Positions 1-64,000 of a stretch of 64,000 bases of DNA are shown piece after piece. The stretch's first letter is position 1. Each line of letters opens with the position of its first letter. Location: contig NZ_HG326652.1 in assembly GCF_000308295.2 (NCBI RefSeq), positions 1,056,392 to 1,120,391 on the forward strand, given 5' to 3'. The notes beneath the pieces were generated by a model. It saw nothing but the letters and a program-made list of their open reading frames with translations, searched no databases and was not told where the DNA came from. Both the position numbers and the translations under genes were made by a program. The DNA is from Afipia birgiae 34632. GTDB lineage: Bacteria > Pseudomonadota > Alphaproteobacteria > Rhizobiales > Xanthobacteraceae.

Positions 1-122
1 AGTACACCGTCGTCGGTGAAGTGGTCTCGGGCATGAACGTCGTGGACAAGATCAAGCGCGGCGAGCCGGTTCAGGATCCGGACAAGATGGTGAGGGTGCA
101 GGTCGCTTCCGACATCAAGTAA
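1..122 (+). CDS. peptidyl-prolyl cis-trans isomerase, cyclophilin type (3' end only)
   Basis: Only the last 39 codons are in the window, read from base 3 and ending at the TAA at 120-122. The tail (YTVVGEVVSGMNVVDKIKRG, then EPVQDPDK) is the C-terminal strand and helix of a cyclophilin. It closely matches the end of the complete cyclophilin that follows 65 bp downstream, so the two are tandem paralogues. In related genomes one member of such a pair usually carries a signal peptide and acts in the periplasm, but the N-terminus needed to decide this lies outside the window. Confidence 0.9.
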   Translation, partial: YTVVGEVVSGMNVVDKIKRGEPVQDPDKMVRVQVASDIK

Positions 123-187
123 CCCATCTCAGGCGATCCGCGGCCATACCGGCCATCGCGGGTTTCCCAACCTGCAAAGGAAACATC

Positions 188-652
188 ATGGCAGACAACG
201 AAAACACATTGATCCTGGAAACCACGCAGGGCCCGGTGACGATCGAGATGCGTCCCGATCTGGCGCCGGGGCACGTCGCGCGCATCAAGGAACTGGTACG
301 CGAAGGATTTTACGATGGCATCGTTTTCCATCGCGTTATCGAAGGATTCATGGCGCAGACCGGCTGCCCGCAGGGCACCGGCACCGGCGGCTCCGGCAAG
401 AAGCTGAAGGCCGAATTCAACAAGGAACCGCATGTGCGCGGCACCGCGTCGATGGCGCGTGCGGCGAACCCGGATTCAGGTGACAGCCAGTTCTTCATCT
501 GTTTCGACGATGCCGCTTTCCTCAACGGCCAGTACACCGTATGGGGCAAGGTGACGTCCGGCATGGAGAACGTCGACAAGATCAAGCGCGGCGAACCCGT
601 GCAGAATCCCGACAAGATCATCAAGGCGCATATGGCGGCTGACGCCGCCTGA
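188..652 (+). CDS. ppiB: cyclophilin-type peptidyl-prolyl cis-trans isomerase
   Basis: A complete 154-residue cyclophilin that interconverts cis and trans X-Pro peptide bonds during protein folding. It shows the family landmarks: FHRVI at about residue 48 (catalytic Arg), GFMAQTGCPQGTGTGGSG, and the hydrophobic-pocket segment ASMARAANPDSGDSQFFIC. The C-terminal half matches the partial gene upstream. There is no signal peptide, so the product is probably cytoplasmic. The start ATG at 188 is preceded by AAAGGAA. It lies directly upstream of queA, 66 bp away on the same strand. Confidence 0.95.
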   Translation: MADNENTLILETTQGPVTIEMRPDLAPGHVARIKELVREGFYDGIVFHRVIEGFMAQTGCPQGTGTGGSGKKLKAEFNKEPHVRGTASMARAANPDSGDSQFFICFDDAAFLNGQYTVWGKVTSGMENVDKIKRGEPVQNPDKIIKAHMAADAA

Positions 653-718
653 TAGTCGCTGTAGTCTGGTCTTGCGAACGGATGGCCGGGCATGCCCGGC
701 CATCGACATTTGAGCATC

Positions 719-1795
719 ATGCGTACTGACTTATTCGACTTCGAACTTCCGGAAGCCAACATCGCGTTGCGGCCTGTCAGCCCGCGCGACACGGCCCGCA
801 TGCTGGCAGTCACACCCGGCAAGCCGTTGACGGATGCGGTCGTATCTGACCTGCCGGGGTTCCTTCAGCCAGGCGATCAACTGGTGGTCAACGACACCAA
901 GGTCATTCCGGCGCAATTGATCGGTCGCCGCATCGGCCGGGAGACTGAACCGAAGATCGAAGCCACCCTTATCAAGCGCATCGACGGATCGCGCTGGCAG
1001 GCATTGGTGAAGCCGGCGAAGAAGCTCATCCAGGGTGACGCGATCCGCTTCGGCAACGAAGGCCGCGTCTGTCTGCTGGGAAACCTTGACGCGCAGGTTG
1101 AGCACAAGGGCGAGAACGGCGAGGTGACGCTGTCGTTCTCGTTTCACGGGCCGGTGCTCGATCAAGCCATTGCCGATGTGGGCGCGCCGCCGTTGCCGCC
1201 CTATATCGCATCACGGCGGACGCCGGACGAACGCGACACGGCAGACTATCAGACCATGTTTGCGGTCAGCGAAGGCGCGGTCGCTGCGCCCACGGCGGGG
1301 CTGCATTTTACGCCGGCGCTTGAGGCTGCATTGCGCAACCGTGGCATCGGTCTGCACCGCGTGACGCTGCATGTCGGGGCAGGGACATTTCTCCCTGTGA
1401 AAGCGGATGACACCGCCGGTCATAAAATGCACGCTGAATGGGGCACGGTGTCCGGGGAGACCGCTTCTGCGCTCAACGATGCCCGGGCCAAGGGTGGTCG
1501 GGTCGTGGCTGTCGGGACGACGTCGTTGCGGCTTCTCGAAAGCGCTGCGGCGGATGACGGCACGATCCAGCCGTTTACCGGCGAGACAGCAATTTTCATC
1601 ACGCCGGGCTATTGCTTCAAGGCAGTGGATGTTCTGATGACGAACTTCCATCTGCCGCGTTCGACCCTGTTCATGCTGGTTTCAGCCTTTAGCGGGTTGG
1701 AGACCATGCAGCAGGCCTATGCCCACGCCATCTCGAACGGCTATCGCTTTTACTCCTATGGCGACGCATGCCTGTTGTTTCGTCAGCCGACCTGA
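719..1795 (+). CDS. queA: S-adenosylmethionine:tRNA ribosyltransferase-isomerase QueA
   Basis: QueA transfers and isomerises the ribose of SAM onto 7-aminomethyl-7-deazaguanine in tRNA, giving epoxyqueuosine at the wobble position. The 358-residue product has the family signatures DLPxxxIAxRP-like N-terminus ([13 protein letters not shown]), GAPPLPPYI, the segment around [22 protein letters not shown], and [12 protein letters not shown] take ATG 719 (MRTDLFDF) as start; an in-frame ATG at 692 would add nine residues untypical of the family. tgt, acting one step earlier in the pathway, follows on the same strand, separated by a 162-bp double-hairpin element. Confidence 0.95.
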
Positions 1796-1809
1796 CCCAT
1801 AACGTCGGC

Positions 1810-1971
1810 AGTGTCCCGTATCCGACGTTCGTTTCACTCGGCAACACCTTCCGTACGAACGTCGGATACGAAAGGACACTAGCTATTTATTGTTCTCGTG
1901 ATCCTTTGGTTCTGACATTCGTAAATGGTGTCTGCTGAGATGGAATACGAATGTCAGAACCGGATCACGAG
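1810..1971. repeat. 162-bp divergent double-hairpin element, copy 1
   Basis: Two bulged hairpins fill the queA-tgt gap. Hairpin A has arms 1810-1832 and 1855-1880 with a 22-base loop; its right arm contains an unpaired AAA. Hairpin B has arms 1895-1923 and 1946-1971 with a 22-base loop; its left arm contains an unpaired TTT. B pairs 26 bases with no mismatch apart from that bulge. Near the loops the stems read GACGTTCGT (A) and GACATTCGTA (B). The AT-rich spacer 1881-1894 separates them. Because the TTT bulge lies on opposite strands, A and B are divergently oriented. A second copy with other stem sequences but the same total length lies at 20235-20396. Confidence 0.85.
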
Positions 1972-3105
1972 ATGAGTGTTCCCAACCATTTCCAGCTTCT
2001 CGGCCGCGATGGCGAAGCGCGGACCGGCGAACTTACGACGCCGCATGGCGTTGTGCGGACGCCCGCGTTCATGCCCGTCGGTACGGCGGGCGCCATGAAG
2101 AGCATTCATTGGCGCGACATCCGTGAAACGGGTGCGGATATCGTGCTCGGCAACACCTATCACCTGATGCTGCGTCCTGGCGCTGAGCGCATCGCAGTGT
2201 TGGGTGGACTGCAGAAGTTCACCACATGGAACGGCCCGATGCTGACCGACTCCGGTGGCTTTCAGGTCATGTCGCTGGCAAAGCTGCGCAAGGTCACGGA
2301 ACATGCAGTGACGTTCAGCTCGCATATCGACGGCACCAAAGTCGAATTGTCGCCCGAGCGCGCCATCAAGGTGCAGCGTTTGCTCGGGTCCGATATCGCC
2401 ATGCAACTCGATGAGTGCGTGCGGCTGCCGGCCGAGCGGACCGATATCGAACGCGCCATGCAGTTGTCGATCCGCTGGGCGGAGCGCAGCAAACGGGCCT
2501 TCGAGACTGCACCTCCGGGATACATGCTGTTCGGGATCGTACAGGGCGGCGATATTCCCGAATTGCGCCGCGAGAGCACCCGCGCGCTGATTGACGTAGG
2601 GTTTCATGGCTATGCGGTCGGTGGACTGGCGGTTGGCGAGCCGCAGGCCGTCATGCTGGCGATGATCGAAGAGGTTGCTCCTATCCTGCCGCAGGAACGT
2701 CCGCGGTACTTGATGGGCGTCGGGACACCGGACGACATGCTGGAGGCAGTCGCGCGGGGGATCGACATGTTCGACTGCGTGATGCCGACGCGCAATGGCC
2801 GCCATGGCCACGTTTTCACGCGGCATGGCGTCATCAATTTGCGCAATGCCCGCCATGCCGATGATCCGCGTCCACTGGACGAGGAAAGCGCCTGGCGTTC
2901 GGCGAACGGCTATTCGCGAGCATACCTGCACCACCTCGTGAAATCAGAGGAGGCGCTGGGCGCGATGCTGCTGTCGGAGATCAACGTCGCGTACTATCAA
3001 AGCCTGATGAGCGGTGCCCGCGAAGCTATCGCCGCCGGGACATACGGCGATTACCGTGCATCCGTTCGCGCTGAATGGGCGCGGGGCGATATCGCGCCGC
3101 GCTGA
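1972..3105 (+). CDS. tgt: queuine/preQ1 tRNA-ribosyltransferase, zinc ligands absent
   Basis: Tgt exchanges the wobble guanine of GUN-anticodon tRNAs for preQ1. From ATG 1972 it is 377 residues, normal for the bacterial family. The active-site segments are intact: TDSGGFQVMSL with general-base Asp93, GSDIAMQLDECV, GGLAVGEP, and DCVMPTRNGRHGHVF with nucleophile Asp268. The C-terminal zinc site is not: where the family has C-x-C-x2-C and a later His, this protein has Ser306, Trp308, Ala311 and Ile337, although the flanking YSRAYLHHL is kept. An in-frame ATG at 1951 would add seven residues. ATG 1972 directly abuts the arm of the upstream hairpin and has only a weak ribosome-binding site. Confidence 0.93.
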   Translation: MSVPNHFQLLGRDGEARTGELTTPHGVVRTPAFMPVGTAGAMKSIHWRDIRETGADIVLGNTYHLMLRPGAERIAVLGGLQKFTTWNGPMLTDSGGFQVMSLAKLRKVTEHAVTFSSHIDGTKVELSPERAIKVQRLLGSDIAMQLDECVRLPAERTDIERAMQLSIRWAERSKRAFETAPPGYMLFGIVQGGDIPELRRESTRALIDVGFHGYAVGGLAVGEPQAVMLAMIEEVAPILPQERPRYLMGVGTPDDMLEAVARGIDMFDCVMPTRNGRHGHVFTRHGVINLRNARHADDPRPLDEESAWRSANGYSRAYLHHLVKSEEALGAMLLSEINVAYYQSLMSGAREAIAAGTYGDYRASVRAEWARGDIAPR

Positions 3106-3130
3106 CAAATTATGCGGACAGGTTGTGCCG

Positions 3131-3343
3131 TCAGTTGCAGACGATCTTGGTGGAATGCTTCGTGACGAAGCCATAGCCGCAATTGTCGCAGGTCCACAGA
3201 TAGCTGATCACGTCATCAGAAAGAAATGCAGATGCCTCGGCTGCGACCATTGAGTCCGCGCAAATCGTGCACACCGGACGGTCGGACGTGCGCGGCGGTA
3301 AGCGTGATGGCTTGGTCGACAGAATTTCAGCAAGCGCTGGCAT
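3131..3343 (-). CDS. small zinc-ribbon-like protein, unknown function
   Basis: A 70-residue product convergent with tgt. The middle and end carry CTIC and CDNC pairs about 30 residues apart (PVCTICADSM and YLWTCDNCGYGF), as expected for a four-cysteine zinc ribbon, with a final C near the terminus. The start ATG (3341-3343 on the complement) is preceded by a strong GGGAGG eight bases away, so I prefer it to the longer reading frame beginning at 3385. I do not recognise a named family; a DNA- or protein-binding zinc ribbon is the only inference the sequence supports. Confidence 0.75.
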   Translation of the reverse strand: MPALAEILSTKPSRLPPRTSDRPVCTICADSMVAAEASAFLSDDVISYLWTCDNCGYGFVTKHSTKIVCN

Positions 3344-3573
3344 CGTGACCTCCCTACCGGATTTGAGCTTATGCCCAATATACACATAGGAGTTTGAAGA
3401 TGTCGCAACACAAATGCGTTCCTTTTGCGAAATGCATTTTGCGATGCAACGCTCGCCGCCGCGCCGTGATTACCCCTTGCGCACATGAGCGCTGCCGCCC
3501 TTAATGGCGAAGCTGTTCGTTTTGCGTAGCTTTCTCTGATGGCTCGCATTTGATTGATGTGGAGGACCTCGGC

Positions 3574-4557
3574 ATGGACACCAAGACACACCCAAATGTT
3601 TCGCAGGCACATGGGCCGGGGCGCGGGCGAATCTACGACAGCATCGTTGATGCATTTGGCGACACGCCGATTGTCCGGCTGCATCGGTTGCCGGAACAGA
3701 ACAGCGTGAAGGCAACAATTCTCGCCAAACTCGAGTATTTCAATCCGGCTGCGAGTGTGAAGGATCGCATTGGCGCGGCCATGATCATCGCGATGGAGAA
3801 AGCCGGTGTGATCGATCCAGACACCGTTCTGATCGAGCCGACATCCGGTAATACAGGTATTGCGTTGGCCTACGTCGCCGCGTCGCGCGGCTATCGCCTG
3901 AAGCTCGTGATGCCGGAGTCAATGTCGATCGAGCGCCGCAAGATGCTGGCATTTCTCGGCGCGGAGATTGTTTTGACGCCCGCAGCCCAGGGTATGAAAG
4001 GCGCGATTGCAACCGCAGAGGAGTTGATCCGCAACACGCCCAACTCGGTGATGCCGCAGCAATTCAAAAACCTGGCCAATCCCGAGGTGCATCGCCGCAC
4101 GACTGCGGAGGAGATCTGGAACGATACCAGTGGCAATATCGACATATTCGTCGCCGGTGTCGGGACCGGCGGTACGATCACCGGGGTGGGGCAGGTTCTG
4201 AAGCCTCGCAAACCATCCTTGCGTGTGGTCGCTGTCGAGCCGGTGGAAAGTCCCGTTCTATCCGGCGGTCAGCATTCGCCGCATAAAATTCAGGGTATCG
4301 GCGCAGGCTTTGTGCCGGACGTTCTCGACCGGTCTGTGATCGATGAGATCGTCAAGGTCGATAGCGCAACGGCGATTGCCACATCCCGGGCTCTGGCGCG
4401 TATCGAAGGCATCCCCGGCGGTATTTCATCGGGCGCGGCCATTGCTGCGGCGCTGGAGCTCGGCAAGCGGTCCGAGAATGCGGGCAAGACCATCCTGGCC
4501 GTCATCCCGTCGTTCTCCGAGCGCTACCTGTCCACGGCGCTGTTCGAAGGAATTTGA
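3574..4557 (+). CDS. cysK: cysteine synthase A (O-acetylserine sulfhydrylase)
   Basis: A PLP enzyme condensing O-acetylserine with sulfide to form cysteine, 327 residues from ATG 3574. The PLP lysine lies in [15 protein letters not shown], the substrate-binding loop is [16 protein letters not shown], and the phosphate-binding glycine loop is [15 protein letters not shown]. The start at 3574 has GGAGG nine bases upstream; the more upstream ATG at 3550 lacks this. The following small gene begins 2 bases after its stop, so the two are probably co-transcribed. A cystathionine beta-synthase-like role is less likely because the length and motifs fit the CysK type. Confidence 0.93.
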
Positions 4558-4559
4558 GT

Positions 4560-4805
4560 ATGGCGTCACCTCCAAGACGGCCGCGCACGCTCAGCGACGC
4601 CAAGACGGAAGCCGAGGCGGCGTTCAAATCTGTCACCAAGAAAGAGCCGGAGGCACTTCCCAAGACGGTCGCAATCCCGGGTGTGAAGGAGCTTGTCTCA
4701 ATCCGGATTGATCAGGATGTCCTTGAGCACTTTCAGGAGGGTGGTCCCGGCTGGCAGGACCGCATCAATGCGGCGCTGCGCAAAGCCGCAGGAAAATCCG
4801 ACTGA
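4560..4805 (+). CDS. BrnA-like antitoxin family protein, no adjacent BrnT toxin
   Basis: An 81-residue protein whose C-terminal half (VSIRIDQDVLEHFQEGGPGW then QDRINAALRKAAG) is the ribbon-helix-helix-type signature of BrnA antitoxins, which bind BrnT RNase toxins and autoregulate their operon. The N-terminal 45 residues are basic and Pro/Ala-rich. A TTG at 4554 could extend it by two codons, but ATG 4560 is the better start. It begins two bases after the cysK stop. The flanking genes are cysK and a GrdB-like protein, so no BrnT partner is visible. It may be an orphan DNA-binding regulator. Family assignment is by motif only. Confidence 0.75.
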   Translation: MASPPRRPRTLSDAKTEAEAAFKSVTKKEPEALPKTVAIPGVKELVSIRIDQDVLEHFQEGGPGWQDRINAALRKAAGKSD

Positions 4806-4806
4806 A

Positions 4807-5736
4807 TCACGCCACGCGATTGGCGCGCGCGGCTTCCTTTTGGGCGTCGAAATCGCGGCGTCGCCGCGCGAGTTCCTCGGGCGCCATGCGCTCCACGTTG
4901 TTGTAGTCGCGTTTCCACGAGGCATCCTCGCTCCAGCGCAGCGGGGATTGAACGGTCGTTTGCGGACCCGGCGCGCTTTCCAGCACCTTCAAAGCCAATT
5001 CCAGCGTGAAGGCCTGAGACGCCACGTCATGGGGTTTGCCCGCGGAGTTGCCTAACGGGAAATCGCTAAACAAAAATCGCGGCACGGCGGCGTGTTCGAC
5101 AATGTCCTTCGCACAGCCCATCAACACAGTTGAAATCCCGTTGGCCTCCAGATGGCGCGCGACCAGCGCGGTGGTCTGATGGCACACTGGACAATTTGAC
5201 ACCAGAACGACGGCGTCGATGTCATCCGCCTTGCAGCGTGAAAGAATGTCCGGCGCGTCGGTATCGATGGTGACGCGATGGCTGCGATTGGTCGGCGCAC
5301 CGAAGAAGCGCGGCGCAACCGTTCCGATCCGGCCTTCGCCAGCGAGGCGATGCAATTGCGCCAGCGGGAACCAGGTGTTCATGTCGGTCGCGGACGTGTG
5401 CGCGCGGTCGTAGGCGATGTGCGAGATTCGCAGATCGTGCTGTTGTGCCGTGTCGCCGCTGTAGACCTGATAGAATTTCGCACTGCCGTTGTAGGCTGCC
5501 CCCGGTCCCTGATCGCCCTTCGCAGGATCGAACCGGGCGGCCGTGGTCACGATGGCCACGCGCGACTTCGCCAGAGGCTTGGTCAGCGGCTGGAAGGGCG
5601 CTGCAACATTGTGCGCCCAGCGGTAGGGGGTATCATAACCGATAGCGAGATAATAATCCCGCGTCCGCTGCATGTAAGGGACGGGCAAGTCGAAATCGCA
5701 CACGGTATTCTCGGAGGCAGCAGGCGAATCCGTCAT
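4807..5736 (-). CDS. GrdB-like (glycine/betaine/proline reductase family) protein
   Basis: A 309-residue protein resembling the selenoprotein B subunits of amino-acid reductases. Its N-terminal part (VPYMQRTRDYYLAIGY, later SRVAIVTTAARFDP) has the family layout. The segment DIDAVVLVSNCPVCHQTTAL followed by an LEANGI helix lines up with the GrdB redox segment where strict anaerobes carry selenocysteine; here it is a C-x2-C pair with no in-frame UGA. The organism is not expected to run Stickland reductases, so the substrate is unknown. ATG 5736 is chosen over the TTG at 5742. Its stop lies one base from that of the convergent BrnA-like gene. Confidence 0.7.
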   Translation of the reverse strand: MTDSPAASENTVCDFDLPVPYMQRTRDYYLAIGYDTPYRWAHNVAAPFQPLTKPLAKSRVAIVTTAARFDPAKGDQGPGAAYNGSAKFYQVYSGDTAQQHDLRISHIAYDRAHTSATDMNTWFPLAQLHRLAGEGRIGTVAPRFFGAPTNRSHRVTIDTDAPDILSRCKADDIDAVVLVSNCPVCHQTTALVARHLEANGISTVLMGCAKDIVEHAAVPRFLFSDFPLGNSAGKPHDVASQAFTLELALKVLESAPGPQTTVQSPLRWSEDASWKRDYNNVERMAPEELARRRRDFDAQKEAARANRVA

Positions 5737-5848
5737 GATCAAAGTCCTTGAAACCTGGCGAGGTAGGCGTAGCAGATGCGCTCCGTCTCAGCCATATTCA
5801 AGGGAATGATGCCGGGAATACCGGCAGCGCAGGCAAGGAAATCAGCCG

Positions 5849-6019
5849 ATGATTGGAAAGAAGAAAGGCGACGCTGCCGGCTCGAAGCCGAAGAAGCGGC
5901 CGTCGGATCCGACCAAGGGTGCACCATTCAAGGTTGATCCCAGCAGTGATGACTTCGCTGCTCCCCGGAATGATTTGAGCGAAGACGAACTGAAGGAGCA
6001 GGAGGACCGCAGATCCTGA
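5849..6019 (+). CDS. small highly charged hypothetical protein (56 aa)
   Basis: An open frame of 56 codons from ATG 5849 to TGA 6017-6019, preceded by AAGGAA. The product starts MIGKKKGDAAGSKPKKRP and ends in an acidic helix (NDLSEDELKEQEDRRS), so it is lysine-rich at the N-terminus and acidic at the C-terminus with no hydrophobic segment. It occupies an otherwise empty gap between two minus-strand genes. This charge layout is common for small alphaproteobacterial proteins of unknown role. No family recognised. Confidence 0.55.
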   Translation: MIGKKKGDAAGSKPKKRPSDPTKGAPFKVDPSSDDFAAPRNDLSEDELKEQEDRRS

Positions 6020-6044
6020 CGGCCGCTGCGCAGTTACGAATCGT

Positions 6045-6296
6045 CTACAGGGCGCTGAGATCCGTTGGAACGTTCCCGAATGCCTTCAGGATCATTGCAT
6101 CCTTGAAATCGCCCGTCATCGGATCGCCGGAGCGCGTGAAGGCAACAGCGCCAACGACGCCGGACGTCCGCGACAACGTTTCCGCGCGCCGAATCGCTGT
6201 AGATGCGCTTTGAAACTCTTCCGCTGTTCCCGTTACGACGGATCCTTCGTCATCCTCGCTGAACGGAAGCGCCACATAGTAGGAGATATCGGCCAT
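6045..6296 (-). CDS. hypothetical protein (83 aa)
   Basis: From the ATG at 6294-6296 (complement) this gives an 83-residue soluble protein beginning MADISYYVALPFSEDDEGSV. The frame stays open upstream to 6464, but the added residues are Trp/Cys/Arg-rich, have no good ribosome-binding site and look non-coding. The chosen start has GGGAAA upstream. Content such as AIRRAETLSRTSGVVGAVAF and a GD-rich middle suggests a small alpha/beta fold; no family recognised. It lies 170 bp upstream of, and divergent from, tRNA-Lys. Confidence 0.6.
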   Translation of the reverse strand: MADISYYVALPFSEDDEGSVVTGTAEEFQSASTAIRRAETLSRTSGVVGAVAFTRSGDPMTGDFKDAMILKAFGNVPTDLSAL

Positions 6297-6466
6297 CTGT
6301 GTTTCCCAGGCAGTGATATTGGCATTGTGTTCTCTTTTTGTTCTTTTGTCAATTGTCGCCTCCGTCGGCGGAACGTCTCGGGATCGGCAGGAATTCCACA
6401 GCCTGAACAAGGATGCCGGGCTGCACTTGACCCACATCCACCCGCCACCTACACACCGCCACACGT

Positions 6467-6542
6467 GAGCGCGTAGCTCAGGCGGTAGAGCACGTGACTT
6501 TTAATCATGGGGTCGTGGGTTCGAGTCCCACCGCGCTCACCA
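6467..6542 (+). tRNA. tRNA-Lys (anticodon UUU)
   Basis: The cloverleaf folds fully. The acceptor stem is GAGCGCG/CGCGCTC, the D stem GCTC/GAGC, the anticodon stem CGTGA/TCATG (one G-T pair) with loop CTTTTAA, and the T stem GTGGG/CCCAC with loop TTCGAGT. Discriminator A and an encoded CCA end at 6542. Loop bases 3-5 are TTT, reading lysine codons AAA and AAG. It is the only tRNA gene in the window. Confidence 0.97.
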
Positions 6543-6599
6543 TGGCACCCTGTCAACCAAGTGTGGCGGTCGTCTCTCGACGCGCGAGGGAGAATCGCA

Positions 6600-6634
6600 G
6601 CAAGAATAACGCCGCATCCAGATGCGGTTCTTGC
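6600..6634 (+). other. 5' leader hairpin before small membrane protein gene
   Basis: GCAAGAA (6600-6606) pairs with TTCTTGC (6628-6634), and inside it CCGCAT (6612-6617) pairs with ATGCGG (6622-6627) around a CCAG loop; TAACG is a one-sided bulge. It ends 20 bases before the ATG at 6655, just upstream of the AGAGGG ribosome-binding site. A role in translation or mRNA stability is inference. Confidence 0.6.
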
Positions 6635-6654
6635 AGCGAAAGAGGGCAACGAAA

Positions 6655-6840
6655 ATGTACTTTGTCGCCGGTCTCCTGGTCGTGTTGTCCGGGCTCTTCT
6701 ATGCCGCCGATCAAGGCCAACTCGGCAAGTTTGGCTCTCAGATGTGCGCCTACGGCGACGCGTTCTGCCGGCACCCGGTTTACGTTTTGATAGGCGCCGG
6801 ACTGGCCGCTGTGTGGGGCACATTTGTCAGCATGAAGTAA
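6655..6840 (+). CDS. small two-TM membrane protein with C-x6-C motif
   Basis: A 61-residue protein, start ATG 6655 with AGAGGG upstream. It has two hydrophobic stretches, YFVAGLLVVLSGLFYAA (residues 2-18) and VYVLIGAGLAAVWGTFV (about 42-58). They are joined by a short loop containing QMCAYGDAFCRHP, a Cys pair spaced C-x6-C. The loop and second helix align with the 65-residue protein at 56709-56906 (Q-x-C-x2-G-x3-C-x2-P-x2-VL), so the two are likely paralogues. Function unknown. It sits alone between tRNA-Lys and the convergent ndvB gene. Confidence 0.75.
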   Translation: MYFVAGLLVVLSGLFYAADQGQLGKFGSQMCAYGDAFCRHPVYVLIGAGLAAVWGTFVSMK

Positions 6841-6866
6841 GCTGACGAACTCAATCGCTGAAAACA

Positions 6867-9527
6867 TCAATTGATGTCGGGACGGACGTCCGACGGGACC
6901 GGCTGCTGTGCGGTGACACCTGCCGGCGTTGCCTCGCGGCGCAGTCCGATGAGTTCTGCAGCGCGAACCGTGGAAGTCTTCCAGAAGCTGAACGCATTGA
7001 TCCGCGAATTCTCGAGGATTGCAATGGCAACAGCCGACAGGAAAGGCAGGCTCTGAAGCACGAGCACGCCCGCGAAGATATTGATCTCCCGGACTTCCTT
7101 CACATTGAACGCCACCAGCACGATTGCGCCGATGATCAGCAAAATGCCGATGACGGCTTCCCAGAACGCCTGGAATTCCACGGACATCATCGAGAGGCCG
7201 CCCTTGGACGTTCGGGCGAATGGAAGGTGGTCGGTGATCAGGCCGTTCGCCACAGCCCGAGAAACCGTCCATTGCACCGACATCGCCGCTACCATGGCCC
7301 CCAGCATCTGGCCGACCTTCACCGGCACGCGAAGCCTGTAAAGGATGAGGAAGTGGGAGAGCGACACCACAAAGGCCGCTATGATCGGTAGCGTGAGAAT
7401 TTTATCCGGAATGGCAATGTCGGCGAACGAGACGATCGGCACCCAGATCAGGTTCAGGATTGCGACGACCACGCCGAGGCTTTCCGCGCCGAGCCAGTTC
7501 AGCCAGCCGAGCGCGAATTCGCGCTTCTGATCCGGTGAGAGCCGGCTTGCATTGGGCAAGAACCGGCGCCAGTGCTTTTTCACGATCTGGAACCCGCCAT
7601 AAGCCCAGCGGTGGCGCTGCTTCTTGAAGGCCTCGTAGGTGTCCGGCAGCAGGCCATAGCCGTAGCGCTTGTTGGTGTAGTGCGTCAGCCAGCCGTGCTC
7701 GATAATCGCGAGACCGAGGTCGGTATCCTCGCAGATCGTGTCGCCGGCCCAGCCGCCCGCCATGTCCATCGCCGCGCGGCGGATCAGGCACATGGTGCCA
7801 TGGACGATAATGGCGTTGGCTTCGTTCCGCTGCACCATGCCGATGTCGAAGAAACCGGCATATTCGCCGTTCATGGCGTAGTGCATCAGCGAGCGGTCGC
7901 CGTCGCGATGTTCCTGCGGGGCCTGCACCAAACCCACGCGCGGATCGACGAAGGCCGGCACCAGATCCTTGAGCCAGTCCGGTGTGACCACATAGTCGGC
8001 GTCGATGATGCCGATAATTTCCGCATCCGGAGCCGTGCGCTCCATCGCGATCCGCAGCGCGCCGGCCTTGAAGCCCTGGACTTTCTCGGCGTTGATGAAA
8101 ATGAACCTCTCGCCCAGCGTGCGGCAGTGATCCTGAATCGGCTGCCAGAACGCAGGGTCGGGCGTGTTGTTGATGATCACCACGCATTCGAAATTCGGAT
8201 AATCGAGCCGCGATACCGCATCGAGCGTCTGTTTCAGCATCTCGGGCGGCTCGAAATAGGCCGGCACATGGATCGAGACCTTCGGCGCATATCCTTCGGC
8301 CGGAGAGGGCACCGCCGCCGAGATCAGGCGGGCCGGCTTGTGCCCGAAGGCAATGGTCGCGATTTCCTCGATCCGCGCCATGGCAATCAGGACAAGCGGC
8401 ACCAGCAGGATGAGACCGAGCGTCAGCGCGAACGCGGACCCGAAGACGAAATAGTGCGTGTTCCAATAAGCAAAGACGGTCGCGACCCAAGCGCCGACTC
8501 CGCTGGCTGCGGCCGCGAGCACAACCGATTGCATGACTGTAGGACGCGCCAGGCGGAAAATCGGGAAGGACAGCAGAACCCCAACCAGCAGGGCTATGCC
8601 CGCAACCTTCCAGTAGTCGTGGTCCACAACAGGCCCTGTCCAAGAGAACTTGGGCTCACGTGAAGCATCAAGAATGCCCCAGTAAGGTCCAACGCCGCCT
8701 TCAAAAAACTTCCACGGCTGGTCAATGGCTTCGACGATGTTGTAGTCCATGCCGATGGCTTCGGCGCGGGTCACGAAATTACGGAGCACCCAGGCCTGCT
8801 CGAACGGACCGGGGAAAGCATTCTTGAGGTTGTATCCCGCGCTCGGCCATCCGAATTCGGCGATCACGATCCGCTTGCCGGGGAAGGTGTCCCTTAGCAG
8901 TCCGTAGATATACATGGCCTGATCGACTGCTTGCTGGGCGGTAAAGTTTTCCCAATACGGCAGGATATGAGCGGCAATGAAATCGACGGCAGAGGCGAGC
9001 TGCGGATTATCGCGCCAGATGTTCCAGATTTCGCCAGTTGTTACAGGAACATTGGTCTGTTTCTTGACGCGCTGGATAATCTCGATGAGATCTTCGACCT
9101 TCTGTTCCCCGCGGTAGATGGTTTCGTTGCCGACGACGATGCCGATGACGTTGCTGTTGCGCTTCGCAAGTTCAAGAGCGGCCGCGATCTCGCGCTCGTT
9201 ACGGTCGGCGTTCTTGTCGATCCATGCGCCGACTGTGACCTTGAGGCCAAACTCGTTGGCGATCGCGGGAACCAGTTCAACGCCGCCCGTCGACGAATAC
9301 AGGCGGATGGCCTTGGTCATGGTCGCGAGCTTCTTCAGGTCCGCGCGGATTTTCTCCTTGTTCGGAATGTTGTCGACGTCCGGGTGTCCCGTGCCTTCAA
9401 ACGGCGCGTAGGACAGGCTGGGCAGCATTCCGTTGAAGTCGGGGGCTTTCTGCTCGTCACGCAACAGGCCCCAGAGGGCGGCGTGAATGGCGGTAACGCA
9501 GAGCAGGACAGCAACGATGGCACGCAT
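6867..9527 (-). CDS. ndvB: NdvB-type beta-glucan synthase: GH17 domain fused to membrane GT2
   Basis: An 886-residue inner-membrane enzyme. Residues about 30-320 form a GH17-like domain with GNETIYRG (acid/base Glu) and IAEFGWPSAG (nucleophile Glu). After two to three TM segments, residues about 410-690 are a family 2 glycosyltransferase with VSIHVPAYFEPPEML, the DAD metal-binding motif in GIIDADYVV, EDTDLG and QRHRWAYGG. Several more TM helices follow. This architecture matches NdvB of Bradyrhizobium, which makes cyclic beta-1,3/1,6-glucans from UDP-glucose for osmoadaptation and symbiosis. ATG 9527 is used rather than the TTG one codon earlier. It is divergent from the ndvC-like gene, with an ndvD-like gene between them. 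Confidence 0.85.
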   Translation of the reverse strand: MRAIVAVLLCVTAIHAALWGLLRDEQKAPDFNGMLPSLSYAPFEGTGHPDVDNIPNKEKIRADLKKLATMTKAIRLYSSTGGVELVPAIANEFGLKVTVGAWIDKNADRNEREIAAALELAKRNSNVIGIVVGNETIYRGEQKVEDLIEIIQRVKKQTNVPVTTGEIWNIWRDNPQLASAVDFIAAHILPYWENFTAQQAVDQAMYIYGLLRDTFPGKRIVIAEFGWPSAGYNLKNAFPGPFEQAWVLRNFVTRAEAIGMDYNIVEAIDQPWKFFEGGVGPYWGILDASREPKFSWTGPVVDHDYWKVAGIALLVGVLLSFPIFRLARPTVMQSVVLAAAASGVGAWVATVFAYWNTHYFVFGSAFALTLGLILLVPLVLIAMARIEEIATIAFGHKPARLISAAVPSPAEGYAPKVSIHVPAYFEPPEMLKQTLDAVSRLDYPNFECVVIINNTPDPAFWQPIQDHCRTLGERFIFINAEKVQGFKAGALRIAMERTAPDAEIIGIIDADYVVTPDWLKDLVPAFVDPRVGLVQAPQEHRDGDRSLMHYAMNGEYAGFFDIGMVQRNEANAIIVHGTMCLIRRAAMDMAGGWAGDTICEDTDLGLAIIEHGWLTHYTNKRYGYGLLPDTYEAFKKQRHRWAYGGFQIVKKHWRRFLPNASRLSPDQKREFALGWLNWLGAESLGVVVAILNLIWVPIVSFADIAIPDKILTLPIIAAFVVSLSHFLILYRLRVPVKVGQMLGAMVAAMSVQWTVSRAVANGLITDHLPFARTSKGGLSMMSVEFQAFWEAVIGILLIIGAIVLVAFNVKEVREINIFAGVLVLQSLPFLSAVAIAILENSRINAFSFWKTSTVRAAELIGLRREATPAGVTAQQPVPSDVRPDIN

Positions 9528-9714
9528 CAAGGAAAACCATACGGGGCCAAACGTGGCAGATCGCGAACCTGTCCCCTCGGTTCGGCAGCGTCAACAGCAG
9601 CTTATCTATGCTGCGCAGCTTAACAACTCATATGGCGACATGGCGTTTTGAGGGCGCAGCCGAGTCCAATTGAGACGCGGCCGCTTGGTTCCCCATCGGC
9701 AGTTTTGCAGGCGG

Positions 9715-10263
9715 CTATTTGCCTGGTGCGGCCGGTGTAGGCGCTGCTGCCGAAGCTGGCGGCGCTGCAGGAGCCGGCGCTGGGCTGGCCGGAGCGGCTG
9801 CAGCCTGTGGCTGCGCCGCCGGATTGATCCAGCAGGCGTGGACGCGCCCGTTGAGGGTTTCTGCCACCTTGGGGTCGATCGTTGCGCCAAATCGTACCAC
9901 GCAGCGGAACGAGGCCTGGATGTGGCCGCCGGGGCAACCGAACCGCTCGTAGAGATCGAGATGGCGGAACGCCGTGTCGAGGTCGTCGCGCCACATCAGG
10001 CCGACCACACGTCGTCCGAGCCAGACGCATTCCGGGTTTCCTGCGGGGCCATTGATCGCCTGCGCGGCCTCAACGAACTCGTCGGCCTTGCGCTGGCTAT
10101 CCTTGGCCGCATCGGCTGGAGCGGCCTGTTTGGGGGCTGTGTCCTGAGCACGGAGATCGCCGCTTTGTGCGATAGCGGCCCCGATCCCGACAAACAGAGC
10201 AAGGGCCGGAACGGCGACTCGCTGAAAAACGGTAACTCGAAACCCGGTACGAACCAGACCCAT
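9715..10263 (-). CDS. exported Pro/Ala-tailed protein, NdvD-like by position
   Basis: A 182-residue protein with an N-terminal signal peptide or anchor (VPALALFVGIGAAIAQS). A conserved-looking core with four cysteines follows (NPECVWLG, ERFGCPGG, ASFRCVVR, VHACWINP), then a C-terminal tail of about 45 residues made almost only of Ala and Pro. ATG 10263 has GGGGA seven bases upstream; the frame upstream to 10395 overlaps the ndvC leader and looks non-coding. From memory, Bradyrhizobium japonicum has a third glucan gene, ndvD, between ndvB and ndvC, and this gene occupies that place. Sequence identity to NdvD was not checked, so no symbol is given. Confidence 0.7.
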   Translation of the reverse strand: MGLVRTGFRVTVFQRVAVPALALFVGIGAAIAQSGDLRAQDTAPKQAAPADAAKDSQRKADEFVEAAQAINGPAGNPECVWLGRRVVGLMWRDDLDTAFRHLDLYERFGCPGGHIQASFRCVVRFGATIDPKVAETLNGRVHACWINPAAQPQAAAAPASPAPAPAAPPASAAAPTPAAPGK

Positions 10264-10518
10264 GAAATCCCCGATGAATGGCGTGCCAATCGGCAACGCT
10301 CGGCGCCAAACAGATGCCCCGCTATTGCGGCGGAAGATTGCCTTTACCGCAACTGCCTGATTCCCATGAAGGACATTTATGTTTTTGTCCAGCAAGGTGG
10401 AAGTTTGATGCGATTTTGGTAAGGGCGTGCGGCGAGAAGACCGGGGGTAGGTGCTGGTTGGGGTCTTGGCAGACCAGCGGCGACCGGGTATCGACGTGCC
10501 TCCCCGGAGGACGGAACC

Positions 10519-12138
10519 ATTTCGCTTCGTACGCCACTGGCCCTTCTCGTCATATCCCTAAGCGCTATTGCCGCAGTTTGGTGGTGGTTAGCCACGCCGA
10601 TCACCTTGGCGCGCGCGCCAATAGACCCTGCAGCGAAGCTGGAATGCGTGTCCTACGCGCCGTTCCGGGGAGGACAAAACCCGCTCGAGCCCGGACTGGT
10701 CATCGGGCCGGAGCAGATGGCGGAAGACCTCGCACAACTCGCCAAGGTCACCGGCTGCATCCGTACCTATTCGGTCGGCAACGGCCTCGAGCGCATTCCT
10801 GAACTCGCCGAGAAAGCCGGCCTCAAGGTGATGCTCGGTGTCTGGATCGGCACCAACCGCGTCGACAACCGCACGCAGATGGAAACCGGTATTGCGCTCG
10901 CCAAGAGGTATCCGGGCGTGGTTAGCGCCGTGATCGTCGGTAACGAGGTGCTGCTGCGGGGCGAGATGACTGCGGCCGACCTGGTGGCAAACATCCGCTA
11001 CGTGAAATCGAAGGCCGGTGTCCCGGTCACGTATGCCGACGTCTGGGAATTCTGGCTGAAGAACCGCGACGTCTATGACGCCGTCGACTTCGTCACGATT
11101 CACATCCTGCCGTACTGGGAGGATCACCCAATCCGCGCGCGGCATGCTGCAAGCCACGTCGATTCGATTCGCAAACGGATGGCCGTCGCATTCCCGAACA
11201 AGGAAATCCTGATTGGCGAAACCGGCTGGCCGAGCGCAGGCCGCATGCGCGAAGGTGCGTTGCCGTCACGGGCCAATCAGGCACGGGTGGTTTCCGAGAT
11301 TCTTCAACTGGCCCGTCAGGAGAAGTTCCGGGTCAATCTGATCGAAGCCTATGACCAGCCCTGGAAGCGCATGTGGGAGGGCACAGTCGGCGGCCATTGG
11401 GGTCTGTTCGATGCCGACGGGACTCGCGACCTGAAATATCCGGCTGGTCAGCCGATTACCAATTTCCCCCGTGCGAAGGTCTATGCTGCAGCCGGCATGA
11501 TCTTCTCGGCGCTCGTCTTTGGTGTAGCGCTGTTGACGCTGCGCCGCAGGCCGTGGTCCCCGCATCTGAGTTCGTGGGTCACCGTTGGAGTTTGCGCGAC
11601 CGCTGGCGGCGCGCTTCTCGGCGTGGCGTTCGACAAGCTGATTGTCGAAAGCCTCGGCGTCGGCGGCTGGACCGTTGGCATCTTGCTGTTCGGTGCTGCC
11701 GTGCTCTCGCCGTTGGTCGTGGCTAACACTGTGATGTACGGACGCAGCCTTCCGACGTTTCTGGAGCTTCTCGGACCAGGCGACTATCGCACCACGTCGC
11801 GCATGCAGACCATTCTCGGACTCGTGCTGCTCGTCACGACGGTGATCGCCACCCAGACGGCGCTCGGCTTCGTGTTCGATCCGCGCTACCGCGACTTCCA
11901 GTTTGCGGCTCTAACGATGGCCGTCGTGCCGTTCCTGCTCTTAACGGCGACGAACAGACCGGCGTCGGGCAAGCGCCCGATCGCGGAGTCGATCTTTGCT
12001 GGCGCGCTCGCGCTCTCCGCAGTCTATGTCGGCTTCAATGAGGGACCGGCCAACTGGCAGTCGCTCTGGACGTGTGGATTGTATCTGTTGCTGGCGCTTA
12101 CGCTGTCTCGGGCGCGGGTCGCGCAAACCCCAGAATAA
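10519..12138 (+). CDS. ndvC: NdvC-type GH17 membrane protein, apparent ATT start
   Basis: A GH17-like domain (about residues 35-300) carries VGNEVLLRG and IGETGWPSAG, the two catalytic Glu motifs, and is followed by about six TM helices. NdvC of Bradyrhizobium influences beta-1,6 linkages of cyclic glucans, and the GH17 part aligns along its length with that of the adjacent ndvB product. The in-frame stop is at 10420-10422 and no ATG, GTG or TTG occurs before the TTG at 10606. That TTG would cut off a clear membrane anchor (LRTPLALLVISLSAIAAVWW). GGAGG at 10506-10510 lies eight bases before an ATT at 10519, giving 539 residues. I take this ATT as the start. Confidence 0.82.
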   Translation: MSLRTPLALLVISLSAIAAVWWWLATPITLARAPIDPAAKLECVSYAPFRGGQNPLEPGLVIGPEQMAEDLAQLAKVTGCIRTYSVGNGLERIPELAEKAGLKVMLGVWIGTNRVDNRTQMETGIALAKRYPGVVSAVIVGNEVLLRGEMTAADLVANIRYVKSKAGVPVTYADVWEFWLKNRDVYDAVDFVTIHILPYWEDHPIRARHAASHVDSIRKRMAVAFPNKEILIGETGWPSAGRMREGALPSRANQARVVSEILQLARQEKFRVNLIEAYDQPWKRMWEGTVGGHWGLFDADGTRDLKYPAGQPITNFPRAKVYAAAGMIFSALVFGVALLTLRRRPWSPHLSSWVTVGVCATAGGALLGVAFDKLIVESLGVGGWTVGILLFGAAVLSPLVVANTVMYGRSLPTFLELLGPGDYRTTSRMQTILGLVLLVTTVIATQTALGFVFDPRYRDFQFAALTMAVVPFLLLTATNRPASGKRPIAESIFAGALALSAVYVGFNEGPANWQSLWTCGLYLLLALTLSRARVAQTPE

Positions 12139-12478
12139 GCAGCCCGATCGCCACGCCCGACAGGCCGATGTTGTAGAGCACGATTCCGAAGCACGCCGCG
12201 ATCAGCCCGACGGTGAGGGTGACGATCGACGGGCGGATCAAGTGCAGGAGCGCGACGACCAGCGCTGCAATCCCAAACACGTAGTGCTTGAAAAGGTAGG
12301 TCATTGTCTGCCGCGTCTTGCAGAGCATGGTTTGCAAGCCGGCATCGCACTCAAGGCGGACCTGCGCAAACTCGATGGCCATGTAACGCAGGTAAATGGC
12401 GTATCCGATGGTGAGAAATCCCACGATCAGAATCCATTGCACCTGATAGGGGGTCAGTCTGAACGGCTCTTTTTTCAT
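12098..12478 (-). CDS. hypothetical four-TM membrane protein
   Basis: A 126-residue integral membrane protein starting MKKEPFRLTPYQVQWILIVG. Hydrophobic stretches at about residues 15-34, 62-80, 84-101 and 103-119 predict three to four TM helices; two cysteines (LECDAG, TMLCKTR) lie in the first loop. It is convergent with ndvC, and the 3' ends overlap by 41 bp. No family recognised. Codon usage and the clean membrane topology support a real gene. Confidence 0.65.
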   Translation of the reverse strand: MKKEPFRLTPYQVQWILIVGFLTIGYAIYLRYMAIEFAQVRLECDAGLQTMLCKTRQTMTYLFKHYVFGIAALVVALLHLIRPSIVTLTVGLIAACFGIVLYNIGLSGVAIGLLILGFARPAPETA

Positions 12479-12537
12479 GCGTCGAATATGGTTCGGATCG
12501 AATTGCGATACAACCCGGGCAGCAAAAGGTTTGGGCG

Positions 12538-13638
12538 TTATCTGTTGCCGAAAAACGAGCTGAATGACGATGTTCTGGGCCGTTCTTCGACCGGTTCGCT
12601 GCGCTGTCTGCTCCGCCGCTTCGCGCGGTGAGCGGGAGCTTCCGGCTTCTTTGCCTCCGGCTGTTTTTCGCTGATCATGCTGAGGCGCTGGCCCTCATAC
12701 ACGGACGTTTCGCAAGGGCGATTGCTCTCCGTCAGGAATCCCGCACACAGCTTCGCGGCTTCTGCGGCGTCTGACAGCGGTCCGGCAACCAGCCGCAACT
12801 GCATTCCCAATCCGTCGTGACGTTCCTTCACCACAATAACGGGCTGTAATGATGCAAGCTGTTGCGAATAGATTTTGAGCGCGCCGCGCCAGACGGCGCG
12901 GAGGCCCTCGATCGACTTGGCGCCGCCGAGATCCACGCCGAACTCGGTCTTGCGAACGATACTCGCCGATGGCGCTTCGCTCGCCGCCGGTTCGGATGGC
13001 GCTACAGCGGCCGTAACCGTTGGCGCGGGATCGGCGGGTGGAGCGTCGGCCTTTTGCTCGGCTGGTTTGGCAGGAGCAGGAGATGCCGCCGGAGCCGCGG
13101 TTGCGACCGGCGCGATCTTGGGCGGCGGTGCTGCCGGCTCGGCTTTCGCCTCGGCGGGTTTGACTGGTCCAATCGGGGCGGCTTCCGCTGACGGCGCGGG
13201 TGCGGCCTGTGCGGGTGCAGTTTGTTGAATCGCCGGCAGTGTCGCCACTGCTGGGCGCGCCAGCGCGCCGGTCACCGAATCCAGGCCCTGTTCCAGCACG
13301 GTCACGCGTGCGTACAACCGGTCGCGGTCGCCATTGAGCGTTTCGAGTGCTGCGGTAAGTTCCCGCGCCTTGTTCTGGCTTTCCTTGGCGATCCACTGGA
13401 CCTGTTGGGTCTGCCGCGCGATTTCGGCGGAGGCCAGCTGATCGCGGTTGATCGCCGCCGGCGATCGAGTCGCGAGAATCGCGATGATCAGCGCTCCGAC
13501 CGAGCCAACGCCCCATGACGCGAGCCGCCACATTGACCGCCCGTCGAACTCGTCCTCTTCCGCAAGAAAGCGATTGATCCAGCCGGCGCCATCGTCGTCC
13601 GTCAGATCATCGCGGAATTGGTGGCTGTCCTTGGTCAT
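12538..13638 (-). CDS. single-TM protein with coiled coil, Ala/Pro linker and SPOR-like C-terminus
   Basis: A 366-residue protein. It has an acidic cytoplasmic N-terminus (about 45 residues), one TM helix (GVGSVGALIIAILAT), then a predicted coiled coil (about 70-130, rich in Gln/Glu/Leu heptads). An Ala/Pro/Lys-rich linker spans about 135-235. A final globular part contains MQLRLVAGPLSDAAEAAKLC and resembles SPOR domains, which bind denuded peptidoglycan. The C-terminal 35 residues are basic. The layout suggests an envelope or cell-division-associated protein facing the periplasm; this is inference. It is transcribed away from glmU. Confidence 0.7.
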   Translation of the reverse strand: MTKDSHQFRDDLTDDDGAGWINRFLAEEDEFDGRSMWRLASWGVGSVGALIIAILATRSPAAINRDQLASAEIARQTQQVQWIAKESQNKARELTAALETLNGDRDRLYARVTVLEQGLDSVTGALARPAVATLPAIQQTAPAQAAPAPSAEAAPIGPVKPAEAKAEPAAPPPKIAPVATAAPAASPAPAKPAEQKADAPPADPAPTVTAAVAPSEPAASEAPSASIVRKTEFGVDLGGAKSIEGLRAVWRGALKIYSQQLASLQPVIVVKERHDGLGMQLRLVAGPLSDAAEAAKLCAGFLTESNRPCETSVYEGQRLSMISEKQPEAKKPEAPAHRAKRRSRQRSEPVEERPRTSSFSSFFGNR

Positions 13639-13800
13639 AGCGCAGGTGTGGCCCTCCCGTGCCCCGGCGAATCATTGTGTAAAGATTAACAGGAAGCCGG
13701 GGTCTGCGCGCGGAGGAGAGCGTCCAAAACGCTTTTGTCCCTCGACGCTCTCGGGTAAGACGGCGCCGGCGCGCTTCTGCGTGCGGTACAGGAAAAACGC

Positions 13801-15162
13801 ATGTCGGGCAGAACAACCCTCACGATCGTGCTTGCCGCCGGCGAGGGCACCCGCATGCGCTCAAGCCTGCCCAAGGTGCTGCATCTTGTTGCTGGCAGGC
13901 CCTTGGTAGCCCATGTACTTGCGGCAGCGCCCAGTGACAAAGGCGATGCGGTTGCCGTGGTGGTCGGGCCCGATCATCAGGCGGTGATCGACGAAATCAG
14001 GCGCGCGCGGCCCGACGCCAAAACCTTCGTTCAGCGCGAACGGCTCGGAACGGCCCATGCGGTGCTGGCGGCGCGCGAGGCCATTGCTGATGGCGCGGAT
14101 GATATTCTCATCGCGTTCGGTGATACGCCGTTGATCGACGCCACGACATTCGAGCGGATGCGGGTTGCGCTGAAGGACGGCGCGGCGCTGGCGGTGCTCG
14201 GATTCCGCGCCGCCGATCCAACGGGTTACGGGCGGCTGCTGGAAGAGGGCGGACAGCTTGCCGCTATCCGCGAGCACGCCGACGCCAGCGAAGCCGAGCG
14301 AACCGTCACACTTTGCAATGCGGGCGTCATGGCGTTCGCGGGCCACACCGCGCTGACAATTCTTGATCGTATCGGCAATGGCAACAGCAAGGGCGAATAC
14401 TATTTAACTGATGCGGTGGCGATCATGCGTGAGCTTGGCTTGCGGGCTGTCGTAATCGAAACCAGCGAGGACGAAGTGCGCGGAATCAACACCAAGGGCC
14501 AACTCGCCGAAGCTGAACAGGTGATGCAACGCAAGCTGCGGCAGGCCGCGCTGGATGCAGGCGTGACGCTGATTGCTCCGGAAACGGTTTTCCTCGCTGC
14601 GGACACCACGTTCGGCAAGGATGTCACGATCGAGCCGTTCGTCGTGATCGGTCCAGGTGTCACCATCGAGGATGGTGCGGTGATTCACTCGTTCTCAAGC
14701 CTTATCGATTCGCGCATCGGCAAGAATGCATTGGTCGGTCCTTTTGCGCGTCTGCGGCCCGGCACGGTGCTGGGAGAGGGCGTTCGCATCGGCAACTTCG
14801 TCGAGACCAAGGCCTCCGAGATCGACGCCGGAACCAAGGTCAATCACCTGACCTACATCGGCGATACGCACATCGGCGAGAAAGCCAACATCGGTGCGGG
14901 CACGATCGTGTGCAACTACGATGGTTTCGACAAGCACCGCTCCGAGATCGGCGCCGGGGCTTTTGTGGGCTCCAACTCGTCGCTGGTGGCGCCGGTCAAG
15001 ATCGGTGCAGGCGCCTTTATCGGATCGGGCTCCGTTATCACCCGGGAAGTGCCGGACGACTCGCTGGCGGTCGAACGCAGCCAGCAGACCGTTCGCGAGG
15101 GCTGGGCAAAACGCTTCCGCGAGATGAAATTGCTCAATCGGAAGCCGAAAAGTCAAAAGTAA
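13801..15162 (+). CDS. glmU: bifunctional UDP-GlcNAc pyrophosphorylase / GlcN-1-P acetyltransferase
   Basis: GlmU acetylates glucosamine-1-phosphate and uridylylates the product to UDP-GlcNAc, the precursor of peptidoglycan and LPS. The 453-residue product has the nucleotidyltransferase motif [18 protein letters not shown] at residues 10-27. Its C-terminal left-handed beta helix is visible as hexapeptide repeats ([37 protein letters not shown]). Length and motif order are standard. glmS, supplying glucosamine-6-phosphate, follows 132 bp downstream, so the two steps are clustered. Confidence 0.96.
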
Positions 15163-15216
15163 GGCACCAGCACTTACCGCGCTGATTTCGTTAACGGTTT
15201 ACCCTGTCTCAATCCG

Positions 15217-15228
15217 CAACAATTGTTG
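15217..15228. promoter_or_regulatory. perfect 12-bp palindrome upstream of glmS
   Basis: CAACAATTGTTG is a perfect palindrome centred about 73 bp before the glmS ATG. It also forms the right half of a looser inverted repeat, CTCAA (15208-15212) with TTGAG. It could be an operator for a dimeric regulator of the glmU-glmS interval. No factor is assigned. Confidence 0.35.
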
Positions 15229-15294
15229 AGGCAGAACCGTGTTATTCCTCGGTACATAAGGCCGCATTGGGGCGGGCTGGAGACATCGAACCGC

Positions 15295-17121
15295 ATGTGC
15301 GGAATTGTAGGAATTCTCGGACGGGGACCGGTCGCCGAGCAACTGGTCGACTCGCTCAAGCGTCTTGAGTATCGCGGTTATGACTCGGCTGGCGTCGCGA
15401 CGCTCGAAGGCGTGCTGCTCGATCGCCGCCGCGCTAAGGGCAAGCTGAAAAACCTGGAAGCCGTACTGAAGTCCTCGCCGCTCGGCGGGCATATTGGTAT
15501 CGGCCACACGCGCTGGGCCACCCACGGCAAGCCGACGGAAAACAACGCGCATCCTCATGCGACCGACAACGTCGCTGTCGTCCATAACGGCATTATCGAA
15601 AATTTCCGCGACCTGCGCACGCAGCTCGAAACACAGGGCGTGACGTTCTCCAGCGAGACCGACACCGAGGTTGTCGCGCATCTCGTGAATTCGTATCTTG
15701 CCAAGGGCCTGTCTCCCGCCGAGGCGGTGAAGGCAACACTGCCGCAGCTGCACGGCGCGTTCGCACTGGCCTTCATTTTCAGGGGCGAAGAGAACTTGAT
15801 GATCGGCGCCCGCAAGGGGGCGCCGCTGGCGGTCGGTTATGGCGACGGCGAAATGTATCTCGGCTCCGACGCCATCGCGCTCGGGCCGTTCACCGACACC
15901 ATCAGCTATCTCGATGACGGCGACTGGGTTGTGCTGTCTCGGAACGAAGCCACTGTGTACGACGACAAGAACGCCGTCGTCGAACGCGAGATTATCAAGC
16001 ACAACACCGCGACGTCGCTGGTGGACAAGGCGAACTACCGCCACTTCATGGCGAAGGAAATCCACGAGCAGCCTGAAGTTGTCGGTCATACACTGGCGCA
16101 CTACGTGGACATGGCCACCGAGAAGGTGGCGATGCCGGTCAAGCTGCCGTTCGACTTCAAAGACATTCAGCGCGTGTCGATCACGGCCTGCGGCACCGCG
16201 AGCTATGCGGGCTTCGTCGCAAAATACTGGTTCGAGCGATTGGCGCGTCTGCCGGTCGAACTCGATGTCGCGTCGGAGTTTCGTTATCGCGAAGCGCCGC
16301 TGCGCAAGGGTGACCTCGCGATCTTCATTTCGCAATCCGGCGAAACCGCCGATACGCTGGCGGCGCTGCGCTACGCCAAGTCGCAGGGCCTGCACACCAT
16401 CTCCGTCGTCAACGTCCCGACGTCGACCATCGCGCGCGAAAGCGAGACCGCGCTGCCGACGCTGGCCGGACCTGAAATCGGCGTCGCTTCGACCAAGGCA
16501 TTCACATGCCAGCTTGCGGCGCTGGCGGCTATCGCCATCGCGGCGGGCAGGGCGCGCGGCGAACTCTCAGAGACCGACGAGACGAAACTCGTGCATGGTC
16601 TTATCGAGGTGCCACGCCTGATGACGCAGGCGCTCGCACTCGAACCCCAGATCGAGAAGCTCGCCCGCGACATCGCAAAGAGCAAGGACGTCCTCTATCT
16701 CGGCCGTGGCACCAATTATCCGCTGGCGCTGGAAGGCGCGCTGAAGCTGAAGGAAATCTCCTACATCCACGCCGAAGGCTACGCGGCCGGCGAACTCAAG
16801 CATGGACCGATCGCGCTGATCGATGAGACGATGCCGGTCGTCGTGATCGCGCCCCATGATCGCGTGTTCGAGAAGACGGTGTCGAACATGCAGGAAGTCG
16901 CCGCGCGTGGCGGGCGTATCATTCTGATGACCGACGCGCAGGGGGCCAAGGAAGCCACCGTCGAGTCACTGGTGACCATTATCCTGCCGGACATGCCGGC
17001 TACGGTGACCCCGCTGGTCTATGCAATCCCGGTGCAACTGCTGGCCTATCATACGGCGGTCGTAATGGGCACCGACGTCGACCAGCCGCGGAACCTCGCC
17101 AAATCTGTGACTGTTGAGTAG
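15295..17121 (+). CDS. glmS: glutamine--fructose-6-phosphate aminotransferase (isomerizing)
   Basis: GlmS converts fructose-6-phosphate and glutamine to glucosamine-6-phosphate, the first step of hexosamine synthesis. The 608-residue product starts MCGIVGILG, so the glutaminase nucleophile becomes the N-terminal Cys after Met removal; this fixes the start at 15295 rather than the upstream ATG at 15223. Glutaminase motifs GHTRWATHGKPTENNAHPH and the two SIS sugar-isomerase domains (TACGTASYAG, SQSGETADT; later YLGRGTNYPLALEGALKLKE) are all present. It ends LAKSVTVE, the usual GlmS C-terminus. Confidence 0.97.
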   Translation: MCGIVGILGRGPVAEQLVDSLKRLEYRGYDSAGVATLEGVLLDRRRAKGKLKNLEAVLKSSPLGGHIGIGHTRWATHGKPTENNAHPHATDNVAVVHNGIIENFRDLRTQLETQGVTFSSETDTEVVAHLVNSYLAKGLSPAEAVKATLPQLHGAFALAFIFRGEENLMIGARKGAPLAVGYGDGEMYLGSDAIALGPFTDTISYLDDGDWVVLSRNEATVYDDKNAVVEREIIKHNTATSLVDKANYRHFMAKEIHEQPEVVGHTLAHYVDMATEKVAMPVKLPFDFKDIQRVSITACGTASYAGFVAKYWFERLARLPVELDVASEFRYREAPLRKGDLAIFISQSGETADTLAALRYAKSQGLHTISVVNVPTSTIARESETALPTLAGPEIGVASTKAFTCQLAALAAIAIAAGRARGELSETDETKLVHGLIEVPRLMTQALALEPQIEKLARDIAKSKDVLYLGRGTNYPLALEGALKLKEISYIHAEGYAAGELKHGPIALIDETMPVVVIAPHDRVFEKTVSNMQEVAARGGRIILMTDAQGAKEATVESLVTIILPDMPATVTPLVYAIPVQLLAYHTAVVMGTDVDQPRNLAKSVTVE

Positions 17122-17242
17122 CCGCAGGCAGACAAACGGTCGCAGTGCGGACGGTCCGCGCCCCGAAAAGTCTGATACAGTGGTGTCGCAATAATTTGCG
17201 ATGCTGTTCTAACATTTCGCGTGAGGATGGTTCGGTTCTACG

Positions 17243-18019
17243 ATGAATGAGACCACGCCCAACATGATCCCCGGCGGTTTGCCGCCTGTTCCGTCGCCGG
17301 ACGCCCCGCGCGGCGCGATGGCGCGGCTGCGCCGCTATTTTCTGACCGGTCTGATTATTGCCGGTCCCATCGCGATTACGATCTACCTGATCTGGTGGTT
17401 CGTGACCTGGGTGGACGGCATCGTGCGTCCGTTCGTGCCGATCGCCTATCGTCCCGAAACCTACCTGCCGTTCGGGCTTCCAGGCTATGGCCTGATCGTC
17501 GCCTTCTTTGCGCTGACGATGCTGGGATTTCTGGCGGCAAACCTTATTGGCCGAACGCTGGTTGATTTCGGCGAAAACCTGCTTGGCCGTATGCCGGTGG
17601 TGCGCGCGATCTATCGCGGCCTCAAGCAGGTGTTCGAGACGCTGTTCTCCGGCAACGGATCGAGCTTCCGCAAGGTGGGGCTCGTGGAATTTCCGTCGCC
17701 GGGCATGTGGTCGATCGTTCTGATCTCTCAGCCGCCGAGCGTCGAGATCGCGTCAGGTCTCCCGGGCAAGGAAGAATTCATTTCGGTCTTCCTGCCGTGT
17801 GCACCTAACCCGACCACGGGATTCTTCTTCTACGTGCCCAAGAGCAAAATCATCGAGGTCGATATGAGCACGGACGCTGCGGCGACGCTGATCATGTCGG
17901 CAGGTGTTGTGCAGCCCGGCGGCGACGCGCAGAAGAAAGTCAACGCGCTGGCCGAGATGGCCAATGCCGCACGCGTCGCGACCGCGTCGCAGACGCCGGA
18001 CCCGGCGAAGGTGGACTAA
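17243..18019 (+). CDS. DUF502 family inner-membrane protein
   Basis: A 258-residue protein. A Pro-rich N-terminus is followed by two TM helices (YFLTGLIIAGPIAITIYLIWWF at about 33-54 and GLIVAFFALTMLGFLAANLI at about 83-102). A soluble domain then contains RMPVVRAIYRGLKQV, NPTTGFFFYVPK and a C-terminal helical part. These are hallmarks of the DUF502 family, which is widespread in proteobacteria; its function is not established. It is convergent with recG and the stop codons overlap by four bases. Confidence 0.88.
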   Translation: MNETTPNMIPGGLPPVPSPDAPRGAMARLRRYFLTGLIIAGPIAITIYLIWWFVTWVDGIVRPFVPIAYRPETYLPFGLPGYGLIVAFFALTMLGFLAANLIGRTLVDFGENLLGRMPVVRAIYRGLKQVFETLFSGNGSSFRKVGLVEFPSPGMWSIVLISQPPSVEIASGLPGKEEFISVFLPCAPNPTTGFFFYVPKSKIIEVDMSTDAAATLIMSAGVVQPGGDAQKKVNALAEMANAARVATASQTPDPAKVD

Positions 18020-20124
18020 CCCGCACCAATCAGCGGCAACGCCTCGTCCCGCTCATACAGATAGAGCAGGCAACGCAGCGCTTCGCCACGTTCGCCGTTG
18101 AGCTTCGGATTGTCCTGCATGATCCGCACCGCTTCGTCGCGGGCCTGCGCGATGAGCTGGGCGTGGACCTCGGGCCGCGCGATGCGATAGCCGGGCAGGC
18201 CGCTCTGGCGGGTGCCGAGCACTTCGCCTTCGCCGCGCAAACGTAAATCCTCCTCGGCGATGCGAAAGCCGTCGGTGGTTTCGCGGATCACCTTCAGCCG
18301 CGCGGCGGACATTTCGGTCAGGGGCTCGTGATAGAGCAGGAGGCATGTCGAGGCCTCAGAACCCCGGCCGATGCGCCCGCGCAACTGATGCAACTGGGCG
18401 AGGCCGAAGCGCTCGGCGTTCTCGATCACCATGATGGAAGCAGCGGGGACATCGACACCGACCTCGACCACCGTTGTCGCCACCAGCACCTGAATCTCGC
18501 CGGCGGCGAACTGCGCCATGACGCGATCCTTTTCGGGGCCCTTCATCTGGCCGTGAACAAGGCCGACGCGGTCGCCGAAACGTTTCTGAAAAATCTCGAA
18601 ACGTTTTGTCGCGTTGGTCAGGTGTTCGATACCCTCGGCTTCGGATTCCTCCACCAGCGGGCAAATCCAGTAGACCAGCTTGCCGCTCTCGATGGCGCGG
18701 CCGACCGCGTCGATGATCTCTCCGGTGCGGCTGTCGGCGACCGCGCGGGTGTCGATCGGCTGGCGGCCCGCGGGCTTTTCACGCAACTCCGAAATATCCA
18801 TGTCGCCGAAGTACGTGAGCACCAGCGTGCGCGGGATCGGTGTGGCGCTCAGCACCAGCACATCGACGGCGTCGCCTTTCTCGGTCAGCGCGAGACGCTC
18901 ACGCACGCCGAAGCGGTGTTGTTCGTCCACGACGGCGAGCGCCAGCGCCTTGAAGATCACATCGTCCTGGATCAGCGCATGGGTGCCGACCAGAAGATCG
19001 ATCTCGCCGTCCGCGAGGCGCGTGATGATGTCGCGGCGCTCCTTGCCTTTCTCGCGGCCGGTGAGAATGGCGACGCGCATTCCGGAACGCTCCGCCAGCG
19101 GCGTGATGGTCTTGATGTGCTGACGCGCGAGGATTTCCGTCGGCGCCATCAGTGCCGCCTGCTTGCCGGTCTCCGCGACAGCGGCTGCCGCCAGCAGCGC
19201 CACGACGGTCTTGCCCGATCCGACGTCGCCTTGCAGCAGGCGTAACATGCGGACCGGTTGATTGAGATCGCTGGCGATGGCCTTTGCCGCGTCCTGCTGC
19301 GATGCAGTCAGCGCGTAGGGCAGTGCGTCGATGATCTTGTGGCGCAGATGTCCGTCGCCCGCATTGCGCACACCGGCGGGACGGCGCAGTTGCGCGCGCA
19401 CCAGCGCCAACGCCAGTTGGCCGGCCAACAGTTCGTCGAATGCCAGCCGTGACCAGAACGGATTTTGCGGCAGGATGTCGGTGAGTTCGACTGGTTCGTG
19501 GACCCGGTGCAATGCTTCGGCGATGGGCGGGAACGAACAGCGCCGCAGGACTTCAGGGCTGATCCATTCGGGCAAGGCCGGGAGCTTTTGCAGCGCCTGC
19601 GCCATGGCGCGGCGGATCGAACCGATGGCGAGGCCTTCGGTCAGCGGATAGACCGTGTCGATCTGCGGCAACTTGGCGAGACCTTCCTCGTCGACCACGC
19701 GGTCGGGATGCACGATCTGCAAGGTGCCGTCGAACATCTGCGCGGTGCCCGAGACAAAACGCTTCTCGCCCTTCGGCAGCAGCTTCTCGATGTACTCCGG
19801 TTTGGCGCGAAAATAGGTGAGGACTACGTCGCCGGTTTCGTCGCTGGCGTAGACGAGGTGAGGCGCACGCGAGCGGCCCGGAGGCGCCGGCCGGTGACGG
19901 TCGATGGTCACCTCCAGCGTCACCACGGTTCCGGGAACGGCTTCGGCGATCGTCGGCCGCGTGCGGCGGTCGATCACATTCGTCGGCAGATGCAGCAGCA
20001 AATCGACCAGACGCGGCGTCTCGCTGCGGTCAAGCAGATAGCGAAACAGCTTGTCCTGCTTCGGCCCGACGCCGGACAGGCTCGTGACGGGCGCGAACAG
20101 CGGATTGAGCAGGGAAGGGCGCAT
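18016..20124 (-). CDS. recG: ATP-dependent DNA helicase RecG
   Basis: RecG remodels stalled replication forks and branch-migrates Holliday junctions. The 702-residue product has an N-terminal wedge/OB domain (about 1-200), then helicase motifs I (LQGDVGSGKTVVALL), Ia (LMAPTEILARQH), II (VVDEQHRFGV, the DEQH box), III (LSATPIPRTL), V and VI (QLRGRIGRG). Length and order are standard. The ATG is at 20122-20124, and the gene diverges from sdhE-mfd across a 305-bp region that holds copy 2 of the double-hairpin element. Confidence 0.96.
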   Translation of the reverse strand: MRPSLLNPLFAPVTSLSGVGPKQDKLFRYLLDRSETPRLVDLLLHLPTNVIDRRTRPTIAEAVPGTVVTLEVTIDRHRPAPPGRSRAPHLVYASDETGDVVLTYFRAKPEYIEKLLPKGEKRFVSGTAQMFDGTLQIVHPDRVVDEEGLAKLPQIDTVYPLTEGLAIGSIRRAMAQALQKLPALPEWISPEVLRRCSFPPIAEALHRVHEPVELTDILPQNPFWSRLAFDELLAGQLALALVRAQLRRPAGVRNAGDGHLRHKIIDALPYALTASQQDAAKAIASDLNQPVRMLRLLQGDVGSGKTVVALLAAAAVAETGKQAALMAPTEILARQHIKTITPLAERSGMRVAILTGREKGKERRDIITRLADGEIDLLVGTHALIQDDVIFKALALAVVDEQHRFGVRERLALTEKGDAVDVLVLSATPIPRTLVLTYFGDMDISELREKPAGRQPIDTRAVADSRTGEIIDAVGRAIESGKLVYWICPLVEESEAEGIEHLTNATKRFEIFQKRFGDRVGLVHGQMKGPEKDRVMAQFAAGEIQVLVATTVVEVGVDVPAASIMVIENAERFGLAQLHQLRGRIGRGSEASTCLLLYHEPLTEMSAARLKVIRETTDGFRIAEEDLRLRGEGEVLGTRQSGLPGYRIARPEVHAQLIAQARDEAVRIMQDNPKLNGERGEALRCLLYLYERDEALPLIGAG

Positions 20125-20234
20125 TCAGATCGACTCAAGGTGGAAACTTGCTGCTGCTTTTGCATATCCCGAATGCAAGGACAGAGAAATGCTGACATCG
20201 GCAGTCATGATGGCTATATCAGCCCTCCCGGCGA

Positions 20235-20396
20235 ATGGATTGAACTGGACATTCGCGATCTTACGGCCGCGGATATGTAACGCGAATGTCCAGTTCAAAT
20301 CCATTTCAACACTATATTTGCCAGTGGCCCGTTGATTCCAACATTCGCAAACATGCCGGCTGAAACGGGATGCGAATCTTGGAATCGGGCCACTGG
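20235..20396. repeat. 162-bp divergent double-hairpin element, copy 2
   Basis: Two hairpins fill most of the recG-sdhE gap. The first has arms 20235-20257 and 20281-20304 with a 23-base loop; an extra A lies in the right arm. The second has arms 20321-20349 and 20371-20396 with a 21-base loop; an extra three bases (GTT/TTG) lie in the left arm. Loop-proximal stems read GGACATTCGCG and AACATTCGCA. The AT-rich spacer is 20305-20320. Hairpin lengths (70 and 76 bp) and total length (162 bp) match copy 1 at 1810-1971 (71, 77 and 162 bp), while most stem bases differ. Confidence 0.85.
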
Positions 20397-20429
20397 TCCG
20401 GGCTTTTTGCGTTGGAGAAAGTGACGGAC

Positions 20430-20720
20430 ATGACGGGAACGACACGATCGAGCGATGGCCTCGACGACAGACGCAAGCGCCTGCTGTTCCGCTGCTGGCA
20501 TCGCGGGACACGCGAAATGGACCTGATCCTCGGGGGCTTTGCCGATGCGAATATCGCAGCGCTGTCCGACGCCGAGATGGCCGATCTCGAAAGCCTGATG
20601 GAATTGCCGGACCCTGACCTTTACGCGGCGTTCAGCGGCGCCCAGCCGCTCGTGTCTCCCTACCAGGATGGTATTTTTATCCGCATCAAGCATTTTCTGG
20701 ATGCGAGCCACCGTTCATGA
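20430..20720 (+). CDS. sdhE: FAD assembly factor SdhE
   Basis: SdhE (YgfY/Sdh5 family) promotes covalent flavinylation of the succinate dehydrogenase flavoprotein. The 96-residue product has the invariant RGTREMD segment (FRCWHRGTREMDLILGGF) and the all-helical family length. ATG 20430 is preferred to the ATG at 20370, which lies inside the repeat hairpin. Its stop overlaps the mfd start by four bases (ATGA), so translation is probably coupled. Confidence 0.93.
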   Translation: MTGTTRSSDGLDDRRKRLLFRCWHRGTREMDLILGGFADANIAALSDAEMADLESLMELPDPDLYAAFSGAQPLVSPYQDGIFIRIKHFLDASHRS

Positions 20721-23700
20721 AGTCGCCTGTTCGATCTCCAGCCCAACTGCTTCGCCCCGGCCACGTGCTGACGCTGTCCAACGTCGCCGAGGGCGCGGAG
20801 GCGCTTGTCGTATCGGACATGGCGCGCGCGGTCGCGGCCAAGCCGAACCCACCCGCCATCAGCCTCGCCGTGGTTTGCCGCGACGGACCGCGCATGGCGC
20901 AGCTGGCGCGTGCACTGGAATTCTTCGCGCCGGATTTGCCGGTGATGCAGTTCCCGGCGTGGGACTGTCAGCCCTATGACCGCGTGTCGCCCCATGGCGG
21001 TATCCTGGCGCAGCGCCTGACCACGCTGGCGAAACTGTCGCGCCTTCAGGGCAGCGAGAAGCCGTTGATCGTGCTGACCACGGTCAATGCCATCGTTCAG
21101 CGCGTGCCCGCGCGTGACGTGGTGGCGGCGCAGGCGCTGTCGGTTGCGCCCGGACATCGCGTGGCGATGGACAACATCGCGGCGTGGCTTGAGCACAACG
21201 GCTACAACCGCACCTCGACCGTGCGCGAGCCGGGCGAATACGCGGTGCGCGGCGGCATCCTCGATCTGTATCCGGCCGGGCTCGATCAGCCGGTCAGATT
21301 CGATTTCTTCGGCGACACACTGGAATCGATCCGTACGTTCGATGCGGAATCGCAGCGCACGCTGCACGACATGCGCGGGCTCGATCTCGTACCGGTGTCG
21401 GAATTCCAGCTGGTGACGGAGACCATCAAACGCTTCCGCATGGGCTATGTCGCGACGTTCGGCGCTCCGGACCGCGACGATATGCTGTATGAGGCGGTCA
21501 GCGAAGGCCGCCGCCATCCCGGCATGGAGCACTGGCTGCCGCTGTTTCAGGAGCGGATGGACACGCTGTTCGACTATCTCGGCGCTGCGCCCATCGTGAT
21601 GGAGCCGCTGGCCGAGGATGCCGCGCGCGAACGCTTCACCCAGATCAACGATTACTATGAGGCGCGGCGCGAGGTGATGGACACGCCGGGCGGCGGCGCG
21701 ATCTACAAGCCGCTGCCGCCGGACCGGCTGTATCTCACCGACACCGAATGGGCCTCGCTGCTTTCCGACAGTTCGCTGGCGCGGCTGACACCGTTTGCCC
21801 TGCCTGAGGGCGAGGGCGTCGTTGACATCGATGCGCGGCAGGGGCGCGACTTCGCGCCTGAGCGCGGAGACACCAACGTCAACGTGTTCGAAGGCGTGGT
21901 GGCGCATATCAACGGCCTGCAGGCCGCGCGCAAGAAAGTCGTCGTCGCGCTGTGGTCCGAGGGTTCGCGCGACCGCATGGCGAGCATGCTCAAGGACCAC
22001 AAGCTGCTCAACACCACCAGCGTCAATTCCTGGCGCGCGGTGCAGGCGACGCCGCGCAACGAGACCATGCTGGCCGTGGTCGGCCTTGAATCCGGCTTTG
22101 AGACCGAGACCATCGCGCTGATCACCGAGCAGGACATTCTCGGCGACCGTCTGGTGCGTCCGCGCAAGGCGACCCGCAAGCTCGAGAACTTCATCTCGGA
22201 AGTCACCAGTCTCGCCACCGGCGATCTGGTGGTGCATGTCGAGCACGGAATCGGGCGGTTCGTGGGCTTGCAGACCTTGCAGGTCGGCGGCGCGCCGCAC
22301 GACTGCCTTGAACTGCATTACGCCAATGACACCAAGCTGTTTCTGCCGGTCGAAAACATCGAACTGCTGTCGCGCTACGGCTCCGACCAGACCAATGTTG
22401 AACTGGATCGCCTGGGCGGCGGCGGTTGGCAGGCGCGCAAGGCCAAGCTCAAGAACCGCATTCGCGAGATCGCGGGCGACCTGATCAAGATCGCCGCGGA
22501 GCGGCATGTCCATGTCGCGCCGAAGTTTCCGGTGCATCAGGGCACCTACGACGAATTCTGCGCGCGCTTTCCTTACGAGGAAACTGAAGACCAACTCGGC
22601 GCGATCAATTCGGCGCTGCATGACCTCGACGCCGGGCGTCCGATGGACCGGCTGGTCTGCGGTGACGTCGGCTTCGGCAAGACGGAAGTCGCGTTGCGCG
22701 CGGCGTTTGCCGTGGCGCTGGACGGCAAGCAGGTCGCTGTCGTGGTGCCGACCACGCTGCTGGCGCGGCAGCACACCAAGACCTTTACCGAACGCTTCAA
22801 GGGTTTCCCCGTGAACGTGGCGCAGGCCTCGCGCCTGGTCGCGCCGAAGCAGATGACGCAGGTCAAGAAGGACCTCGGCGACGGCAAGATCGACATTATC
22901 GTCGGCACCCACGCGCTGCTGGGCAAGAGCATCAAGTTCAAGGACCTTGGCCTCCTGATTGTGGACGAGGAGCAGCACTTCGGCGTCTCCCACAAGGAGC
23001 GGCTGAAGCAGTTGCGCGCCGAGGTTCATGTGCTGACGCTGTCGGCGACGCCGATCCCGCGCACGCTGCAACTGGCGCTGACGGGGGTGCGCGAACTGTC
23101 GATCATCGCGTCGCCGCCGGTCGATCGCCTCGCGGTGCGCACCTTCATCGCGCCGCATGATGCGCTGATGATCCGCGAAGCGCTGCTGCGCGAGCGGTAC
23201 CGTGGCGGTCAGGCGTTCTATGTGTGTCCGCGTATCGAGTACCTCGCCGAGGCCAAGGATTTTCTCGACAAGCACGTGCCCGAGATGAAAGTCGCGGTCG
23301 CGCACGGCCAGATGCCGCCGACGGTGATCGAGGACATCATGTCGGCGTTCTACGACGGCAAGTACGATGTGCTGCTCTCGACCACGATTGTGGAATCCGG
23401 TCTCGACATTCCGTCGGCGAACACGCTGATCGTGCATCGCGCCGACATGTTCGGTCTCGCGCAGCTCTATCAGTTGCGTGGCCGTGTCGGCCGCTCGAAG
23501 CTGCGCGCCTATGCGCTGTTCACGCTGCCGTCCACGCACAAGATCACCGCGCAGGCCGAGCGCCGCCTGAAAGTGCTGCAGTCGCTGGAAAACCTCGGCG
23601 CGGGCTTCCAGCTGGCATCGCACGATCTCGACATTCGCGGCGCGGGCAATCTGCTCGGCGAGGAACAATCGGGCCATATCAAGGAAGTCGGATTCGAGCT

Positions 23701-24232
23701 GTATCAATCGATGCTGGAGGAGGCGATCCTGTCGCTCAAAGCCGGCATCTCCGAGCCGGTCGCAGACCGCTGGTCGCCGCAGATCACCCTTGGCATGCCG
23801 GTCCTCATTCCGGAAGACTACGTGCAGGATCTCTCGATCCGGCTGTCGCTCTATCGCCGCCTTGCAGATCTCGACACCGGCGACGAGATTGAGAACTTCG
23901 GCGCGGAGTTGCGCGACCGCTTCGGACCGTTGCCGGACGAGGTGCGTTACCTGTTCCAGATCGCGGCGATCAAGTCGTATTGCCGCCGCGCCAACATCGA
24001 GAAGGTCGATGCCGGGCCGAAGGGCGCGGTCATTACGTTCCGCGACAACTCGTTCGCGCAGCCGGAGAAGCTGGTTTACTTCATCCGTCAGCACGGGCAG
24101 GCCGCGAAGGTGCGTCCCGATATGAAGGTGGTGTTCTTCCAGGAATGGAGCACGCCCGAGGAGCGCGTCGAAGGCACGACCACGATCCTGCGCGATCTTG
24201 CCAATCTGGCAGAGGGCAAGAAGGCGGCGTGA
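20717..24232 (+). CDS. mfd: transcription-repair coupling factor
   Basis: Mfd displaces RNA polymerase stalled at DNA lesions and recruits UvrA. The 1171-residue product has the UvrB-like N-terminal region, the RNAP-interaction (CarD-like) domain around HVEHGIGRFVGLQTLQVGG, and RecG-like helicase motifs: CGDVGFGKTEVALRAAFAV, DEEQHFGVSHKERLK, LSATPIPRTLQLAL, and QLYQLRGRVGRSKLRAYA. A C-terminal TRCF domain follows (LSIRLSLYRRLADL). Standard length. Overlaps sdhE by four bases. A very long antisense frame over this gene is a GC-content shadow. Confidence 0.97.
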   Translation: MKSPVRSPAQLLRPGHVLTLSNVAEGAEALVVSDMARAVAAKPNPPAISLAVVCRDGPRMAQLARALEFFAPDLPVMQFPAWDCQPYDRVSPHGGILAQRLTTLAKLSRLQGSEKPLIVLTTVNAIVQRVPARDVVAAQALSVAPGHRVAMDNIAAWLEHNGYNRTSTVREPGEYAVRGGILDLYPAGLDQPVRFDFFGDTLESIRTFDAESQRTLHDMRGLDLVPVSEFQLVTETIKRFRMGYVATFGAPDRDDMLYEAVSEGRRHPGMEHWLPLFQERMDTLFDYLGAAPIVMEPLAEDAARERFTQINDYYEARREVMDTPGGGAIYKPLPPDRLYLTDTEWASLLSDSSLARLTPFALPEGEGVVDIDARQGRDFAPERGDTNVNVFEGVVAHINGLQAARKKVVVALWSEGSRDRMASMLKDHKLLNTTSVNSWRAVQATPRNETMLAVVGLESGFETETIALITEQDILGDRLVRPRKATRKLENFISEVTSLATGDLVVHVEHGIGRFVGLQTLQVGGAPHDCLELHYANDTKLFLPVENIELLSRYGSDQTNVELDRLGGGGWQARKAKLKNRIREIAGDLIKIAAERHVHVAPKFPVHQGTYDEFCARFPYEETEDQLGAINSALHDLDAGRPMDRLVCGDVGFGKTEVALRAAFAVALDGKQVAVVVPTTLLARQHTKTFTERFKGFPVNVAQASRLVAPKQMTQVKKDLGDGKIDIIVGTHALLGKSIKFKDLGLLIVDEEQHFGVSHKERLKQLRAEVHVLTLSATPIPRTLQLALTGVRELSIIASPPVDRLAVRTFIAPHDALMIREALLRERYRGGQAFYVCPRIEYLAEAKDFLDKHVPEMKVAVAHGQMPPTVIEDIMSAFYDGKYDVLLSTTIVESGLDIPSANTLIVHRADMFGLAQLYQLRGRVGRSKLRAYALFTLPSTHKITAQAERRLKVLQSLENLGAGFQLASHDLDIRGAGNLLGEEQSGHIKEVGFELYQSMLEEAILSLKAGISEPVADRWSPQITLGMPVLIPEDYVQDLSIRLSLYRRLADLDTGDEIENFGAELRDRFGPLPDEVRYLFQIAAIKSYCRRANIEKVDAGPKGAVITFRDNSFAQPEKLVYFIRQHGQAAKVRPDMKVVFFQEWSTPEERVEGTTTILRDLANLAEGKKAA

Positions 24233-24256
24233 AGTCGCATTGGCTCCGCCCGCTCA

Positions 24257-24326
24257 TTCCCGCGCAAGCGGGAATCCAGTCATCGTATTCGGAAAGCCGG
24301 CCCCGGGTCCCCGCTTGCGCGGGGAC
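24257..24326. repeat. pair of intergenic GC palindromes
   Basis: Two short perfect hairpins lie 32 bp apart: TTCCCGC-GCAA-GCGGGAA (24257-24274) and GTCCCCGC-TTGC-GCGGGGAC (24307-24326). Their loops are reverse complements of each other, so the two form a mirrored pair downstream of mfd. They probably belong to a REP-like family and may also end mfd transcription. Confidence 0.6.
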
Positions 24327-24344
24327 GAGCGGGTTTATGGAAGC

Positions 24345-24428
24345 CGTCATTGCGAGCGAAGCGAAGCAATCCAGAGCTTCCACGACCAAGGCTGGATTGC
24401 TTCGTCGCTTACGCTCCTCGCAATGACG
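24345..24428. repeat. R1 palindromic repeat (CGTCATTGCGAG family), copy 1
   Basis: An 84-bp long-stem inverted repeat bounded by CGTCATTGCGAG and CTCGCAATGACG, with inner arms GAAGCAATCCAG and CTGGATTGCTTC. It lies between mfd and the convergent PRC-barrel gene. Three further copies are at 37240-37322, 49008-49087 and 51828-51909; all are intergenic. Confidence 0.85.
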
Positions 24429-24451
24429 AAGAGCGATTTTGGGTAGAACCG

Positions 24452-24841
24452 TTACTTCGGATACTTGAACTCAGGCGCGGCCTTCAGCGCCTCCTTGGTC
24501 GTGTTCATTTTCGCGGACCAGGTGTCCTTGTCCTTGTTGTAGCTGACCCGAACGGACGACGGAGACACGGCGACATAGTGTTCGCCCATGCCGAGGAATC
24601 CGCCGACCGACAGGATCATGGCCTGGATCTGTTCGCCCTTGCCGATGGCGAGATCGGTGATTTCGCCGACCTTTTCATCCTTCTGATTGTAGACGTTCAG
24701 GCCCTTGAGCTTGGAGCTGAACATCTCGTCCTTCGCGACGGTCGAGAACTTGGCTTCAGCGGGAGCGGTTCCGCTGGTCTGGGCGAGAGCGGGACTGGCG
24801 AGCACAGCCAGCGACGCGGCGATGAGTGCAAACTTCTTCAT
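24452..24841 (-). CDS. exported PRC-barrel domain protein
   Basis: A 129-residue protein with a clear signal peptide (MKKFALIAASLAVLASPALA, cleavage after ALA). A PRC-barrel core follows: SSKLKGLNVYNQKDEKVGEI, then TDLAIGKGEQIQAMILSVGG and HYVAVSPSSVRV. PRC-barrels are small beta domains found in ribosome maturation factors, photosynthetic reaction centres and periplasmic stress proteins; the role here is unknown. It stands alone, with a repeat downstream and a divergence-free 84-bp gap upstream. Confidence 0.8.
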   Translation of the reverse strand: MKKFALIAASLAVLASPALAQTSGTAPAEAKFSTVAKDEMFSSKLKGLNVYNQKDEKVGEITDLAIGKGEQIQAMILSVGGFLGMGEHYVAVSPSSVRVSYNKDKDTWSAKMNTTKEALKAAPEFKYPK

Positions 24842-24925
24842 GGTAATCCTCCAAATTCGACAAGAGGCTCACCAATGCGAAGCTGGAGCGATTGTTCCGG
24901 GCAATATTGCAAGTGTAAGCGTGGC

Positions 24926-26170
24926 TTACGACGCCACCCGATGTCCTTCGGAGTGAAGCCGCCGGAGAATCGCAGATGCTGTATCTCCCGGCTTCAGCGT
25001 CGCGACCGTGACCTGCGGATCGAGCCGCTGGTCGCCCTTGGTGCTGTACATCGTGTGTCTCAGCACGCTGGTGAGCCGCCGCGCGATGGCGTGCGCGTTG
25101 CGCAGGTCGGCCTCGGCGAACACGATAACGATCGCGCCGTATTCATCGAGCGTCGCGAAATCCATCCGCCGCATCAGGCGGCTGAGAATGCGCGCAGCGT
25201 CGAGGCGCATCCGCTCGGAGATCGAACCTTGGGCGAAGGTGATACGGGCGACGGACAATCCCGCGCCACGGGTCTGGGTTTCCGTCACGGCGGTTTCGAA
25301 GTCGCGGCTGAAGGCGTCTTCGTTCAGCAGCCCGGTTCGCGGATCGAGCAGTCCGCCCACATCGATCGACTTCAGGGCGCGGCCGATGCGGGACTCGAAC
25401 GCCTGCTGCCTGATCAGCGGAACGGCATGAGCCGCAAGCATTGGCGGATCGGTATCGGCGACTTCGAGGTTCGGCAGATCGTAGTCGGCCACCAGCCCGG
25501 ACAGGCTTCGCACCACGACGGGAAGATTGCGGAACCGGGAATCCTCCGAGAGGACGGTCAGAAAGGCGTCCAGCACGCGCGGCGTGAAACCGTCTCCGAC
25601 GATAATGCCGTCGAGTTCGCGCGCATTGAGGTGCTTGGCGGCGGCTTCGATGCTGAGTGCGCCGACCACGCCCATTTGTTCGCCAAGTGCAACCGACAGG
25701 GCCGGATACGCGCCGCCGCGTCCCAGCAACAAGACCGTTGCGTCGTCGATCGGATCGCTCGTCGGCATGCGCGTGGACGTGCGGCGATCGTTGGACAGGC
25801 GGCGGAGCAGGGTGGCGTGCAGCGCGCGAACGCGCAGCGCGGCGTTGAGCCGGCTGACAAGGCGTTCGGGGCTTCGGCCTGCCTGGGTGAAAGGAAGAAC
25901 ATTTCGCGGCAAAACTGTGCCGGGGTCGAGGGCGATCAGCGGCAGGTAGGGTTCGATGCGGGCGGTGCGTTCCGCGAGATCCGCCAGCATGTCCTCGTGA
26001 CCGTCGAGATCGGCTGCGATCACTGCTGCGGGCCGCAGCCGCGCAACGGCATCCATGGCGTCCGACCAGCCGACATCCACCAGTGGAAACGCCTTGACCT
26101 GCGTGATCGCGCCCGAAAGCGCGTGGCCTTCCCGATTTGAGACAATGACGATCGGGCCTTGCTGCGACAT
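24926..26170 (-). CDS. degenerate GGDEF protein with receiver-like N-terminus
   Basis: A 414-residue soluble protein. The first ~270 residues look like two receiver-type alpha/beta repeats (PIVIVSNREGHALSGAITQV; later DATVLLLGRGGAYPALSVAL) without an obvious complete phosphoacceptor pocket. From about 290 the sequence follows a GGDEF domain: DPRTGLLNEDAFSRDFETAV, then MDFATLDEYGAIVIVF where the GG(D/E)EF catalytic loop should be. TLDEY replaces it, so diguanylate cyclase activity is unlikely. It may be a c-di-GMP or protein-interaction module. The PleD-like layout is suggestive only. Confidence 0.65.
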   Translation of the reverse strand: MSQQGPIVIVSNREGHALSGAITQVKAFPLVDVGWSDAMDAVARLRPAAVIAADLDGHEDMLADLAERTARIEPYLPLIALDPGTVLPRNVLPFTQAGRSPERLVSRLNAALRVRALHATLLRRLSNDRRTSTRMPTSDPIDDATVLLLGRGGAYPALSVALGEQMGVVGALSIEAAAKHLNARELDGIIVGDGFTPRVLDAFLTVLSEDSRFRNLPVVVRSLSGLVADYDLPNLEVADTDPPMLAAHAVPLIRQQAFESRIGRALKSIDVGGLLDPRTGLLNEDAFSRDFETAVTETQTRGAGLSVARITFAQGSISERMRLDAARILSRLMRRMDFATLDEYGAIVIVFAEADLRNAHAIARRLTSVLRHTMYSTKGDQRLDPQVTVATLKPGDTASAILRRLHSEGHRVAS

Positions 26171-26279
26171 GGTGCTGCAAACTCTTGAGAAACGCGGTTT
26201 GCCGAACGTGTCGGCGTTGCGCGAAACCTTACGCCGCGGCTCTTAATGGCAGGTCAATGCAATCGATGAAATGACGGGG

Positions 26280-27815
26280 TCAGGTTCCGCTGGAACGGTC
26301 GCGAAATGCGTCCACCATCAGCGGATTGAGTCCCAATTCGCCCAGCGCCTCGCGGGCGCGGCTGTTGTCACCGGCGCGTCCGGCGAGGCGGAAGCCGTTG
26401 AGCTGATCTGGCAACGCGGTCAGCATGGCGCCGGCTGTCAACCGCTTTGCCCATGCATCAAGATCCTGCGACAGGAAACGGTAGCCGCCGACACCGACGA
26501 TCCCGACAGGCGGAGCGGTAATGCCGATGGCGCCTGTGGCGCGATCGACGTGCGCGGCGTAACCGGTGTCGACGTAATCGACGACGGGCGTTTCCGCGAG
26601 AGAACCCTCGGATGAGGCGCGATAGGCTGCAACAGGCACCATCGCGCCGCGCAGCGCGAGCGTGGCTTTCGGCGTCACGATGATCTCACCGATGGTCTTC
26701 GAACTTGCTGCTCCGCGCGGTGCGGCGAACGGGCCCGGCGTAATCGGTGCGGTCGAGCCGTCCGGCGACCTGCGTGCGCCGAACAGCCCGATCTCGCCGA
26801 ACAGATAGATGTCGGTGAGCGTCGTGCCGGTGTCCTGCCAGTCGTTGCTCGCGGTCACGCGATCCGGCGTGCGCCACAGACCGATAACGTGCCTGATCGC
26901 GACTTGCGGCCGCGCCAGCGTCCCGCTCTCGGCCAGCCGGAGCGCCAGCGGACCGGGCACGATCAGCGTGTCGTGATGATCGTCGATGATCTGCTGTTCA
27001 AGAACCTGCAGATCGGCCGGATGATGCAGCGCCAGCGATCCGCCGCTCAGCAGCCAGGTCACCACGGACGACGTGAAACCCGCGAACGAGGCCGGTGCGA
27101 TTGACGACAGCAGCCGTGCACCCTGCGGCAGTCCGGCTTCAAGAAAGATCGAGATGCCGCCGGAAATGAGCTGAAGGTGGTTGCGCGGGATCGCGCGAAA
27201 ACCATCCGGCGTCACGTCGAACGAAATGATTGCCGGTCTGCGCGCATCCGGCAGCGCGGGGGATAGCCAGCCGTTCATGCCGCTGGTTGCAATTTCCAGC
27301 GGCGTCATGCCTTCGGGCAGATCCTTGCCGAACCCGAAAACCTGCCGGATGGAAAACGCTTCCGCCGCTGCATGGAGCGTAAGTTCGCCGTGATCGACAA
27401 CCTCGATGCGGCTCATGCCGGCAATTGCCCGTGCGCCGACGCGGTTGAGCGCGATCGTCAATTCCGACTGCCGCCAGAGTTGCGGCAGCAGCGCCACCAC
27501 CAGCCCGGCGCGGAGCGCAGCCATCACCGTCACCACGAACTCGATGGTGTTCGGCATCTGCACGGCGATGATCGAGCCCGGCGGCAATCCCGCCTCGACG
27601 AAGCGCGCGGCGATGCCTGAGATGGCCTGATCGGCCTGCGCGAAAGTCAGCTGTTGGGGCATATCGCCGGTGACGCGCTGCTTGTTCGGCGGATCGATCA
27701 GCGCGATTGCATCCGGCTGGCGCAACACCGTGCGGCGAAACAGATCGTCGAGCGTCAGCGCTGTACCGGATGATGTCGCTGCTGAGGATGGCGCGGTCTG
27801 CAAAGTGTCGCTCAC
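26280..27815 (-). CDS. AMP-binding (acyl-CoA synthetase-like) protein lacking catalytic motifs
   Basis: A 511-residue member of the ANL adenylate-forming superfamily by its N-terminal domain (LTFAQADQAISGIAARFVEA, VQMPNTIEFVVTVMAALRAG, VVALLPQLWRQSEL). The ATP-phosphate loop that should read like YTSGTTGxPK is replaced by IISFDVTPDGFRAIPR. The C-terminal catalytic lysine motif is also not recognisable. It may be a non-catalytic homologue or use a diverged chemistry. It starts three bases after the stop of the YejA-like gene, so the two form an operon. Confidence 0.7.
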   Translation of the reverse strand: MSDTLQTAPSSAATSSGTALTLDDLFRRTVLRQPDAIALIDPPNKQRVTGDMPQQLTFAQADQAISGIAARFVEAGLPPGSIIAVQMPNTIEFVVTVMAALRAGLVVALLPQLWRQSELTIALNRVGARAIAGMSRIEVVDHGELTLHAAAEAFSIRQVFGFGKDLPEGMTPLEIATSGMNGWLSPALPDARRPAIISFDVTPDGFRAIPRNHLQLISGGISIFLEAGLPQGARLLSSIAPASFAGFTSSVVTWLLSGGSLALHHPADLQVLEQQIIDDHHDTLIVPGPLALRLAESGTLARPQVAIRHVIGLWRTPDRVTASNDWQDTGTTLTDIYLFGEIGLFGARRSPDGSTAPITPGPFAAPRGAASSKTIGEIIVTPKATLALRGAMVPVAAYRASSEGSLAETPVVDYVDTGYAAHVDRATGAIGITAPPVGIVGVGGYRFLSQDLDAWAKRLTAGAMLTALPDQLNGFRLAGRAGDNSRAREALGELGLNPLMVDAFRDRSSGT

Positions 27816-27818
27816 ATG

Positions 27819-29744
27819 TCACGGCTTCACTGATGCCGGCTTGATACCCGGCTTGTACCACCACGTTTCCGGCAGGTAGCCGGTGAGCGCAGTGGCCTTA
27901 GGCCGTTCTATCCGATTCCACCGTGCGATCCATTGCTGCCGGACGTTATAAATCGGAATTGCGTAGAAGCCGGCGATCAGCGCCCGGTCCAGCGCACGCA
28001 CCGCGGGAACAAAGTCGGTTCGTTCGTGCGCCTCGAGAAGAGCCGCGATCATTGCATCGATGGCGGGGGACTTCGCGCCCATGTAATTGCGGGTGCCTTG
28101 ATTGTCGGCCGCGGCGCTGCCCCAGTAGAAGGCCTGTTCATTGCCCGGCGATAGCGACTGATCCCAGCGATTCTGGATCATGTCGAATTCGAAGGAGAGC
28201 CTGCGCTGGTCGAACTGGACGCCATCGACCGCGCGCACCGATGCCGTGATTCCGGCGCGCTTGAGATCACGCTGATAAGCCAGCGCGATGCGTTCCTGAT
28301 CGCGGGTGGTGACCAGAATTTCAAAGGTGAGCGGCGTCCGGCTGGCTTTCTGCCGCAGCACCGTGCCGTCGAGCTGGTAACCAGCCTGTGCCAGCAGCGC
28401 GAGCGCGTCGCGCAGCGAGGCGCGGTCGCGGCCCGAGGCGTCGGTGACCGGCAGGCGATAGCTGCCGTCCATGATGTCGGGACGGATACTTGCAGCAAAG
28501 GGCGCGAGCAGCGTTTTTTCGCGCGCGTCCGCCGGGCGCGTGTAGGCGGACAGGTCCGAGCCCGCGAAGTACCCCGCCGACCGTCCATACAGACCGAAGA
28601 AGTAGTTGCGGTTGATCCATTCGAAGTCGAACAGCAGCGTCAGCGCCTGCCGCACGCGGATGTCCGCGAACACAGGACGGCGCGTGTTGAACACCAGATA
28701 CTCCGACGGCTGCGGCGTGCCGGGCTTGATCTCGTCGCGGATCACCTCGCCGCTGCGAACAGCCGCGAAGTCGTAACCCTCATGCCAGCGCAGCGGTTCG
28801 TTCTCGATGCGGAAATCGTAGAGGCCGCGCTTGAACGCCTCGAACGCGCCGTTGGCCTCACGGTAGTAATCCAGCCGCACCTCATCGAAGTTCCATTGGC
28901 CCCGGTTCACCGGCAGGTCGCGGCCCCAGTAATCGGGGTTGCGCGTCAGCGTCACACTGGCGCCCGCGCGGACGCCATTGACCCGGTAGGGGCCGGAGCC
29001 GATCGGGCCGGTCAGGGAGGTGTCTTCGAACGTCGCCACATCGACGGCGTGTTTGGGAAAGATCGGCATCAGGCCGAGGATCAGCGGCAGCTCGCGGTCG
29101 TTGGCCCCGCCGAAATCGAACCGCACCGTGCGTTCGTCCAGCGCCTCGGCTTTTTCGACCTTGGCGTAGTACAACCGGTGATTGGGACGGCCCTTATCGC
29201 GCATCAGCTGCCACGAAAACAGCACGTCATCCGCCAGCACCCGCTTACCGTCGGAAAATTTTGCCAGCGGGTTGAGCCGGAACGTCACGAAGGTCCGGGC
29301 GCTGTCGGTTTCGATGGTTTGCGCCAGCAGGCCGTAGAGCGTGAAAGGCTCGTCGTTGCCGCGCGCCAACAGGCTTTCGACCACGTAGCCGCGGATCTGC
29401 TGGACCGCGATGCCCTTGACGATGAACGGATTCAGGCTGTCGAAGGTGCCCAGCAGCCCGAAGATGATCCGGCCGCCTTTCGGCGCGTCCGGATTGACGT
29501 AAGGCATATGGGCGAAACTGGCGGGCAGGGCCGGCGCGCCATGCATGGCGATGCCGTGAGATTGGACGGGGGATGGAGAAGCGGCCGGTTGAGCCGCGAC
29601 TTGCGATGCCGCCAGGCCAGACCAGACCAAACTGGACCATGCGAGGGCCACGCAGCAATGTTTCCACGCAGCCGCCCGGTCGCTGCGGCGCAACGGGCGT
29701 GGCACGGCGTTTGATTCGGTGGACTTCACGCCAAAATTTACCAC
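27819..29744 (-). CDS. YejA-like periplasmic oligopeptide-binding protein
   Basis: A 641-residue ABC-type solute-binding protein of the SBP_bac_5 family. An N-terminal export signal (VALAWSSLVWSGLAASQVAA) is followed by YVNPDAPKGGRIIFGLLGTF, typical of YejA-type proteins that bind peptides or opine-like compounds. Family segments FRLNPLAKFSDGKRVLADDV and SPAIDAMIAALLEA follow. The frame opens with a GTG; the exact start is uncertain. No permease or ATPase lies next to it; the following gene is the AMP-binding pseudoenzyme. Confidence 0.82.
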   Translation of the reverse strand: MVNFGVKSTESNAVPRPLRRSDRAAAWKHCCVALAWSSLVWSGLAASQVAAQPAASPSPVQSHGIAMHGAPALPASFAHMPYVNPDAPKGGRIIFGLLGTFDSLNPFIVKGIAVQQIRGYVVESLLARGNDEPFTLYGLLAQTIETDSARTFVTFRLNPLAKFSDGKRVLADDVLFSWQLMRDKGRPNHRLYYAKVEKAEALDERTVRFDFGGANDRELPLILGLMPIFPKHAVDVATFEDTSLTGPIGSGPYRVNGVRAGASVTLTRNPDYWGRDLPVNRGQWNFDEVRLDYYREANGAFEAFKRGLYDFRIENEPLRWHEGYDFAAVRSGEVIRDEIKPGTPQPSEYLVFNTRRPVFADIRVRQALTLLFDFEWINRNYFFGLYGRSAGYFAGSDLSAYTRPADAREKTLLAPFAASIRPDIMDGSYRLPVTDASGRDRASLRDALALLAQAGYQLDGTVLRQKASRTPLTFEILVTTRDQERIALAYQRDLKRAGITASVRAVDGVQFDQRRLSFEFDMIQNRWDQSLSPGNEQAFYWGSAAADNQGTRNYMGAKSPAIDAMIAALLEAHERTDFVPAVRALDRALIAGFYAIPIYNVRQQWIARWNRIERPKATALTGYLPETWWYKPGIKPASVKP

Positions 29745-29955
29745 GATGAGACCCGATATTGCGGGTTGCGACCCGCAAATATCACTGCTGGCATTGATCT
29801 TTTCGTCCGCCGTTGTATTGAAGGCGGGCTATTCGAGGAAGGCTGCGCGGACTGTCACGTATCCGCCTCAATTGGCTCCGAGACAGCCGCCGAACAAACA
29901 GGCATCCGGGCCCCGAGCGGGAGCGGGCGTTAAGGTTCAGAAAGGGTTTTCCACA

Positions 29956-30753
29956 ATGAATTTCCGTATCTTGGCCGCGCAGGCCTCGCCGCGCGGCCGG
30001 GTGTTCGCCGCTTTGACCGCTGGCGCTTTTTTGGCTGCAGCGGCCGTTTCCGGCGCACATGCGCAGACCCCCGCGCCAGCACCTGGCGCTCCGGCTCCGA
30101 AGGCTGCGCCAAAGGCTCCCGCCGCTCCGAAGGCCGCGCCGAAGGCGCCGGCTCCTGCTGCCCAGCAGGCTCCTGCCGCGGGCGCTGCGCAGCAGCCTCC
30201 GGCCGACCAGCAGGTCCAGCTGATCTATCAGCCCTGGACCAAGTTCTGCATGAAGGGCCAGGACGCCAACGCCAAGCAGGTGTGCTTCACCGGCAAGGAC
30301 GGCCGCATTGAATCCGGCCAGCCCGTCGTCGCCGCCGTCATCATCGAGCCGGAAGGCGAGCCGAAGAAGCTTCTTCGCGTCACCCTGCCGCTCGGCATGC
30401 AGCTCGTTCATGGCACCCGCATCATCGTCGACGCCAACGCGCCGCTGCAGAGCCCGTACGTGATCTGCTTCGCCAACGGCTGTATGTCCGACTACGAAGT
30501 GACCCCCGACATGCTCGGCCAGATGAAGAAGGGCCAGAACCTCGTCGTGCAGGCGATCAACGCCAACGGCGCGCCGTTGACGTTGGCGCTTCCGCTCGCC
30601 GAATTTGCCAAGGCCTATGACGGCCCGCCGACCGACCCGAAGGTTTTCGAAGAGTCGCAGAAGAAACTGCAGGAAGAGCTTCAGAAGCGCGCGGCGGAAG
30701 CCCGCCAGAAGCTGGAAAACGCGGCTCCGCCGGCCAATCCGGCCGCGAAGTAA
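29956..30753 (+). CDS. invasion-associated locus B (IalB) family protein
   Basis: A 265-residue exported protein. It has a signal peptide (FAALTAGAFLAAAAVSGAHA), a linker of Ala/Pro/Lys repeats (about 40-85), then the IalB core with paired cysteines (KFCMKGQDANAKQVCFTGKD and YVICFANGCMSDY) and a charged C-terminal helix. IalB proteins are periplasmic or outer-membrane-associated in Rhizobiales and were named from Bartonella, where one promotes erythrocyte invasion; in free-living relatives the role is unknown. A strong intrinsic terminator follows 25 bp after the stop. Confidence 0.85.
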   Translation: MNFRILAAQASPRGRVFAALTAGAFLAAAAVSGAHAQTPAPAPGAPAPKAAPKAPAAPKAAPKAPAPAAQQAPAAGAAQQPPADQQVQLIYQPWTKFCMKGQDANAKQVCFTGKDGRIESGQPVVAAVIIEPEGEPKKLLRVTLPLGMQLVHGTRIIVDANAPLQSPYVICFANGCMSDYEVTPDMLGQMKKGQNLVVQAINANGAPLTLALPLAEFAKAYDGPPTDPKVFEESQKKLQEELQKRAAEARQKLENAAPPANPAAK

Positions 30754-30777
30754 CGCATCCCCGCCGGCAAACAAAAG

Positions 30778-30803
30778 GGCGCGCAGCAATGCGCGCCTTT
30801 TTT
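30778..30803 (+). terminator. intrinsic terminator of the IalB-family gene
   Basis: GGCGCGC (30778-30784) pairs perfectly with GCGCGCC (30791-30797) around AGCAAT and is followed by six T and then GTTTT. This is one of the strongest factor-independent terminators in the window. Confidence 0.93.
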
Positions 30804-30902
30804 GTTTTGCATCAAGCGAAGCAAAATCGGCTCTATGCTATGATCGACAGGCGGCCCGATACGCCGCGACGTCCCAAGCCTGCCGCAAGGAGACATCTCG
30901 TC

Positions 30903-31103
30903 ATGGCCGATTACAGTGCACTCTCGCTGCCCGAACTCGAAAACCGCATCGCCATCGTGCGGGACAACATCCGGCAACTGATCGAGCAGGCGGCGGCGGT
31001 GTCCGGCGGCCAGAACGAGGAGCGCAACGCGGATCGCATCGCGCAGCAGACCGAGGAGCTTGAGGCGCTGGTCCAGGAGCGGGACGGCCGCAAGCGGGGA
31101 TAG
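30903..31103 (+). CDS. small coiled-coil protein (66 aa)
   Basis: A 66-residue protein from ATG 30903, with AAGGAGA 10 bases upstream. It begins MADYSALSLPELENRIAIVR and is almost entirely helical, with heptad-like spacing of Leu and Ile and a Glu/Arg-rich C-terminus, so a short coiled coil is likely. No hydrophobic or metal-binding segment. The family is unknown to me. The longer frame starting at 30789 overlaps the terminator and is rejected. Confidence 0.65.
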   Translation: MADYSALSLPELENRIAIVRDNIRQLIEQAAAVSGGQNEERNADRIAQQTEELEALVQERDGRKRG

Positions 31104-31114
31104 GGCAAACACGG

Positions 31115-31227
31115 CGTCATTCCGGACAGGCTCCGCGCAGCGGACTGATCCGGAATCCCCGAAGAGTTCATCGGAAGCAACTGCGAGATTCCGGGTTCGC
31201 TCGCAAACGCTCGCGCCCGGAATGACG
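31115..31227. repeat. R2 palindromic repeat (CGTCATTCCGGA family), copy 1
   Basis: A 113-bp inverted repeat bounded by CGTCATTCCGG and CCGGAATGACG, with inner segments CTGATCCGGAATC and GAGATTCCGGGTTCGCTCGC. A second copy of about the same length and sequence lies at 36050-36159. Both are intergenic. Confidence 0.85.
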
Positions 31228-31262
31228 GTGGATAGTTCAGGATGGGATGATCGGAAGCGGGA

Positions 31263-31595
31263 TCAGTTCAGCGACGGATTGCGCGGGCGATAGCTGCCGG
31301 ACTTGTCCTTGACGAAAATCTCGGCGACCTGCGAGTGGCGGATCGGTTCGCCGGAGTCATCGGGCAGCAGGTTCTGTTCCGAAACGTACGCGACGTATTC
31401 AGACTCGGAATTCTCGGCCAGCAGGTGATAGAACGGCTGGTCTTTGTGGGGCCGCATTTCCTCGGGAATCGACAACCACCATTCCTCGGTGTTGTTGAAT
31501 TCCGGATCGATATCGTAGATCACCCCGCGGAAAGAGAAAATCCGGTGGCGGACGATCTGGCCGATCTGAAACTTGGCGGTGCGCGCTTTTATCAT
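31263..31595 (-). CDS. hspQ: heat shock protein HspQ
   Basis: A 110-residue HspQ (YccV-like) protein. The conserved start FQIGQIVRHRIFSFRGVIYD and YDIDPEFNNTEEWWLSIP, then DQPFYHLLAENSESEYVAYV with SEQNLLPDDSGEPI, are the family core. HspQ in enterobacteria is a heat-inducible factor linked to Lon specificity and to degradation of denatured DnaA. No heat-shock promoter was identified upstream. Confidence 0.9.
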   Translation of the reverse strand: MIKARTAKFQIGQIVRHRIFSFRGVIYDIDPEFNNTEEWWLSIPEEMRPHKDQPFYHLLAENSESEYVAYVSEQNLLPDDSGEPIRHSQVAEIFVKDKSGSYRPRNPSLN

Positions 31596-31721
31596 CCTCC
31601 GTCGAATAGACCATGATTGTGGCCGATGCTAGGGGCTAAACCCTGAATTGGCCGGGTGGGGGGCTCCCCTGCGGCAGGGTCAATCCGGCAATCCGCAAGG
31701 AAATTTCGAGTACATATCCCG

Positions 31722-32675
31722 ATGATCGATATTTTGAATCTCGCCCTCCCGTATTTCGGGCTGATCTTCATCGGCTATGCTTGCGGAAAGTATAAAAGGC
31801 TGCCTGAAGCCGGGCTGGAATGGATGAATTTCTTCCTGCTCTACGTCTCGCTGCCGGCTCTGTTCTTTAGAACGCTTGCAAAGACGCCACTTGAGGAACT
31901 GAACAATCCGCCATTTGTGATCGCCACGACGCTCGCGACCGCGAGTGCGTTCTTCCTGTCGATGTTCGGCGTGAAGTTCATCGCGAAGCTGTCGACCCGC
32001 GAGTCCGCGATGGCAGGCCTCGGCGGCGGCTACGGCAACATCGGCTACATGGGGCCGGGGCTCGCGCTGGCGACGCTGGGCGCGAAGGCAACCGCGCCGG
32101 TCGCGCTGATCTTCTGCTTCGATACCATCTTCCTGTTCACGATCGCGCCGCTGCTCATGGTGCTGACCGATGGCGAGCGCCGTCCGCTGCTGCCGACGAT
32201 CCTGCTGGTCGCGAAACAGATCCTGCTGCACCCGCTGATCGTCGCGTCCTATTTCGGCGTGATGGTCGCAGCCTTCCATGTGCCGGTGCCGGTTGCGCTG
32301 GACAACATGTTCCAGTTTCTGCAAAGCGCGGCGGCGCCGGTCGCGCTGTTCGCGCTCGGCGTCACCGTGGCGCTGCGTCCGTTCGAGCGGGTGCCGTGGG
32401 AAGTGCCGGGCGTCATCATGGTCAAGCTGATCCTGCACCCGCTGATCGTGGTCGGTCTGCTGTTGCTGCTCGGACCGTTTCCGCCGGTATGGGCTGCGAC
32501 CGCGCTGCTGCTGGCGTCACTGCCGCCTGCGCTCAACGTGTTCGTGATCGCGCGTCAGTACGACACCTGGATCGAACCCGCATCGACGCTGGTGCTGGTC
32601 GGCACGTTCGTGTCGGTGGTGACGCTGACCAGCGTGATGTGGATGATCAAGACGGGTGTGATCGTGTTTCCGTGA
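31722..32675 (+). CDS. AEC (auxin efflux carrier) family transporter
   Basis: A 317-residue inner-membrane permease with about ten TM helices. It starts MIDILNLALPYFGLIFIGYA and shows the AEC pattern of two five-helix bundles with a break in each (AGLGGGYGNIGYMGPGLALA in the first, LASLPPALNVFVIARQY in the second). Bacterial members export or import malate, malonate and related dicarboxylates; the substrate here cannot be told from sequence. ATG 31722 is chosen over 31656, which would add 22 non-conserved residues. Confidence 0.87.
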   Translation: MIDILNLALPYFGLIFIGYACGKYKRLPEAGLEWMNFFLLYVSLPALFFRTLAKTPLEELNNPPFVIATTLATASAFFLSMFGVKFIAKLSTRESAMAGLGGGYGNIGYMGPGLALATLGAKATAPVALIFCFDTIFLFTIAPLLMVLTDGERRPLLPTILLVAKQILLHPLIVASYFGVMVAAFHVPVPVALDNMFQFLQSAAAPVALFALGVTVALRPFERVPWEVPGVIMVKLILHPLIVVGLLLLLGPFPPVWAATALLLASLPPALNVFVIARQYDTWIEPASTLVLVGTFVSVVTLTSVMWMIKTGVIVFP

Positions 32676-32959
32676 GGTCACGCTCGAAAGATTGTGAAGC
32701 CCATCACGCCGAAGATGTAAAACAGCACGCACGGCAGCGCCGTCAGGATCGGGCACGACGGGGCGGCTGCGACAGGGACCGGCGACCCCTCAGGTCGACA
32801 AACAGGATCGCGACGTCGACAAGAAGGTAAAAAGCATCTGCAAGGGATGTTGAGAGCGGCAGCGTTTGCGCATCGACTGCCACGATTGCCGGGCTAACCG
32901 GCTCCCGTACTCCTGCTGCAAGCTGTGATATGTTTGGCAAACAGCAGGGAGTATTTCCG
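32676..32959 (-). pseudogene. possible remnant of a small membrane protein gene
   Basis: No complete gene is visible in this 284-bp gap. On the minus strand two adjacent frames look membrane-like. One encodes LADAFYLLVDVAILFVDLRG (about 32850-32790). Another, after a frame change, encodes PILTALPCVLFYIFGVMGFT and ends at a TGA at 32678-32680. Read together they could be a two-TM protein broken by a frameshift. The alternative is chance, since neither half has a proper start in its own frame. Confidence 0.25.
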
Positions 32960-33181
32960 ATGACGGTTAATCATCCCAATGCAAAGAATATCTGGACGAC
33001 GATTGAAATCGACAGGGACGGCGTGGAAACGGTGCTGGTTGTCGAGACCGACCTTGAACTGAATGCTGCCGATCCTGCTTTCGATGTCGCCAAGGTCGAT
33101 GCCTTGATTGACGCGGCAACCAAGAGCTTTGCCGCCAGCGGCGGGACGATTGATCGCGTTCATCTGGTTCCGGTTCGGTGA
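32960..33181 (+). CDS. hypothetical protein (73 aa)
   Basis: A 73-residue soluble protein from ATG 32960 (AGCAGGGAG upstream). It starts MTVNHPNAKNIWTTIEIDRD, contains an acidic middle (DLELNAADPAFDVAKVDALI) and ends DRVHLVPVR. Composition suggests a small alpha/beta domain. No family recognised. It is convergent with the UbiH-type monooxygenase gene, 26 bp away. Confidence 0.6.
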   Translation: MTVNHPNAKNIWTTIEIDRDGVETVLVVETDLELNAADPAFDVAKVDALIDAATKSFAASGGTIDRVHLVPVR

Positions 33182-33207
33182 GCCGATACCTCACGCATCG
33201 AGACGTG

Positions 33208-34398
33208 CTATCGCCCGCGCCACGACGGCGATAAGCCTTCGCGCATCGCAAGGCGGCGGATCGGCCCAACCCGGTCCAGCAAGTGCATTCCCGCAGCCCG
33301 GAGCGACTGCGCGGGCAGGAAATCGCTGAGCAGTGTGCGGTTCGCCATGTCCACCGCGAAAGTGCGGCTGAACACATCAGCACGGCGCATGCGCGCATAG
33401 CGCTGCAGCACGGCGTCGTCGCCGGGATCGGCGCCCGTCGACAACGCGCCGCGCACGGTTTCCGCGAGATCGGCGGCATCGCGCAGGCCCATGTTCAGCC
33501 CCTGCGCACCGATTGGCGGGAGCACATGCGCGGCTTCACCGACCAGCGCGATGCGTTTGGCCGCCAGATGGTCGGGATTTTCTATCGCCAGCGGAAACAC
33601 GTGACGGCCGGGCGCAATGGTCAGCTTGCCGAGGATCGAATGCGATTGCTGCTCGGCGGCGAGGGCGAGCGCCTCGTCGTTGAGGTTCTTCAACCGCGCG
33701 GCTTCGTCCGGTTTCAACACCCAGACGATGCTCGAACGCTCGCCGGGCAGGGGCACGAACACGCAGGGACCGGACTCTGTGTGAAATTCGGTCGAGCAGT
33801 TTCCATGCGGGCGGGTGTGCGTCACGTTCAACGTCAATGCCGATTGGCCGAGGTCTCGGCGCTTCACGCCGATACCCGCGGCTTCCCGGCACAGGGAATG
33901 CCGTCCATCCGCGCCGGCGACGATGGCGGCTGAGAGCGACTGGCCTTGCTTCGTGGTGATCGCGACCGACGACTCGCTGGTGACGATCGACTCCGCTTCA
34001 TCATCGATGCGCACGAGGTTTTGCAATTCGGCGGCGCGCGCTTCCATCGCGACCATCAGGAGGCGGTTCTCGATGTTGTAGCCGAACGCCTCCATGCCGA
34101 TCTCGTCGGACGAGAACTTGACCTCAGGCGAGCGGATCAGGCGGCGGGTGTCATCCACCAGCCGCATCGTGCGCAGCGCGGCCGCGTCGGCGCTGCACCG
34201 CGGCCAGACATCGAGCGAGTGCAGAAAGTCCACCGATCCGCCAAGCAGAGCCGTGGTCCGGTTGTCGGCGTAGGGCGCGCGGCGGGCGATCAGGGCGGTG
34301 CCGATGCCGGCCTGTGCCAGCGCGATGGCCGTGGCGAGCCCGGCGGGCCCGCCGCCCACGACGGCGGCCTGATGGAGGGACGAAGCGGAGTCAGTCAT
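33208..34398 (-). CDS. UbiH/UbiF-family FAD-dependent monooxygenase
   Basis: A 396-residue flavoprotein hydroxylase. It has the Rossmann motif VVGGGPAGLATAIALAQAG at residues 14-32, the DG fingerprint GADGRHSLCREAAG, and the FAD ribityl motif ALVGEAAHVLPPIGAQGLNM near residue 285. Members hydroxylate the aromatic ring of ubiquinone precursors; alphaproteobacteria use UbiL, UbiM, UbiH or UbiF at different positions, and motifs alone do not say which. The usual GDAAH is GEAAH here. It is divergent from pcs. Confidence 0.85.
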   Translation of the reverse strand: MTDSASSLHQAAVVGGGPAGLATAIALAQAGIGTALIARRAPYADNRTTALLGGSVDFLHSLDVWPRCSADAAALRTMRLVDDTRRLIRSPEVKFSSDEIGMEAFGYNIENRLLMVAMEARAAELQNLVRIDDEAESIVTSESSVAITTKQGQSLSAAIVAGADGRHSLCREAAGIGVKRRDLGQSALTLNVTHTRPHGNCSTEFHTESGPCVFVPLPGERSSIVWVLKPDEAARLKNLNDEALALAAEQQSHSILGKLTIAPGRHVFPLAIENPDHLAAKRIALVGEAAHVLPPIGAQGLNMGLRDAADLAETVRGALSTGADPGDDAVLQRYARMRRADVFSRTFAVDMANRTLLSDFLPAQSLRAAGMHLLDRVGPIRRLAMREGLSPSWRGR

Positions 34399-34554
34399 GC
34401 GGGTATCTATGATCGGAATTTTCCGGTGTCACAATGGATTTCCGGTTGTCATCCTGACCGGCATTTGAGGCAAATCTGGTGGCACTTCGTCACAACGGAC
34501 AGCAGCAAAGCCGGATATGCAAAACGAAGGGAATCCTGTTAGTGACGGGTGCAT

Positions 34555-35289
34555 ATGAGTGAGCCCGGCCCGCAGGACCAGCCCCAGTTTCCCGCCAGAA
34601 CGCGCCTCCGCGCCTTTGGCGTCCATATCTTCACGGCGCTGGGCGGCGCGATCGCGCTGATCGCCATGCTGGAAGCGGTCAGGGAGCACTGGGCCGCGAT
34701 GTTCGGCTGGCTCGGACTGGCGCTCCTGATCGACGCCCTCGACGGGCCGCTGGCGCGGCGGCTCAAGGTCGGCGATGTGCTGCCGAACTGGTCCGGCGAC
34801 ACGCTCGATCTCGTGGTCGATTTCCTCACCTATGTGTTCGTACCGGCCTATGCGATAACCGCCAGCGGCCTGCTGATTCCGATGGCCGCGCCGCTGCTCG
34901 GCGGCGCGATTGTCATTTCCGGCGCGCTGTATTTTTCCGACCGGCGGATGAAGACCGACGACAATCATTTTCGCGGTTTTCCGGCGCTGTGGAATGCAGC
35001 GGCGTTCTACCTGTTCCTGCTGAAGCCTCCGGCGGCGGTCGGCAGTATCGTGCTCGCCGTTCTCGTCGCGCTCACCTTCGTGCCGTTCAACGTGATGCAT
35101 CCGCTGCGCACCACACGGTTCCGGATGATGAATATCGCGCTGATGGTGGTCTGGGCGATCCTGGCGATGATCGCGGTCGGCGCCAATTTTCAGGTGCCGG
35201 TATGGGTCTCTGCCGGACTCTGCGCGATCGGCGGGTATATTCTTCTGAGTGATGTCCTGATCCGGTTGATAAGCGGGAAACGCCCATGA
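34555..35289 (+). CDS. pcs: phosphatidylcholine synthase
   Basis: Pcs condenses CDP-diacylglycerol with choline in one step, a pathway typical of rhizobia and relatives. The 244-residue membrane protein has the CDP-alcohol phosphotransferase motif in the form DALDGPLARRLKVGDVLPNW then SGDTLDLVVDFLTY (D-G-x2-A-R ... G-x3-D-x3-D) and about eight TM helices. ATG 34555 is used; a GTG at 34549 would add two residues. The stop overlaps the terC-family start by four bases, indicating an operon. Confidence 0.93.
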   Translation: MSEPGPQDQPQFPARTRLRAFGVHIFTALGGAIALIAMLEAVREHWAAMFGWLGLALLIDALDGPLARRLKVGDVLPNWSGDTLDLVVDFLTYVFVPAYAITASGLLIPMAAPLLGGAIVISGALYFSDRRMKTDDNHFRGFPALWNAAAFYLFLLKPPAAVGSIVLAVLVALTFVPFNVMHPLRTTRFRMMNIALMVVWAILAMIAVGANFQVPVWVSAGLCAIGGYILLSDVLIRLISGKRP

Positions 35290-36023
35290 TGGAACTACTG
35301 ACAAGTCCGGAAGCCTGGGCCGCGCTGCTGACCTTGACGGCGCTCGAAATCGTGCTAGGCATCGACAACGTGATCTTCCTGTCGGTGATCGTGTCGCGCA
35401 TTCCGCCCGCGCAGGCCGAGAAGGCGCGCAAGATCGGCCTCGCACTGGCGCTGGTGTTCCGGATTGCGCTGTTGAGCATCCTGGTCTGGCTGATCGGCCT
35501 GACCCAGCCGGTCATCACCATCGCCAAGTTCGCGCTGTCATGGCGCGACATCATCCTCATCGTCGGCGGTTTGTTCCTGATCGCCAAGGCCACTCACGAA
35601 ATTCACGCCGAGGTCGAGGCGCGGGACCACGACGAACAGGCCAGGGCGACTCCGAGTGCGTTCTTCTGGGTGATCATGCAGATCATCGTGATCGATCTCG
35701 TATTCTCGATCGACTCCATCATCACCGCCATCGGCATGGTGCAGGAGATCGAAATCATGATCGCCGCGGTCGTTATCGCCGTCGGCGTGATGTACCTGTC
35801 GTCAGGGCCGGTCGCAGCGTTCGTCGCCGAGCATCCCACCACCAAGATGCTGGCGCTGGCGTTCCTGGTGCTGATCGGCGTGGCGCTGGTCGCGGATGGA
35901 TTCCACTTCCACATTCCGCGCGCCTTCATCTATGTCGCAATCTGCTTCTCGGCGTCGGTGGAGTTTTTCAACATTCTCGCCAAGCGCAATCGCAAGAAGC
36001 GGACGAAGAGTGCAGAGGCTTAG
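35286..36023 (+). CDS. TerC-family integral membrane protein
   Basis: A 245-residue protein with seven to eight TM helices and the TerC signatures LEIVLGIDNVIFLSVIVSRI and VIDLVFSIDSIITAIGMVQE, each with the Asp residues implicated in metal or ion handling. TerC homologues take part in tellurite resistance, manganese efflux and metalation of exoenzymes; the role here is not defined. It overlaps pcs by ATGA, so co-translation with phosphatidylcholine synthase is likely. The C-terminus is Lys/Arg-rich. Confidence 0.88.
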   Translation: MMELLTSPEAWAALLTLTALEIVLGIDNVIFLSVIVSRIPPAQAEKARKIGLALALVFRIALLSILVWLIGLTQPVITIAKFALSWRDIILIVGGLFLIAKATHEIHAEVEARDHDEQARATPSAFFWVIMQIIVIDLVFSIDSIITAIGMVQEIEIMIAAVVIAVGVMYLSSGPVAAFVAEHPTTKMLALAFLVLIGVALVADGFHFHIPRAFIYVAICFSASVEFFNILAKRNRKKRTKSAEA

Positions 36024-36049
36024 CGAGGCGCGGGTCTTGCTCCTCGACA

Positions 36050-36159
36050 CGTCATTCCGGACAGGCCGCGCAGCGGACTGATCCGGAATCCGAAGAGTCC
36101 ATCGGAAACAACTTCGAGATTCCGGGTTCGCTCGCACGCGCTCGCGCCCCGGAATGACG
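36050..36159. repeat. R2 palindromic repeat, copy 2
   Basis: A 110-bp copy of the R2 family, bounded by CGTCATTCCGG and CCGGAATGACG, between the terC-family gene and the quinone reductase gene. It matches the copy at 31115-31227 along its length, with a few small indels. Confidence 0.85.
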
Positions 36160-36258
36160 CGTGAATAGCGCGGCGCGGCTTTGGTCCGCGTTGACAATTC
36201 GCCGCCGATGGACTTCGCTCCCGGCTCAGGTCGCTTAAGAAAAAGGCTCGGAGAAACC

Positions 36259-37233
36259 ATGACCAAGGCTGTGCGCGTCCATCAGGTGGGCGGTCCGGAA
36301 GTGATGATTTATGAGGATGTCGACGTGCCCGCGCCCGGCGCCGGCGAGGTGCGCATCCGTCAGCACGCCATCGGATTGAACTTCATCGATACCTACTATC
36401 GCACCGGTCTGTACAAGGCGCCGAGCCTGCCGTTCATCGTCGGCAACGAAGCGTCAGGTGAGGTGGTTTCCGTCGGCTCCGGCGTGACCAATTTCCATCC
36501 CGGCGACCGGGTGGCTTACTATTTCAATCTCGGCGGCTACGCGACCGAGCGCAATATTCCCGCCGACAAGCTGGTGAAGCTGCCCGACCACATCTCCCAC
36601 GAGCAGGCCGCTGTGCTGATGCTCAAGGGGCTGACGGTGTGGTATCTGCTGCACAAGACCTTCAAGGTCGAGCCCGGCCACCGTGTGCTGATCCATGCCG
36701 CAGCCGGCGGCATCGGTTTGCTGGCGTGCCAGTGGGCCAAGGCGCTCGGTGCCAACGTCATCGGTACCGTCGGCACAGAGGAGAAGGCGAAGCTGGCGCT
36801 GTCCAACGGCTGCGACCACGTCATTCTCTACAAGCAGGAAGATTTCGCCGAACGCGTCAAGCAGATCAGCCGCGGAGAGCTGTGCGATGTGGTCTATGAC
36901 GGCGTCGGCAAGGACACGTTCGCGGGATCGCTGAAGTCGCTCAGGCCGCGCGGACTGTTCGTGTCGTTCGGCAATGCGTCGGGGCCGGTGCCGCCGTTCT
37001 CGATCGCGGAGCTGAACAACCACGGCTCGCTGTTTGCGACGCGGCCGAAGCTCAACGACTATGTCGGGACGCGCAAGGAACTGATGGAAGGGGCGGACAC
37101 GCTGTTCGCCGCCGTCATCAGCGGCACGCTGCATGTGCCGATCAACCATGCCTATGCGCTGAAGGATGCGCAGAAGGCGCATCGCGATCTCGAAAGCCGC
37201 GCAACGACAGGATCAGGAATTCTGAAGCCGTGA
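36259..37233 (+). CDS. NADPH:quinone oxidoreductase (zeta-crystallin type)
   Basis: A 324-residue medium-chain dehydrogenase/reductase without zinc ligands. It starts MTKAVRVHQVGGPEVMIYED and has the substrate-domain segment NFIDTYYRTGLYK. The NADPH Rossmann motif AAAGGIGLLACQWAKALG is at about residue 150, and the conserved VYDGVGKDTF follows. Such QorA-type enzymes reduce quinones by one or two electrons using NADPH. ATG 36259 is preferred over the frame start at 36181, which falls in leader sequence. Confidence 0.9.
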   Translation: MTKAVRVHQVGGPEVMIYEDVDVPAPGAGEVRIRQHAIGLNFIDTYYRTGLYKAPSLPFIVGNEASGEVVSVGSGVTNFHPGDRVAYYFNLGGYATERNIPADKLVKLPDHISHEQAAVLMLKGLTVWYLLHKTFKVEPGHRVLIHAAAGGIGLLACQWAKALGANVIGTVGTEEKAKLALSNGCDHVILYKQEDFAERVKQISRGELCDVVYDGVGKDTFAGSLKSLRPRGLFVSFGNASGPVPPFSIAELNNHGSLFATRPKLNDYVGTRKELMEGADTLFAAVISGTLHVPINHAYALKDAQKAHRDLESRATTGSGILKP

Positions 37234-37239
37234 ATTCAC

Positions 37240-37322
37240 CGTCATTGCGAGGAGCATAGCGACGAGGCAATCCAGCTTTTCGATGTGTTACTCTGGATTG
37301 CTTCGCTTCGCTCGTAATGACG
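37240..37322. repeat. R1 palindromic repeat, copy 2
   Basis: An 83-bp copy of the CGTCATTGCGAG family, starting six bases after the quinone reductase stop. Arms GAGGCAATCCAG and CTGGATTGCTTC pair inside the outer CGTCATT/AATGACG arms. Confidence 0.85.
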
Positions 37323-37343
37323 GAAGCATGCAACAGATTCAAT

Positions 37344-37369
37344 GTTGTCCCGGCGAAGGCCGGGACAAC
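37344..37369. terminator. hairpin at the 3' end of rimO
   Basis: GTTGTCCCGG (37344-37353) pairs perfectly with CCGGGACAAC (37360-37369) around CGAAGG. It lies 10 bp beyond the rimO stop and between convergent genes. No T-run follows on either strand, so it is a possible Rho-assisted terminator or mRNA-stabilising stem. Confidence 0.5.
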
Positions 37370-37379
37370 CAGATAGAAA

Positions 37380-38705
37380 TTAAAACCCCGCCACGGTGCC
37401 GTGCAGGTCGTACTGATCGGCGCGGTCGATCTTGGCGGTGACGATGTCGCCCACCTTCAACGGACGCCGGCTTGAGACATAGACATTACCGTCGATCTGC
37501 GGCGCGTCGGCCTTTGAACGGCCCTTCGAGACCGTCGGGCCGACTTCATCGATGATGACCTGCTGGCGCGTGCCGACTTTGCGCTTCAGCCGCTGCGCGG
37601 AAATCTTCTGCTGCCGCGCCATCAATGCGTTCCAGCGCGCGGTCTTGATCTCTTCCGGCACAGGGTTCTCGATGGTGTTCGAGGTCGCACCCGCGACCGG
37701 CTCATACTTGAAGCAGCCGACACGATCGATCTGCGCTTCGTCGAGCCAGTCGAGCAGATACTGGAAATCGGAATCGGTCTCACCGGGGAAGCCGACGATG
37801 AAAGTCGAGCGCAGCGTGAGGTCCGGACATTCCTCGCGCCACTTCTTGATGCGGGCGAGGGTCTTGTCCTGCGACGCCGGTCGGCGCATCTGCTTCAGTA
37901 CGTCAGGCGATGCATGCTGGAACGGGATGTCGAGATAAGGCAGCACCTTGCCCTCGGTCATCAGGCTGATGACTTCATCGACATGCGGGTAGGGGTAAAC
38001 GTATTGCAGCCGCACCCATGCGCCGAGTTCGCCGAGTTCGCGTGACAGATCGAAGAATTTCGCGCGGACCTCGCGGTCCTTCCACGGGCTGGTCGCGTAC
38101 TTGATGTCGACGCCATAAGCGGAGGTGTCCTGCGACACCACCAGCAATTCCTTGACGCCGGCCGCGACGAGCTTCTCTGCTTCGAGCAGCACGTCCTTGG
38201 CCGGACGCGAGACGAGATCGCCGCGCAGTTTCGGGATGATGCAGAAGGTGCAGCGGTTGTTGCAGCCTTCGGAAATTTTCAGGTAGGCGTAGTGGCGCGG
38301 CGTCAGCTTGATGCCTTGCGGCGGCACCAGATCGAGATGCGGATTGTGCAGCGGCGGCAGCGCGCGATGCACGGCATCGAGCACGCTCTCATATTGCTGT
38401 GGTCCGGTGATCGAGAGCACATTGGGATAGGCCTTCTCGATCTGCTCGGGTTCCGCGCCCATGCAGCCGGTGACAATGACCTTGCCGTTCTCGGCCATGG
38501 CTTCGCCGATGGCGCCGAGGGACTCCTGTTTGGCGCTGTCGAGGAACCCGCAGGTGTTGACGATCACCAGATCCGCGCCGTCATGCTTGCGCGCCAGCTC
38601 GTAGCCCTCGGCGCGCAGCCGCGTGATGATCCGCTCGGAATCAACCAACGCCTTGGGGCATCCTAGCGACACAAAACTGACTTTTGGGGCGACGCCCTGT
38701 TCCAT
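37380..38705 (-). CDS. rimO: ribosomal protein S12 methylthiotransferase RimO
   Basis: RimO is a radical-SAM enzyme that methylthiolates the conserved Asp of ribosomal protein S12. The 441-residue product has the UPF0004 N-domain ([38 protein letters not shown]: three Cys for the auxiliary 4Fe-4S). The radical-SAM motif is [17 protein letters not shown] (C-x3-C-x2-C), and a C-terminal TRAM domain follows. The start is the ATG at 38703-38705; the frame stays open through nasT to 39419, but that part is antisense shadow. Confidence 0.95.
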
Positions 38706-38819
38706 CGTCTTCAACCTGTTGGGGAGTTCGCAGGAGCTATCCCTGATTACCCATAAATACAAGGCTTTAAGCCAGTTGTTGGCGCGTGCTAGGGTTGATT
38801 TGCCGGAATGTGGGTGTGA

Positions 38820-39410
38820 ATGGCTGCGGATTCGTCGTTTAAGATCGTCATTGTCGACGAAAGCCCGATCCGCGCGGCAATCCTGAAGGAAGGGTTGCGG
38901 GACGCGGGCTTTACCAGCGTCGAGCACATTCCAGAGATGCACAATCTTCTGGCGCGAATCTATGCGCTTGATCCCGACGTCATCCTGATCGACCTCGAAA
39001 ACCCGAGCCGCGACATCCTGGAACAGATGTTCCAGGTCAGCCGCGCCGTGCGGCGGCCGATCGCGATGTTCGTGGACCAGAGCGACGCCGCATCGATCCA
39101 GCAGTCGGTCGAGGCAGGTGTCTCGGCCTATATCGTCGACGGCCTGAAAAAGGAGCGGATCAAGCCGATCCTCGATCTCTGCATTTCGCGCTTCAACGCT
39201 TTTGCCAAACTGCAGAACGAGCTGGATCGCACCAAATCGGCGCTCGAGGATCGCAAGATTCTCGATCGCGCCAAGGGGCTGCTGATGAAGGCGAAGGGGC
39301 TGACGGAAGAAGAGGCCTACGTGCTGATCCGCTCGACTGCGATGCGCGAGAAAAAGAAGATCGGCGAAATCGCCCAATCCATCGTGACCGCGGCGGAGTT
39401 GTTGAAATGA
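38820..39410 (+). CDS. nasT: NasT-type response regulator with ANTAR RNA-binding domain
   Basis: NasT binds paired hairpins in nas leader RNAs and prevents early termination when released from NasS. The 196-residue product has a receiver domain (residues 7-125; [10 protein letters not shown] at the start and Asp58 in [11 protein letters not shown]). A coiled linker follows, then an ANTAR domain (about 130-190; [20 protein letters not shown] and [20 protein letters not shown]). The ATG at 38820 has a weak ribosome-binding site. It overlaps nasS by ATGA and diverges from rimO. Confidence 0.93.
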
Positions 39411-40579
39411 CAAGTACACCGCTCACGATCGGGTTCATCCCGCTGGTCGATGCCGCCGCGCTGATCGTCGCCGTCGACAAGGGCTTCACGGCTGCCGAAG
39501 GCCTCAACGTGACATTGGTGCGCGAGGTGTCGTGGTCGAACGTCCGCGACAAGCTCAATATCGGCGTGTTCGATGCAGCCCATCTGCTGGCGCCTGTCGC
39601 CATCGCATCGACGCTCGGCCTGTCGCAGGTCAAGGTACCCATCGTTGCGCCCTTTAATCTCGGTCTGAACGGCAACGCCATCACGGTGTCGCCCGCGCTG
39701 TATGCGGCCATCATGGGCGAGGCGGATGGCGATCCGGCCGATCCGATGGTGACGGCAAAGGCGCTGGCGCGGGTGGTGGCCGCGCGCCGGAAAGCCGGCG
39801 GCGAACCGCTCACCTTCGGCATGACGTTCCCGTTCTCAACCCACAACTATCAGCTCCGGTTCTGGATGGCCGCCGGCGGCGTCGATCCCGATGAGGACGT
39901 GCGGCTGGTGGTGTTGCCGCCGCCCTACATGGTGGACAGCCTCGCCAGCGGCCATGTCGATGCCTTCTGCGTCGGCGCGCCGTGGAACTCGGTCGCGGTG
40001 GATCTGGGCGTCGGGCATATCCTGCATTTCGTGTCGGACATTCTGGAACGAGCGGCGGAAAAGGTGCTGGCGGTTCGTGAGCCGTGGGCGCTGGAGAATC
40101 CGGACGTTCTTGCCACGCTCACACGTGCGCACGGGAAGGCTGCTGCCTTCATCGAGAACCCGCACAACCGGGCCGAGGTGGCTGGCATCCTTGCCATGCC
40201 CGGCCGGATCGATGTCGACCCGGAGGTGATCCGGCGCACGCTCGACGGCCGCCTGAAAATTTCCCCGGACGGTACGATGCGACAAAGCGAGCGCTACCTG
40301 CTGGTCGGACGCGAAGGGGCGGCCCGGCCCGATCCCGTGCAGGCGGCATGGCTCTACGCGCAGATGGTCCGCTGGGGGCAGGCGGCTTACTCGCCGGAAG
40401 CGCTGGAGCGGGCCAAGCAGGTGTTTCGGCCTGATCTCTATGACGCGGCGCTTGGAGCGCCCGCATCGCCATTGCAGGATATGAAGGACGGTGTCGGAGC
40501 GTTCGATGGCGCTCCGTTTGACCCCAATGACATTGCCGCGCATCTCGGCTCGGTCGCCATCAAGCACCGCCTTTCCTGA
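39407..40579 (+). CDS. nasS: NasS nitrate/nitrite sensor protein
   Basis: A 390-residue NMT1/NrtA-like protein without a signal peptide, as expected for cytoplasmic NasS. NasS holds NasT inactive and releases it on binding nitrate or nitrite. Ligand-domain segments [40 protein letters not shown] and [12 protein letters not shown] match those of the NrtA encoded downstream (TFPGGTHDLWIRYWLAAGGI, AFCVGEPWNEQ). The absence of an export signal and the pairing with nasT separate it from NrtA. Confidence 0.92.
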
Positions 40580-40599
40580 CCGCCATTCGTCACTCGATG

Positions 40600-40671
40600 G
40601 TTATTGCCTATTTGTTGTGCGCCGCGCAATAACTGGGCATTTGCCATTTGGAGAGGCCGCTCAGGCGGCCT
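40600..40671 (+). other. two hairpins between nasS and the nrtA promoter
   Basis: GTTATTGC (40600-40607) pairs with GCAATAAC (40626-40633) around an 18-base loop. That loop overlaps the imperfect palindrome TTGTGCGCCGCGCAA (40615-40629). AGGCCGC (40654-40660) pairs perfectly with GCGGCCT (40665-40671) around TCAG. Either could end nasST transcription; neither has a long T-run. The first palindrome lies about 105-120 bp upstream of the sigma-54-like promoter, the right distance for an enhancer site, but it is not a clear NtrC consensus. Confidence 0.45.
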
Positions 40672-40733
40672 GCTTGATATGAAGGCATCCCCGTAAACCG
40701 CTGGAAAATATGGGTTTGCTGCGTCGCACGCGG

Positions 40734-40750
40734 CTGGCACGATCCTTGAA
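40734..40750 (+). promoter_or_regulatory. sigma-54-like promoter of the nrt-nas operon
   Basis: CTGGCACGATCCTTGAA matches the sigma-54 consensus (CTGGCACG-N4-TTGCA) at the -24 element and in spacing; the -12 element is TTGAA rather than TTGCA. A transcript from here would start near 40760, immediately before the first leader hairpin. RpoN dependence fits nitrogen-limited expression of nitrate assimilation. The -12 mismatch is the main weakness. Confidence 0.6.
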
Positions 40751-40760
40751 TAGTTAGTTG

Positions 40761-40864
40761 CAGGCCGCGACGAAGGCCTGGCGGGTCCATCGATGACCCA
40801 AGCAGCACCGCCGCTGTCTCGAGGAGCACGCATCCGCGCTCACCTCGGGGGCGGCGTTTTGTTT
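40761..40864 (+). promoter_or_regulatory. nas leader: tandem hairpins plus intrinsic terminator (NasT target)
   Basis: Hairpin 1 is CAGGCC/GGCCTG (40761-40780) with an eight-base loop. Hairpin 2 is GGGTCC/GACCC (40783-40799, one bulged C) with hexaloop ATCGAT, which has A at loop position 1 and G at position 4 as ANTAR-bound hairpins require. Downstream, CGCCGC (40809-40814) with CGAGG pairs with CCTCG and GCGGCG (40851-40856), followed by TTTTGTTT. The terminator sits 74 bp before nrtA. This is the layout of NasR/NasT antitermination leaders. Confidence 0.75.
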
Positions 40865-40937
40865 GGACGACGGGGATTGAGCGCAAGGCGACTGAGAACG
40901 GCAACGGGACAACGGCACCGAAAGGACACCAGACACG

Positions 40938-42257
40938 ATGACCAAGACCACCAAACAGGGACTGACGGACCGCAAGATGAGCCGCCGCGCTCTGCTCAAG
41001 GCTGGTGCGGGAACGGCGGCGCTGCTGGCCGCGGCACGATTGAACTTCCCCGGCGGTGCGTTCGCGCAGGCCGCCGGACCGGAAGTGACCAAGGCGATCT
41101 TCGGTTACATCGCGCTGATGGACGCCTCTGCGCTCGTCATCGCGAAAGAGAAGGGATTGTTTGCGAAGCACGGTGTGCCGGACGTCGAAGTCAACAAGCA
41201 GGCGTCGTGGGGCGCCACGCGCGACAACCTCGTGCTCGGCGGCGAGAAGAACGGCATCGATGGCGCGCATATCCTGACGCCGATGCCGTATCTGATTTCG
41301 GCCGGCAAGGTGACGCAGAACAACGTACCGACGCCGATGTACATTCTGGCGCGGCTCAATCTCGATGCGCAGGCCATTTCGGTTTCCAACGACTACAAGG
41401 ATCTGAAAGTCACTGCGGACTCGTCGGCGCTGAAGGAGGCCTTCGCCAAGAAGAAGGCCGAGGGCAAGGAAGTGAAGGTCGCGATGACCTTCCCCGGCGG
41501 CACTCATGACTTGTGGATCCGCTACTGGCTCGCCGCCGGCGGCATCGATCCCGACAAGGACGTCTCGACCATTGTCGTTCCGCCGCCGCAGATGGTGGCG
41601 AACATGAAGGTCGGCAACATGGACGCGTTCTGCGTCGGTGAGCCGTGGAACGAACAGCTCGTCAATCAGGGCATCGGTTTTACGGCATGTTCGACCGGCG
41701 AAGTCTGGTCGAAACATCCGGAAAAGGCGCTCGGCATCCGCGCCGAGTTCGCTGACAAGTATCCAAAGGCGACGCAGGCCATCCTGATGGCTGTGATGGA
41801 AGCGCAGCAGTGGTGCGACAAGCCCGCGAACCGCGCAGAGATGTCCGAGATCGTTGGAAAGCGGCAGTGGTTCAACGTGCCGGTCGCCGACATCATCGGC
41901 CGCGCCAACGGCGACATCAACTACGGCAATGGCCGCGTCGAGAAGGGCACCAGGCAGTTCATGAAGTTCTGGCAGGACCACGCGTCCTACCCGTTCAAGA
42001 GTCATGACGCCTGGTTCGTCACCGAAGACATCCGCTGGGGCAAGTTCGAGCCGACGACGGACGTCAAGGCGCTGGTCGACAAGGTCAACCGCGAGGACAT
42101 CTGGCGGTCGGCGGCGAAGGCGCTCGGCGTTGCCGCAGCCGACATTCCGTCCAGCACATCGCGCGGCAAGGAAACCTTCTTCGACGGCAAGGTCTTCGAT
42201 CCCGAAAATCCGTCGGCGTACCTCAAGAGTTTGTCGATCAAGCGTATCGAGGCCTGA
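40938..42257 (+). CDS. nrtA: nitrate ABC transporter substrate-binding protein NrtA
   Basis: A 439-residue periplasmic protein with a Tat-type signal (MSRRALLKAGAGTAALLAAA after an N-terminal extension of 13 residues). The NMT1-like ligand domain follows, with YIALMDASALVIAKEKGLF, VNKQASWGATRDNLVLGG and AFCVGEPWNEQ. It captures nitrate or nitrite for NrtBC. The gene heads the operon after the leader terminator. A stable hairpin follows ten bases after its stop. Confidence 0.92.
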   Translation: MTKTTKQGLTDRKMSRRALLKAGAGTAALLAAARLNFPGGAFAQAAGPEVTKAIFGYIALMDASALVIAKEKGLFAKHGVPDVEVNKQASWGATRDNLVLGGEKNGIDGAHILTPMPYLISAGKVTQNNVPTPMYILARLNLDAQAISVSNDYKDLKVTADSSALKEAFAKKKAEGKEVKVAMTFPGGTHDLWIRYWLAAGGIDPDKDVSTIVVPPPQMVANMKVGNMDAFCVGEPWNEQLVNQGIGFTACSTGEVWSKHPEKALGIRAEFADKYPKATQAILMAVMEAQQWCDKPANRAEMSEIVGKRQWFNVPVADIIGRANGDINYGNGRVEKGTRQFMKFWQDHASYPFKSHDAWFVTEDIRWGKFEPTTDVKALVDKVNREDIWRSAAKALGVAAADIPSSTSRGKETFFDGKVFDPENPSAYLKSLSIKRIEA

Positions 42258-42266
42258 GCACCTGCG

Positions 42267-42289
42267 GGCCGCCCCACGCAGGGGCGGCC
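42267..42289 (+). other. intercistronic hairpin between nrtA and nrtB
   Basis: GGCCGCCCC (42267-42275) and GGGGCGGCC (42281-42289) form a perfect nine-base stem with loop ACGCA and no T-run. Stems in this place in transporter operons commonly protect the binding-protein mRNA from 3' decay, giving more binding protein than permease. That role is inferred here. Confidence 0.75.
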
Positions 42290-42317
42290 TCGCACCTAAC
42301 ACAACCGAGGCAATCTC

Positions 42318-43220
42318 ATGAACATGCCGCTCGCCAAAACGACCAGCACTCTCCCGGCGCCGTCGCCGGCTTCGAGCGCCGCGGTCGTCTCGCTGCCGAA
42401 ATCATCCCGCAGTTTCCTGACAGACAGGCTGCTTCCGAACTTGCGCGCGCTTGCGGCCCGCGTGATTCCACCGTTCATCATGCTCGTGCTGATCTTTGGC
42501 ATCTGGCAGATTCTCTGCATGAAGCCGGGCGCGACACTGCCGTCGCCATCCCGCATCTGGGCTGACGCCAAGGATCTGATCGTCGATCCGTTTTTCGTGG
42601 CTGGCCCGCAGGACATCGGACTCGGATGGCGCGTGCTGACCTCCCTGCAGCGTGTCGCCGTCGGCTTCGGTCTTGCAAGCGTCGTCGGCGTCATCGTTGG
42701 CGCGATCATCGGCCAGTCGATCTGGGCGATGCGCGGTCTCGATCCGATCTTTCAGGTGATGCGGACCGTGCCGCCGCTGGCGTGGCTGCCGATTTCGCTG
42801 GCTGCGTTCCGCGACAGCAACCCATCGGCGATCTTCGTGATCTTCATCACCTCGATCTGGCCGATCATCATCAACACTGCCGTGGGTATCCGCAACATTC
42901 CGCAGGACTACCGCAACGTCGCCGCCGTTGTCCGGCTGAACCAACTCGAGTTCTTCTGGAAGATCATGATCCCGTCGGCCGCGCCCTACATCTTCACTGG
43001 CCTGCGCATCGGCATCGGCCTGTCGTGGCTCGCCATCGTCGCCGCCGAAATGCTCACCGGCGGTGTCGGCATCGGATTCTTCATCTGGGACGCGTGGAAT
43101 TCATCGCGGCTGTCCGACATCTTCGTGGCGCTCGCCTACATCGGCACCGTCGGATTTGTTCTCGATCGCATCGTCGCCTTCGTTGCGAATATCGCAACGC
43201 GCGGCGTACAGGCAAGCTGA
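42318..43220 (+). CDS. nrtB: nitrate ABC transporter permease NrtB
   Basis: A 300-residue inner-membrane permease with six TM helices after a cytoplasmic N-terminus of about 45 residues. The ABC-permease (EAA-type) loop is TAVGIRNIPQDYRNVAAVVR followed by LNQLEFFWKIMIPSAAPYIF. It forms the nitrate channel with the ATPase encoded next. Typical length for NrtB. ATG 42318. Confidence 0.93.
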   Translation: MNMPLAKTTSTLPAPSPASSAAVVSLPKSSRSFLTDRLLPNLRALAARVIPPFIMLVLIFGIWQILCMKPGATLPSPSRIWADAKDLIVDPFFVAGPQDIGLGWRVLTSLQRVAVGFGLASVVGVIVGAIIGQSIWAMRGLDPIFQVMRTVPPLAWLPISLAAFRDSNPSAIFVIFITSIWPIIINTAVGIRNIPQDYRNVAAVVRLNQLEFFWKIMIPSAAPYIFTGLRIGIGLSWLAIVAAEMLTGGVGIGFFIWDAWNSSRLSDIFVALAYIGTVGFVLDRIVAFVANIATRGVQAS

Positions 43221-43232
43221 GGGAGAATGACA

Positions 43233-44024
43233 ATGGCTTATCTCAAGATCGACCACGTCGATAAGGTCTTCACCCGCGGCTCGACCCAGAGCGAGGTCCT
43301 CAAGGACATCAACCTGACCGTGGAGAAGGGCGATTACGTCTCGATCATCGGCCACTCCGGCTGCGGCAAGTCCACCTTGCTCAACATCGTCGCCGGGCTG
43401 ACCAATGCGACCCAGGGCGGCGTTCTGCTCGAGGGCCGCGAGGTAAATTCACCCGGACCGGATCGCGCCGTGGTGTTTCAGAACCACAGCCTGCTGCCGT
43501 GGCTGACGGTTTACGACAACGTCCGTCTCGGCGTCGACAAGGTGTTCGGCAAGACCAAGAGCCGGGCCGAGCGCGACGAATGGGTGCTGCACAACCTCAA
43601 CCTCGTGCAGATGACCCATGCCAAGGACAAGCGCCCCTCCGAAATCTCCGGCGGCATGAAGCAGCGCGTCGGCATCGCCCGCGCGCTGGCGATGGAGCCG
43701 AAGGTGCTGCTGCTCGATGAGCCGTTCGGCGCGCTCGACGCACTGACCCGCGCCCATCTCCAGGACTCGGTAATGGCGCTGCACCAGAAGCTCAACAACA
43801 CGGTGATGATGATCACGCACGACGTCGATGAGGCCGTGCTGCTGTCCAACCGCATCGTGATGATGACCAACGGACCGAGTGCGCGGATCGGAGAGGTTCT
43901 CGAGGTGCCGCTTCCGAATCCGCGCAAGCGGCTCGATCTGGTGTCCAACCCGATCTACCTCAAGTGCCGGCAGCGTGTGCTCGAGTTCCTCTATGAACGT
44001 CATCGTTTCGTCGAGGCGGCTTAA
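43233..44024 (+). CDS. nrtC: nitrate ABC transporter ATP-binding protein
   Basis: A 263-residue ABC ATPase: Walker A GHSGCGKSTLLNIVAGL, Q-loop FQNHSLLPW, signature SGGMKQRVGIARAL, Walker B LLLDEPFGALD and H-loop ITHDVDEA. It lacks the C-terminal NrtA-like extension of cyanobacterial NrtC, so it corresponds to the short NrtD/NasD-type ATPase; the symbol follows common proteobacterial use. Of the ATGs at 43227 and 43233, only the second has properly spaced GGGAG. Confidence 0.9.
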   Translation: MAYLKIDHVDKVFTRGSTQSEVLKDINLTVEKGDYVSIIGHSGCGKSTLLNIVAGLTNATQGGVLLEGREVNSPGPDRAVVFQNHSLLPWLTVYDNVRLGVDKVFGKTKSRAERDEWVLHNLNLVQMTHAKDKRPSEISGGMKQRVGIARALAMEPKVLLLDEPFGALDALTRAHLQDSVMALHQKLNNTVMMITHDVDEAVLLSNRIVMMTNGPSARIGEVLEVPLPNPRKRLDLVSNPIYLKCRQRVLEFLYERHRFVEAA

Positions 44025-44046
44025 TCGGGGCATCGGAGGACGTGAC

Positions 44047-45261
44047 GTGAGCGAACCTCTTGTCATTATCGGAAACGGAATGGCCGCCGCGCGCTTCGTC
44101 GACGAAATGGCGAAGCGCGCGCTCGGCCGTTACGCCATCGCCGTCATCGGCGACGAGCCGAGGCTCGCCTACAACCGGGTGCTGTTGTCGTCAGTACTGG
44201 CGGGCGAAGCGACATCGGAAGAAATCGAACTGAAACCGTCCGCGTGGTGGCGCGACCGGGGCGTGACCCTAACCTACGGCTGCGCCGCGAATTCCATCGA
44301 TCTGAGCGACCGCAAAATCCATCTCGCGAACGGCGGAGCCGTCCCGTTCTCGAAAGTCGTCATTGCCACCGGTTCATCAGCCATCCGGTTGAATGTACCC
44401 GGCGCGGACCTGCCGGGCGTTCACACGTTCCGTGACAGCCGCGACGTTGACATGCTGCTGAAACTGGCGCGCGAGAAGGCGCGAGTCGTGGTGGTCGGCG
44501 GCGGATTGCTCGGTCTTGAAGCGGCTTATGGTCTTGCCAAGGCCGGCTCGAAGGTGACGCTGCTGCATCTGATGGATCGCCTGATGGAGCGGCAGCTTGA
44601 TGCGCCGGCCGCGGCGTTGCTGAAGCGGCTGGTGGAAGCAAAGGGCATCGAGGTTCTGCTTGGCGCGAACACCAAACGGATTTTTGGCGAGGACACGACA
44701 CAGGGCGTTGAGCTGTCCGATGGCCGCATCATCGCCGCTGACGCCGTGGTCTTCGCCGCAGGCATTCGTCCGAATGTCGCTCTGGCAAAGGATGCGGGCG
44801 TGCCGGTCAATCGCGGCATCGTCGTCGACGATCAGTTGCGCACGGGCTATGCCGATGTGTTTGCGCTCGGTGAATGCGCCGAGCATCGCGGCACTTGCTA
44901 CGGGCTCGTGGAGCCAGCCTACGAACAGGCGCGGGTGCTGGCGGATCACCTTGCGGGGCGCTCCGCGCAATACGACGGCAGCGTCGTTTCCACAAACTTG
45001 AAGGTCTCCGGCGTCAGCGTGTTTTCGGCCGGCGATTTTCTCGGCGAGTCCGGCGCCGATACGCTTGTGTTCAATGACGAACGGCGTGGCACTTACAAGA
45101 AGCTGGTGGTGGCCGACGGCCGCCTCACGGGAGCGGTCCTGGTCGGCGATACGCAGGATGCGCTCTGGTACCTCGAACTGATCAGGACAACGGCGTCCAT
45201 CGAAGCGATCCGCGGCGACATGATGTTCGGCCGCGCGCTCGCACAACCGAAGGCCGCATGA
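44047..45261 (+). CDS. NirB-like FAD/NAD(P)-dependent oxidoreductase
   Basis: A 404-residue flavoprotein equivalent to the N-terminal third of NADH nitrite reductase NirB or to Klebsiella NasB-type subunits. It has FAD motif VIIGNGMAAARFVDEMAKR (residues 5-23), NAD motif VVVVGGGLLGLEAAYGLAKA near 145, and FAD motif YADVFALGECAEH near 270. No C-terminal BFD iron-sulfur or sirohaem domains are attached. The GTG start at 44047 has GGAGGAC upstream. By position it should pass electrons from NAD(P)H to NasA, whose C-terminus carries a BFD-type 2Fe-2S domain, or to NirA. Confidence 0.85.
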   Translation: MSEPLVIIGNGMAAARFVDEMAKRALGRYAIAVIGDEPRLAYNRVLLSSVLAGEATSEEIELKPSAWWRDRGVTLTYGCAANSIDLSDRKIHLANGGAVPFSKVVIATGSSAIRLNVPGADLPGVHTFRDSRDVDMLLKLAREKARVVVVGGGLLGLEAAYGLAKAGSKVTLLHLMDRLMERQLDAPAAALLKRLVEAKGIEVLLGANTKRIFGEDTTQGVELSDGRIIAADAVVFAAGIRPNVALAKDAGVPVNRGIVVDDQLRTGYADVFALGECAEHRGTCYGLVEPAYEQARVLADHLAGRSAQYDGSVVSTNLKVSGVSVFSAGDFLGESGADTLVFNDERRGTYKKLVVADGRLTGAVLVGDTQDALWYLELIRTTASIEAIRGDMMFGRALAQPKAA

Positions 45262-45264
45262 GAC

Positions 45265-47022
45265 ATGTCCAGCGATTTTTCTCCGGACCAGAAGCGATAT
45301 CTCGAAGGATTCGTGTCGGGACTCTCTGCCTCGCGCGTCGCCCGAACCAATGTTCCGGCGAAGTCAGAGCCGGTCGGACCTGACGCCATTCACCTCAAGG
45401 CGCAGGACCGTACCGTTGCGGCGGGCGGCAAGCTCAACGATCAGGAGAAGATCAAGCGCGACGAGCATCCGTTCGACGCCTATTCGCGGCTGGTCAGGCA
45501 AGCGGAGAACAACGAAGCGCCGAAGCCACAGGATAATTTCCGCTGGCGCTATTACGGCATTTTCTATGTCGCGCCGAGGCAGGCGTCCTACATGTGCCGC
45601 TTGCGGATTCCGAACGGCATCCTGAAGCACTGGCAGTTCGCAGGCGTTGCAGACCTCGCGGAGAATTTCGGCGGGCCCTATGCGCATGTGACCACACGCG
45701 CCAATCTCCAGCTTCGCGAGATCGAACCGAAGAACGCGATCAACATCATCGAGGGATTGCAGGATCTCGGCCTGTGTTCGCGCGGCTCGGGCGCCGACAA
45801 CATCCGCAACGTCACTGGCACCTCAACCGCAGGCATCGATCCGCAGGAAATTCTCGATACGCGGCGCTACGCCCGCGAATGGCATTTCCACATTCTCAAC
45901 GACCGCTCGCTCTACGGCCTGCCGCGCAAATTCAACGTCGCGTTCGATGGAGCCGGGCGCATCGCAACTCTGGAAGAGACCAACGACATCGCCTTTCAGG
46001 CAGTCGAGGTGCTTGATGGCTTTGGGGTTGAGCCGGGGATCTACTTCCGGCTGGCGCTGGGCGGCATCACCGGCCACAAGGATTTTGCCCGGGACACCGG
46101 CGTTATTCTGAAGCCGCAGGAGGCGACCGAGGTCGCCGACAGGATCGTGCGCGTCTTCATCGAGAACGGCGACCGGACCAATCGCAACAAGGCGCGGCTG
46201 AAGTACGTGCTCGACTCGTGGGGCTTCGGCAAGTTCCTCACGGCTGTGGAGGAGAAGCTGGGCCGCAAGCTGGCGCGTGTTCCCGCTGAAGCCATTGCAC
46301 CACGTCCGGCCTATGACCGTTTCGCGCATATCGGCGTCCATCCGCAGAAGCAGGCCGGCCTGAACTGGATCGGCGTTGCGCTGAAACTTGGACGCTTGTC
46401 GCCCGAGCAGATCCGCGGGCTCGCAAAGCTCGCGGCCGATTTCGGCGATGGCGACATCCGCCTTACGGTCTGGCAGAACCTGCTGATCTCCGGTGTGGCC
46501 GATGCGAACGTCGCGACCGTCGCCGCCGCTATTGAGGCATTGGGCCTGTCAATCACCACGTCGGCCCTTCGTGCTGGCCTGATTGCCTGCACAGGCAAGA
46601 CCGGTTGCCGTTTCGCCGCTGCTCACACCAAGGAGAACGCCGACGAGATTGCCGCATGGTGCGACGAGCGCGTGCCGCTTGAAACGCCGGTCAACATTCA
46701 TCTGACCGGCTGCCATCATTCCTGTGCGCAGCACTATATCGGCGACATCGGCCTGATCGGCGCGCGCATTCCGGTCAACGATGATGGCGACACCGTCGAT
46801 GGCTATCATCTGCTGGTCGGCGGCGGGTTCGGCACCGACGCGACGATGGGCCGCGAACTGTTCCAGAATGTGAAGGCCGAGGACGCGCCGCGCACCGTCG
46901 AGCGTGTGCTGAAAGCCTATGTCAATCATCGCACATCAGAGGATGAGACGTTCATCGCCTTCGCCAAACGAACCGAGATTGAAGACCTTAAGCGTATGAC
47001 TGAAATGGAGTTGGTGAGATGA
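45265..47022 (+). CDS. nirA: NirA-type sirohaem nitrite reductase
   Basis: A 585-residue nitrite/sulfite reductase hemoprotein reducing nitrite to ammonium with six electrons. Two NIR_SIR ferredoxin-like and haem domains alternate. The cluster and sirohaem ligands are Cys442 and Cys448 (C-x5-C in ACTGKTGCRFA) and Cys483 and Cys487 (C-x3-C in TGCHHSCAQHY). The N-terminus has an extra segment FSPDQKRYLEGFVSGL shared in part with the next gene's product. It starts three bases after the flavoprotein stop and overlaps the next gene by ATGA. Confidence 0.9.
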   Translation: MSSDFSPDQKRYLEGFVSGLSASRVARTNVPAKSEPVGPDAIHLKAQDRTVAAGGKLNDQEKIKRDEHPFDAYSRLVRQAENNEAPKPQDNFRWRYYGIFYVAPRQASYMCRLRIPNGILKHWQFAGVADLAENFGGPYAHVTTRANLQLREIEPKNAINIIEGLQDLGLCSRGSGADNIRNVTGTSTAGIDPQEILDTRRYAREWHFHILNDRSLYGLPRKFNVAFDGAGRIATLEETNDIAFQAVEVLDGFGVEPGIYFRLALGGITGHKDFARDTGVILKPQEATEVADRIVRVFIENGDRTNRNKARLKYVLDSWGFGKFLTAVEEKLGRKLARVPAEAIAPRPAYDRFAHIGVHPQKQAGLNWIGVALKLGRLSPEQIRGLAKLAADFGDGDIRLTVWQNLLISGVADANVATVAAAIEALGLSITTSALRAGLIACTGKTGCRFAAAHTKENADEIAAWCDERVPLETPVNIHLTGCHHSCAQHYIGDIGLIGARIPVNDDGDTVDGYHLLVGGGFGTDATMGRELFQNVKAEDAPRTVERVLKAYVNHRTSEDETFIAFAKRTEIEDLKRMTEMELVR

Positions 47023-48632
47023 ACCAGCTTTCTCCAACACCGAATTTTGAAATCATCCCCGAAACAGCGCCGTTTTCACAGGAGCAGCGCTCGTGGCTGA
47101 ACGGCTTCTTTGCCGGTCTCGTGTCGCTCGACAGTGCCGTGACGCCGCTGTCGGCGGAGCAGGGCGCTGCGGTCATGAAGGGCGCTGTTGGCGACGGCGA
47201 TGATGGCGAAGCGCCCTGGCACGACCAGACCATGCCGATCGCGGAACGGATGAAGCTTGCGGAGGGCCGCCCGATTCGCCGCAAGATGATGGCGGCGATG
47301 GCGCAGCAGGACTGCGGCCAGTGCGGGTATAACTGCCACGATTATTCGGAGGTGATCGCCAGCAAGGCGGAAGCACGGCTCAATCTCTGCGTTCCCGGCG
47401 GCAAGGAAACCGCGCGGATGCTCAAGTCCCTTTATGAGGATCTTGAGAAGGCGCCTGCGGTATCGTTGCCTGCAGCGGCACCTGCCGTAACGCCCGTTGC
47501 CGCAGTTCCGGCAGCGGAGCCGGGCCGTTCGCGCGACAATCCGGTGAAGGCTTCGTTCCTGTCGCGCCGTCAGATCAACAAGCCCGGCTCGGAGAAGGAG
47601 ACCTGGCATATCGAGTTCGATCTCGCGCAGGCGGGGCTCGATTATGTCGTCGGCGATTCCTTCGGCGTGTTCGCGGCCAATGAACTTGGACTTGTCGACC
47701 AGATCATCGCCATGCTCGGCGCGTCGCACACAACCGAAGTCAACGGAAAGACGCTGCGCGAGGTGCTGCTCAACGACGTCTCGCTGTCTCCTGCACCGGA
47801 TATGCTGTTCGAACTGATCTCGTTCGTGACCGGCGGTGCGCAGCGCGAGAAGGCGCGGGCGCTTGCGTCCGGTGACGATCCGGATGGCGACGCCGCCAAC
47901 CTTGACGTGCTGGCGGCCTTGCAGAAATTCGCGGGCGTGCGACCGCATCCGGAAGCGTTTGTTGAGGCGCTCGAGCCGTTGCAGCCGCGCCTGTACTCGA
48001 TCTCGTCGTCGAACAATGCGACTCCGGGCAGGCTTTCACTCACCGTCGATGCGGTGTGTTACGTGATCGGCAAGCGCAAGCGGCTCGGCCTTGCATCGAC
48101 GTTCCTCGCGGAACGGATCAATCCCGGCGAACAGCTTGGCGTCTATGTGCAGAAGGCTCATGGGTTCGGCCTGCCGCAGGACCCGAACACGCCGGTCATC
48201 ATGATCGGCCCGGGTACTGGCATCGCGCCGTTCCGCGCGTTCCTGCACGACCGCCAGGCCACCAACGCTCCAGGCCGCAACTGGCTGTTCTTCGGCCACC
48301 AGCGCAGCGAATACGATTTCTTCTATTCCGATGAGCTGAACGCGATGAAGGCGTCCGGTCTGCTGACGCGGCTGTCGCTGGCGTGGTCGCGTGACGGCGC
48401 AGAGAAGTTCTACGTGCAGGATCGCATGCGCGAGGTCGGTCGCGAACTGTGGAACTGGCTGGCGGATGGCGCGCATGTCTATGTCTGTGGCGACGCCAAG
48501 CGGATGGCGAAGGACGTCGAGCGCGCGCTGGTCGACATCACGGCCCAGTTCGGCGCGCGCTCCACCGACGAAGCGATCGCGTTTGTGGCGGACCTGAAGA
48601 AAAAGGGCCGCTATCAGCAGGACGTCTATTGA
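47019..48632 (+). CDS. CysJ-like FAD reductase with 4Fe-4S domain in place of the FMN domain
   Basis: A 537-residue protein. Residues 99-124 carry C-x2-C-x3-C-x17-C (DCGQCGYNCHDYSEVIASKA and on), a Fe-S domain. After an Ala/Pro linker (about 145-170) comes the FAD-binding and NADP-binding ferredoxin-reductase part of sulfite reductase alpha (PRLYSISSSN, ERINPGEQLGVYVQKA, MIGPGTGIAPFRAFLHDR, YVCGDAKRMAKDV). The flavodoxin-like FMN domain of CysJ is missing. The four-base overlap with nirA suggests it is the NADPH-dependent electron donor of nitrite reductase. Confidence 0.85.
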   Translation: MNQLSPTPNFEIIPETAPFSQEQRSWLNGFFAGLVSLDSAVTPLSAEQGAAVMKGAVGDGDDGEAPWHDQTMPIAERMKLAEGRPIRRKMMAAMAQQDCGQCGYNCHDYSEVIASKAEARLNLCVPGGKETARMLKSLYEDLEKAPAVSLPAAAPAVTPVAAVPAAEPGRSRDNPVKASFLSRRQINKPGSEKETWHIEFDLAQAGLDYVVGDSFGVFAANELGLVDQIIAMLGASHTTEVNGKTLREVLLNDVSLSPAPDMLFELISFVTGGAQREKARALASGDDPDGDAANLDVLAALQKFAGVRPHPEAFVEALEPLQPRLYSISSSNNATPGRLSLTVDAVCYVIGKRKRLGLASTFLAERINPGEQLGVYVQKAHGFGLPQDPNTPVIMIGPGTGIAPFRAFLHDRQATNAPGRNWLFFGHQRSEYDFFYSDELNAMKASGLLTRLSLAWSRDGAEKFYVQDRMREVGRELWNWLADGAHVYVCGDAKRMAKDVERALVDITAQFGARSTDEAIAFVADLKKKGRYQQDVY

Positions 48633-48815
48633 TGGCGGGCGCGTGCAAATCGCCGGTTTTGCCGGAGATAGTTCGTTCTCCGCAGGCTGCAGCGGGAGCA
48701 ATTTTCTCTCTCCCGGCACAGGTGGGGGCAACTTTATCGTCTTTTTCCGGGTCGCCTTGTAACTCACTGACAAAGCAATTCATTATCGCCTCACGTGATC
48801 GATTGGAGATCGGCG

Positions 48816-48974
48816 ATGCGCGATATTGTGTCAGGGATCGAAGCCCAAATCAGGACGGACATCCGGGCGACCTCCGCTCAGGCGGAAGATCGCATGCACA
48901 CGCTCGCCGTCTACGGCGCGTTTGCGCTGATCGCAGCCATCGTGTTTGGCACGCTGTCGTATCATCCGTTCTAA
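48816..48974 (+). CDS. small single-TM protein (52 aa) in the nas operon
   Basis: A 52-residue frame from ATG 48816 with GGAG eight bases upstream. Residues 1-28 are polar and helical (MRDIVSGIEAQIRTDIRATS). Residues 29-48 form one TM helix (TLAVYGAFALIAAIVFGTLS), and the tail is YHPF. It lies between the NirA reductase gene and nasA, followed by an R1 repeat. It may anchor a cytoplasmic partner to the membrane; function unknown. Confidence 0.65.
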   Translation: MRDIVSGIEAQIRTDIRATSAQAEDRMHTLAVYGAFALIAAIVFGTLSYHPF

Positions 48975-49007
48975 GGAAGGTTGAATTAGCGTCGGATTGT
49001 TTCCTCA

Positions 49008-49087
49008 CGTCATTGCGAGCGAGGCGAAGCAATCCAGAGCGGCAAAGAAGAGCTGGATTGCTTCGTCGCTGCGCTCCTCGCAATGAC
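49008..49087. repeat. R1 palindromic repeat, copy 3
   Basis: An 80-bp copy ending 29 bp before nasA. Outer arms CGTCATTGCGAG and CTCGCAATGAC; inner arms AGCAATCCAG and CTGGATTGCT. With copy 4 it brackets nasA. Confidence 0.85.
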
Positions 49088-49116
49088 AAATTGCAACGTG
49101 TCGTGCGGGCTACCGC

Positions 49117-51822
49117 ATGACAACCCTCGATCCGTCACTCGCTCCCACAAAAACCACGTGTCCCTATTGCGGCGTCGGCTGTGGCGTGATCGCCACGCCT
49201 GACAGCAAGGGCGGCGCAACGATTGCCGGCGACCCGGAGCATCCGGCGAATTTCGGCAGGCTATGCTCCAAGGGTTCGGCGCTCGGTGAAACGCTGGGCC
49301 TGGGCGAGCGATTACTCGATCCGATGATCCGCTGCTCGAACGGCAAGTTCGAGCAGGTGGACTGGTCCGACGCGCTCGATCACGTCGCCAACCGGCTTCA
49401 GCACATCATCGCCAAGCACGGGCCGGGTTCGGTCGGCTTCTATCTGTCGGGCCAGTTGCTGACAGAGGACTATTACGTCGCCAACAAGCTGATGAAGGGA
49501 TTCATCGGCACGGCGAATGTCGATACCAACTCGCGGCTCTGCATGTCGTCCTCGGTCGCAGGCCATCGCCGCGCGTTCGGCTCCGACACGGTGCCGGGCT
49601 GTTACGAGGATCTCGACCAGGCTGACTTGCTGGTGCTGGTCGGGTCGAACGCAGCCTGGTGTCATCCGATCCTGTTCCAGCGGATGATCGCCAACAAGCA
49701 GAAGCGCGGTGCACGCATTGTTGTGATCGATCCGCGCCAGACCGAGACCTCCGGCGACGCCGATCTGTTTCTCGGACTCAGGCCCGGTACGGACACGGCG
49801 CTGTTCAGCGGACTGCTGATGTATTTGGCGGACAACGGTGCGCTCGATCACGCGTACATCGATGAGTACACGTCGGGCTTTGAGGAGGGATTGGCAAAGG
49901 CGCGCAGCATCGCAGGCAGCGTGACCGCGACCGCTCTGGCGACACATCTCTCCGAAACCGACGTCGCGACGTTCTTCCAGATGTTCGCGAAAACGCCGCG
50001 CGTGGTGACGCTGTACTCACAGGGCGTCAATCAGTCGGCGCAGGGCACCGACAAGGTCAACGCGATCATCAACTGCCATCTCGCCACCGGCCGCATCGGA
50101 AAGCCGGGCGCTTCGCCGTTCTCATTGACAGGCCAGCCGAACGCCATGGGCGGACGTGAGGTCGGCGGCCTCTCCAACCAGCTCGCGGCGCATATGGGTT
50201 TCACGCCGCCCGATATCGACCGCGTGCGCCGGTTCTGGAAAGCGCCGCACATCGCCACTCATGAGGGCCTCAAGGCTGTTCAGATGTTCCAGGCGATCGG
50301 GCGTGGGGAAATCAAGGCGCTGTGGGTGATGGGCACCAATCCCGCCGTATCGCTGCCGAACGCGGACGCTGTTCGTGCGGCGATGCGCAAGCTCGATTTG
50401 CTGGTGATCTCGGAGAACGTGCAGTCCAACGACAGCATCAATTCCGGCGCACACGTGCTGCTGCCCGCGCATGCATGGGGCGAAAAGTCCGGCACCGTGA
50501 CGAACTCCGAGCGGCGGATTTCACGCCAGCGCGCATTCCTGCCGCCGCCAGGGCAAGCGAAGCCGGACTGGTGGATCATCAGCGAGGTGGCGAAGCGTCT
50601 CGGTTATGGATCGGCATTCGCCTACAATTCCGCCACGGACATTTTCCGCGAACACGCTGCGCTGTCCGCATTCGAGAACAGCGGGAGTCGCGACTTCGAT
50701 ATCGGGGCGCTCGCATCAATTGACGATGACGACTTCGATGCGATGCCGCCGGTCATGTGGCCAATGCCCGACGGTTCGGCTGAATCGCAGCCGCGATTTT
50801 TCTCCGAAGGCAAATATTATACGTCCGACCGCAGAGGACACTTCATCGCGCCGGACGTGCCGTTGTTGCGTGGTGCGACCTCGGAAGCGCGGCCGTTGCG
50901 CCTGAACACCGGGCGTATCCGCGACCAGTGGCACACGATGACGCGTACGGGCCTGAGCCCGCGTCTCGGTCAGCATCTGCCTGAGCCTTATGTCGAGATT
51001 CATCCGGTCGATGCGGCGCAGGCCGATATCGTGAATGGCGGGTTCGCGCGGCTCGCGACCGATCTCGGCCAGTGCATTCTGAAAGTTGTCGTCAGCGAGC
51101 GACAGCAGCGCGGCATGCTGTTCGCGCCGATCCACTGGAGCGAGGAGAATTCTGCGTCGGGGCGGGTAGGGGCACTGGTCGCGCCGTTCACCGATCCGTT
51201 CTCGGGCCAGCCGGAGAACAAGGCGACGCCTGTCGCCATCCAGGCGGTGACGTTCGCTCAGCGTGGTTTCGTGCTGTCGCGCAAACCGATGGCATTTCCC
51301 AAAAGCGTGTGGTGGTCGCGCGTCGCCGTCACCGGCGGATATGGCTATCTGCTTGCCAGCAATCGCGATGCGGCATCATGGAAGACGTATCTTTCGCGGC
51401 AAGGGGAAGCGGGCCACGTCGCCGAATATGAAGACACCGCCCACGGCGTCTACCGTGCGGCTCAGTTCGACGGCGACAAGCTTGAAGCCTGCTTGTTCAT
51501 TGGTCCGGCGGAGGCCGCACCCAACTGGGATGCGGTCAAGGCGACGTTCGCAGCGGAGGTGATAAGTGACGAGCAACGTCGCCTGCTGTTGTCGGGCAAA
51601 TCCACGGATGGCGTCGCGAGCGATGGTCCCGTGGTGTGTGCCTGTTTTGGCATCGGACGTAATGCGATTTGCGGCGCGATCGCGGAAGGCTTACGCACCG
51701 CCGCCGAGATCGGCACGAAGCTCAGGGCGGGCACCAATTGCGGCTCGTGCATTCCGGAATTGAAGCGGCTGATCGCGCAAACCGACGTACAGCAGCCGAT
51801 GGAAGCTAGCGCCGCGAGCTGA
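49117..51822 (+). CDS. nasA: assimilatory nitrate reductase catalytic subunit NasA
   Basis: A 901-residue molybdenum bis-MGD enzyme reducing nitrate to nitrite. The N-terminal 4Fe-4S motif is CPYCGVGCGVIAT with a later Cys in GRLCSKG. MGD-binding segments include NSRLCMSSSVAGHRRAFGSD, FSLTGQPNAMGGREVGGLSN and the C-terminal LNTGRIRDQWHTMTRTGLSP. A BFD-type 2Fe-2S domain closes the protein: VCACFGIGRNAICGAIAEGL and NCGSCIPELKRL (C-x-C and C-x2-C). That extra cluster fits reduction by the NirB-like flavoprotein. Cytoplasmic; no Tat signal. Confidence 0.95.
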   Translation: MTTLDPSLAPTKTTCPYCGVGCGVIATPDSKGGATIAGDPEHPANFGRLCSKGSALGETLGLGERLLDPMIRCSNGKFEQVDWSDALDHVANRLQHIIAKHGPGSVGFYLSGQLLTEDYYVANKLMKGFIGTANVDTNSRLCMSSSVAGHRRAFGSDTVPGCYEDLDQADLLVLVGSNAAWCHPILFQRMIANKQKRGARIVVIDPRQTETSGDADLFLGLRPGTDTALFSGLLMYLADNGALDHAYIDEYTSGFEEGLAKARSIAGSVTATALATHLSETDVATFFQMFAKTPRVVTLYSQGVNQSAQGTDKVNAIINCHLATGRIGKPGASPFSLTGQPNAMGGREVGGLSNQLAAHMGFTPPDIDRVRRFWKAPHIATHEGLKAVQMFQAIGRGEIKALWVMGTNPAVSLPNADAVRAAMRKLDLLVISENVQSNDSINSGAHVLLPAHAWGEKSGTVTNSERRISRQRAFLPPPGQAKPDWWIISEVAKRLGYGSAFAYNSATDIFREHAALSAFENSGSRDFDIGALASIDDDDFDAMPPVMWPMPDGSAESQPRFFSEGKYYTSDRRGHFIAPDVPLLRGATSEARPLRLNTGRIRDQWHTMTRTGLSPRLGQHLPEPYVEIHPVDAAQADIVNGGFARLATDLGQCILKVVVSERQQRGMLFAPIHWSEENSASGRVGALVAPFTDPFSGQPENKATPVAIQAVTFAQRGFVLSRKPMAFPKSVWWSRVAVTGGYGYLLASNRDAASWKTYLSRQGEAGHVAEYEDTAHGVYRAAQFDGDKLEACLFIGPAEAAPNWDAVKATFAAEVISDEQRRLLLSGKSTDGVASDGPVVCACFGIGRNAICGAIAEGLRTAAEIGTKLRAGTNCGSCIPELKRLIAQTDVQQPMEASAAS

Positions 51823-51827
51823 TAATC

Positions 51828-51909
51828 CGTCATTGCGAGGAGCACTTGCGACGAAGCAATCCAGTTCTTTCTTGCGGCGCTGGATTGCTTCGCTTCGCTC
51901 GCAATGACG
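51828..51909. repeat. R1 palindromic repeat, copy 4
   Basis: An 82-bp copy starting six bases after the nasA stop and ending before the convergent pxpA. It may end transcription from both sides. Confidence 0.85.
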
Positions 51910-51918
51910 GGTGGAGAT

Positions 51919-52683
51919 CTACCGCTTGCTGAACGGCGCGATCGTGATGCCGTTGCGTTCCAGCTCCGAGCGCACCCTGCGGGCGATGTCCACTGCGCCC
52001 GGCGTGTCGCCATGGATGCAGACAGTGTCAATCTTCACGGGAATGGCTTTGCCCGATACGGCGGTGATGGCGTTGTCCTGCACCATACGCACCACGCGCT
52101 GCGCGATCTGATCGGCATCATGAAGCACTGATCCGGGCTTGCTCCGCGCCATCAGTTGCGCATCGTCCTCATAGGCGCGGTCGGCGAATACCTCATAGAT
52201 CAGTTTTAGCCCGGCTGCTTCGCCGGCGCGAACAAGTGCGGTGTTGGGCAGCACGACGAAATACAGGTTCGGATCGACAGCCTTGATCGCGGCGGCGATG
52301 GCGCGCGCCGTCATGTCGTCGACGCATCCGACATTCGAGAGCGCACCATGCGCCTTGACGTGGGTCACCTTGTAACCGGCCAGCGCGGCGACCGCCTGCA
52401 GCGCGCCGATCTGGTAGGCGACCATGGTTTCGATCTCGGACGATTTCAGTCCCGGGACCGGCCGCCGTCCGAACCCGTGCAGGTCGCGGTAACCGGGATG
52501 CGCGCCGATGCTGACGCCGCGTTCCTTCGCGAGCTTCGCGGTCTTCAGCATGATGTCGGAGTCGCCCGCGTGAAAGCCGCAGGCGACGTTGACGCTGCTG
52601 GCGAGGCCCAGCATCGCGTCGTCATTGCCCATCTCCCATGCGCCGAACCCTTCGCCGAGATCGCTGTTGAGATCGATGGTCAT
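51919..52683 (-). CDS. pxpA: 5-oxoprolinase subunit A (LamB/YcsF family)
   Basis: PxpA with PxpB and PxpC cleaves 5-oxoproline (pyroglutamate) to glutamate using ATP. The 254-residue product begins [20 protein letters not shown] and has [35 protein letters not shown] and [17 protein letters not shown], all LamB/YcsF signatures. It is the third gene of the pxpB-pxpC-pxpA operon, starting 17 bp after pxpC. It recycles a damage product of glutamine and glutamate next to the nitrate assimilation genes. Confidence 0.93.
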
Positions 52684-52700
52684 GATACGCCTCGTGGAAA

Positions 52701-53720
52701 TTAGAGTTCGCCGGTGTCGATAGCATTTACTGCAACGCCTGCGACATTGGCTTTCTGCAGTTCGACGAGATTGAGGCTCGATCCGCCAGCGGCGTGAATG
52801 CGGCCGGGCAGCGCGCGCATGAACTCGGCGAGATTGCGCGCCTCGGTCTGCGCGTCCTCGACGCTGATCGCCTTGAAGCGAATGGTTGCGCCGGACTGCA
52901 TCTGCGCAAAGCGACCGAGGTCGGCGCTGATCACGGTTGCGATCTTGGGATAGCCGCCGGTCGTGCCGTGATCCGCCATCAGCACGATGGGCTGGCCGTT
53001 GCCCGGCACCTGGATGCTACCGTGAACCGCGCCGTCGGAAACAATGTTGTGCCCGCCGGAATGTGCGACCTTGGGACCTTCAAGCCGATAGCCCATGCGG
53101 TCGCTGGTGGCGGAGATGTGCCATTCGCTGTTGAGAAACACATCGCACGCCGCGCCGAACTCATCGTCCTGCGGCCCCATGACGACGCGGATCGGCGTCT
53201 GCGGCGTATCGAACGTGTCCAGCGCGCGCTCGTGGGGAGCGACTTGCGCGGTCCCGACGTCCAGTACATCGCCGTCCTGCAACGGCCGCGGGAAAGGACT
53301 GCCGAGATCGGCACGCGCGTTGACCGAGAGGCTACCGAACACCGGCTCGCCCGCGATGCCACCCTCGATGGCGAGATAGCTGAACATTCCATTGCGCGCG
53401 GCGCCGAGCTTGAGCGTTTCGCCTTCCGCGATCAGTGCGGTTTCATTCAACAGCAGTGGCGATCCTGCGATGTCGGCAACGCGCGCGGCGCCTGACAGGG
53501 CCACGCGGACCGCGCCGTTGCGCGCGGTGAACGATGCGCCAAACGGTCCGATCTCGATGGCCGCGGCGAATGGCGTATTCCCCGCTAGGTAATTTGCCAT
53601 CGCCAATGACAGGCGGTCCATCGCGCCGCTGGTGGTGAGGCCGTAGCGTTGCGCGCCGAAGCGCCCGGCGTCCTGAACCGACGTCGCAGGTCCTGTTGTG
53701 ACGACGACGAGCTTGCTCAT
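52701..53720 (-). CDS. pxpC: 5-oxoprolinase subunit C (KipA / biotin-dependent carboxyltransferase family)
   Basis: A 339-residue PxpC/KipA-family protein: [20 protein letters not shown] at the start, [40 protein letters not shown], and [20 protein letters not shown]. It overlaps pxpB by four bases. PxpC and PxpB together are thought to act with PxpA on phosphorylated 5-oxoproline. Confidence 0.93.
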
Positions 53721-54439
53721 GACACGATCAACTCGGCGACAGTCTCGCCGCGTTCGGCGGCGCGATCAAGTGCAGCAAATTCGTTGGCTGCGATGCCATG
53801 GAAAGTTACCGCATCGCCGGGCTCCATCAGGAATACCGGATCGCGATGCGGATGGAAGGTGCGGACCGGCGTGCGTCCCAGCAAATGCCAGCCGCTCGGC
53901 GCGGCAAGGCATTGCACGCAGGCCTGCGCTCCACCGATCGAAATGGTGCCGGGCGGCGTCTGCGTCCTCGGACTTTCGCGGCGCGGCGTCGCTATGGCGG
54001 GATCGAGGCCGCTGAGGTAGGCGAAACCGGGCGTGAAACCGATCATCGCCACGCGATATTCGCTGCCGGTGTGTTTCGCGATCACGTCGGATGTGGAGAT
54101 GTTGTGCGCGCGCGCGACATCGTCGAGGTCGATGCCGTAGTCGCCGCCATAGACCACGGGCACACGCCAGCGCCGGACGCCGGTTTCGGGAGGTACAGGC
54201 CGTTGCGCCAGAGCAAGCAGTTTTTCCGACAATGCAGCGTAACCCACCAGCAGCGGATCATAATGAACCAGCAGGGAGCGGTAGGTCGGAACCGTTTCCA
54301 GGACGCCGGTGACAGCCTCGCTCGCAACGCTGCGGTCAAGCGCGAGAACCTGCCGGTTGATTGCGGGGGCGATGCTACGCCCGAACTCGACCGTCAGGGC
54401 AGTATCTCCGGACGGGAGGATGCGGGGCGTGGCGGTCAT
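53717..54439 (-). CDS. pxpB: 5-oxoprolinase subunit B (KipI family)
   Basis: A 240-residue KipI-family protein: LPSGDTALTVEFGRSIAPAI, VTGVLETVPTYRSLLVHYDP, MIGFTPGFAYLSGLDPAIAT, PRTQTPPGTISIGGAQACVQ. I start at the ATG at 54437-54439; the frame runs up to 54484 through the divergent promoter region. First gene of the pxp operon, divergent from the RraA-like gene. Confidence 0.92.
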   Translation of the reverse strand: MTATPRILPSGDTALTVEFGRSIAPAINRQVLALDRSVASEAVTGVLETVPTYRSLLVHYDPLLVGYAALSEKLLALAQRPVPPETGVRRWRVPVVYGGDYGIDLDDVARAHNISTSDVIAKHTGSEYRVAMIGFTPGFAYLSGLDPAIATPRRESPRTQTPPGTISIGGAQACVQCLAAPSGWHLLGRTPVRTFHPHRDPVFLMEPGDAVTFHGIAANEFAALDRAAERGETVAELIVS

Positions 54440-54468
54440 CGACGGGCCGGAAATCTGAAGGATTGATC

Positions 54469-54503
54469 GCCATTTGTCCGACACTCTCGTCCAAATGGCA
54501 AAT
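54469..54503. promoter_or_regulatory. operator-like inverted repeat between pxpB and the RraA-like gene
   Basis: GCCATTTG (54469-54476) and CAAATGGC (54492-54499) form an inverted repeat with 15 bp between them, about 30 bp upstream of the pxpB start. The segment CCAAATGGCAAAT (54491-54503) recurs in reverse at 40639-40651 between nasS and nrtA. A transcription-factor site is a reasonable guess. Confidence 0.4.
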
Positions 54504-54612
54504 AAGTTGGTGTTATCGCAGCGTATAAGCGCGCATTACCGCTCAGGCGATTGTCGCCTTGACGCCATGCCCTGTTTTCGCAAAAAGGCGTGGCACCACA
54601 TTCGGAGTCCCC

Positions 54613-55317
54613 ATGTCGCTCTCGCCCGAAGCCGTCGCAACGCTCAAGAAGATCACGACCGCCACCATCACGACCATCCTTCTCAAGAAGGGCCTTCGCA
54701 ATGTCTGGCTGCGCGGGTCGCGTCCGCTGCGTCCGGGGCAGGAGCGTCTGGTCGGTCCGGCATTCACCCTCCGGTTTGTCCCGGCACGTGAAGATCTCGC
54801 CACGCCGGAATCATGGTCGAAGCCGATTTCGACCCGTACCGCCATTGAGGCCATGCCTGCTGGCTGCATCGCCGTGGTCGATGCCATGGGCATTACCGAT
54901 GCGGGAATTTTTGGCGATATTCTTTGCGCGCGCATGGCCAAGCGCGGCGTCACTGCGCTGGTGACGGATGGCGTGGTGCGTGATCTCGAGGGTGTGCTGG
55001 GCACGGGGCTGCCGGTGTGGTGCGATGGCGCGGCTGCACCTCCGTCCGTTGCCGGGCTGACGTTCGTCAACTGGGGCGAGCCGATTGGATGCGGCGGCGT
55101 CGCGGTTTTCCCCGATGATGTCATTGTCGCCGATCAGGACGGCGCAGTGCTGATCCCGCAGGCCTTCCTTGAACTGATCCTGACCGAAGGACCGGAGCAG
55201 GAGGCGATGGAGGGCTGGATCGTCAACGAGGTCAACAACGGTGCAGCGCTGCCGGGCCTCTATCCGATGAATGCCGAGACCAAGGCGCGGTACGCAGTAT
55301 CAAAGACGAAAAAGTAA
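54613..55317 (+). CDS. RraA-like / HMG aldolase family protein
   Basis: A 234-residue protein of the RraA-like superfamily, which includes 4-hydroxy-4-methyl-2-oxoglutarate aldolases and the RNase E inhibitor RraA. Seen: VGPAFTLRFVPAREDL, GCIAVVDAMGITDAGIFGDI with CARMAKRGVTALVTDGVVRD (the G-x-D-G-x3-D metal/substrate segment), and VNWGEPIGCGGVAVFPDDVI. The TDGxxRD motif favours aldolase or decarboxylase activity. ATG 54613 is preferred over 54559. The product is somewhat longer than RraA itself. Confidence 0.85.
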   Translation: MSLSPEAVATLKKITTATITTILLKKGLRNVWLRGSRPLRPGQERLVGPAFTLRFVPAREDLATPESWSKPISTRTAIEAMPAGCIAVVDAMGITDAGIFGDILCARMAKRGVTALVTDGVVRDLEGVLGTGLPVWCDGAAAPPSVAGLTFVNWGEPIGCGGVAVFPDDVIVADQDGAVLIPQAFLELILTEGPEQEAMEGWIVNEVNNGAALPGLYPMNAETKARYAVSKTKK

Positions 55318-55331
55318 TCGTCAGCGATCAG

Positions 55332-55358
55332 GGAGCATGATGTTCCGGATCATGCTCC
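55332..55358. terminator. bidirectional hairpin between convergent genes
   Basis: GGAGCATGAT (55332-55341) and ATCATGCTCC (55349-55358) pair perfectly around GTTCCGG. The stem overlaps the last codons of the minus-strand gene and lies 15 bp after the RraA-like stop. There is no T-run, so termination is probable rather than certain. Confidence 0.55.
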
Positions 55359-55559
55359 TCTGGGCCGCCTCCACCCAACGACCATTGCTTCAACCAGACT
55401 TCCGGATTCGCTGTTGCGCCATTCGCCGTTGATACGGCGGCATGCGAATGGCAGCTGATAGGTTCCGCTCTTGTCTTCACAAAGAACCTGAACCGCCTCA
55501 TCGGGCGACGGTTCACCATTGCCGTCAAACTCCGCGAGTCGTTGTATCCGTGTCGCCAT
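55350..55559 (-). CDS. hypothetical protein (69 aa)
   Basis: A 69-residue soluble protein from the ATG at 55557-55559 (GGGA upstream). It starts MATRIQRLAEFDGNGEPSPD and contains VLCEDKSGTYQLPFACRR with two cysteines and NGEWRNSESGSLVEAMVVGW. Small beta-rich domain by composition; no family recognised. Its 3' end overlaps the convergent hairpin. Confidence 0.6.
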   Translation of the reverse strand: MATRIQRLAEFDGNGEPSPDEAVQVLCEDKSGTYQLPFACRRINGEWRNSESGSLVEAMVVGWRRPRGA

Positions 55560-55771
55560 CGGCAAATCCCTTCGACAATTGCACCGGCTTGCTCCGAAGT
55601 TCCACCGGCGCGAAGGCGTAAAAACAAATTAAGCCGCGTGCGCGTGTCCATTTTAAGACGCCGCCCGAACATGTGCGACCACTGTGAACTGGAGCGGCGA
55701 TCACGCTGGTTTCCGCTCACCCGATCGTGACATGATGGTCTCGGTTGCATTGAACGGGGCGCGGGTGGAAC

Positions 55772-56617
55772 ATGCGGGAGCTTGCCGGCAAGACGGCATT
55801 TGTAACAGGCGGAGCCAGTGGTATCGGCCTTGCGCTTGGGCGCGCCTTTGCGGAAGCGGGCGTGAAAGTCATGCTCGCTGATATCGAGACCGAGGCATTG
55901 GCCGCCGCTGTCACGAGCCTGCACAACGTCGGTCCGGATGTTCGCGGCATCGACTGCGACGTAACCGATCCGGCCAGTGTCGAACGCGCCGCCAAGGCAT
56001 CATTCGACGCGTTCGGAAACGTCCACATCGTTTGCAACAATGCAGGCGTCGCTGCAGGTGGCGGCATCAAGGACATCGCGCTCGACAGTTGGCGATGGGT
56101 GCTCGACGTCAATCTGATGGGTGTTGTTCACGGCATCCGGGCATTTCTTCCGCACATCCGCGCGCATGGCGAAGGCGGCCACATCGTCAACACCGCATCG
56201 ATGGCCGGGATGCAGAGCGGGCTGGGATTCAGTCCTTACACCGCGAGCAAGTTCGCCGTGGTCGGCATGTCGGAAGGGCTTGCACCGCAACTGGCGCCAT
56301 TCGGGATCGGTGTCAGCGTGCTGTGTCCAGGATTTGTCCGTACCCGTATCGGCGACAGCGGACGCAATCGGCCGGAACAATACGGCCCGACGCAAACGAT
56401 CGATTCCGCAAGCCCGACCGCCGCGCTGGTTGCCCAGATTGCCGAACTTATCCAGTCGGGACTCGAGCCGTCGGAGGTCGCGGCGCGTGTGCTCGCTGCG
56501 ATCCGCGCCAACGAGCTTTATGTCTTCACGCATGCTGACATGCGTGCCGAGGTCGAGAACCGGTTTACGGCGATCGCGGCAGCTTTCGACAAGACGGCGG
56601 CTCGGCGGCCCGGCTGA
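55772..56617 (+). CDS. SDR-family short-chain dehydrogenase
   Basis: A 281-residue classical short-chain dehydrogenase/reductase: cofactor motif TGGASGIGLALG near residue 10, NNAGVAAGG, catalytic Ser in NTASMAGMQSG and Y-x3-K in YTASKFAVVGMSEGLA. DIETEALAAA after the second strand points to NAD rather than NADP. Substrate unknown. It is followed 91 bp later by a small membrane protein gene. Confidence 0.87.
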   Translation: MRELAGKTAFVTGGASGIGLALGRAFAEAGVKVMLADIETEALAAAVTSLHNVGPDVRGIDCDVTDPASVERAAKASFDAFGNVHIVCNNAGVAAGGGIKDIALDSWRWVLDVNLMGVVHGIRAFLPHIRAHGEGGHIVNTASMAGMQSGLGFSPYTASKFAVVGMSEGLAPQLAPFGIGVSVLCPGFVRTRIGDSGRNRPEQYGPTQTIDSASPTAALVAQIAELIQSGLEPSEVAARVLAAIRANELYVFTHADMRAEVENRFTAIAAAFDKTAARRPG

Positions 56618-56666
56618 TTTTGTGCACGGGAACCGGTCTTTCATCGATCGGGACAAGCATTGATTC

Positions 56667-56702
56667 ACTCCTTCGCGCCGAACATGGGAGGCGGAAAGGA
56701 GT
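56667..56702 (+). promoter_or_regulatory. SD-sequestering hairpin before the 65-aa membrane protein gene
   Basis: ACTCCTT (56667-56673) pairs perfectly with AAGGAGT (56696-56702), which is the ribosome-binding site of the ATG at 56709. Inside, CGCC (56676-56679) pairs with GGCG (56690-56693). Closing this stem would hide the Shine-Dalgarno sequence. Confidence 0.6.
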
Positions 56703-56708
56703 GTATCC

Positions 56709-56906
56709 ATGCGTCAGCTCATTCTCGCAATTTCCGGCGCGGGCGGTATTTTCCTGCTCGCAGGTGCAACACGGAACCGTGGCTGGCCATTAGCCGACCA
56801 GGTATGTGTTCAAGGAGCGGTCCTGTGCGACAACCCTGGATGGGTGCTCGCCATCGTCGCGGCCCTGCTGTTCGTTGCGACCATCCAGTCCATCGCCAAA
56901 ACCTGA
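56709..56906 (+). CDS. small two-TM membrane protein, paralogue of 6655-6840
   Basis: A 65-residue protein with TM segments LILAISGAGGIFLLAGA (about 4-20) and WVLAIVAALLFVATIQS (about 45-61). The loop QVCVQGAVLCDNP has the same C-x6-C spacing, Gly and Pro as QMCAYGDAFCRHP in the 61-residue protein at 6655. AAAGGAG precedes the start but can be hidden by a hairpin. Function unknown. Confidence 0.72.
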   Translation: MRQLILAISGAGGIFLLAGATRNRGWPLADQVCVQGAVLCDNPGWVLAIVAALLFVATIQSIAKT

Positions 56907-56969
56907 GCGATGGAAGTCAGGTGGAGTTATCGGACCGCGAGTCAATCCGGCCGAACCTTGTGCGTTGCC

Positions 56970-57818
56970 TTACAGCGCCAGCGTCATAAAGAACTCGTCG
57001 AACGCAACAGTCGCTGTGTTCGATCCGACTGCCGTTGCGCCAGCATTGGCGACGGCATCGTGCGTCTCGATCGCGGCGGGGCGGGGTTGCCTCGCAGCGA
57101 TCGCAATCATCGGCTGTTCAAAGCGTTTTGCGCCTTCCGCATCGATTGCGAACAGCGGCCGATACTTGCCAAACCCGTTGTCCTCGATCATCAGAAATGT
57201 GCGGTTGTCCAGCATGCGCCAATGACCGCCGGACCGCGCCGCGACCACGGCATGGTCATCGCCCGTCGCGTTCTCGCGAATGATAACGAGGCGAAGATCC
57301 TCCGCCGCGACGCCGGCAGCGCGCAGCGCGACCAGCTTTGCGATTGCGTAGTCCTCGCAGTCACCGGCTCCGGCCGCCAGCGTGGCCAACGGTGAGGACC
57401 AGTGGTCCTCGACACCATACTGCGCCTGGTCACTGACCGGGCGAATGGCGAGATTGATCGCGCGGTTGATCTCACCCAGGCGGGCAAGACCCTCGCGGGC
57501 TGCGGCAACGGTGACGATGTCGCGGAATCGAAGCGCGGGCTGGGAGGTGCAGTGGCCGGGATCGCTGGCGCAGCCGGCGATAACATCTGCCTCGGCCGCA
57601 ATGGCGCGCTCCACCGCCAGCCATTTGGCGCGCAGGGGACCGTCGGTCAGGGCCGAAGTTGAAAGGCCAAACGGCTCGGGAGCGGGTGCCGGCGTCTCCG
57701 CTGCACCGGTCGGGTTCTCGCGCAACGCATATGCTGCCGCATACGCCTCGGCGCCCAACACGTTGAAAATACAGATGATTGCGATCGCGCCTGCGCGCGC
57801 TGCAGTGAAAGCCGACAT
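56970..57818 (-). CDS. LapG-like transglutaminase-family cysteine protease (BTLCP)
   Basis: A 282-residue exported protein (signal AIAIICIFNVLGAEAYAAAY). It carries the bacterial transglutaminase-like cysteine proteinase triad: Cys in AAGAGDCEDYAIAKLVALRA, His in ATGDDHAVVAARSGGHWRML and Asp in LDNRTFLMIEDNGFG. In LapG, such proteases cut surface adhesins near their N-terminus to release them, under control of the c-di-GMP receptor LapD. It is divergent from a VCBS adhesin and its type I transporter, which supports the same role. No lapD is in the window. Confidence 0.85.
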   Translation of the reverse strand: MSAFTAARAGAIAIICIFNVLGAEAYAAAYALRENPTGAAETPAPAPEPFGLSTSALTDGPLRAKWLAVERAIAAEADVIAGCASDPGHCTSQPALRFRDIVTVAAAREGLARLGEINRAINLAIRPVSDQAQYGVEDHWSSPLATLAAGAGDCEDYAIAKLVALRAAGVAAEDLRLVIIRENATGDDHAVVAARSGGHWRMLDNRTFLMIEDNGFGKYRPLFAIDAEGAKRFEQPMIAIAARQPRPAAIETHDAVANAGATAVGSNTATVAFDEFFMTLAL

Positions 57819-58389
57819 GTGACGCCCCTTGTCCGGACATCGGCTCGCAAAGGTATGCGTGCTCGTGACCGGATCATTTCGTCACAAGGAGTAGGCGGGG
57901 TCCCCTTTTCGACGGCTTAAACACGGGACAAATCGGCCATTTGGATTCAAATATGCGGAACTAATGCTGACGACGTTGCCTAAAATTGTAGAGACAAGGC
58001 TAACGGACGGGCGCGAGGATACAAAAACCCAATTATCCAAAGTAATCGATGTCTGGAGAACTGTTCTGTTGAGTTTATAGCGTCAGACTTTAAGTATAGA
58101 TTGCGGTTTGTCGAATGAAAATTCGGCTGACGGAGCGATCTGTAGGCTTGGAAGTCCCGTGTTAATTGATCATCGATGGTACGAGACAGAATGAAATATA
58201 AGATTTATTTCATGAATTTAGAAAGCAACGCCTGAACGGCCAAGTCTTTGCGCTGTCATTTTACTTAACGGGGCATGTAAAACCATGCCGGTTGTTTCAA
58301 CCCTCTATGGAGTTGCAGCCTTTGATGCTATGAATTGCGAATTCTCAAATTGTTAAGAATAAATTTTTTGATACGGGCGGGGCAGGCAT
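57819..58389. other. AT-rich 571-bp divergent intergenic region
   Basis: This gap separates the LapG-like and adhesin genes. From about 57920 its AT content is clearly higher than anywhere else in the window, with tracts such as AATAAATTTTTTG near 58357-58370. No gene longer than a few codons fits. I see no clear sigma-70 or sigma-54 promoter. The composition fits binding by an H-NS/Ros/MucR-type regulator, but that is inference. Confidence 0.6.
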
Positions 58390-61300
58390 TTGAATTTCGC
58401 CGGACCATTTGATTCCGAGCTGTCGCACGACGTCCCAGTTTCACTGGGCGGTGAGCGGTTTGTGTTCGATTCAAAACCGGGCTTCGTCCAGCACCACGCA
58501 TCCGACAGCCATATTGTCATTCCTGATGCGCATCTTCTGTTCTCTGGCGACTACACGCGGATCGGGAGCGACCTGATCATTTCAGGGGATGGCCAGAAGT
58601 TCGTCGTCGGCAATTACTTCAAGGGCGAAACGCGACCCGCCCTGACGACGAAAGACGGCGCGACACTCGCGAGTCATATCGTCGATGCATTGACCGGACA
58701 TGTTCACTACGCCCAGGCAACGGCTGCGCCTGTTGCGGGCCAGGTGATCGGTAACGTTCTGAAGATGTCCGGCAGCGCCTCCGTCATCAGGAATGGCGTA
58801 TCCATCGAACTGCATATCGGCGACGCCGTTCAAAAGGGCGATGTGATTCAGACCGGATCGGATTCCTCGATCGGTATGACCTTCATTGACGGCAGCGCGT
58901 TCGGCATGACCTCGAACGCGCGCATGGTGCTCAACGAGATGATTTTCGATCCGAACGGATCGTCCAACTCATCGTTGATGAGCCTCGTGCAAGGCACCGT
59001 TACCTTCGTCGCGGGGCAGACCGCCAAGAACGGCAACATGCGCGTCGAGACGCCGGTCGCCACGATGGGCATTCGCGGCACGGCGGTGCTCGTCGAGATT
59101 GGCGCAAATGACGGGCCGACAAAATTCTCGGTCCTTGTCGAGCCGGACGGACACACCGGGTCCTTCAATCTCTATGACAAGGTCACGGGCCAGTTGATCG
59201 GGACCGTGTCGCAGGCCGGGCAGGTGACCTTCGTGTCAAGCCTCGGCCTCGGTCAGCCTCCGTCCGCGATCGAGCAGCTCAAGACGCTTCAGGACCAGCA
59301 GGCAGAAAAGGCCATTATCCAGCAGGTCTTCCAGCTCTACTTTCCGAACTACAACCCGGACAATTCCAACCCGAAGCTGCCGAAGTTTGGATCGAACACC
59401 AGTGGCAACAATCTCGCCGAGATTGTCTTCACGACCAACTCCAACAACAAGCAGACGTTCCTGACGCAGATCGAGTTGCGATTTGCGGTGACTGATCCCA
59501 ATACCGGGATCACGACCTATCAGAACAGGATTTTCTACAACACCAAGGCGGTGTTTTCTGCAACGCCGGTGCTGTCCGAGCAGGCCTTCACCTCGACCGT
59601 CGAATCTTTCAAGATCGCGGACGTCGTTCGTATCGATGATCCTGACATCAATAACGGACCATTTTACGATATTGCGGTACCGTTCGTCGCCGGCAGCGCG
59701 GTCATCAAGAGCGCCGTCAGCACCAACCCACATCTGAACGCGAATTTTCTCACGCAGTTCCTGCACATCGACCAGACCACCGGCGTGGTTTCGTTCGACC
59801 GGCTGGGTTTCAACTTCCTTGGCCAGGGCGAGAGCGTGACCTTCATGCTCGAAGTCACTGCGCGATCCGGTCCTGATGTTGCGCAGGTCGTCATTCCGAT
59901 TACGATCACCGGCGACAACGACGTGCCGAATGGCGCTCCGACCATCGTTGTCGGGCCGGTGACCGATGTCACCGGCAGCGTCAAAGAAGACACCCATGCT
60001 ACTCCCGCGCATGAGATCGTGAGTAACGGCACGATCACGTTCCGGGACGTTGACCTGTCGGACGGCCACCACGCCGCGGTCGCGTTTACATCGTCGACTT
60101 CAGGCTCGACGGCGCACCCGGCTTCCAACCCAAGCCTGCCGGGCTTTGGGTCGGGAGCGCACATCGGCACTTTCACCATCGGCCCGGTGGTGGAGGATAA
60201 GACAGACACCATCAATACCGGAACTGTCGACTGGTACTTCACCCTGGACGACAATGACCCCACCTTGCAGTCGCTGGCTGAAGGTCAGACCATTACTCAG
60301 GTCTACACCATCACGATCACCGACGAACGCGGCGCCTTCGTTACCCAAACGGTGACCATCACCATCACCGGCACCAATGACGCACCGGTGATCACGGCTG
60401 ACACGGCGATTCATCAGGCTGTCGAAGTTACAGACACCACGGGCGCTCCGAATTCCGTGGTCGACGTTGCCACCGGGACGCTGACATTTACCGACCTGGA
60501 TCTGTCGGACACCCATCAGGCCAGCGCTGCGCTTCATCCGGGCGCGACATCCGTGGTGTGGTCGGGCGGCGATTACAACGATATCCCGCAGGCAACCCGC
60601 GACGCGCTTAACAGTGCGATGACTGCGCTGGTGTCGGAGATCAATACCGATACCAACAATCAAGGCTCGGTCTCCTGGGAATTCAAGCTGCCGGATCATC
60701 TGTTCGATTTTCTCGCCGACAACGAGACCCTGACGCTGATCTATGACGTCACCGTCACCGACAACAACGGCGTTTCGTCAACGAAACAGGTTACCGTTCA
60801 GGTTGGCGCCGCGAACGACAGACCTGTTATTTCGGTCATCGATGCCAGCGTCGGCGTTCAGGAAGATATTGGTCTCGTCGGTGACTTTTTGACGGACTCC
60901 GGGACGGTAACTTTCACCGATACCGACTTGAATGATACACACACGGCGCATGTGACCTATAACGGCGCCGTGGGCGGCAACGGCGGGACCGTCAACGCCG
61001 GGCTGCTTGCAGCGATTGGAACGGCGCTGAGTGTTCCGAACGCCACGCTTGCGGCCGGCAACTCTTTCAATTGGGATTTTGCGCTGGACAATAGTTTCGT
61101 CCAGTATCTCGCCGAGGGCGAGACGGTGACCGCTACCTACACCATCACCGTCAAGGACAGCAGCGGCGACTCGAACGATACGTCGGTTGGACAGACGATA
61201 ACCATAACTATCACTGGCACCAATGATCGTCCGGTGATCACGGCGGTCGATGTGGTCGGTGCTGTGAAGGAAGACACTGGCGTCGTGCCGATGGACACGC

Positions 61301-62673
61301 TGTACGATACCGGCGCGGTGACGTTTGCCGATGCTGATGCTACCGATAACGCGACAGCGAATATTATATTCGTGAGCGATGCGGCCAGCGCCGGCGTGAC
61401 GATCTCCGGTGCGTTGCATACAGCATTGCAAAACGCCCTGACCTTGCAGACGTCGGCATTTGCCGCCAACGCCGGAACGGTGAACTGGGATTTCAATCTT
61501 GACAACAGTCTTGTGCAGTATCTCGCAGAGGGCGAGACGATTACGGCGACCTACACCATCACGGTGCAGGATGACAGTGGCACAGGAACAGATACCGCCA
61601 CGCCGCAGACGGTGACAGTCACTATCACTGGCACCAACGATCGTCCGGTGATTACGGCGGTCGATGTGGTCGGTGCTGTGAAGGAAGACACTGGCGTCGT
61701 GCCGATGGACACGTTGTACGATACCGGCGCGGTGACGTTTGCCGATGCTGATGCTACCGATAACGCGACAGCGAATGTTGTGTTCGTGAGCGATGCGGCC
61801 AGCGCCGGCGTGATGATTTCCGGTGCTCTGCATACTGCGCTGCTGAGCGCGCTGACCCTGCAGACATCGGCGTTCGCCAACGCCGGAACGGTGAACTGGA
61901 ACTTCAATCTCGACAACAGCCTGGTCCAGTACCTCACCGAAGGCGAGACCGTGACCGCGACCTATTCCATCACTGTCAAGGACGACAGCGGCACCGGGAC
62001 CAACACATCTGTGCCTCAGACGGTGACCGTGACTATCACCGGCACCAACGATGCGCCGGTCATATCAACGGCCAACATCACTCTGACGCCGGACGGATTT
62101 GGCGCGACGAAGGTTTCAGGAATTTCGGTGTCGGATGTAGACGATGGTGGAAGCGGCCAGTTCACGCTTACAACGACCGCCGATCACGGGTCGATCGCGC
62201 CGCATATCTCAACGGGTAGTATTTCCGCGATCAACGCTGCGCTTCAAAACAACTTGGTCTATACGCCCACGGATAACTCGCCGATCGGCCATGGCACGCT
62301 GACTGTGATGGACAATCAGCGTGCGTTTGATGTCGTCAACTTTGTTTTCCGGCAATCCGGGTCGGACCCATTGCTCCTGGCTGAAAACACCAACCAGAAA
62401 GATGTCTTGATCGGGGGCACCGGGGTGGATCAGTTTGTGTTCGCGGCGGATTCCGGTCAGGACACCGTCTTGAACTTCACGCAGGGGACCGACAAGATCG
62501 ACCTCCATCTGCTGACGGGTGGCCCGACAACGGGAACAATCGCGGCGTGGCTGACAACCGCCACAGAAACCATCGGCAGCGATACGCTGCTGTCTCTGAA
62601 CGGCACCACGGACACCGTGCTCCTGAAGGGTGTTACCACCGCGCTGCATGCGAGTGATTTCTTCCTCGCCTGA
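58390..62673 (+). CDS. large VCBS-repeat adhesin with FecR-like N-terminal region, type I secreted
   Basis: A 1427-residue surface protein; TTG 58390 is the only start in frame after the stop at 58369. Residues ~40-100 form a prefix-like beta domain (SDLIISGDGQKFVVGNYFKG). Residues 111-114 are TAAP, a candidate LapG cut site. Residues ~118-240 are FecR-like (HIGDAVQKGDVIQTGSDSSI to ATMGIRGTAVLVEI). From ~390 come cadherin/VCBS-type modules, most ending in variants of TVTITGTNDRPVI. The C-terminus has DVLIGGTGVDQFVFAADSGQ and DTVLNFTQGTDKIDL, an RTX-type cap and secretion signal. The transporter gene follows. Confidence 0.88.
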   Translation: MNFAGPFDSELSHDVPVSLGGERFVFDSKPGFVQHHASDSHIVIPDAHLLFSGDYTRIGSDLIISGDGQKFVVGNYFKGETRPALTTKDGATLASHIVDALTGHVHYAQATAAPVAGQVIGNVLKMSGSASVIRNGVSIELHIGDAVQKGDVIQTGSDSSIGMTFIDGSAFGMTSNARMVLNEMIFDPNGSSNSSLMSLVQGTVTFVAGQTAKNGNMRVETPVATMGIRGTAVLVEIGANDGPTKFSVLVEPDGHTGSFNLYDKVTGQLIGTVSQAGQVTFVSSLGLGQPPSAIEQLKTLQDQQAEKAIIQQVFQLYFPNYNPDNSNPKLPKFGSNTSGNNLAEIVFTTNSNNKQTFLTQIELRFAVTDPNTGITTYQNRIFYNTKAVFSATPVLSEQAFTSTVESFKIADVVRIDDPDINNGPFYDIAVPFVAGSAVIKSAVSTNPHLNANFLTQFLHIDQTTGVVSFDRLGFNFLGQGESVTFMLEVTARSGPDVAQVVIPITITGDNDVPNGAPTIVVGPVTDVTGSVKEDTHATPAHEIVSNGTITFRDVDLSDGHHAAVAFTSSTSGSTAHPASNPSLPGFGSGAHIGTFTIGPVVEDKTDTINTGTVDWYFTLDDNDPTLQSLAEGQTITQVYTITITDERGAFVTQTVTITITGTNDAPVITADTAIHQAVEVTDTTGAPNSVVDVATGTLTFTDLDLSDTHQASAALHPGATSVVWSGGDYNDIPQATRDALNSAMTALVSEINTDTNNQGSVSWEFKLPDHLFDFLADNETLTLIYDVTVTDNNGVSSTKQVTVQVGAANDRPVISVIDASVGVQEDIGLVGDFLTDSGTVTFTDTDLNDTHTAHVTYNGAVGGNGGTVNAGLLAAIGTALSVPNATLAAGNSFNWDFALDNSFVQYLAEGETVTATYTITVKDSSGDSNDTSVGQTITITITGTNDRPVITAVDVVGAVKEDTGVVPMDTLYDTGAVTFADADATDNATANIIFVSDAASAGVTISGALHTALQNALTLQTSAFAANAGTVNWDFNLDNSLVQYLAEGETITATYTITVQDDSGTGTDTATPQTVTVTITGTNDRPVITAVDVVGAVKEDTGVVPMDTLYDTGAVTFADADATDNATANVVFVSDAASAGVMISGALHTALLSALTLQTSAFANAGTVNWNFNLDNSLVQYLTEGETVTATYSITVKDDSGTGTNTSVPQTVTVTITGTNDAPVISTANITLTPDGFGATKVSGISVSDVDDGGSGQFTLTTTADHGSIAPHISTGSISAINAALQNNLVYTPTDNSPIGHGTLTVMDNQRAFDVVNFVFRQSGSDPLLLAENTNQKDVLIGGTGVDQFVFAADSGQDTVLNFTQGTDKIDLHLLTGGPTTGTIAAWLTTATETIGSDTLLSLNGTTDTVLLKGVTTALHASDFFLA
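61216..62043 (+). repeat. near-identical tandem VCBS coding repeats
   Basis: Two consecutive units of 414 and about 411 bp (from GGCACCAATGAT at 61216 and GGCACCAACGAT at 61630) are nearly identical at the DNA level over their first ~190 bp. They differ more towards the end, and one codon (Ala) is lost in the second. They look like a recent in-frame duplication inside the adhesin gene. Confidence 0.85.
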
Positions 62674-62687
62674 TGCGTCGGAGGGGG

Positions 62688-62716
62688 CGGAAACATTAAC
62701 TTCGATCATGTTTCCG
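62688..62716 (+). terminator. hairpin between adhesin and transporter genes
   Basis: CGGAAACAT (62688-62696) and ATGTTTCCG (62708-62716) pair perfectly around 11 bases, 15 bp after the adhesin stop. No T-run follows, so it may be a partial terminator or mRNA-protecting stem that lowers transporter expression relative to the adhesin. Confidence 0.5.
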
Positions 62717-62818
62717 GCTGCAATGACCGCCCGTGTCATGGCATGATGGACCATTCGCCGCGTACGATTCATGAACCGCAGATTGGCGTTCTGACAGCAG
62801 CCGGCAAGCCAGGTATCG

Positions 62819-64000
62819 ATGCAGTCCGCGAAGACATCAAGTCAGGCCCATTCGCCCCGTTCCGAGCTGGGCGTGGCGCTTCGCGCCTGCCGCAGCGCGT
62901 TTATCGGCGTCGGCGTGATGAGCTTTGTCATCAACATCCTCTATCTGACCGGCTCCTTCTTCATGCTGGAGATCTATGACCGGGTGCTGCCGAGCCGTAG
63001 CATTCCGACGCTTGTGGGCCTGATCGTGCTGGCGGGCGGCCTCTACGTGGTTCAGGGCATCCTCGATCTGATCCGCGGTCGCATTCTGATCCGAATCGGT
63101 TCGACGCTCGATGAAATGCTCAGCCGCCGCGTCTACGACATCGTCGTCCGGATGCCGCTTATCGTGGGTAACCGCAGCGAGGGTCTGCAGCCGCTGCGTG
63201 ATCTCGACAACGTCCGGTCATTCCTGTCCGGCATGGGGCCGGGGGCGCTGTTCGACCTGCCGTGGCTGCCGCTCTATCTCGCGATCTGTTTTGCCTTCCA
63301 TCCACTGATCGGTCTGACCGCGCTGGTCGGCGCTGTTCTCCTGATCGCGCTGACCATCCTGACCGAATACCTGACCCATGAGCCGATGAAGCGCTCCACG
63401 GGTCTGGCGATGCGCCGGCAGGACCTCGCACTGGCCAGCCGCCGCAATGCCGAGGTGTTGTCCGCCATGGGCATGGCGGGCCGTGTCGGCAGGCAATGGG
63501 AAGACTCCAACCGCGACTACCTTGCGAGCAACCAGCGGGCGAGCGATGTCGCCGGCGGTCTTGGCGCCATCGCCAAAGTGATGCGGATGATGCTGCAATC
63601 CGCCGTGCTCGGCGTCGGCGCGTATCTGGTCATCAACCAGCAGGCGACCGCTGGCATCATCATCGCCGGATCAATCCTCAGCGCCCGGGCGCTGGCTCCG
63701 GTCGATCTCGCGATTGCACACTGGAAGGGTTTTGTGGCCGCCCGGCAAAGCTGGCGCCGTCTGAACCATTTGCTCGGCATGTTGCCGGAGCAGGGCACTC
63801 CGACGCTGCTGGAACCGCCGGTCAGCCGCCTCTCCGTGGAGACACTAACCGTCAGCCCGCCCGGCGAACAGAAGGTGGTGGCGCAGGACATCACGTTCGC
63901 GCTCGAGGCGGGACAGGGCGTCGGCATCATCGGTCCGAGCGGATCGGGGAAATCCTCATTGGTGCGGGCACTGGTCGGCGTCTGGCAGCCGCCCCGCGGC
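62819..64000 (+). CDS. type I secretion system permease/ATPase (PrtD/HlyB type), 3' truncated
   Basis: The first 394 codons of an ABC exporter. After a polar N-terminus come TM helices (GVGVMSFVINILYLTGSFFM, IPTLVGLIVLAGGLYVVQGI, later LIGLTALVGAVLLIALTILT and VLGVGAYLVINQQATAGIII). The ATPase domain begins near 350 with Walker A GIIGPSGSGKSSLVRALVGV before the window ends. LEIYDRVLPSRSIPTL is characteristic of T1SS exporters of RTX proteins. ATG 62819 is the only good start in this frame. It should export the adhesin encoded upstream with an HlyD-type and a TolC-type partner beyond the window. Confidence 0.9.
   Translation, partial: MQSAKTSSQAHSPRSELGVALRACRSAFIGVGVMSFVINILYLTGSFFMLEIYDRVLPSRSIPTLVGLIVLAGGLYVVQGILDLIRGRILIRIGSTLDEMLSRRVYDIVVRMPLIVGNRSEGLQPLRDLDNVRSFLSGMGPGALFDLPWLPLYLAICFAFHPLIGLTALVGAVLLIALTILTEYLTHEPMKRSTGLAMRRQDLALASRRNAEVLSAMGMAGRVGRQWEDSNRDYLASNQRASDVAGGLGAIAKVMRMMLQSAVLGVGAYLVINQQATAGIIIAGSILSARALAPVDLAIAHWKGFVAARQSWRRLNHLLGMLPEQGTPTLLEPPVSRLSVETLTVSPPGEQKVVAQDITFALEAGQGVGIIGPSGSGKSSLVRALVGVWQPPRG

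Follow-up and report, generated by a model that had tools for sequence, protein, structure and literature searches.

Interspersed palindromic repeats are common, and the gap between queA and tgt in Afipia birgiae 34632, which holds two large bulged hairpins in opposite orientation, raises the question of what such a pair represents, how it came to lie there and what keeps it foldable. The paired-hairpin element is a mobile repeat: an inverted pair of bulged hairpins that inserts at loose CTAG-like tetranucleotides (C-T-R-G), usually without other loss or gain. Its arms are kept complementary without wobble bias, orthologous copies included, and the pairing stops exactly at the CTAG foot. The best explanation, given a probability of about 0.58, is a non-autonomous chromosomal mobile repeat of REPIN-like character, whose working form would be folded single-stranded DNA (or a cruciform) and which would be moved by a putative enzyme acting in trans.

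Anatomy of the paired hairpins

In the window (the whole 64,000-nucleotide stretch that was analysed), NCBIfam assigns the names queA (692-1795) and tgt (starting at 1972) to two genes separated by a gap in which the first copy of the element occupies positions 1808..1971 of the forward strand (164 bp). This copy scores 159.5 bits against R1, a covariance model made from 16 copies, and covers model positions 1-167 of 167. From the sequence and its single-stranded DNA fold, the first hairpin, H1 (1808..1882, forward strand), has the feet GCAG and CTAG, outer arms at 1808-1816 and 1874-1882, inner arms of 16 bp at 1817-1832 and 1855-1870 carrying an ACGTTCG core, a 22-nt loop at 1833-1854 and, on its spacer-facing arm, an AAA bulge at 1871-1873. 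An AT-rich spacer of 12 nt, read from the sequence and without strand (1883..1894), leads to the second hairpin, H2 (1895..1971, forward strand), delimited by the same means, with the feet CTCG and CGAG, outer arms at 1895-1904 and 1962-1971, a TTT bulge at 1905-1907, again on the spacer-facing arm, inner arms of 16 bp at 1908-1923 and 1946-1961 with an ACATTCG core, and a 22-nt loop at 1924-1945. The last base of H2 directly abuts the ATG of tgt at 1972. These 3-nt bulges and 22-base loops are as an earlier note on this DNA had described them; the fixed length of 162 bp given there becomes a near-fixed one, as copy 1 measures 164 bp (the start had been placed 2 bases short) and copies scoring above 100 bits range from 157 to 171 bp. 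The single-stranded fold of copy 1 reaches -52.4 kcal/mol, against -19.2 (sd 3.0) in shuffled sequences (z -11.2). The right arm of H2 contains an in-frame ATG (1951) ahead of the usual tgt ATG (1972), which opens an ORF at 1951-3105, and from this reading frame the insertion of copy 1 could have added seven extra residues to Tgt.

The second copy (20232..20396, forward strand; 137 bits to R1 over its full length) follows the same plan in a worn state. Its H1 (20232..20307, forward strand, right edge approximate) has an 18-bp inner stem and a one-base bulge, while its H2 (20321..20396, forward strand) has a TTG bulge and a mismatch in the core; its fold departs from shuffles with a z of -10.6. 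It is flanked by a recG-like gene on the reverse strand and by a small ORF that precedes an mfd-like gene on the forward strand (names taken from a reading of the ORFs), and in this divergent gap it could affect two repair-gene promoters. The same site is empty in the related genome G026, with 4 nt (CACG) between the flanks. When the window was scanned with R1, copies 1 and 2 were found together with weaker matches on their opposite strand, and the best score elsewhere was 12.3 bits. A further GC-rich imperfect inverted repeat, with 29-nt arms, occurs at 24249-24333 and scores 11.7 bits.

A bulged-hairpin search blind to sequence recovered 312 hairpins at 148 loci, and a block-shuffled control of 60 loci yielded none, against 111 in the real sequences. 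Together with a reversed-pattern control, this excludes chance as the source of the two bulged hairpins reported at these positions of the queA-tgt gap. The plan common to the family is an outer stem of about 10 bp and an inner stem of about 15 bp (24-26 bp in total), CTAG feet, a loop of about 22 nt (20-26 nt in 283 of the 312 hairpins), an AT-rich spacer and one 3-nt bulge on each spacer-facing arm. Among 125 neighbouring hairpin pairs, 110 have both bulges facing the spacer and are therefore inverted pairs; the conserved spacing that had been proposed as a check is borne out by 109 of 114 elements, whose spacers measure 12-14 nt. Elements too close to the end of a locus were excluded. The loop motif GC.G[AC] is present in 166 of 244 loops, compared with about 56 in shuffled loops. 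The stems belong to a limited set of types, including GGATTTGACATTCG, GATTCTAACATTCG, GGTTCTGACATTCG, CGTATCCGACGTTC and several ...GAAGTTC... types, and not to the freely variable stems that the two window copies had suggested. These types interchange between the first and the second hairpin, which makes the family a mosaic.

Lone hairpins account for 58 of the 312; an inverted repeat of at least 8 bp was detected on the partner side in 30 of the 46 with enough sequence, and inspection by eye revealed a worn partner for 10 of the remaining 16. Chained hairpins of differing types that share a CTAG have been observed at L141:167-722, L165:4082-4574 and L180:5375-5706, and look as if newer units had been inserted into the feet of older ones. 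At L043:1358-1496, the left part of an H1 seems to have been fused to an H2 by deletion.

Spread, insertion and target site

The core pattern ACRTTCGY-N18-30-RCGAAYGT occurs at 57 places in the 5.33-Mb genome, against one for the reversed control. A search of the same genome with R1 gave 129 strand-wise matches, collapsed manually to at least 69 full-length places and three weak or partial matches, 150 of 1667 candidates having been scored; about 70 copies are thus present. Building a covariance model from the copies has therefore uncovered further members, as the earlier note had anticipated, both here and in relatives. Every one of the 29 genus genomes searched has matches to R1. So do 12 of 20 additional genomes of the family, 3 of 32 genomes of the order outside that family, and 12 of 249 further genomes drawn from the Alphaproteobacteria, these last belonging to nine more families. 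Copy counts in these relatives are lower bounds (the best 35 or 11 candidates per genome were scored) and include both strands. A scan of named genomes returned at least 114 stretches; among the 80 matches listed are records of Afipia, Bradyrhizobium and Nitrobacter, together with metagenome-assembled genomes labelled Pseudolabrys, Rhodoplanes and Rhodospirillaceae, and a few odd names which may be mislabelled. Viral contigs scanned with one exact H2 pattern gave no match, nor did plasmid records searched by BLAST with two elements. The distant loci L309-L318 and L322 have an identical plan, mostly with an AAGTTCG-type core. In a distant family, L320:1501-1633 is alike in feet, bulges and spacer, but its loops are only a few nucleotides long.

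Comparison of orthologous sites has revealed that presence of the element varies between close relatives. The queA-tgt gap lacks it in all 27 readable genomes among the 28 others of the genus (contig L104 stops short). Presence or absence at orthologous loci, another of the proposed checks, was determined for 53 elements, namely the queA-tgt copy and 52 more compared through their flanks with four or five close relatives, and for 48 of the 53 the site is unoccupied in one or more relatives. This proportion is on the high side, since the searches omitted 2 of 14 flank pairs in the second round and 14 of 38 in the third, many of them common to the relatives G013 and G026. The gap left at empty sites is most often 4 nt long and CTAG-like (62 of 140 alignments); gaps of 3, 5 or 6 nt account for another 36 of the 140, and insertion may be less precise than a 4-nt replacement. 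The 23 cleanest targets follow a C-T-R-G consensus; the weighted count of sites, out of 23, is 17.5 for C at the first position and 14.1 for G at the fourth. At 19 of these 23 sites, neither end of the occupied copy matches the tetranucleotide of any relative, as at L328, where 4 of 4 relatives have CAAG and the occupied copy reads CTAG...CTGG; an end does match at the remaining four, two of which are CTAG throughout and uninformative.

These target sites bear directly on the possibility of an ordinary MITE, one that a DDE insertion sequence mobilised while duplicating a 4-bp CTAG-type target and whose ends became blurred later. Several groups of insertion sequences prefer CTAG or YTAR targets, the empty site measures 4 nt, and CTAG stands at both ends of 57 of 114 elements, all of which would agree with such an origin. 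Among the 57 elements with a non-CTAG end, which are the informative ones, just two (L017 and L152) have identical ends, fewer than in shuffles. The ends are mostly CTAG and the targets mostly not, with 19 of 23 targets found at neither end; each CTAG foot pairs within its own hairpin, and no insertion sequence with such ends was seen in the loci read. Target duplication is not the rule, and a DDE-moved MITE is accordingly considered improbable.

The target letters are usually lost, which would come about by one of two routes: the mobile repeat puts its CTAG feet in place of the target, or a foot derived from the target is later overwritten by hairpin-guided correction. The second option fits L019, and L323 with one of three relatives, where target, outer foot and inner foot are the same. 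It is also kept alive by a weak match between targets and feet, the targets fitting the outer feet of their own element slightly better than shuffled targets do (P 0.02, 21 sites). At L300, L286 and L289, sites occupied in the window genome, element remnants of 13-19 nt that start with a foot have been observed; their sequence suggests decay by deletion in the sister species.

Pairing, constraint and the nature of the folded form

The 244 inner stems compared, which span many types, contain 3660 cells, made up of 3585 Watson-Crick pairs, 28 G-T, 22 A-C and 25 other combinations, and most inner-stem positions show several pair types. For this set the offsets were picked by best pairing, 10 of 254 hairpins with fewer than 11 of 15 inner pairs were dropped, and the cells count sequences, not events. 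When 16 copies were aligned with MAFFT, pairing was found in 97.3% of cells, a share that falls to 26-36% if the partners are slid by 1-3 columns. The feet take part in the stem: CTAG pairs with CTAG in 141 of 228 hairpins, 35 are altered on both sides yet complementary and 52 are mismatched, and in a second sample complementary feet were found in 22 of 63 non-consensus cases, against 8 in shuffles. From the first base past the foot, the complementarity of the arms is at chance. The covariation expected by the earlier note is in part present, as two-sided changes occur at 19 pairs of the 16-copy alignment against 11.6 in shuffles; in part it is not, as pair types are in no excess (33 against 33.4) and the signal largely reflects one split between two subfamilies.

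The earlier note had held that selection acts on the folded form, in RNA or single-stranded DNA. The first of these statements stands on the position-exact pairing, on the Watson-Crick proportion and on stems kept at orthologous loci, and the second can be narrowed towards DNA. Constraint on one RNA would favour G-U, and G-T is no commoner than A-C in the whole set; counted along the sense strand, 45 co-directional loci have 16 G-T and 30 A-C. This points towards DNA. For annotators, it means that strong covariation in a bacterial hairpin does not necessarily indicate an RNA.

An RNA element, be it a bidirectional terminator, an attenuator or a 3'-end stabiliser whose transcript fold is selected, would nevertheless account for the strong folds, for stems conserved in place at orthologous loci and for an intergenic placement at median distances of 54 and 47 bp from the nearest ORFs. 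In the accessible part of one source, REP-like repeats of Bradyrhizobium are described as transcribed in 3'-UTRs (PMC5082802). Against this, beyond the missing G-T preference, a rough ORF call places 49 elements between co-directional, 25 between divergent and just 14 between convergent genes (25 of 88 thus being divergent); another 8 fall within an ORF and 2 are unclear. In copy 1 no long T-run comes after either hairpin, and close species differ in presence at most loci tested. No Rfam family was detected at threshold: the sole match at gathering score in the window is a tRNA, and a relaxed E-value gave nine matches, all far below gathering scores. Wobble symmetry, gene orientation and Rfam together lead to a low rating for a terminator, riboswitch or sRNA, and an RNA function of this kind is regarded as very unlikely.

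Comparison of orthologues indicates that resident copies of the mobile repeat are under constraint. In 12 orthologous pairs, 37 of 1223 stem bases have changed (3.0%), compared with 80 of 470 in loops (17%), 42 of 267 in spacer and bulge and 101 of 940 in flanks (10.7%), and the difference between stems and flanks is significant (Fisher 3e-13). The changed pairs comprise 8 two-sided ones, all of which still pair, and 11 one-sided ones (4 G-T, 4 A-C and 3 other). As the copies of the window genome had been chosen by their fit to the model, which flatters the stems on that branch, orthologous copies found by their flanks alone are also of importance: 17 of 846 pairs are broken in these, where half the flank divergence would predict about 86. 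This count used 17 of 20 such copies, several of one lineage, three partly deleted ones (below 85% coverage) having been dropped.

It might be supposed that such palindromes are upheld neutrally, by template switching or hairpin-mediated correction from arm to arm, with no function, and that the sequence of the inner foot comes to replace that of an outer foot derived from the target. This would account for two-sided transversions such as CG>GC, for feet that are altered but complementary, for the usual loss of the target letters and for the equal rarity of G-T and A-C. Unbiased correction alone should leave the rate of change unlowered, yet the stems diverge far less than the flanks and loops, and purifying selection on foldable DNA is hence the simplest reading for the resident copies. 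Neutral upkeep would also leave unexplained the bulge, spacer and foot common to several families, as well as the new insertions, and it is rated as rather unlikely. Stems 3.5 times more conserved than their flanks are not what is expected of a parasite merely decaying after insertion, which suggests that resident copies serve the cell (a structured DNA binding site is one possible role) or that foldable copies alone persist.

The putative mover and comparison with known systems

For the REPIN-like mobile repeat preferred here, a structure-specific enzyme supplied in trans would grip both bulged hairpins together, and either strand would be usable because the element is nearly symmetrical. The 4-nt CTAG foot would be swapped with a CTAG-like target, so that the feet of the element take the place of the target tetranucleotide, an exchange likened more to a swap of sticky ends or coupling sequences than to copying with a duplicated target. 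Occasional ends keeping the target letters could then be the other outcome of one heteroduplex. A target equal to an end at 4 of 23 sites, together with the weak target-foot match, is not predicted by a pure replacement model.

The search for such an enzyme has centred on the REP-associated HUH transposases. The window genome yielded a single Y1_Tnp match, a RAYT with ordinary GTAGCCCGGAT REPs on its flanks. At L050 (G000:C3:244949-245284), a RAYT-like gene has GTAGCCCGG-type REP motifs on each side, from which it follows that a conventional REP system coexists with the paired hairpins in this genome. Y1_Tnp is present in 16 of 50 genomes of the family; where at least 20 element matches had been scored, 4 of 8 genomes have it, compared with 2 of 14 below that number (Fisher P 0.14). 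At E<=1e-3, none was detected in G024, G038 and G047, despite at least 35, 32 and 32 scored element matches, respectively. When 25 Y1 loci were checked for two core types, 24 were without paired hairpins and one, L255, had a pair, a strong IS200-type Y1 gene adjoining the element there. Y2_Tnp of the IS91 type was found in 0 of 29 genus genomes, control genomes being equally silent. No transposase was seen among the 18 largest clusters of ORFs neighbouring the elements, and the loci read contained no autonomous copy, no transposase gene between hairpins and no recurrent mobile-gene neighbour.

A REP or REPIN of known kind, moved by a REP-associated HUH (Y1) transposase, would combine an inverted pair, irregular hairpins, a foot tetranucleotide and the absence of target duplication, and several observations agree with this. 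The accessible parts of the sources report that REPINs are inverted REP doublets with compensatory hairpin changes (PMC3116915), that the bulges and foot tetranucleotide of REPs are required for cleavage and that guide tetranucleotides pick the cleavage site of IS608 (PMC8266576). Here the inverted doublet with inward bulges is likewise the mobile unit, the outer and inner feet covary as a guide and its target might (the 35 altered yet complementary cases), Y1_Tnp is more frequent in the high-match genomes, and one IS200-type Y1 gene lies beside an element. On the other hand, no GTAG lies beyond the stem, the CTAG of either side takes part in base pairing, Y1_Tnp was undetected in the three high-copy genomes and the sole Y1 gene of the window genome sits within ordinary REPs. 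Insertion of IS200/IS605 elements retains the target tetranucleotide, whereas here it stands at neither end in most of the clean sites. The stems of 24-26 bp also exceed the 6-13 bp of described GTAG families; most of these are short-looped according to the part of the source available, yet the loops of Bradyrhizobium GTAG-14 reach 27 bp, and loop length alone is consequently no ground for excluding a REP (PMC3733652). The distribution of Y1 and the two elements with identical ends have led to a slightly higher weight for a HUH transposase and a slightly lower one for the preferred explanation. A RAYT or IS200-type mover is considered less likely, and a REP of known kind is on balance unlikely.

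A broader reading extends the mobile repeat to a class-wide form of single-stranded DNA mobility in Alphaproteobacteria, independent of a known HUH transposase and of target duplication, in which a dedicated putative enzyme would read two inward-bulged hairpins and swap palindromic 4-nt CTAG feet, with resident copies domesticated as structured DNA sites; this is put forward tentatively, as a possibility with the odds against it. One family unites a near-fixed two-hairpin plan across many families of the class, covariation without wobble bias, in-place stem constraint and a tetranucleotide that is usually replaced. This combination makes both RAYT-free movement as folded single-stranded DNA and a cellular service by resident copies testable.

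Among known systems, the IS200/IS605 ends (IS608, ISDra2) are alike in their bulged subterminal hairpins, a tetranucleotide target read by guide pairing and the lack of duplication; in the present case the hairpins are mutually inverted, the tetranucleotide is within the stem, the target is usually lost and the elements contain no tnpA. The hairpin of integron attC, as single-stranded DNA, is recognised by structure and extrahelical bases and not by sequence, and elements of the Tn916 type exchange a short coupling sequence with their target. The paired hairpins recall the former in a structure-read hairpin and the latter in a short overlap exchange, with no cassettes and an overlap of 4 nt. 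Nearer relatives may be sought among rhizobial repeats. RIME of Sinorhizobium consists of two large palindromes in a mosaic arrangement, and RIME/ABC resemble the element as rhizobial intergenic repeats with two palindromes, so that a kinship is possible. R1 had no match on pSymB of S. meliloti, and 350 kb of this replicon held no palindrome recurring three times or more. Br-REP1 and Br-REP2, intergenic palindromic repeats of Bradyrhizobium and thus alike in kind and from the same bacterial family, are described in the accessible part of their source, which states that one of them belongs to a larger element occurring in Nitrobacter, Oligotropha and Afipia (PMC5082802). Their consensus was found in 0 of 133 elements with up to 20% mismatches.

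The question of whether the element belongs to a catalogued family of the REP type receives a divided answer: the inverted doublet of REPINs is present, while a GTAG or CGTC tag, the REP stem length, a flanking RAYT, Br-REP1/2 and an Rfam match are not. The view that the paired layout is undescribed has gained support, in that no Rfam family matches and no description of it was recognised in the open-access literature, including papers on a Methylobacterium genome and on Sinorhizobium sRNAs in their accessible parts (subscription papers lie mostly outside this range, and RIME was compared by description only). The closest comparison is with the REPIN/BIME and its RAYT, which share with the element a dispersed intergenic inverted pair, irregular hairpins, compensatory changes and a foot tetranucleotide. 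The REP tag (GTAG/CGTC) stands at one end beside the stem, whereas the CTAG foot is paired and found at both ends of each hairpin, the stems and loops are long, the bulges face the spacer, no flanking RAYT was found and the target tetranucleotide is usually lost. The element works like a REPIN yet departs from REPs in most of the membership tests run; what is new beyond the earlier note is its mobility and the single architecture shared by several types of hairpin stem.
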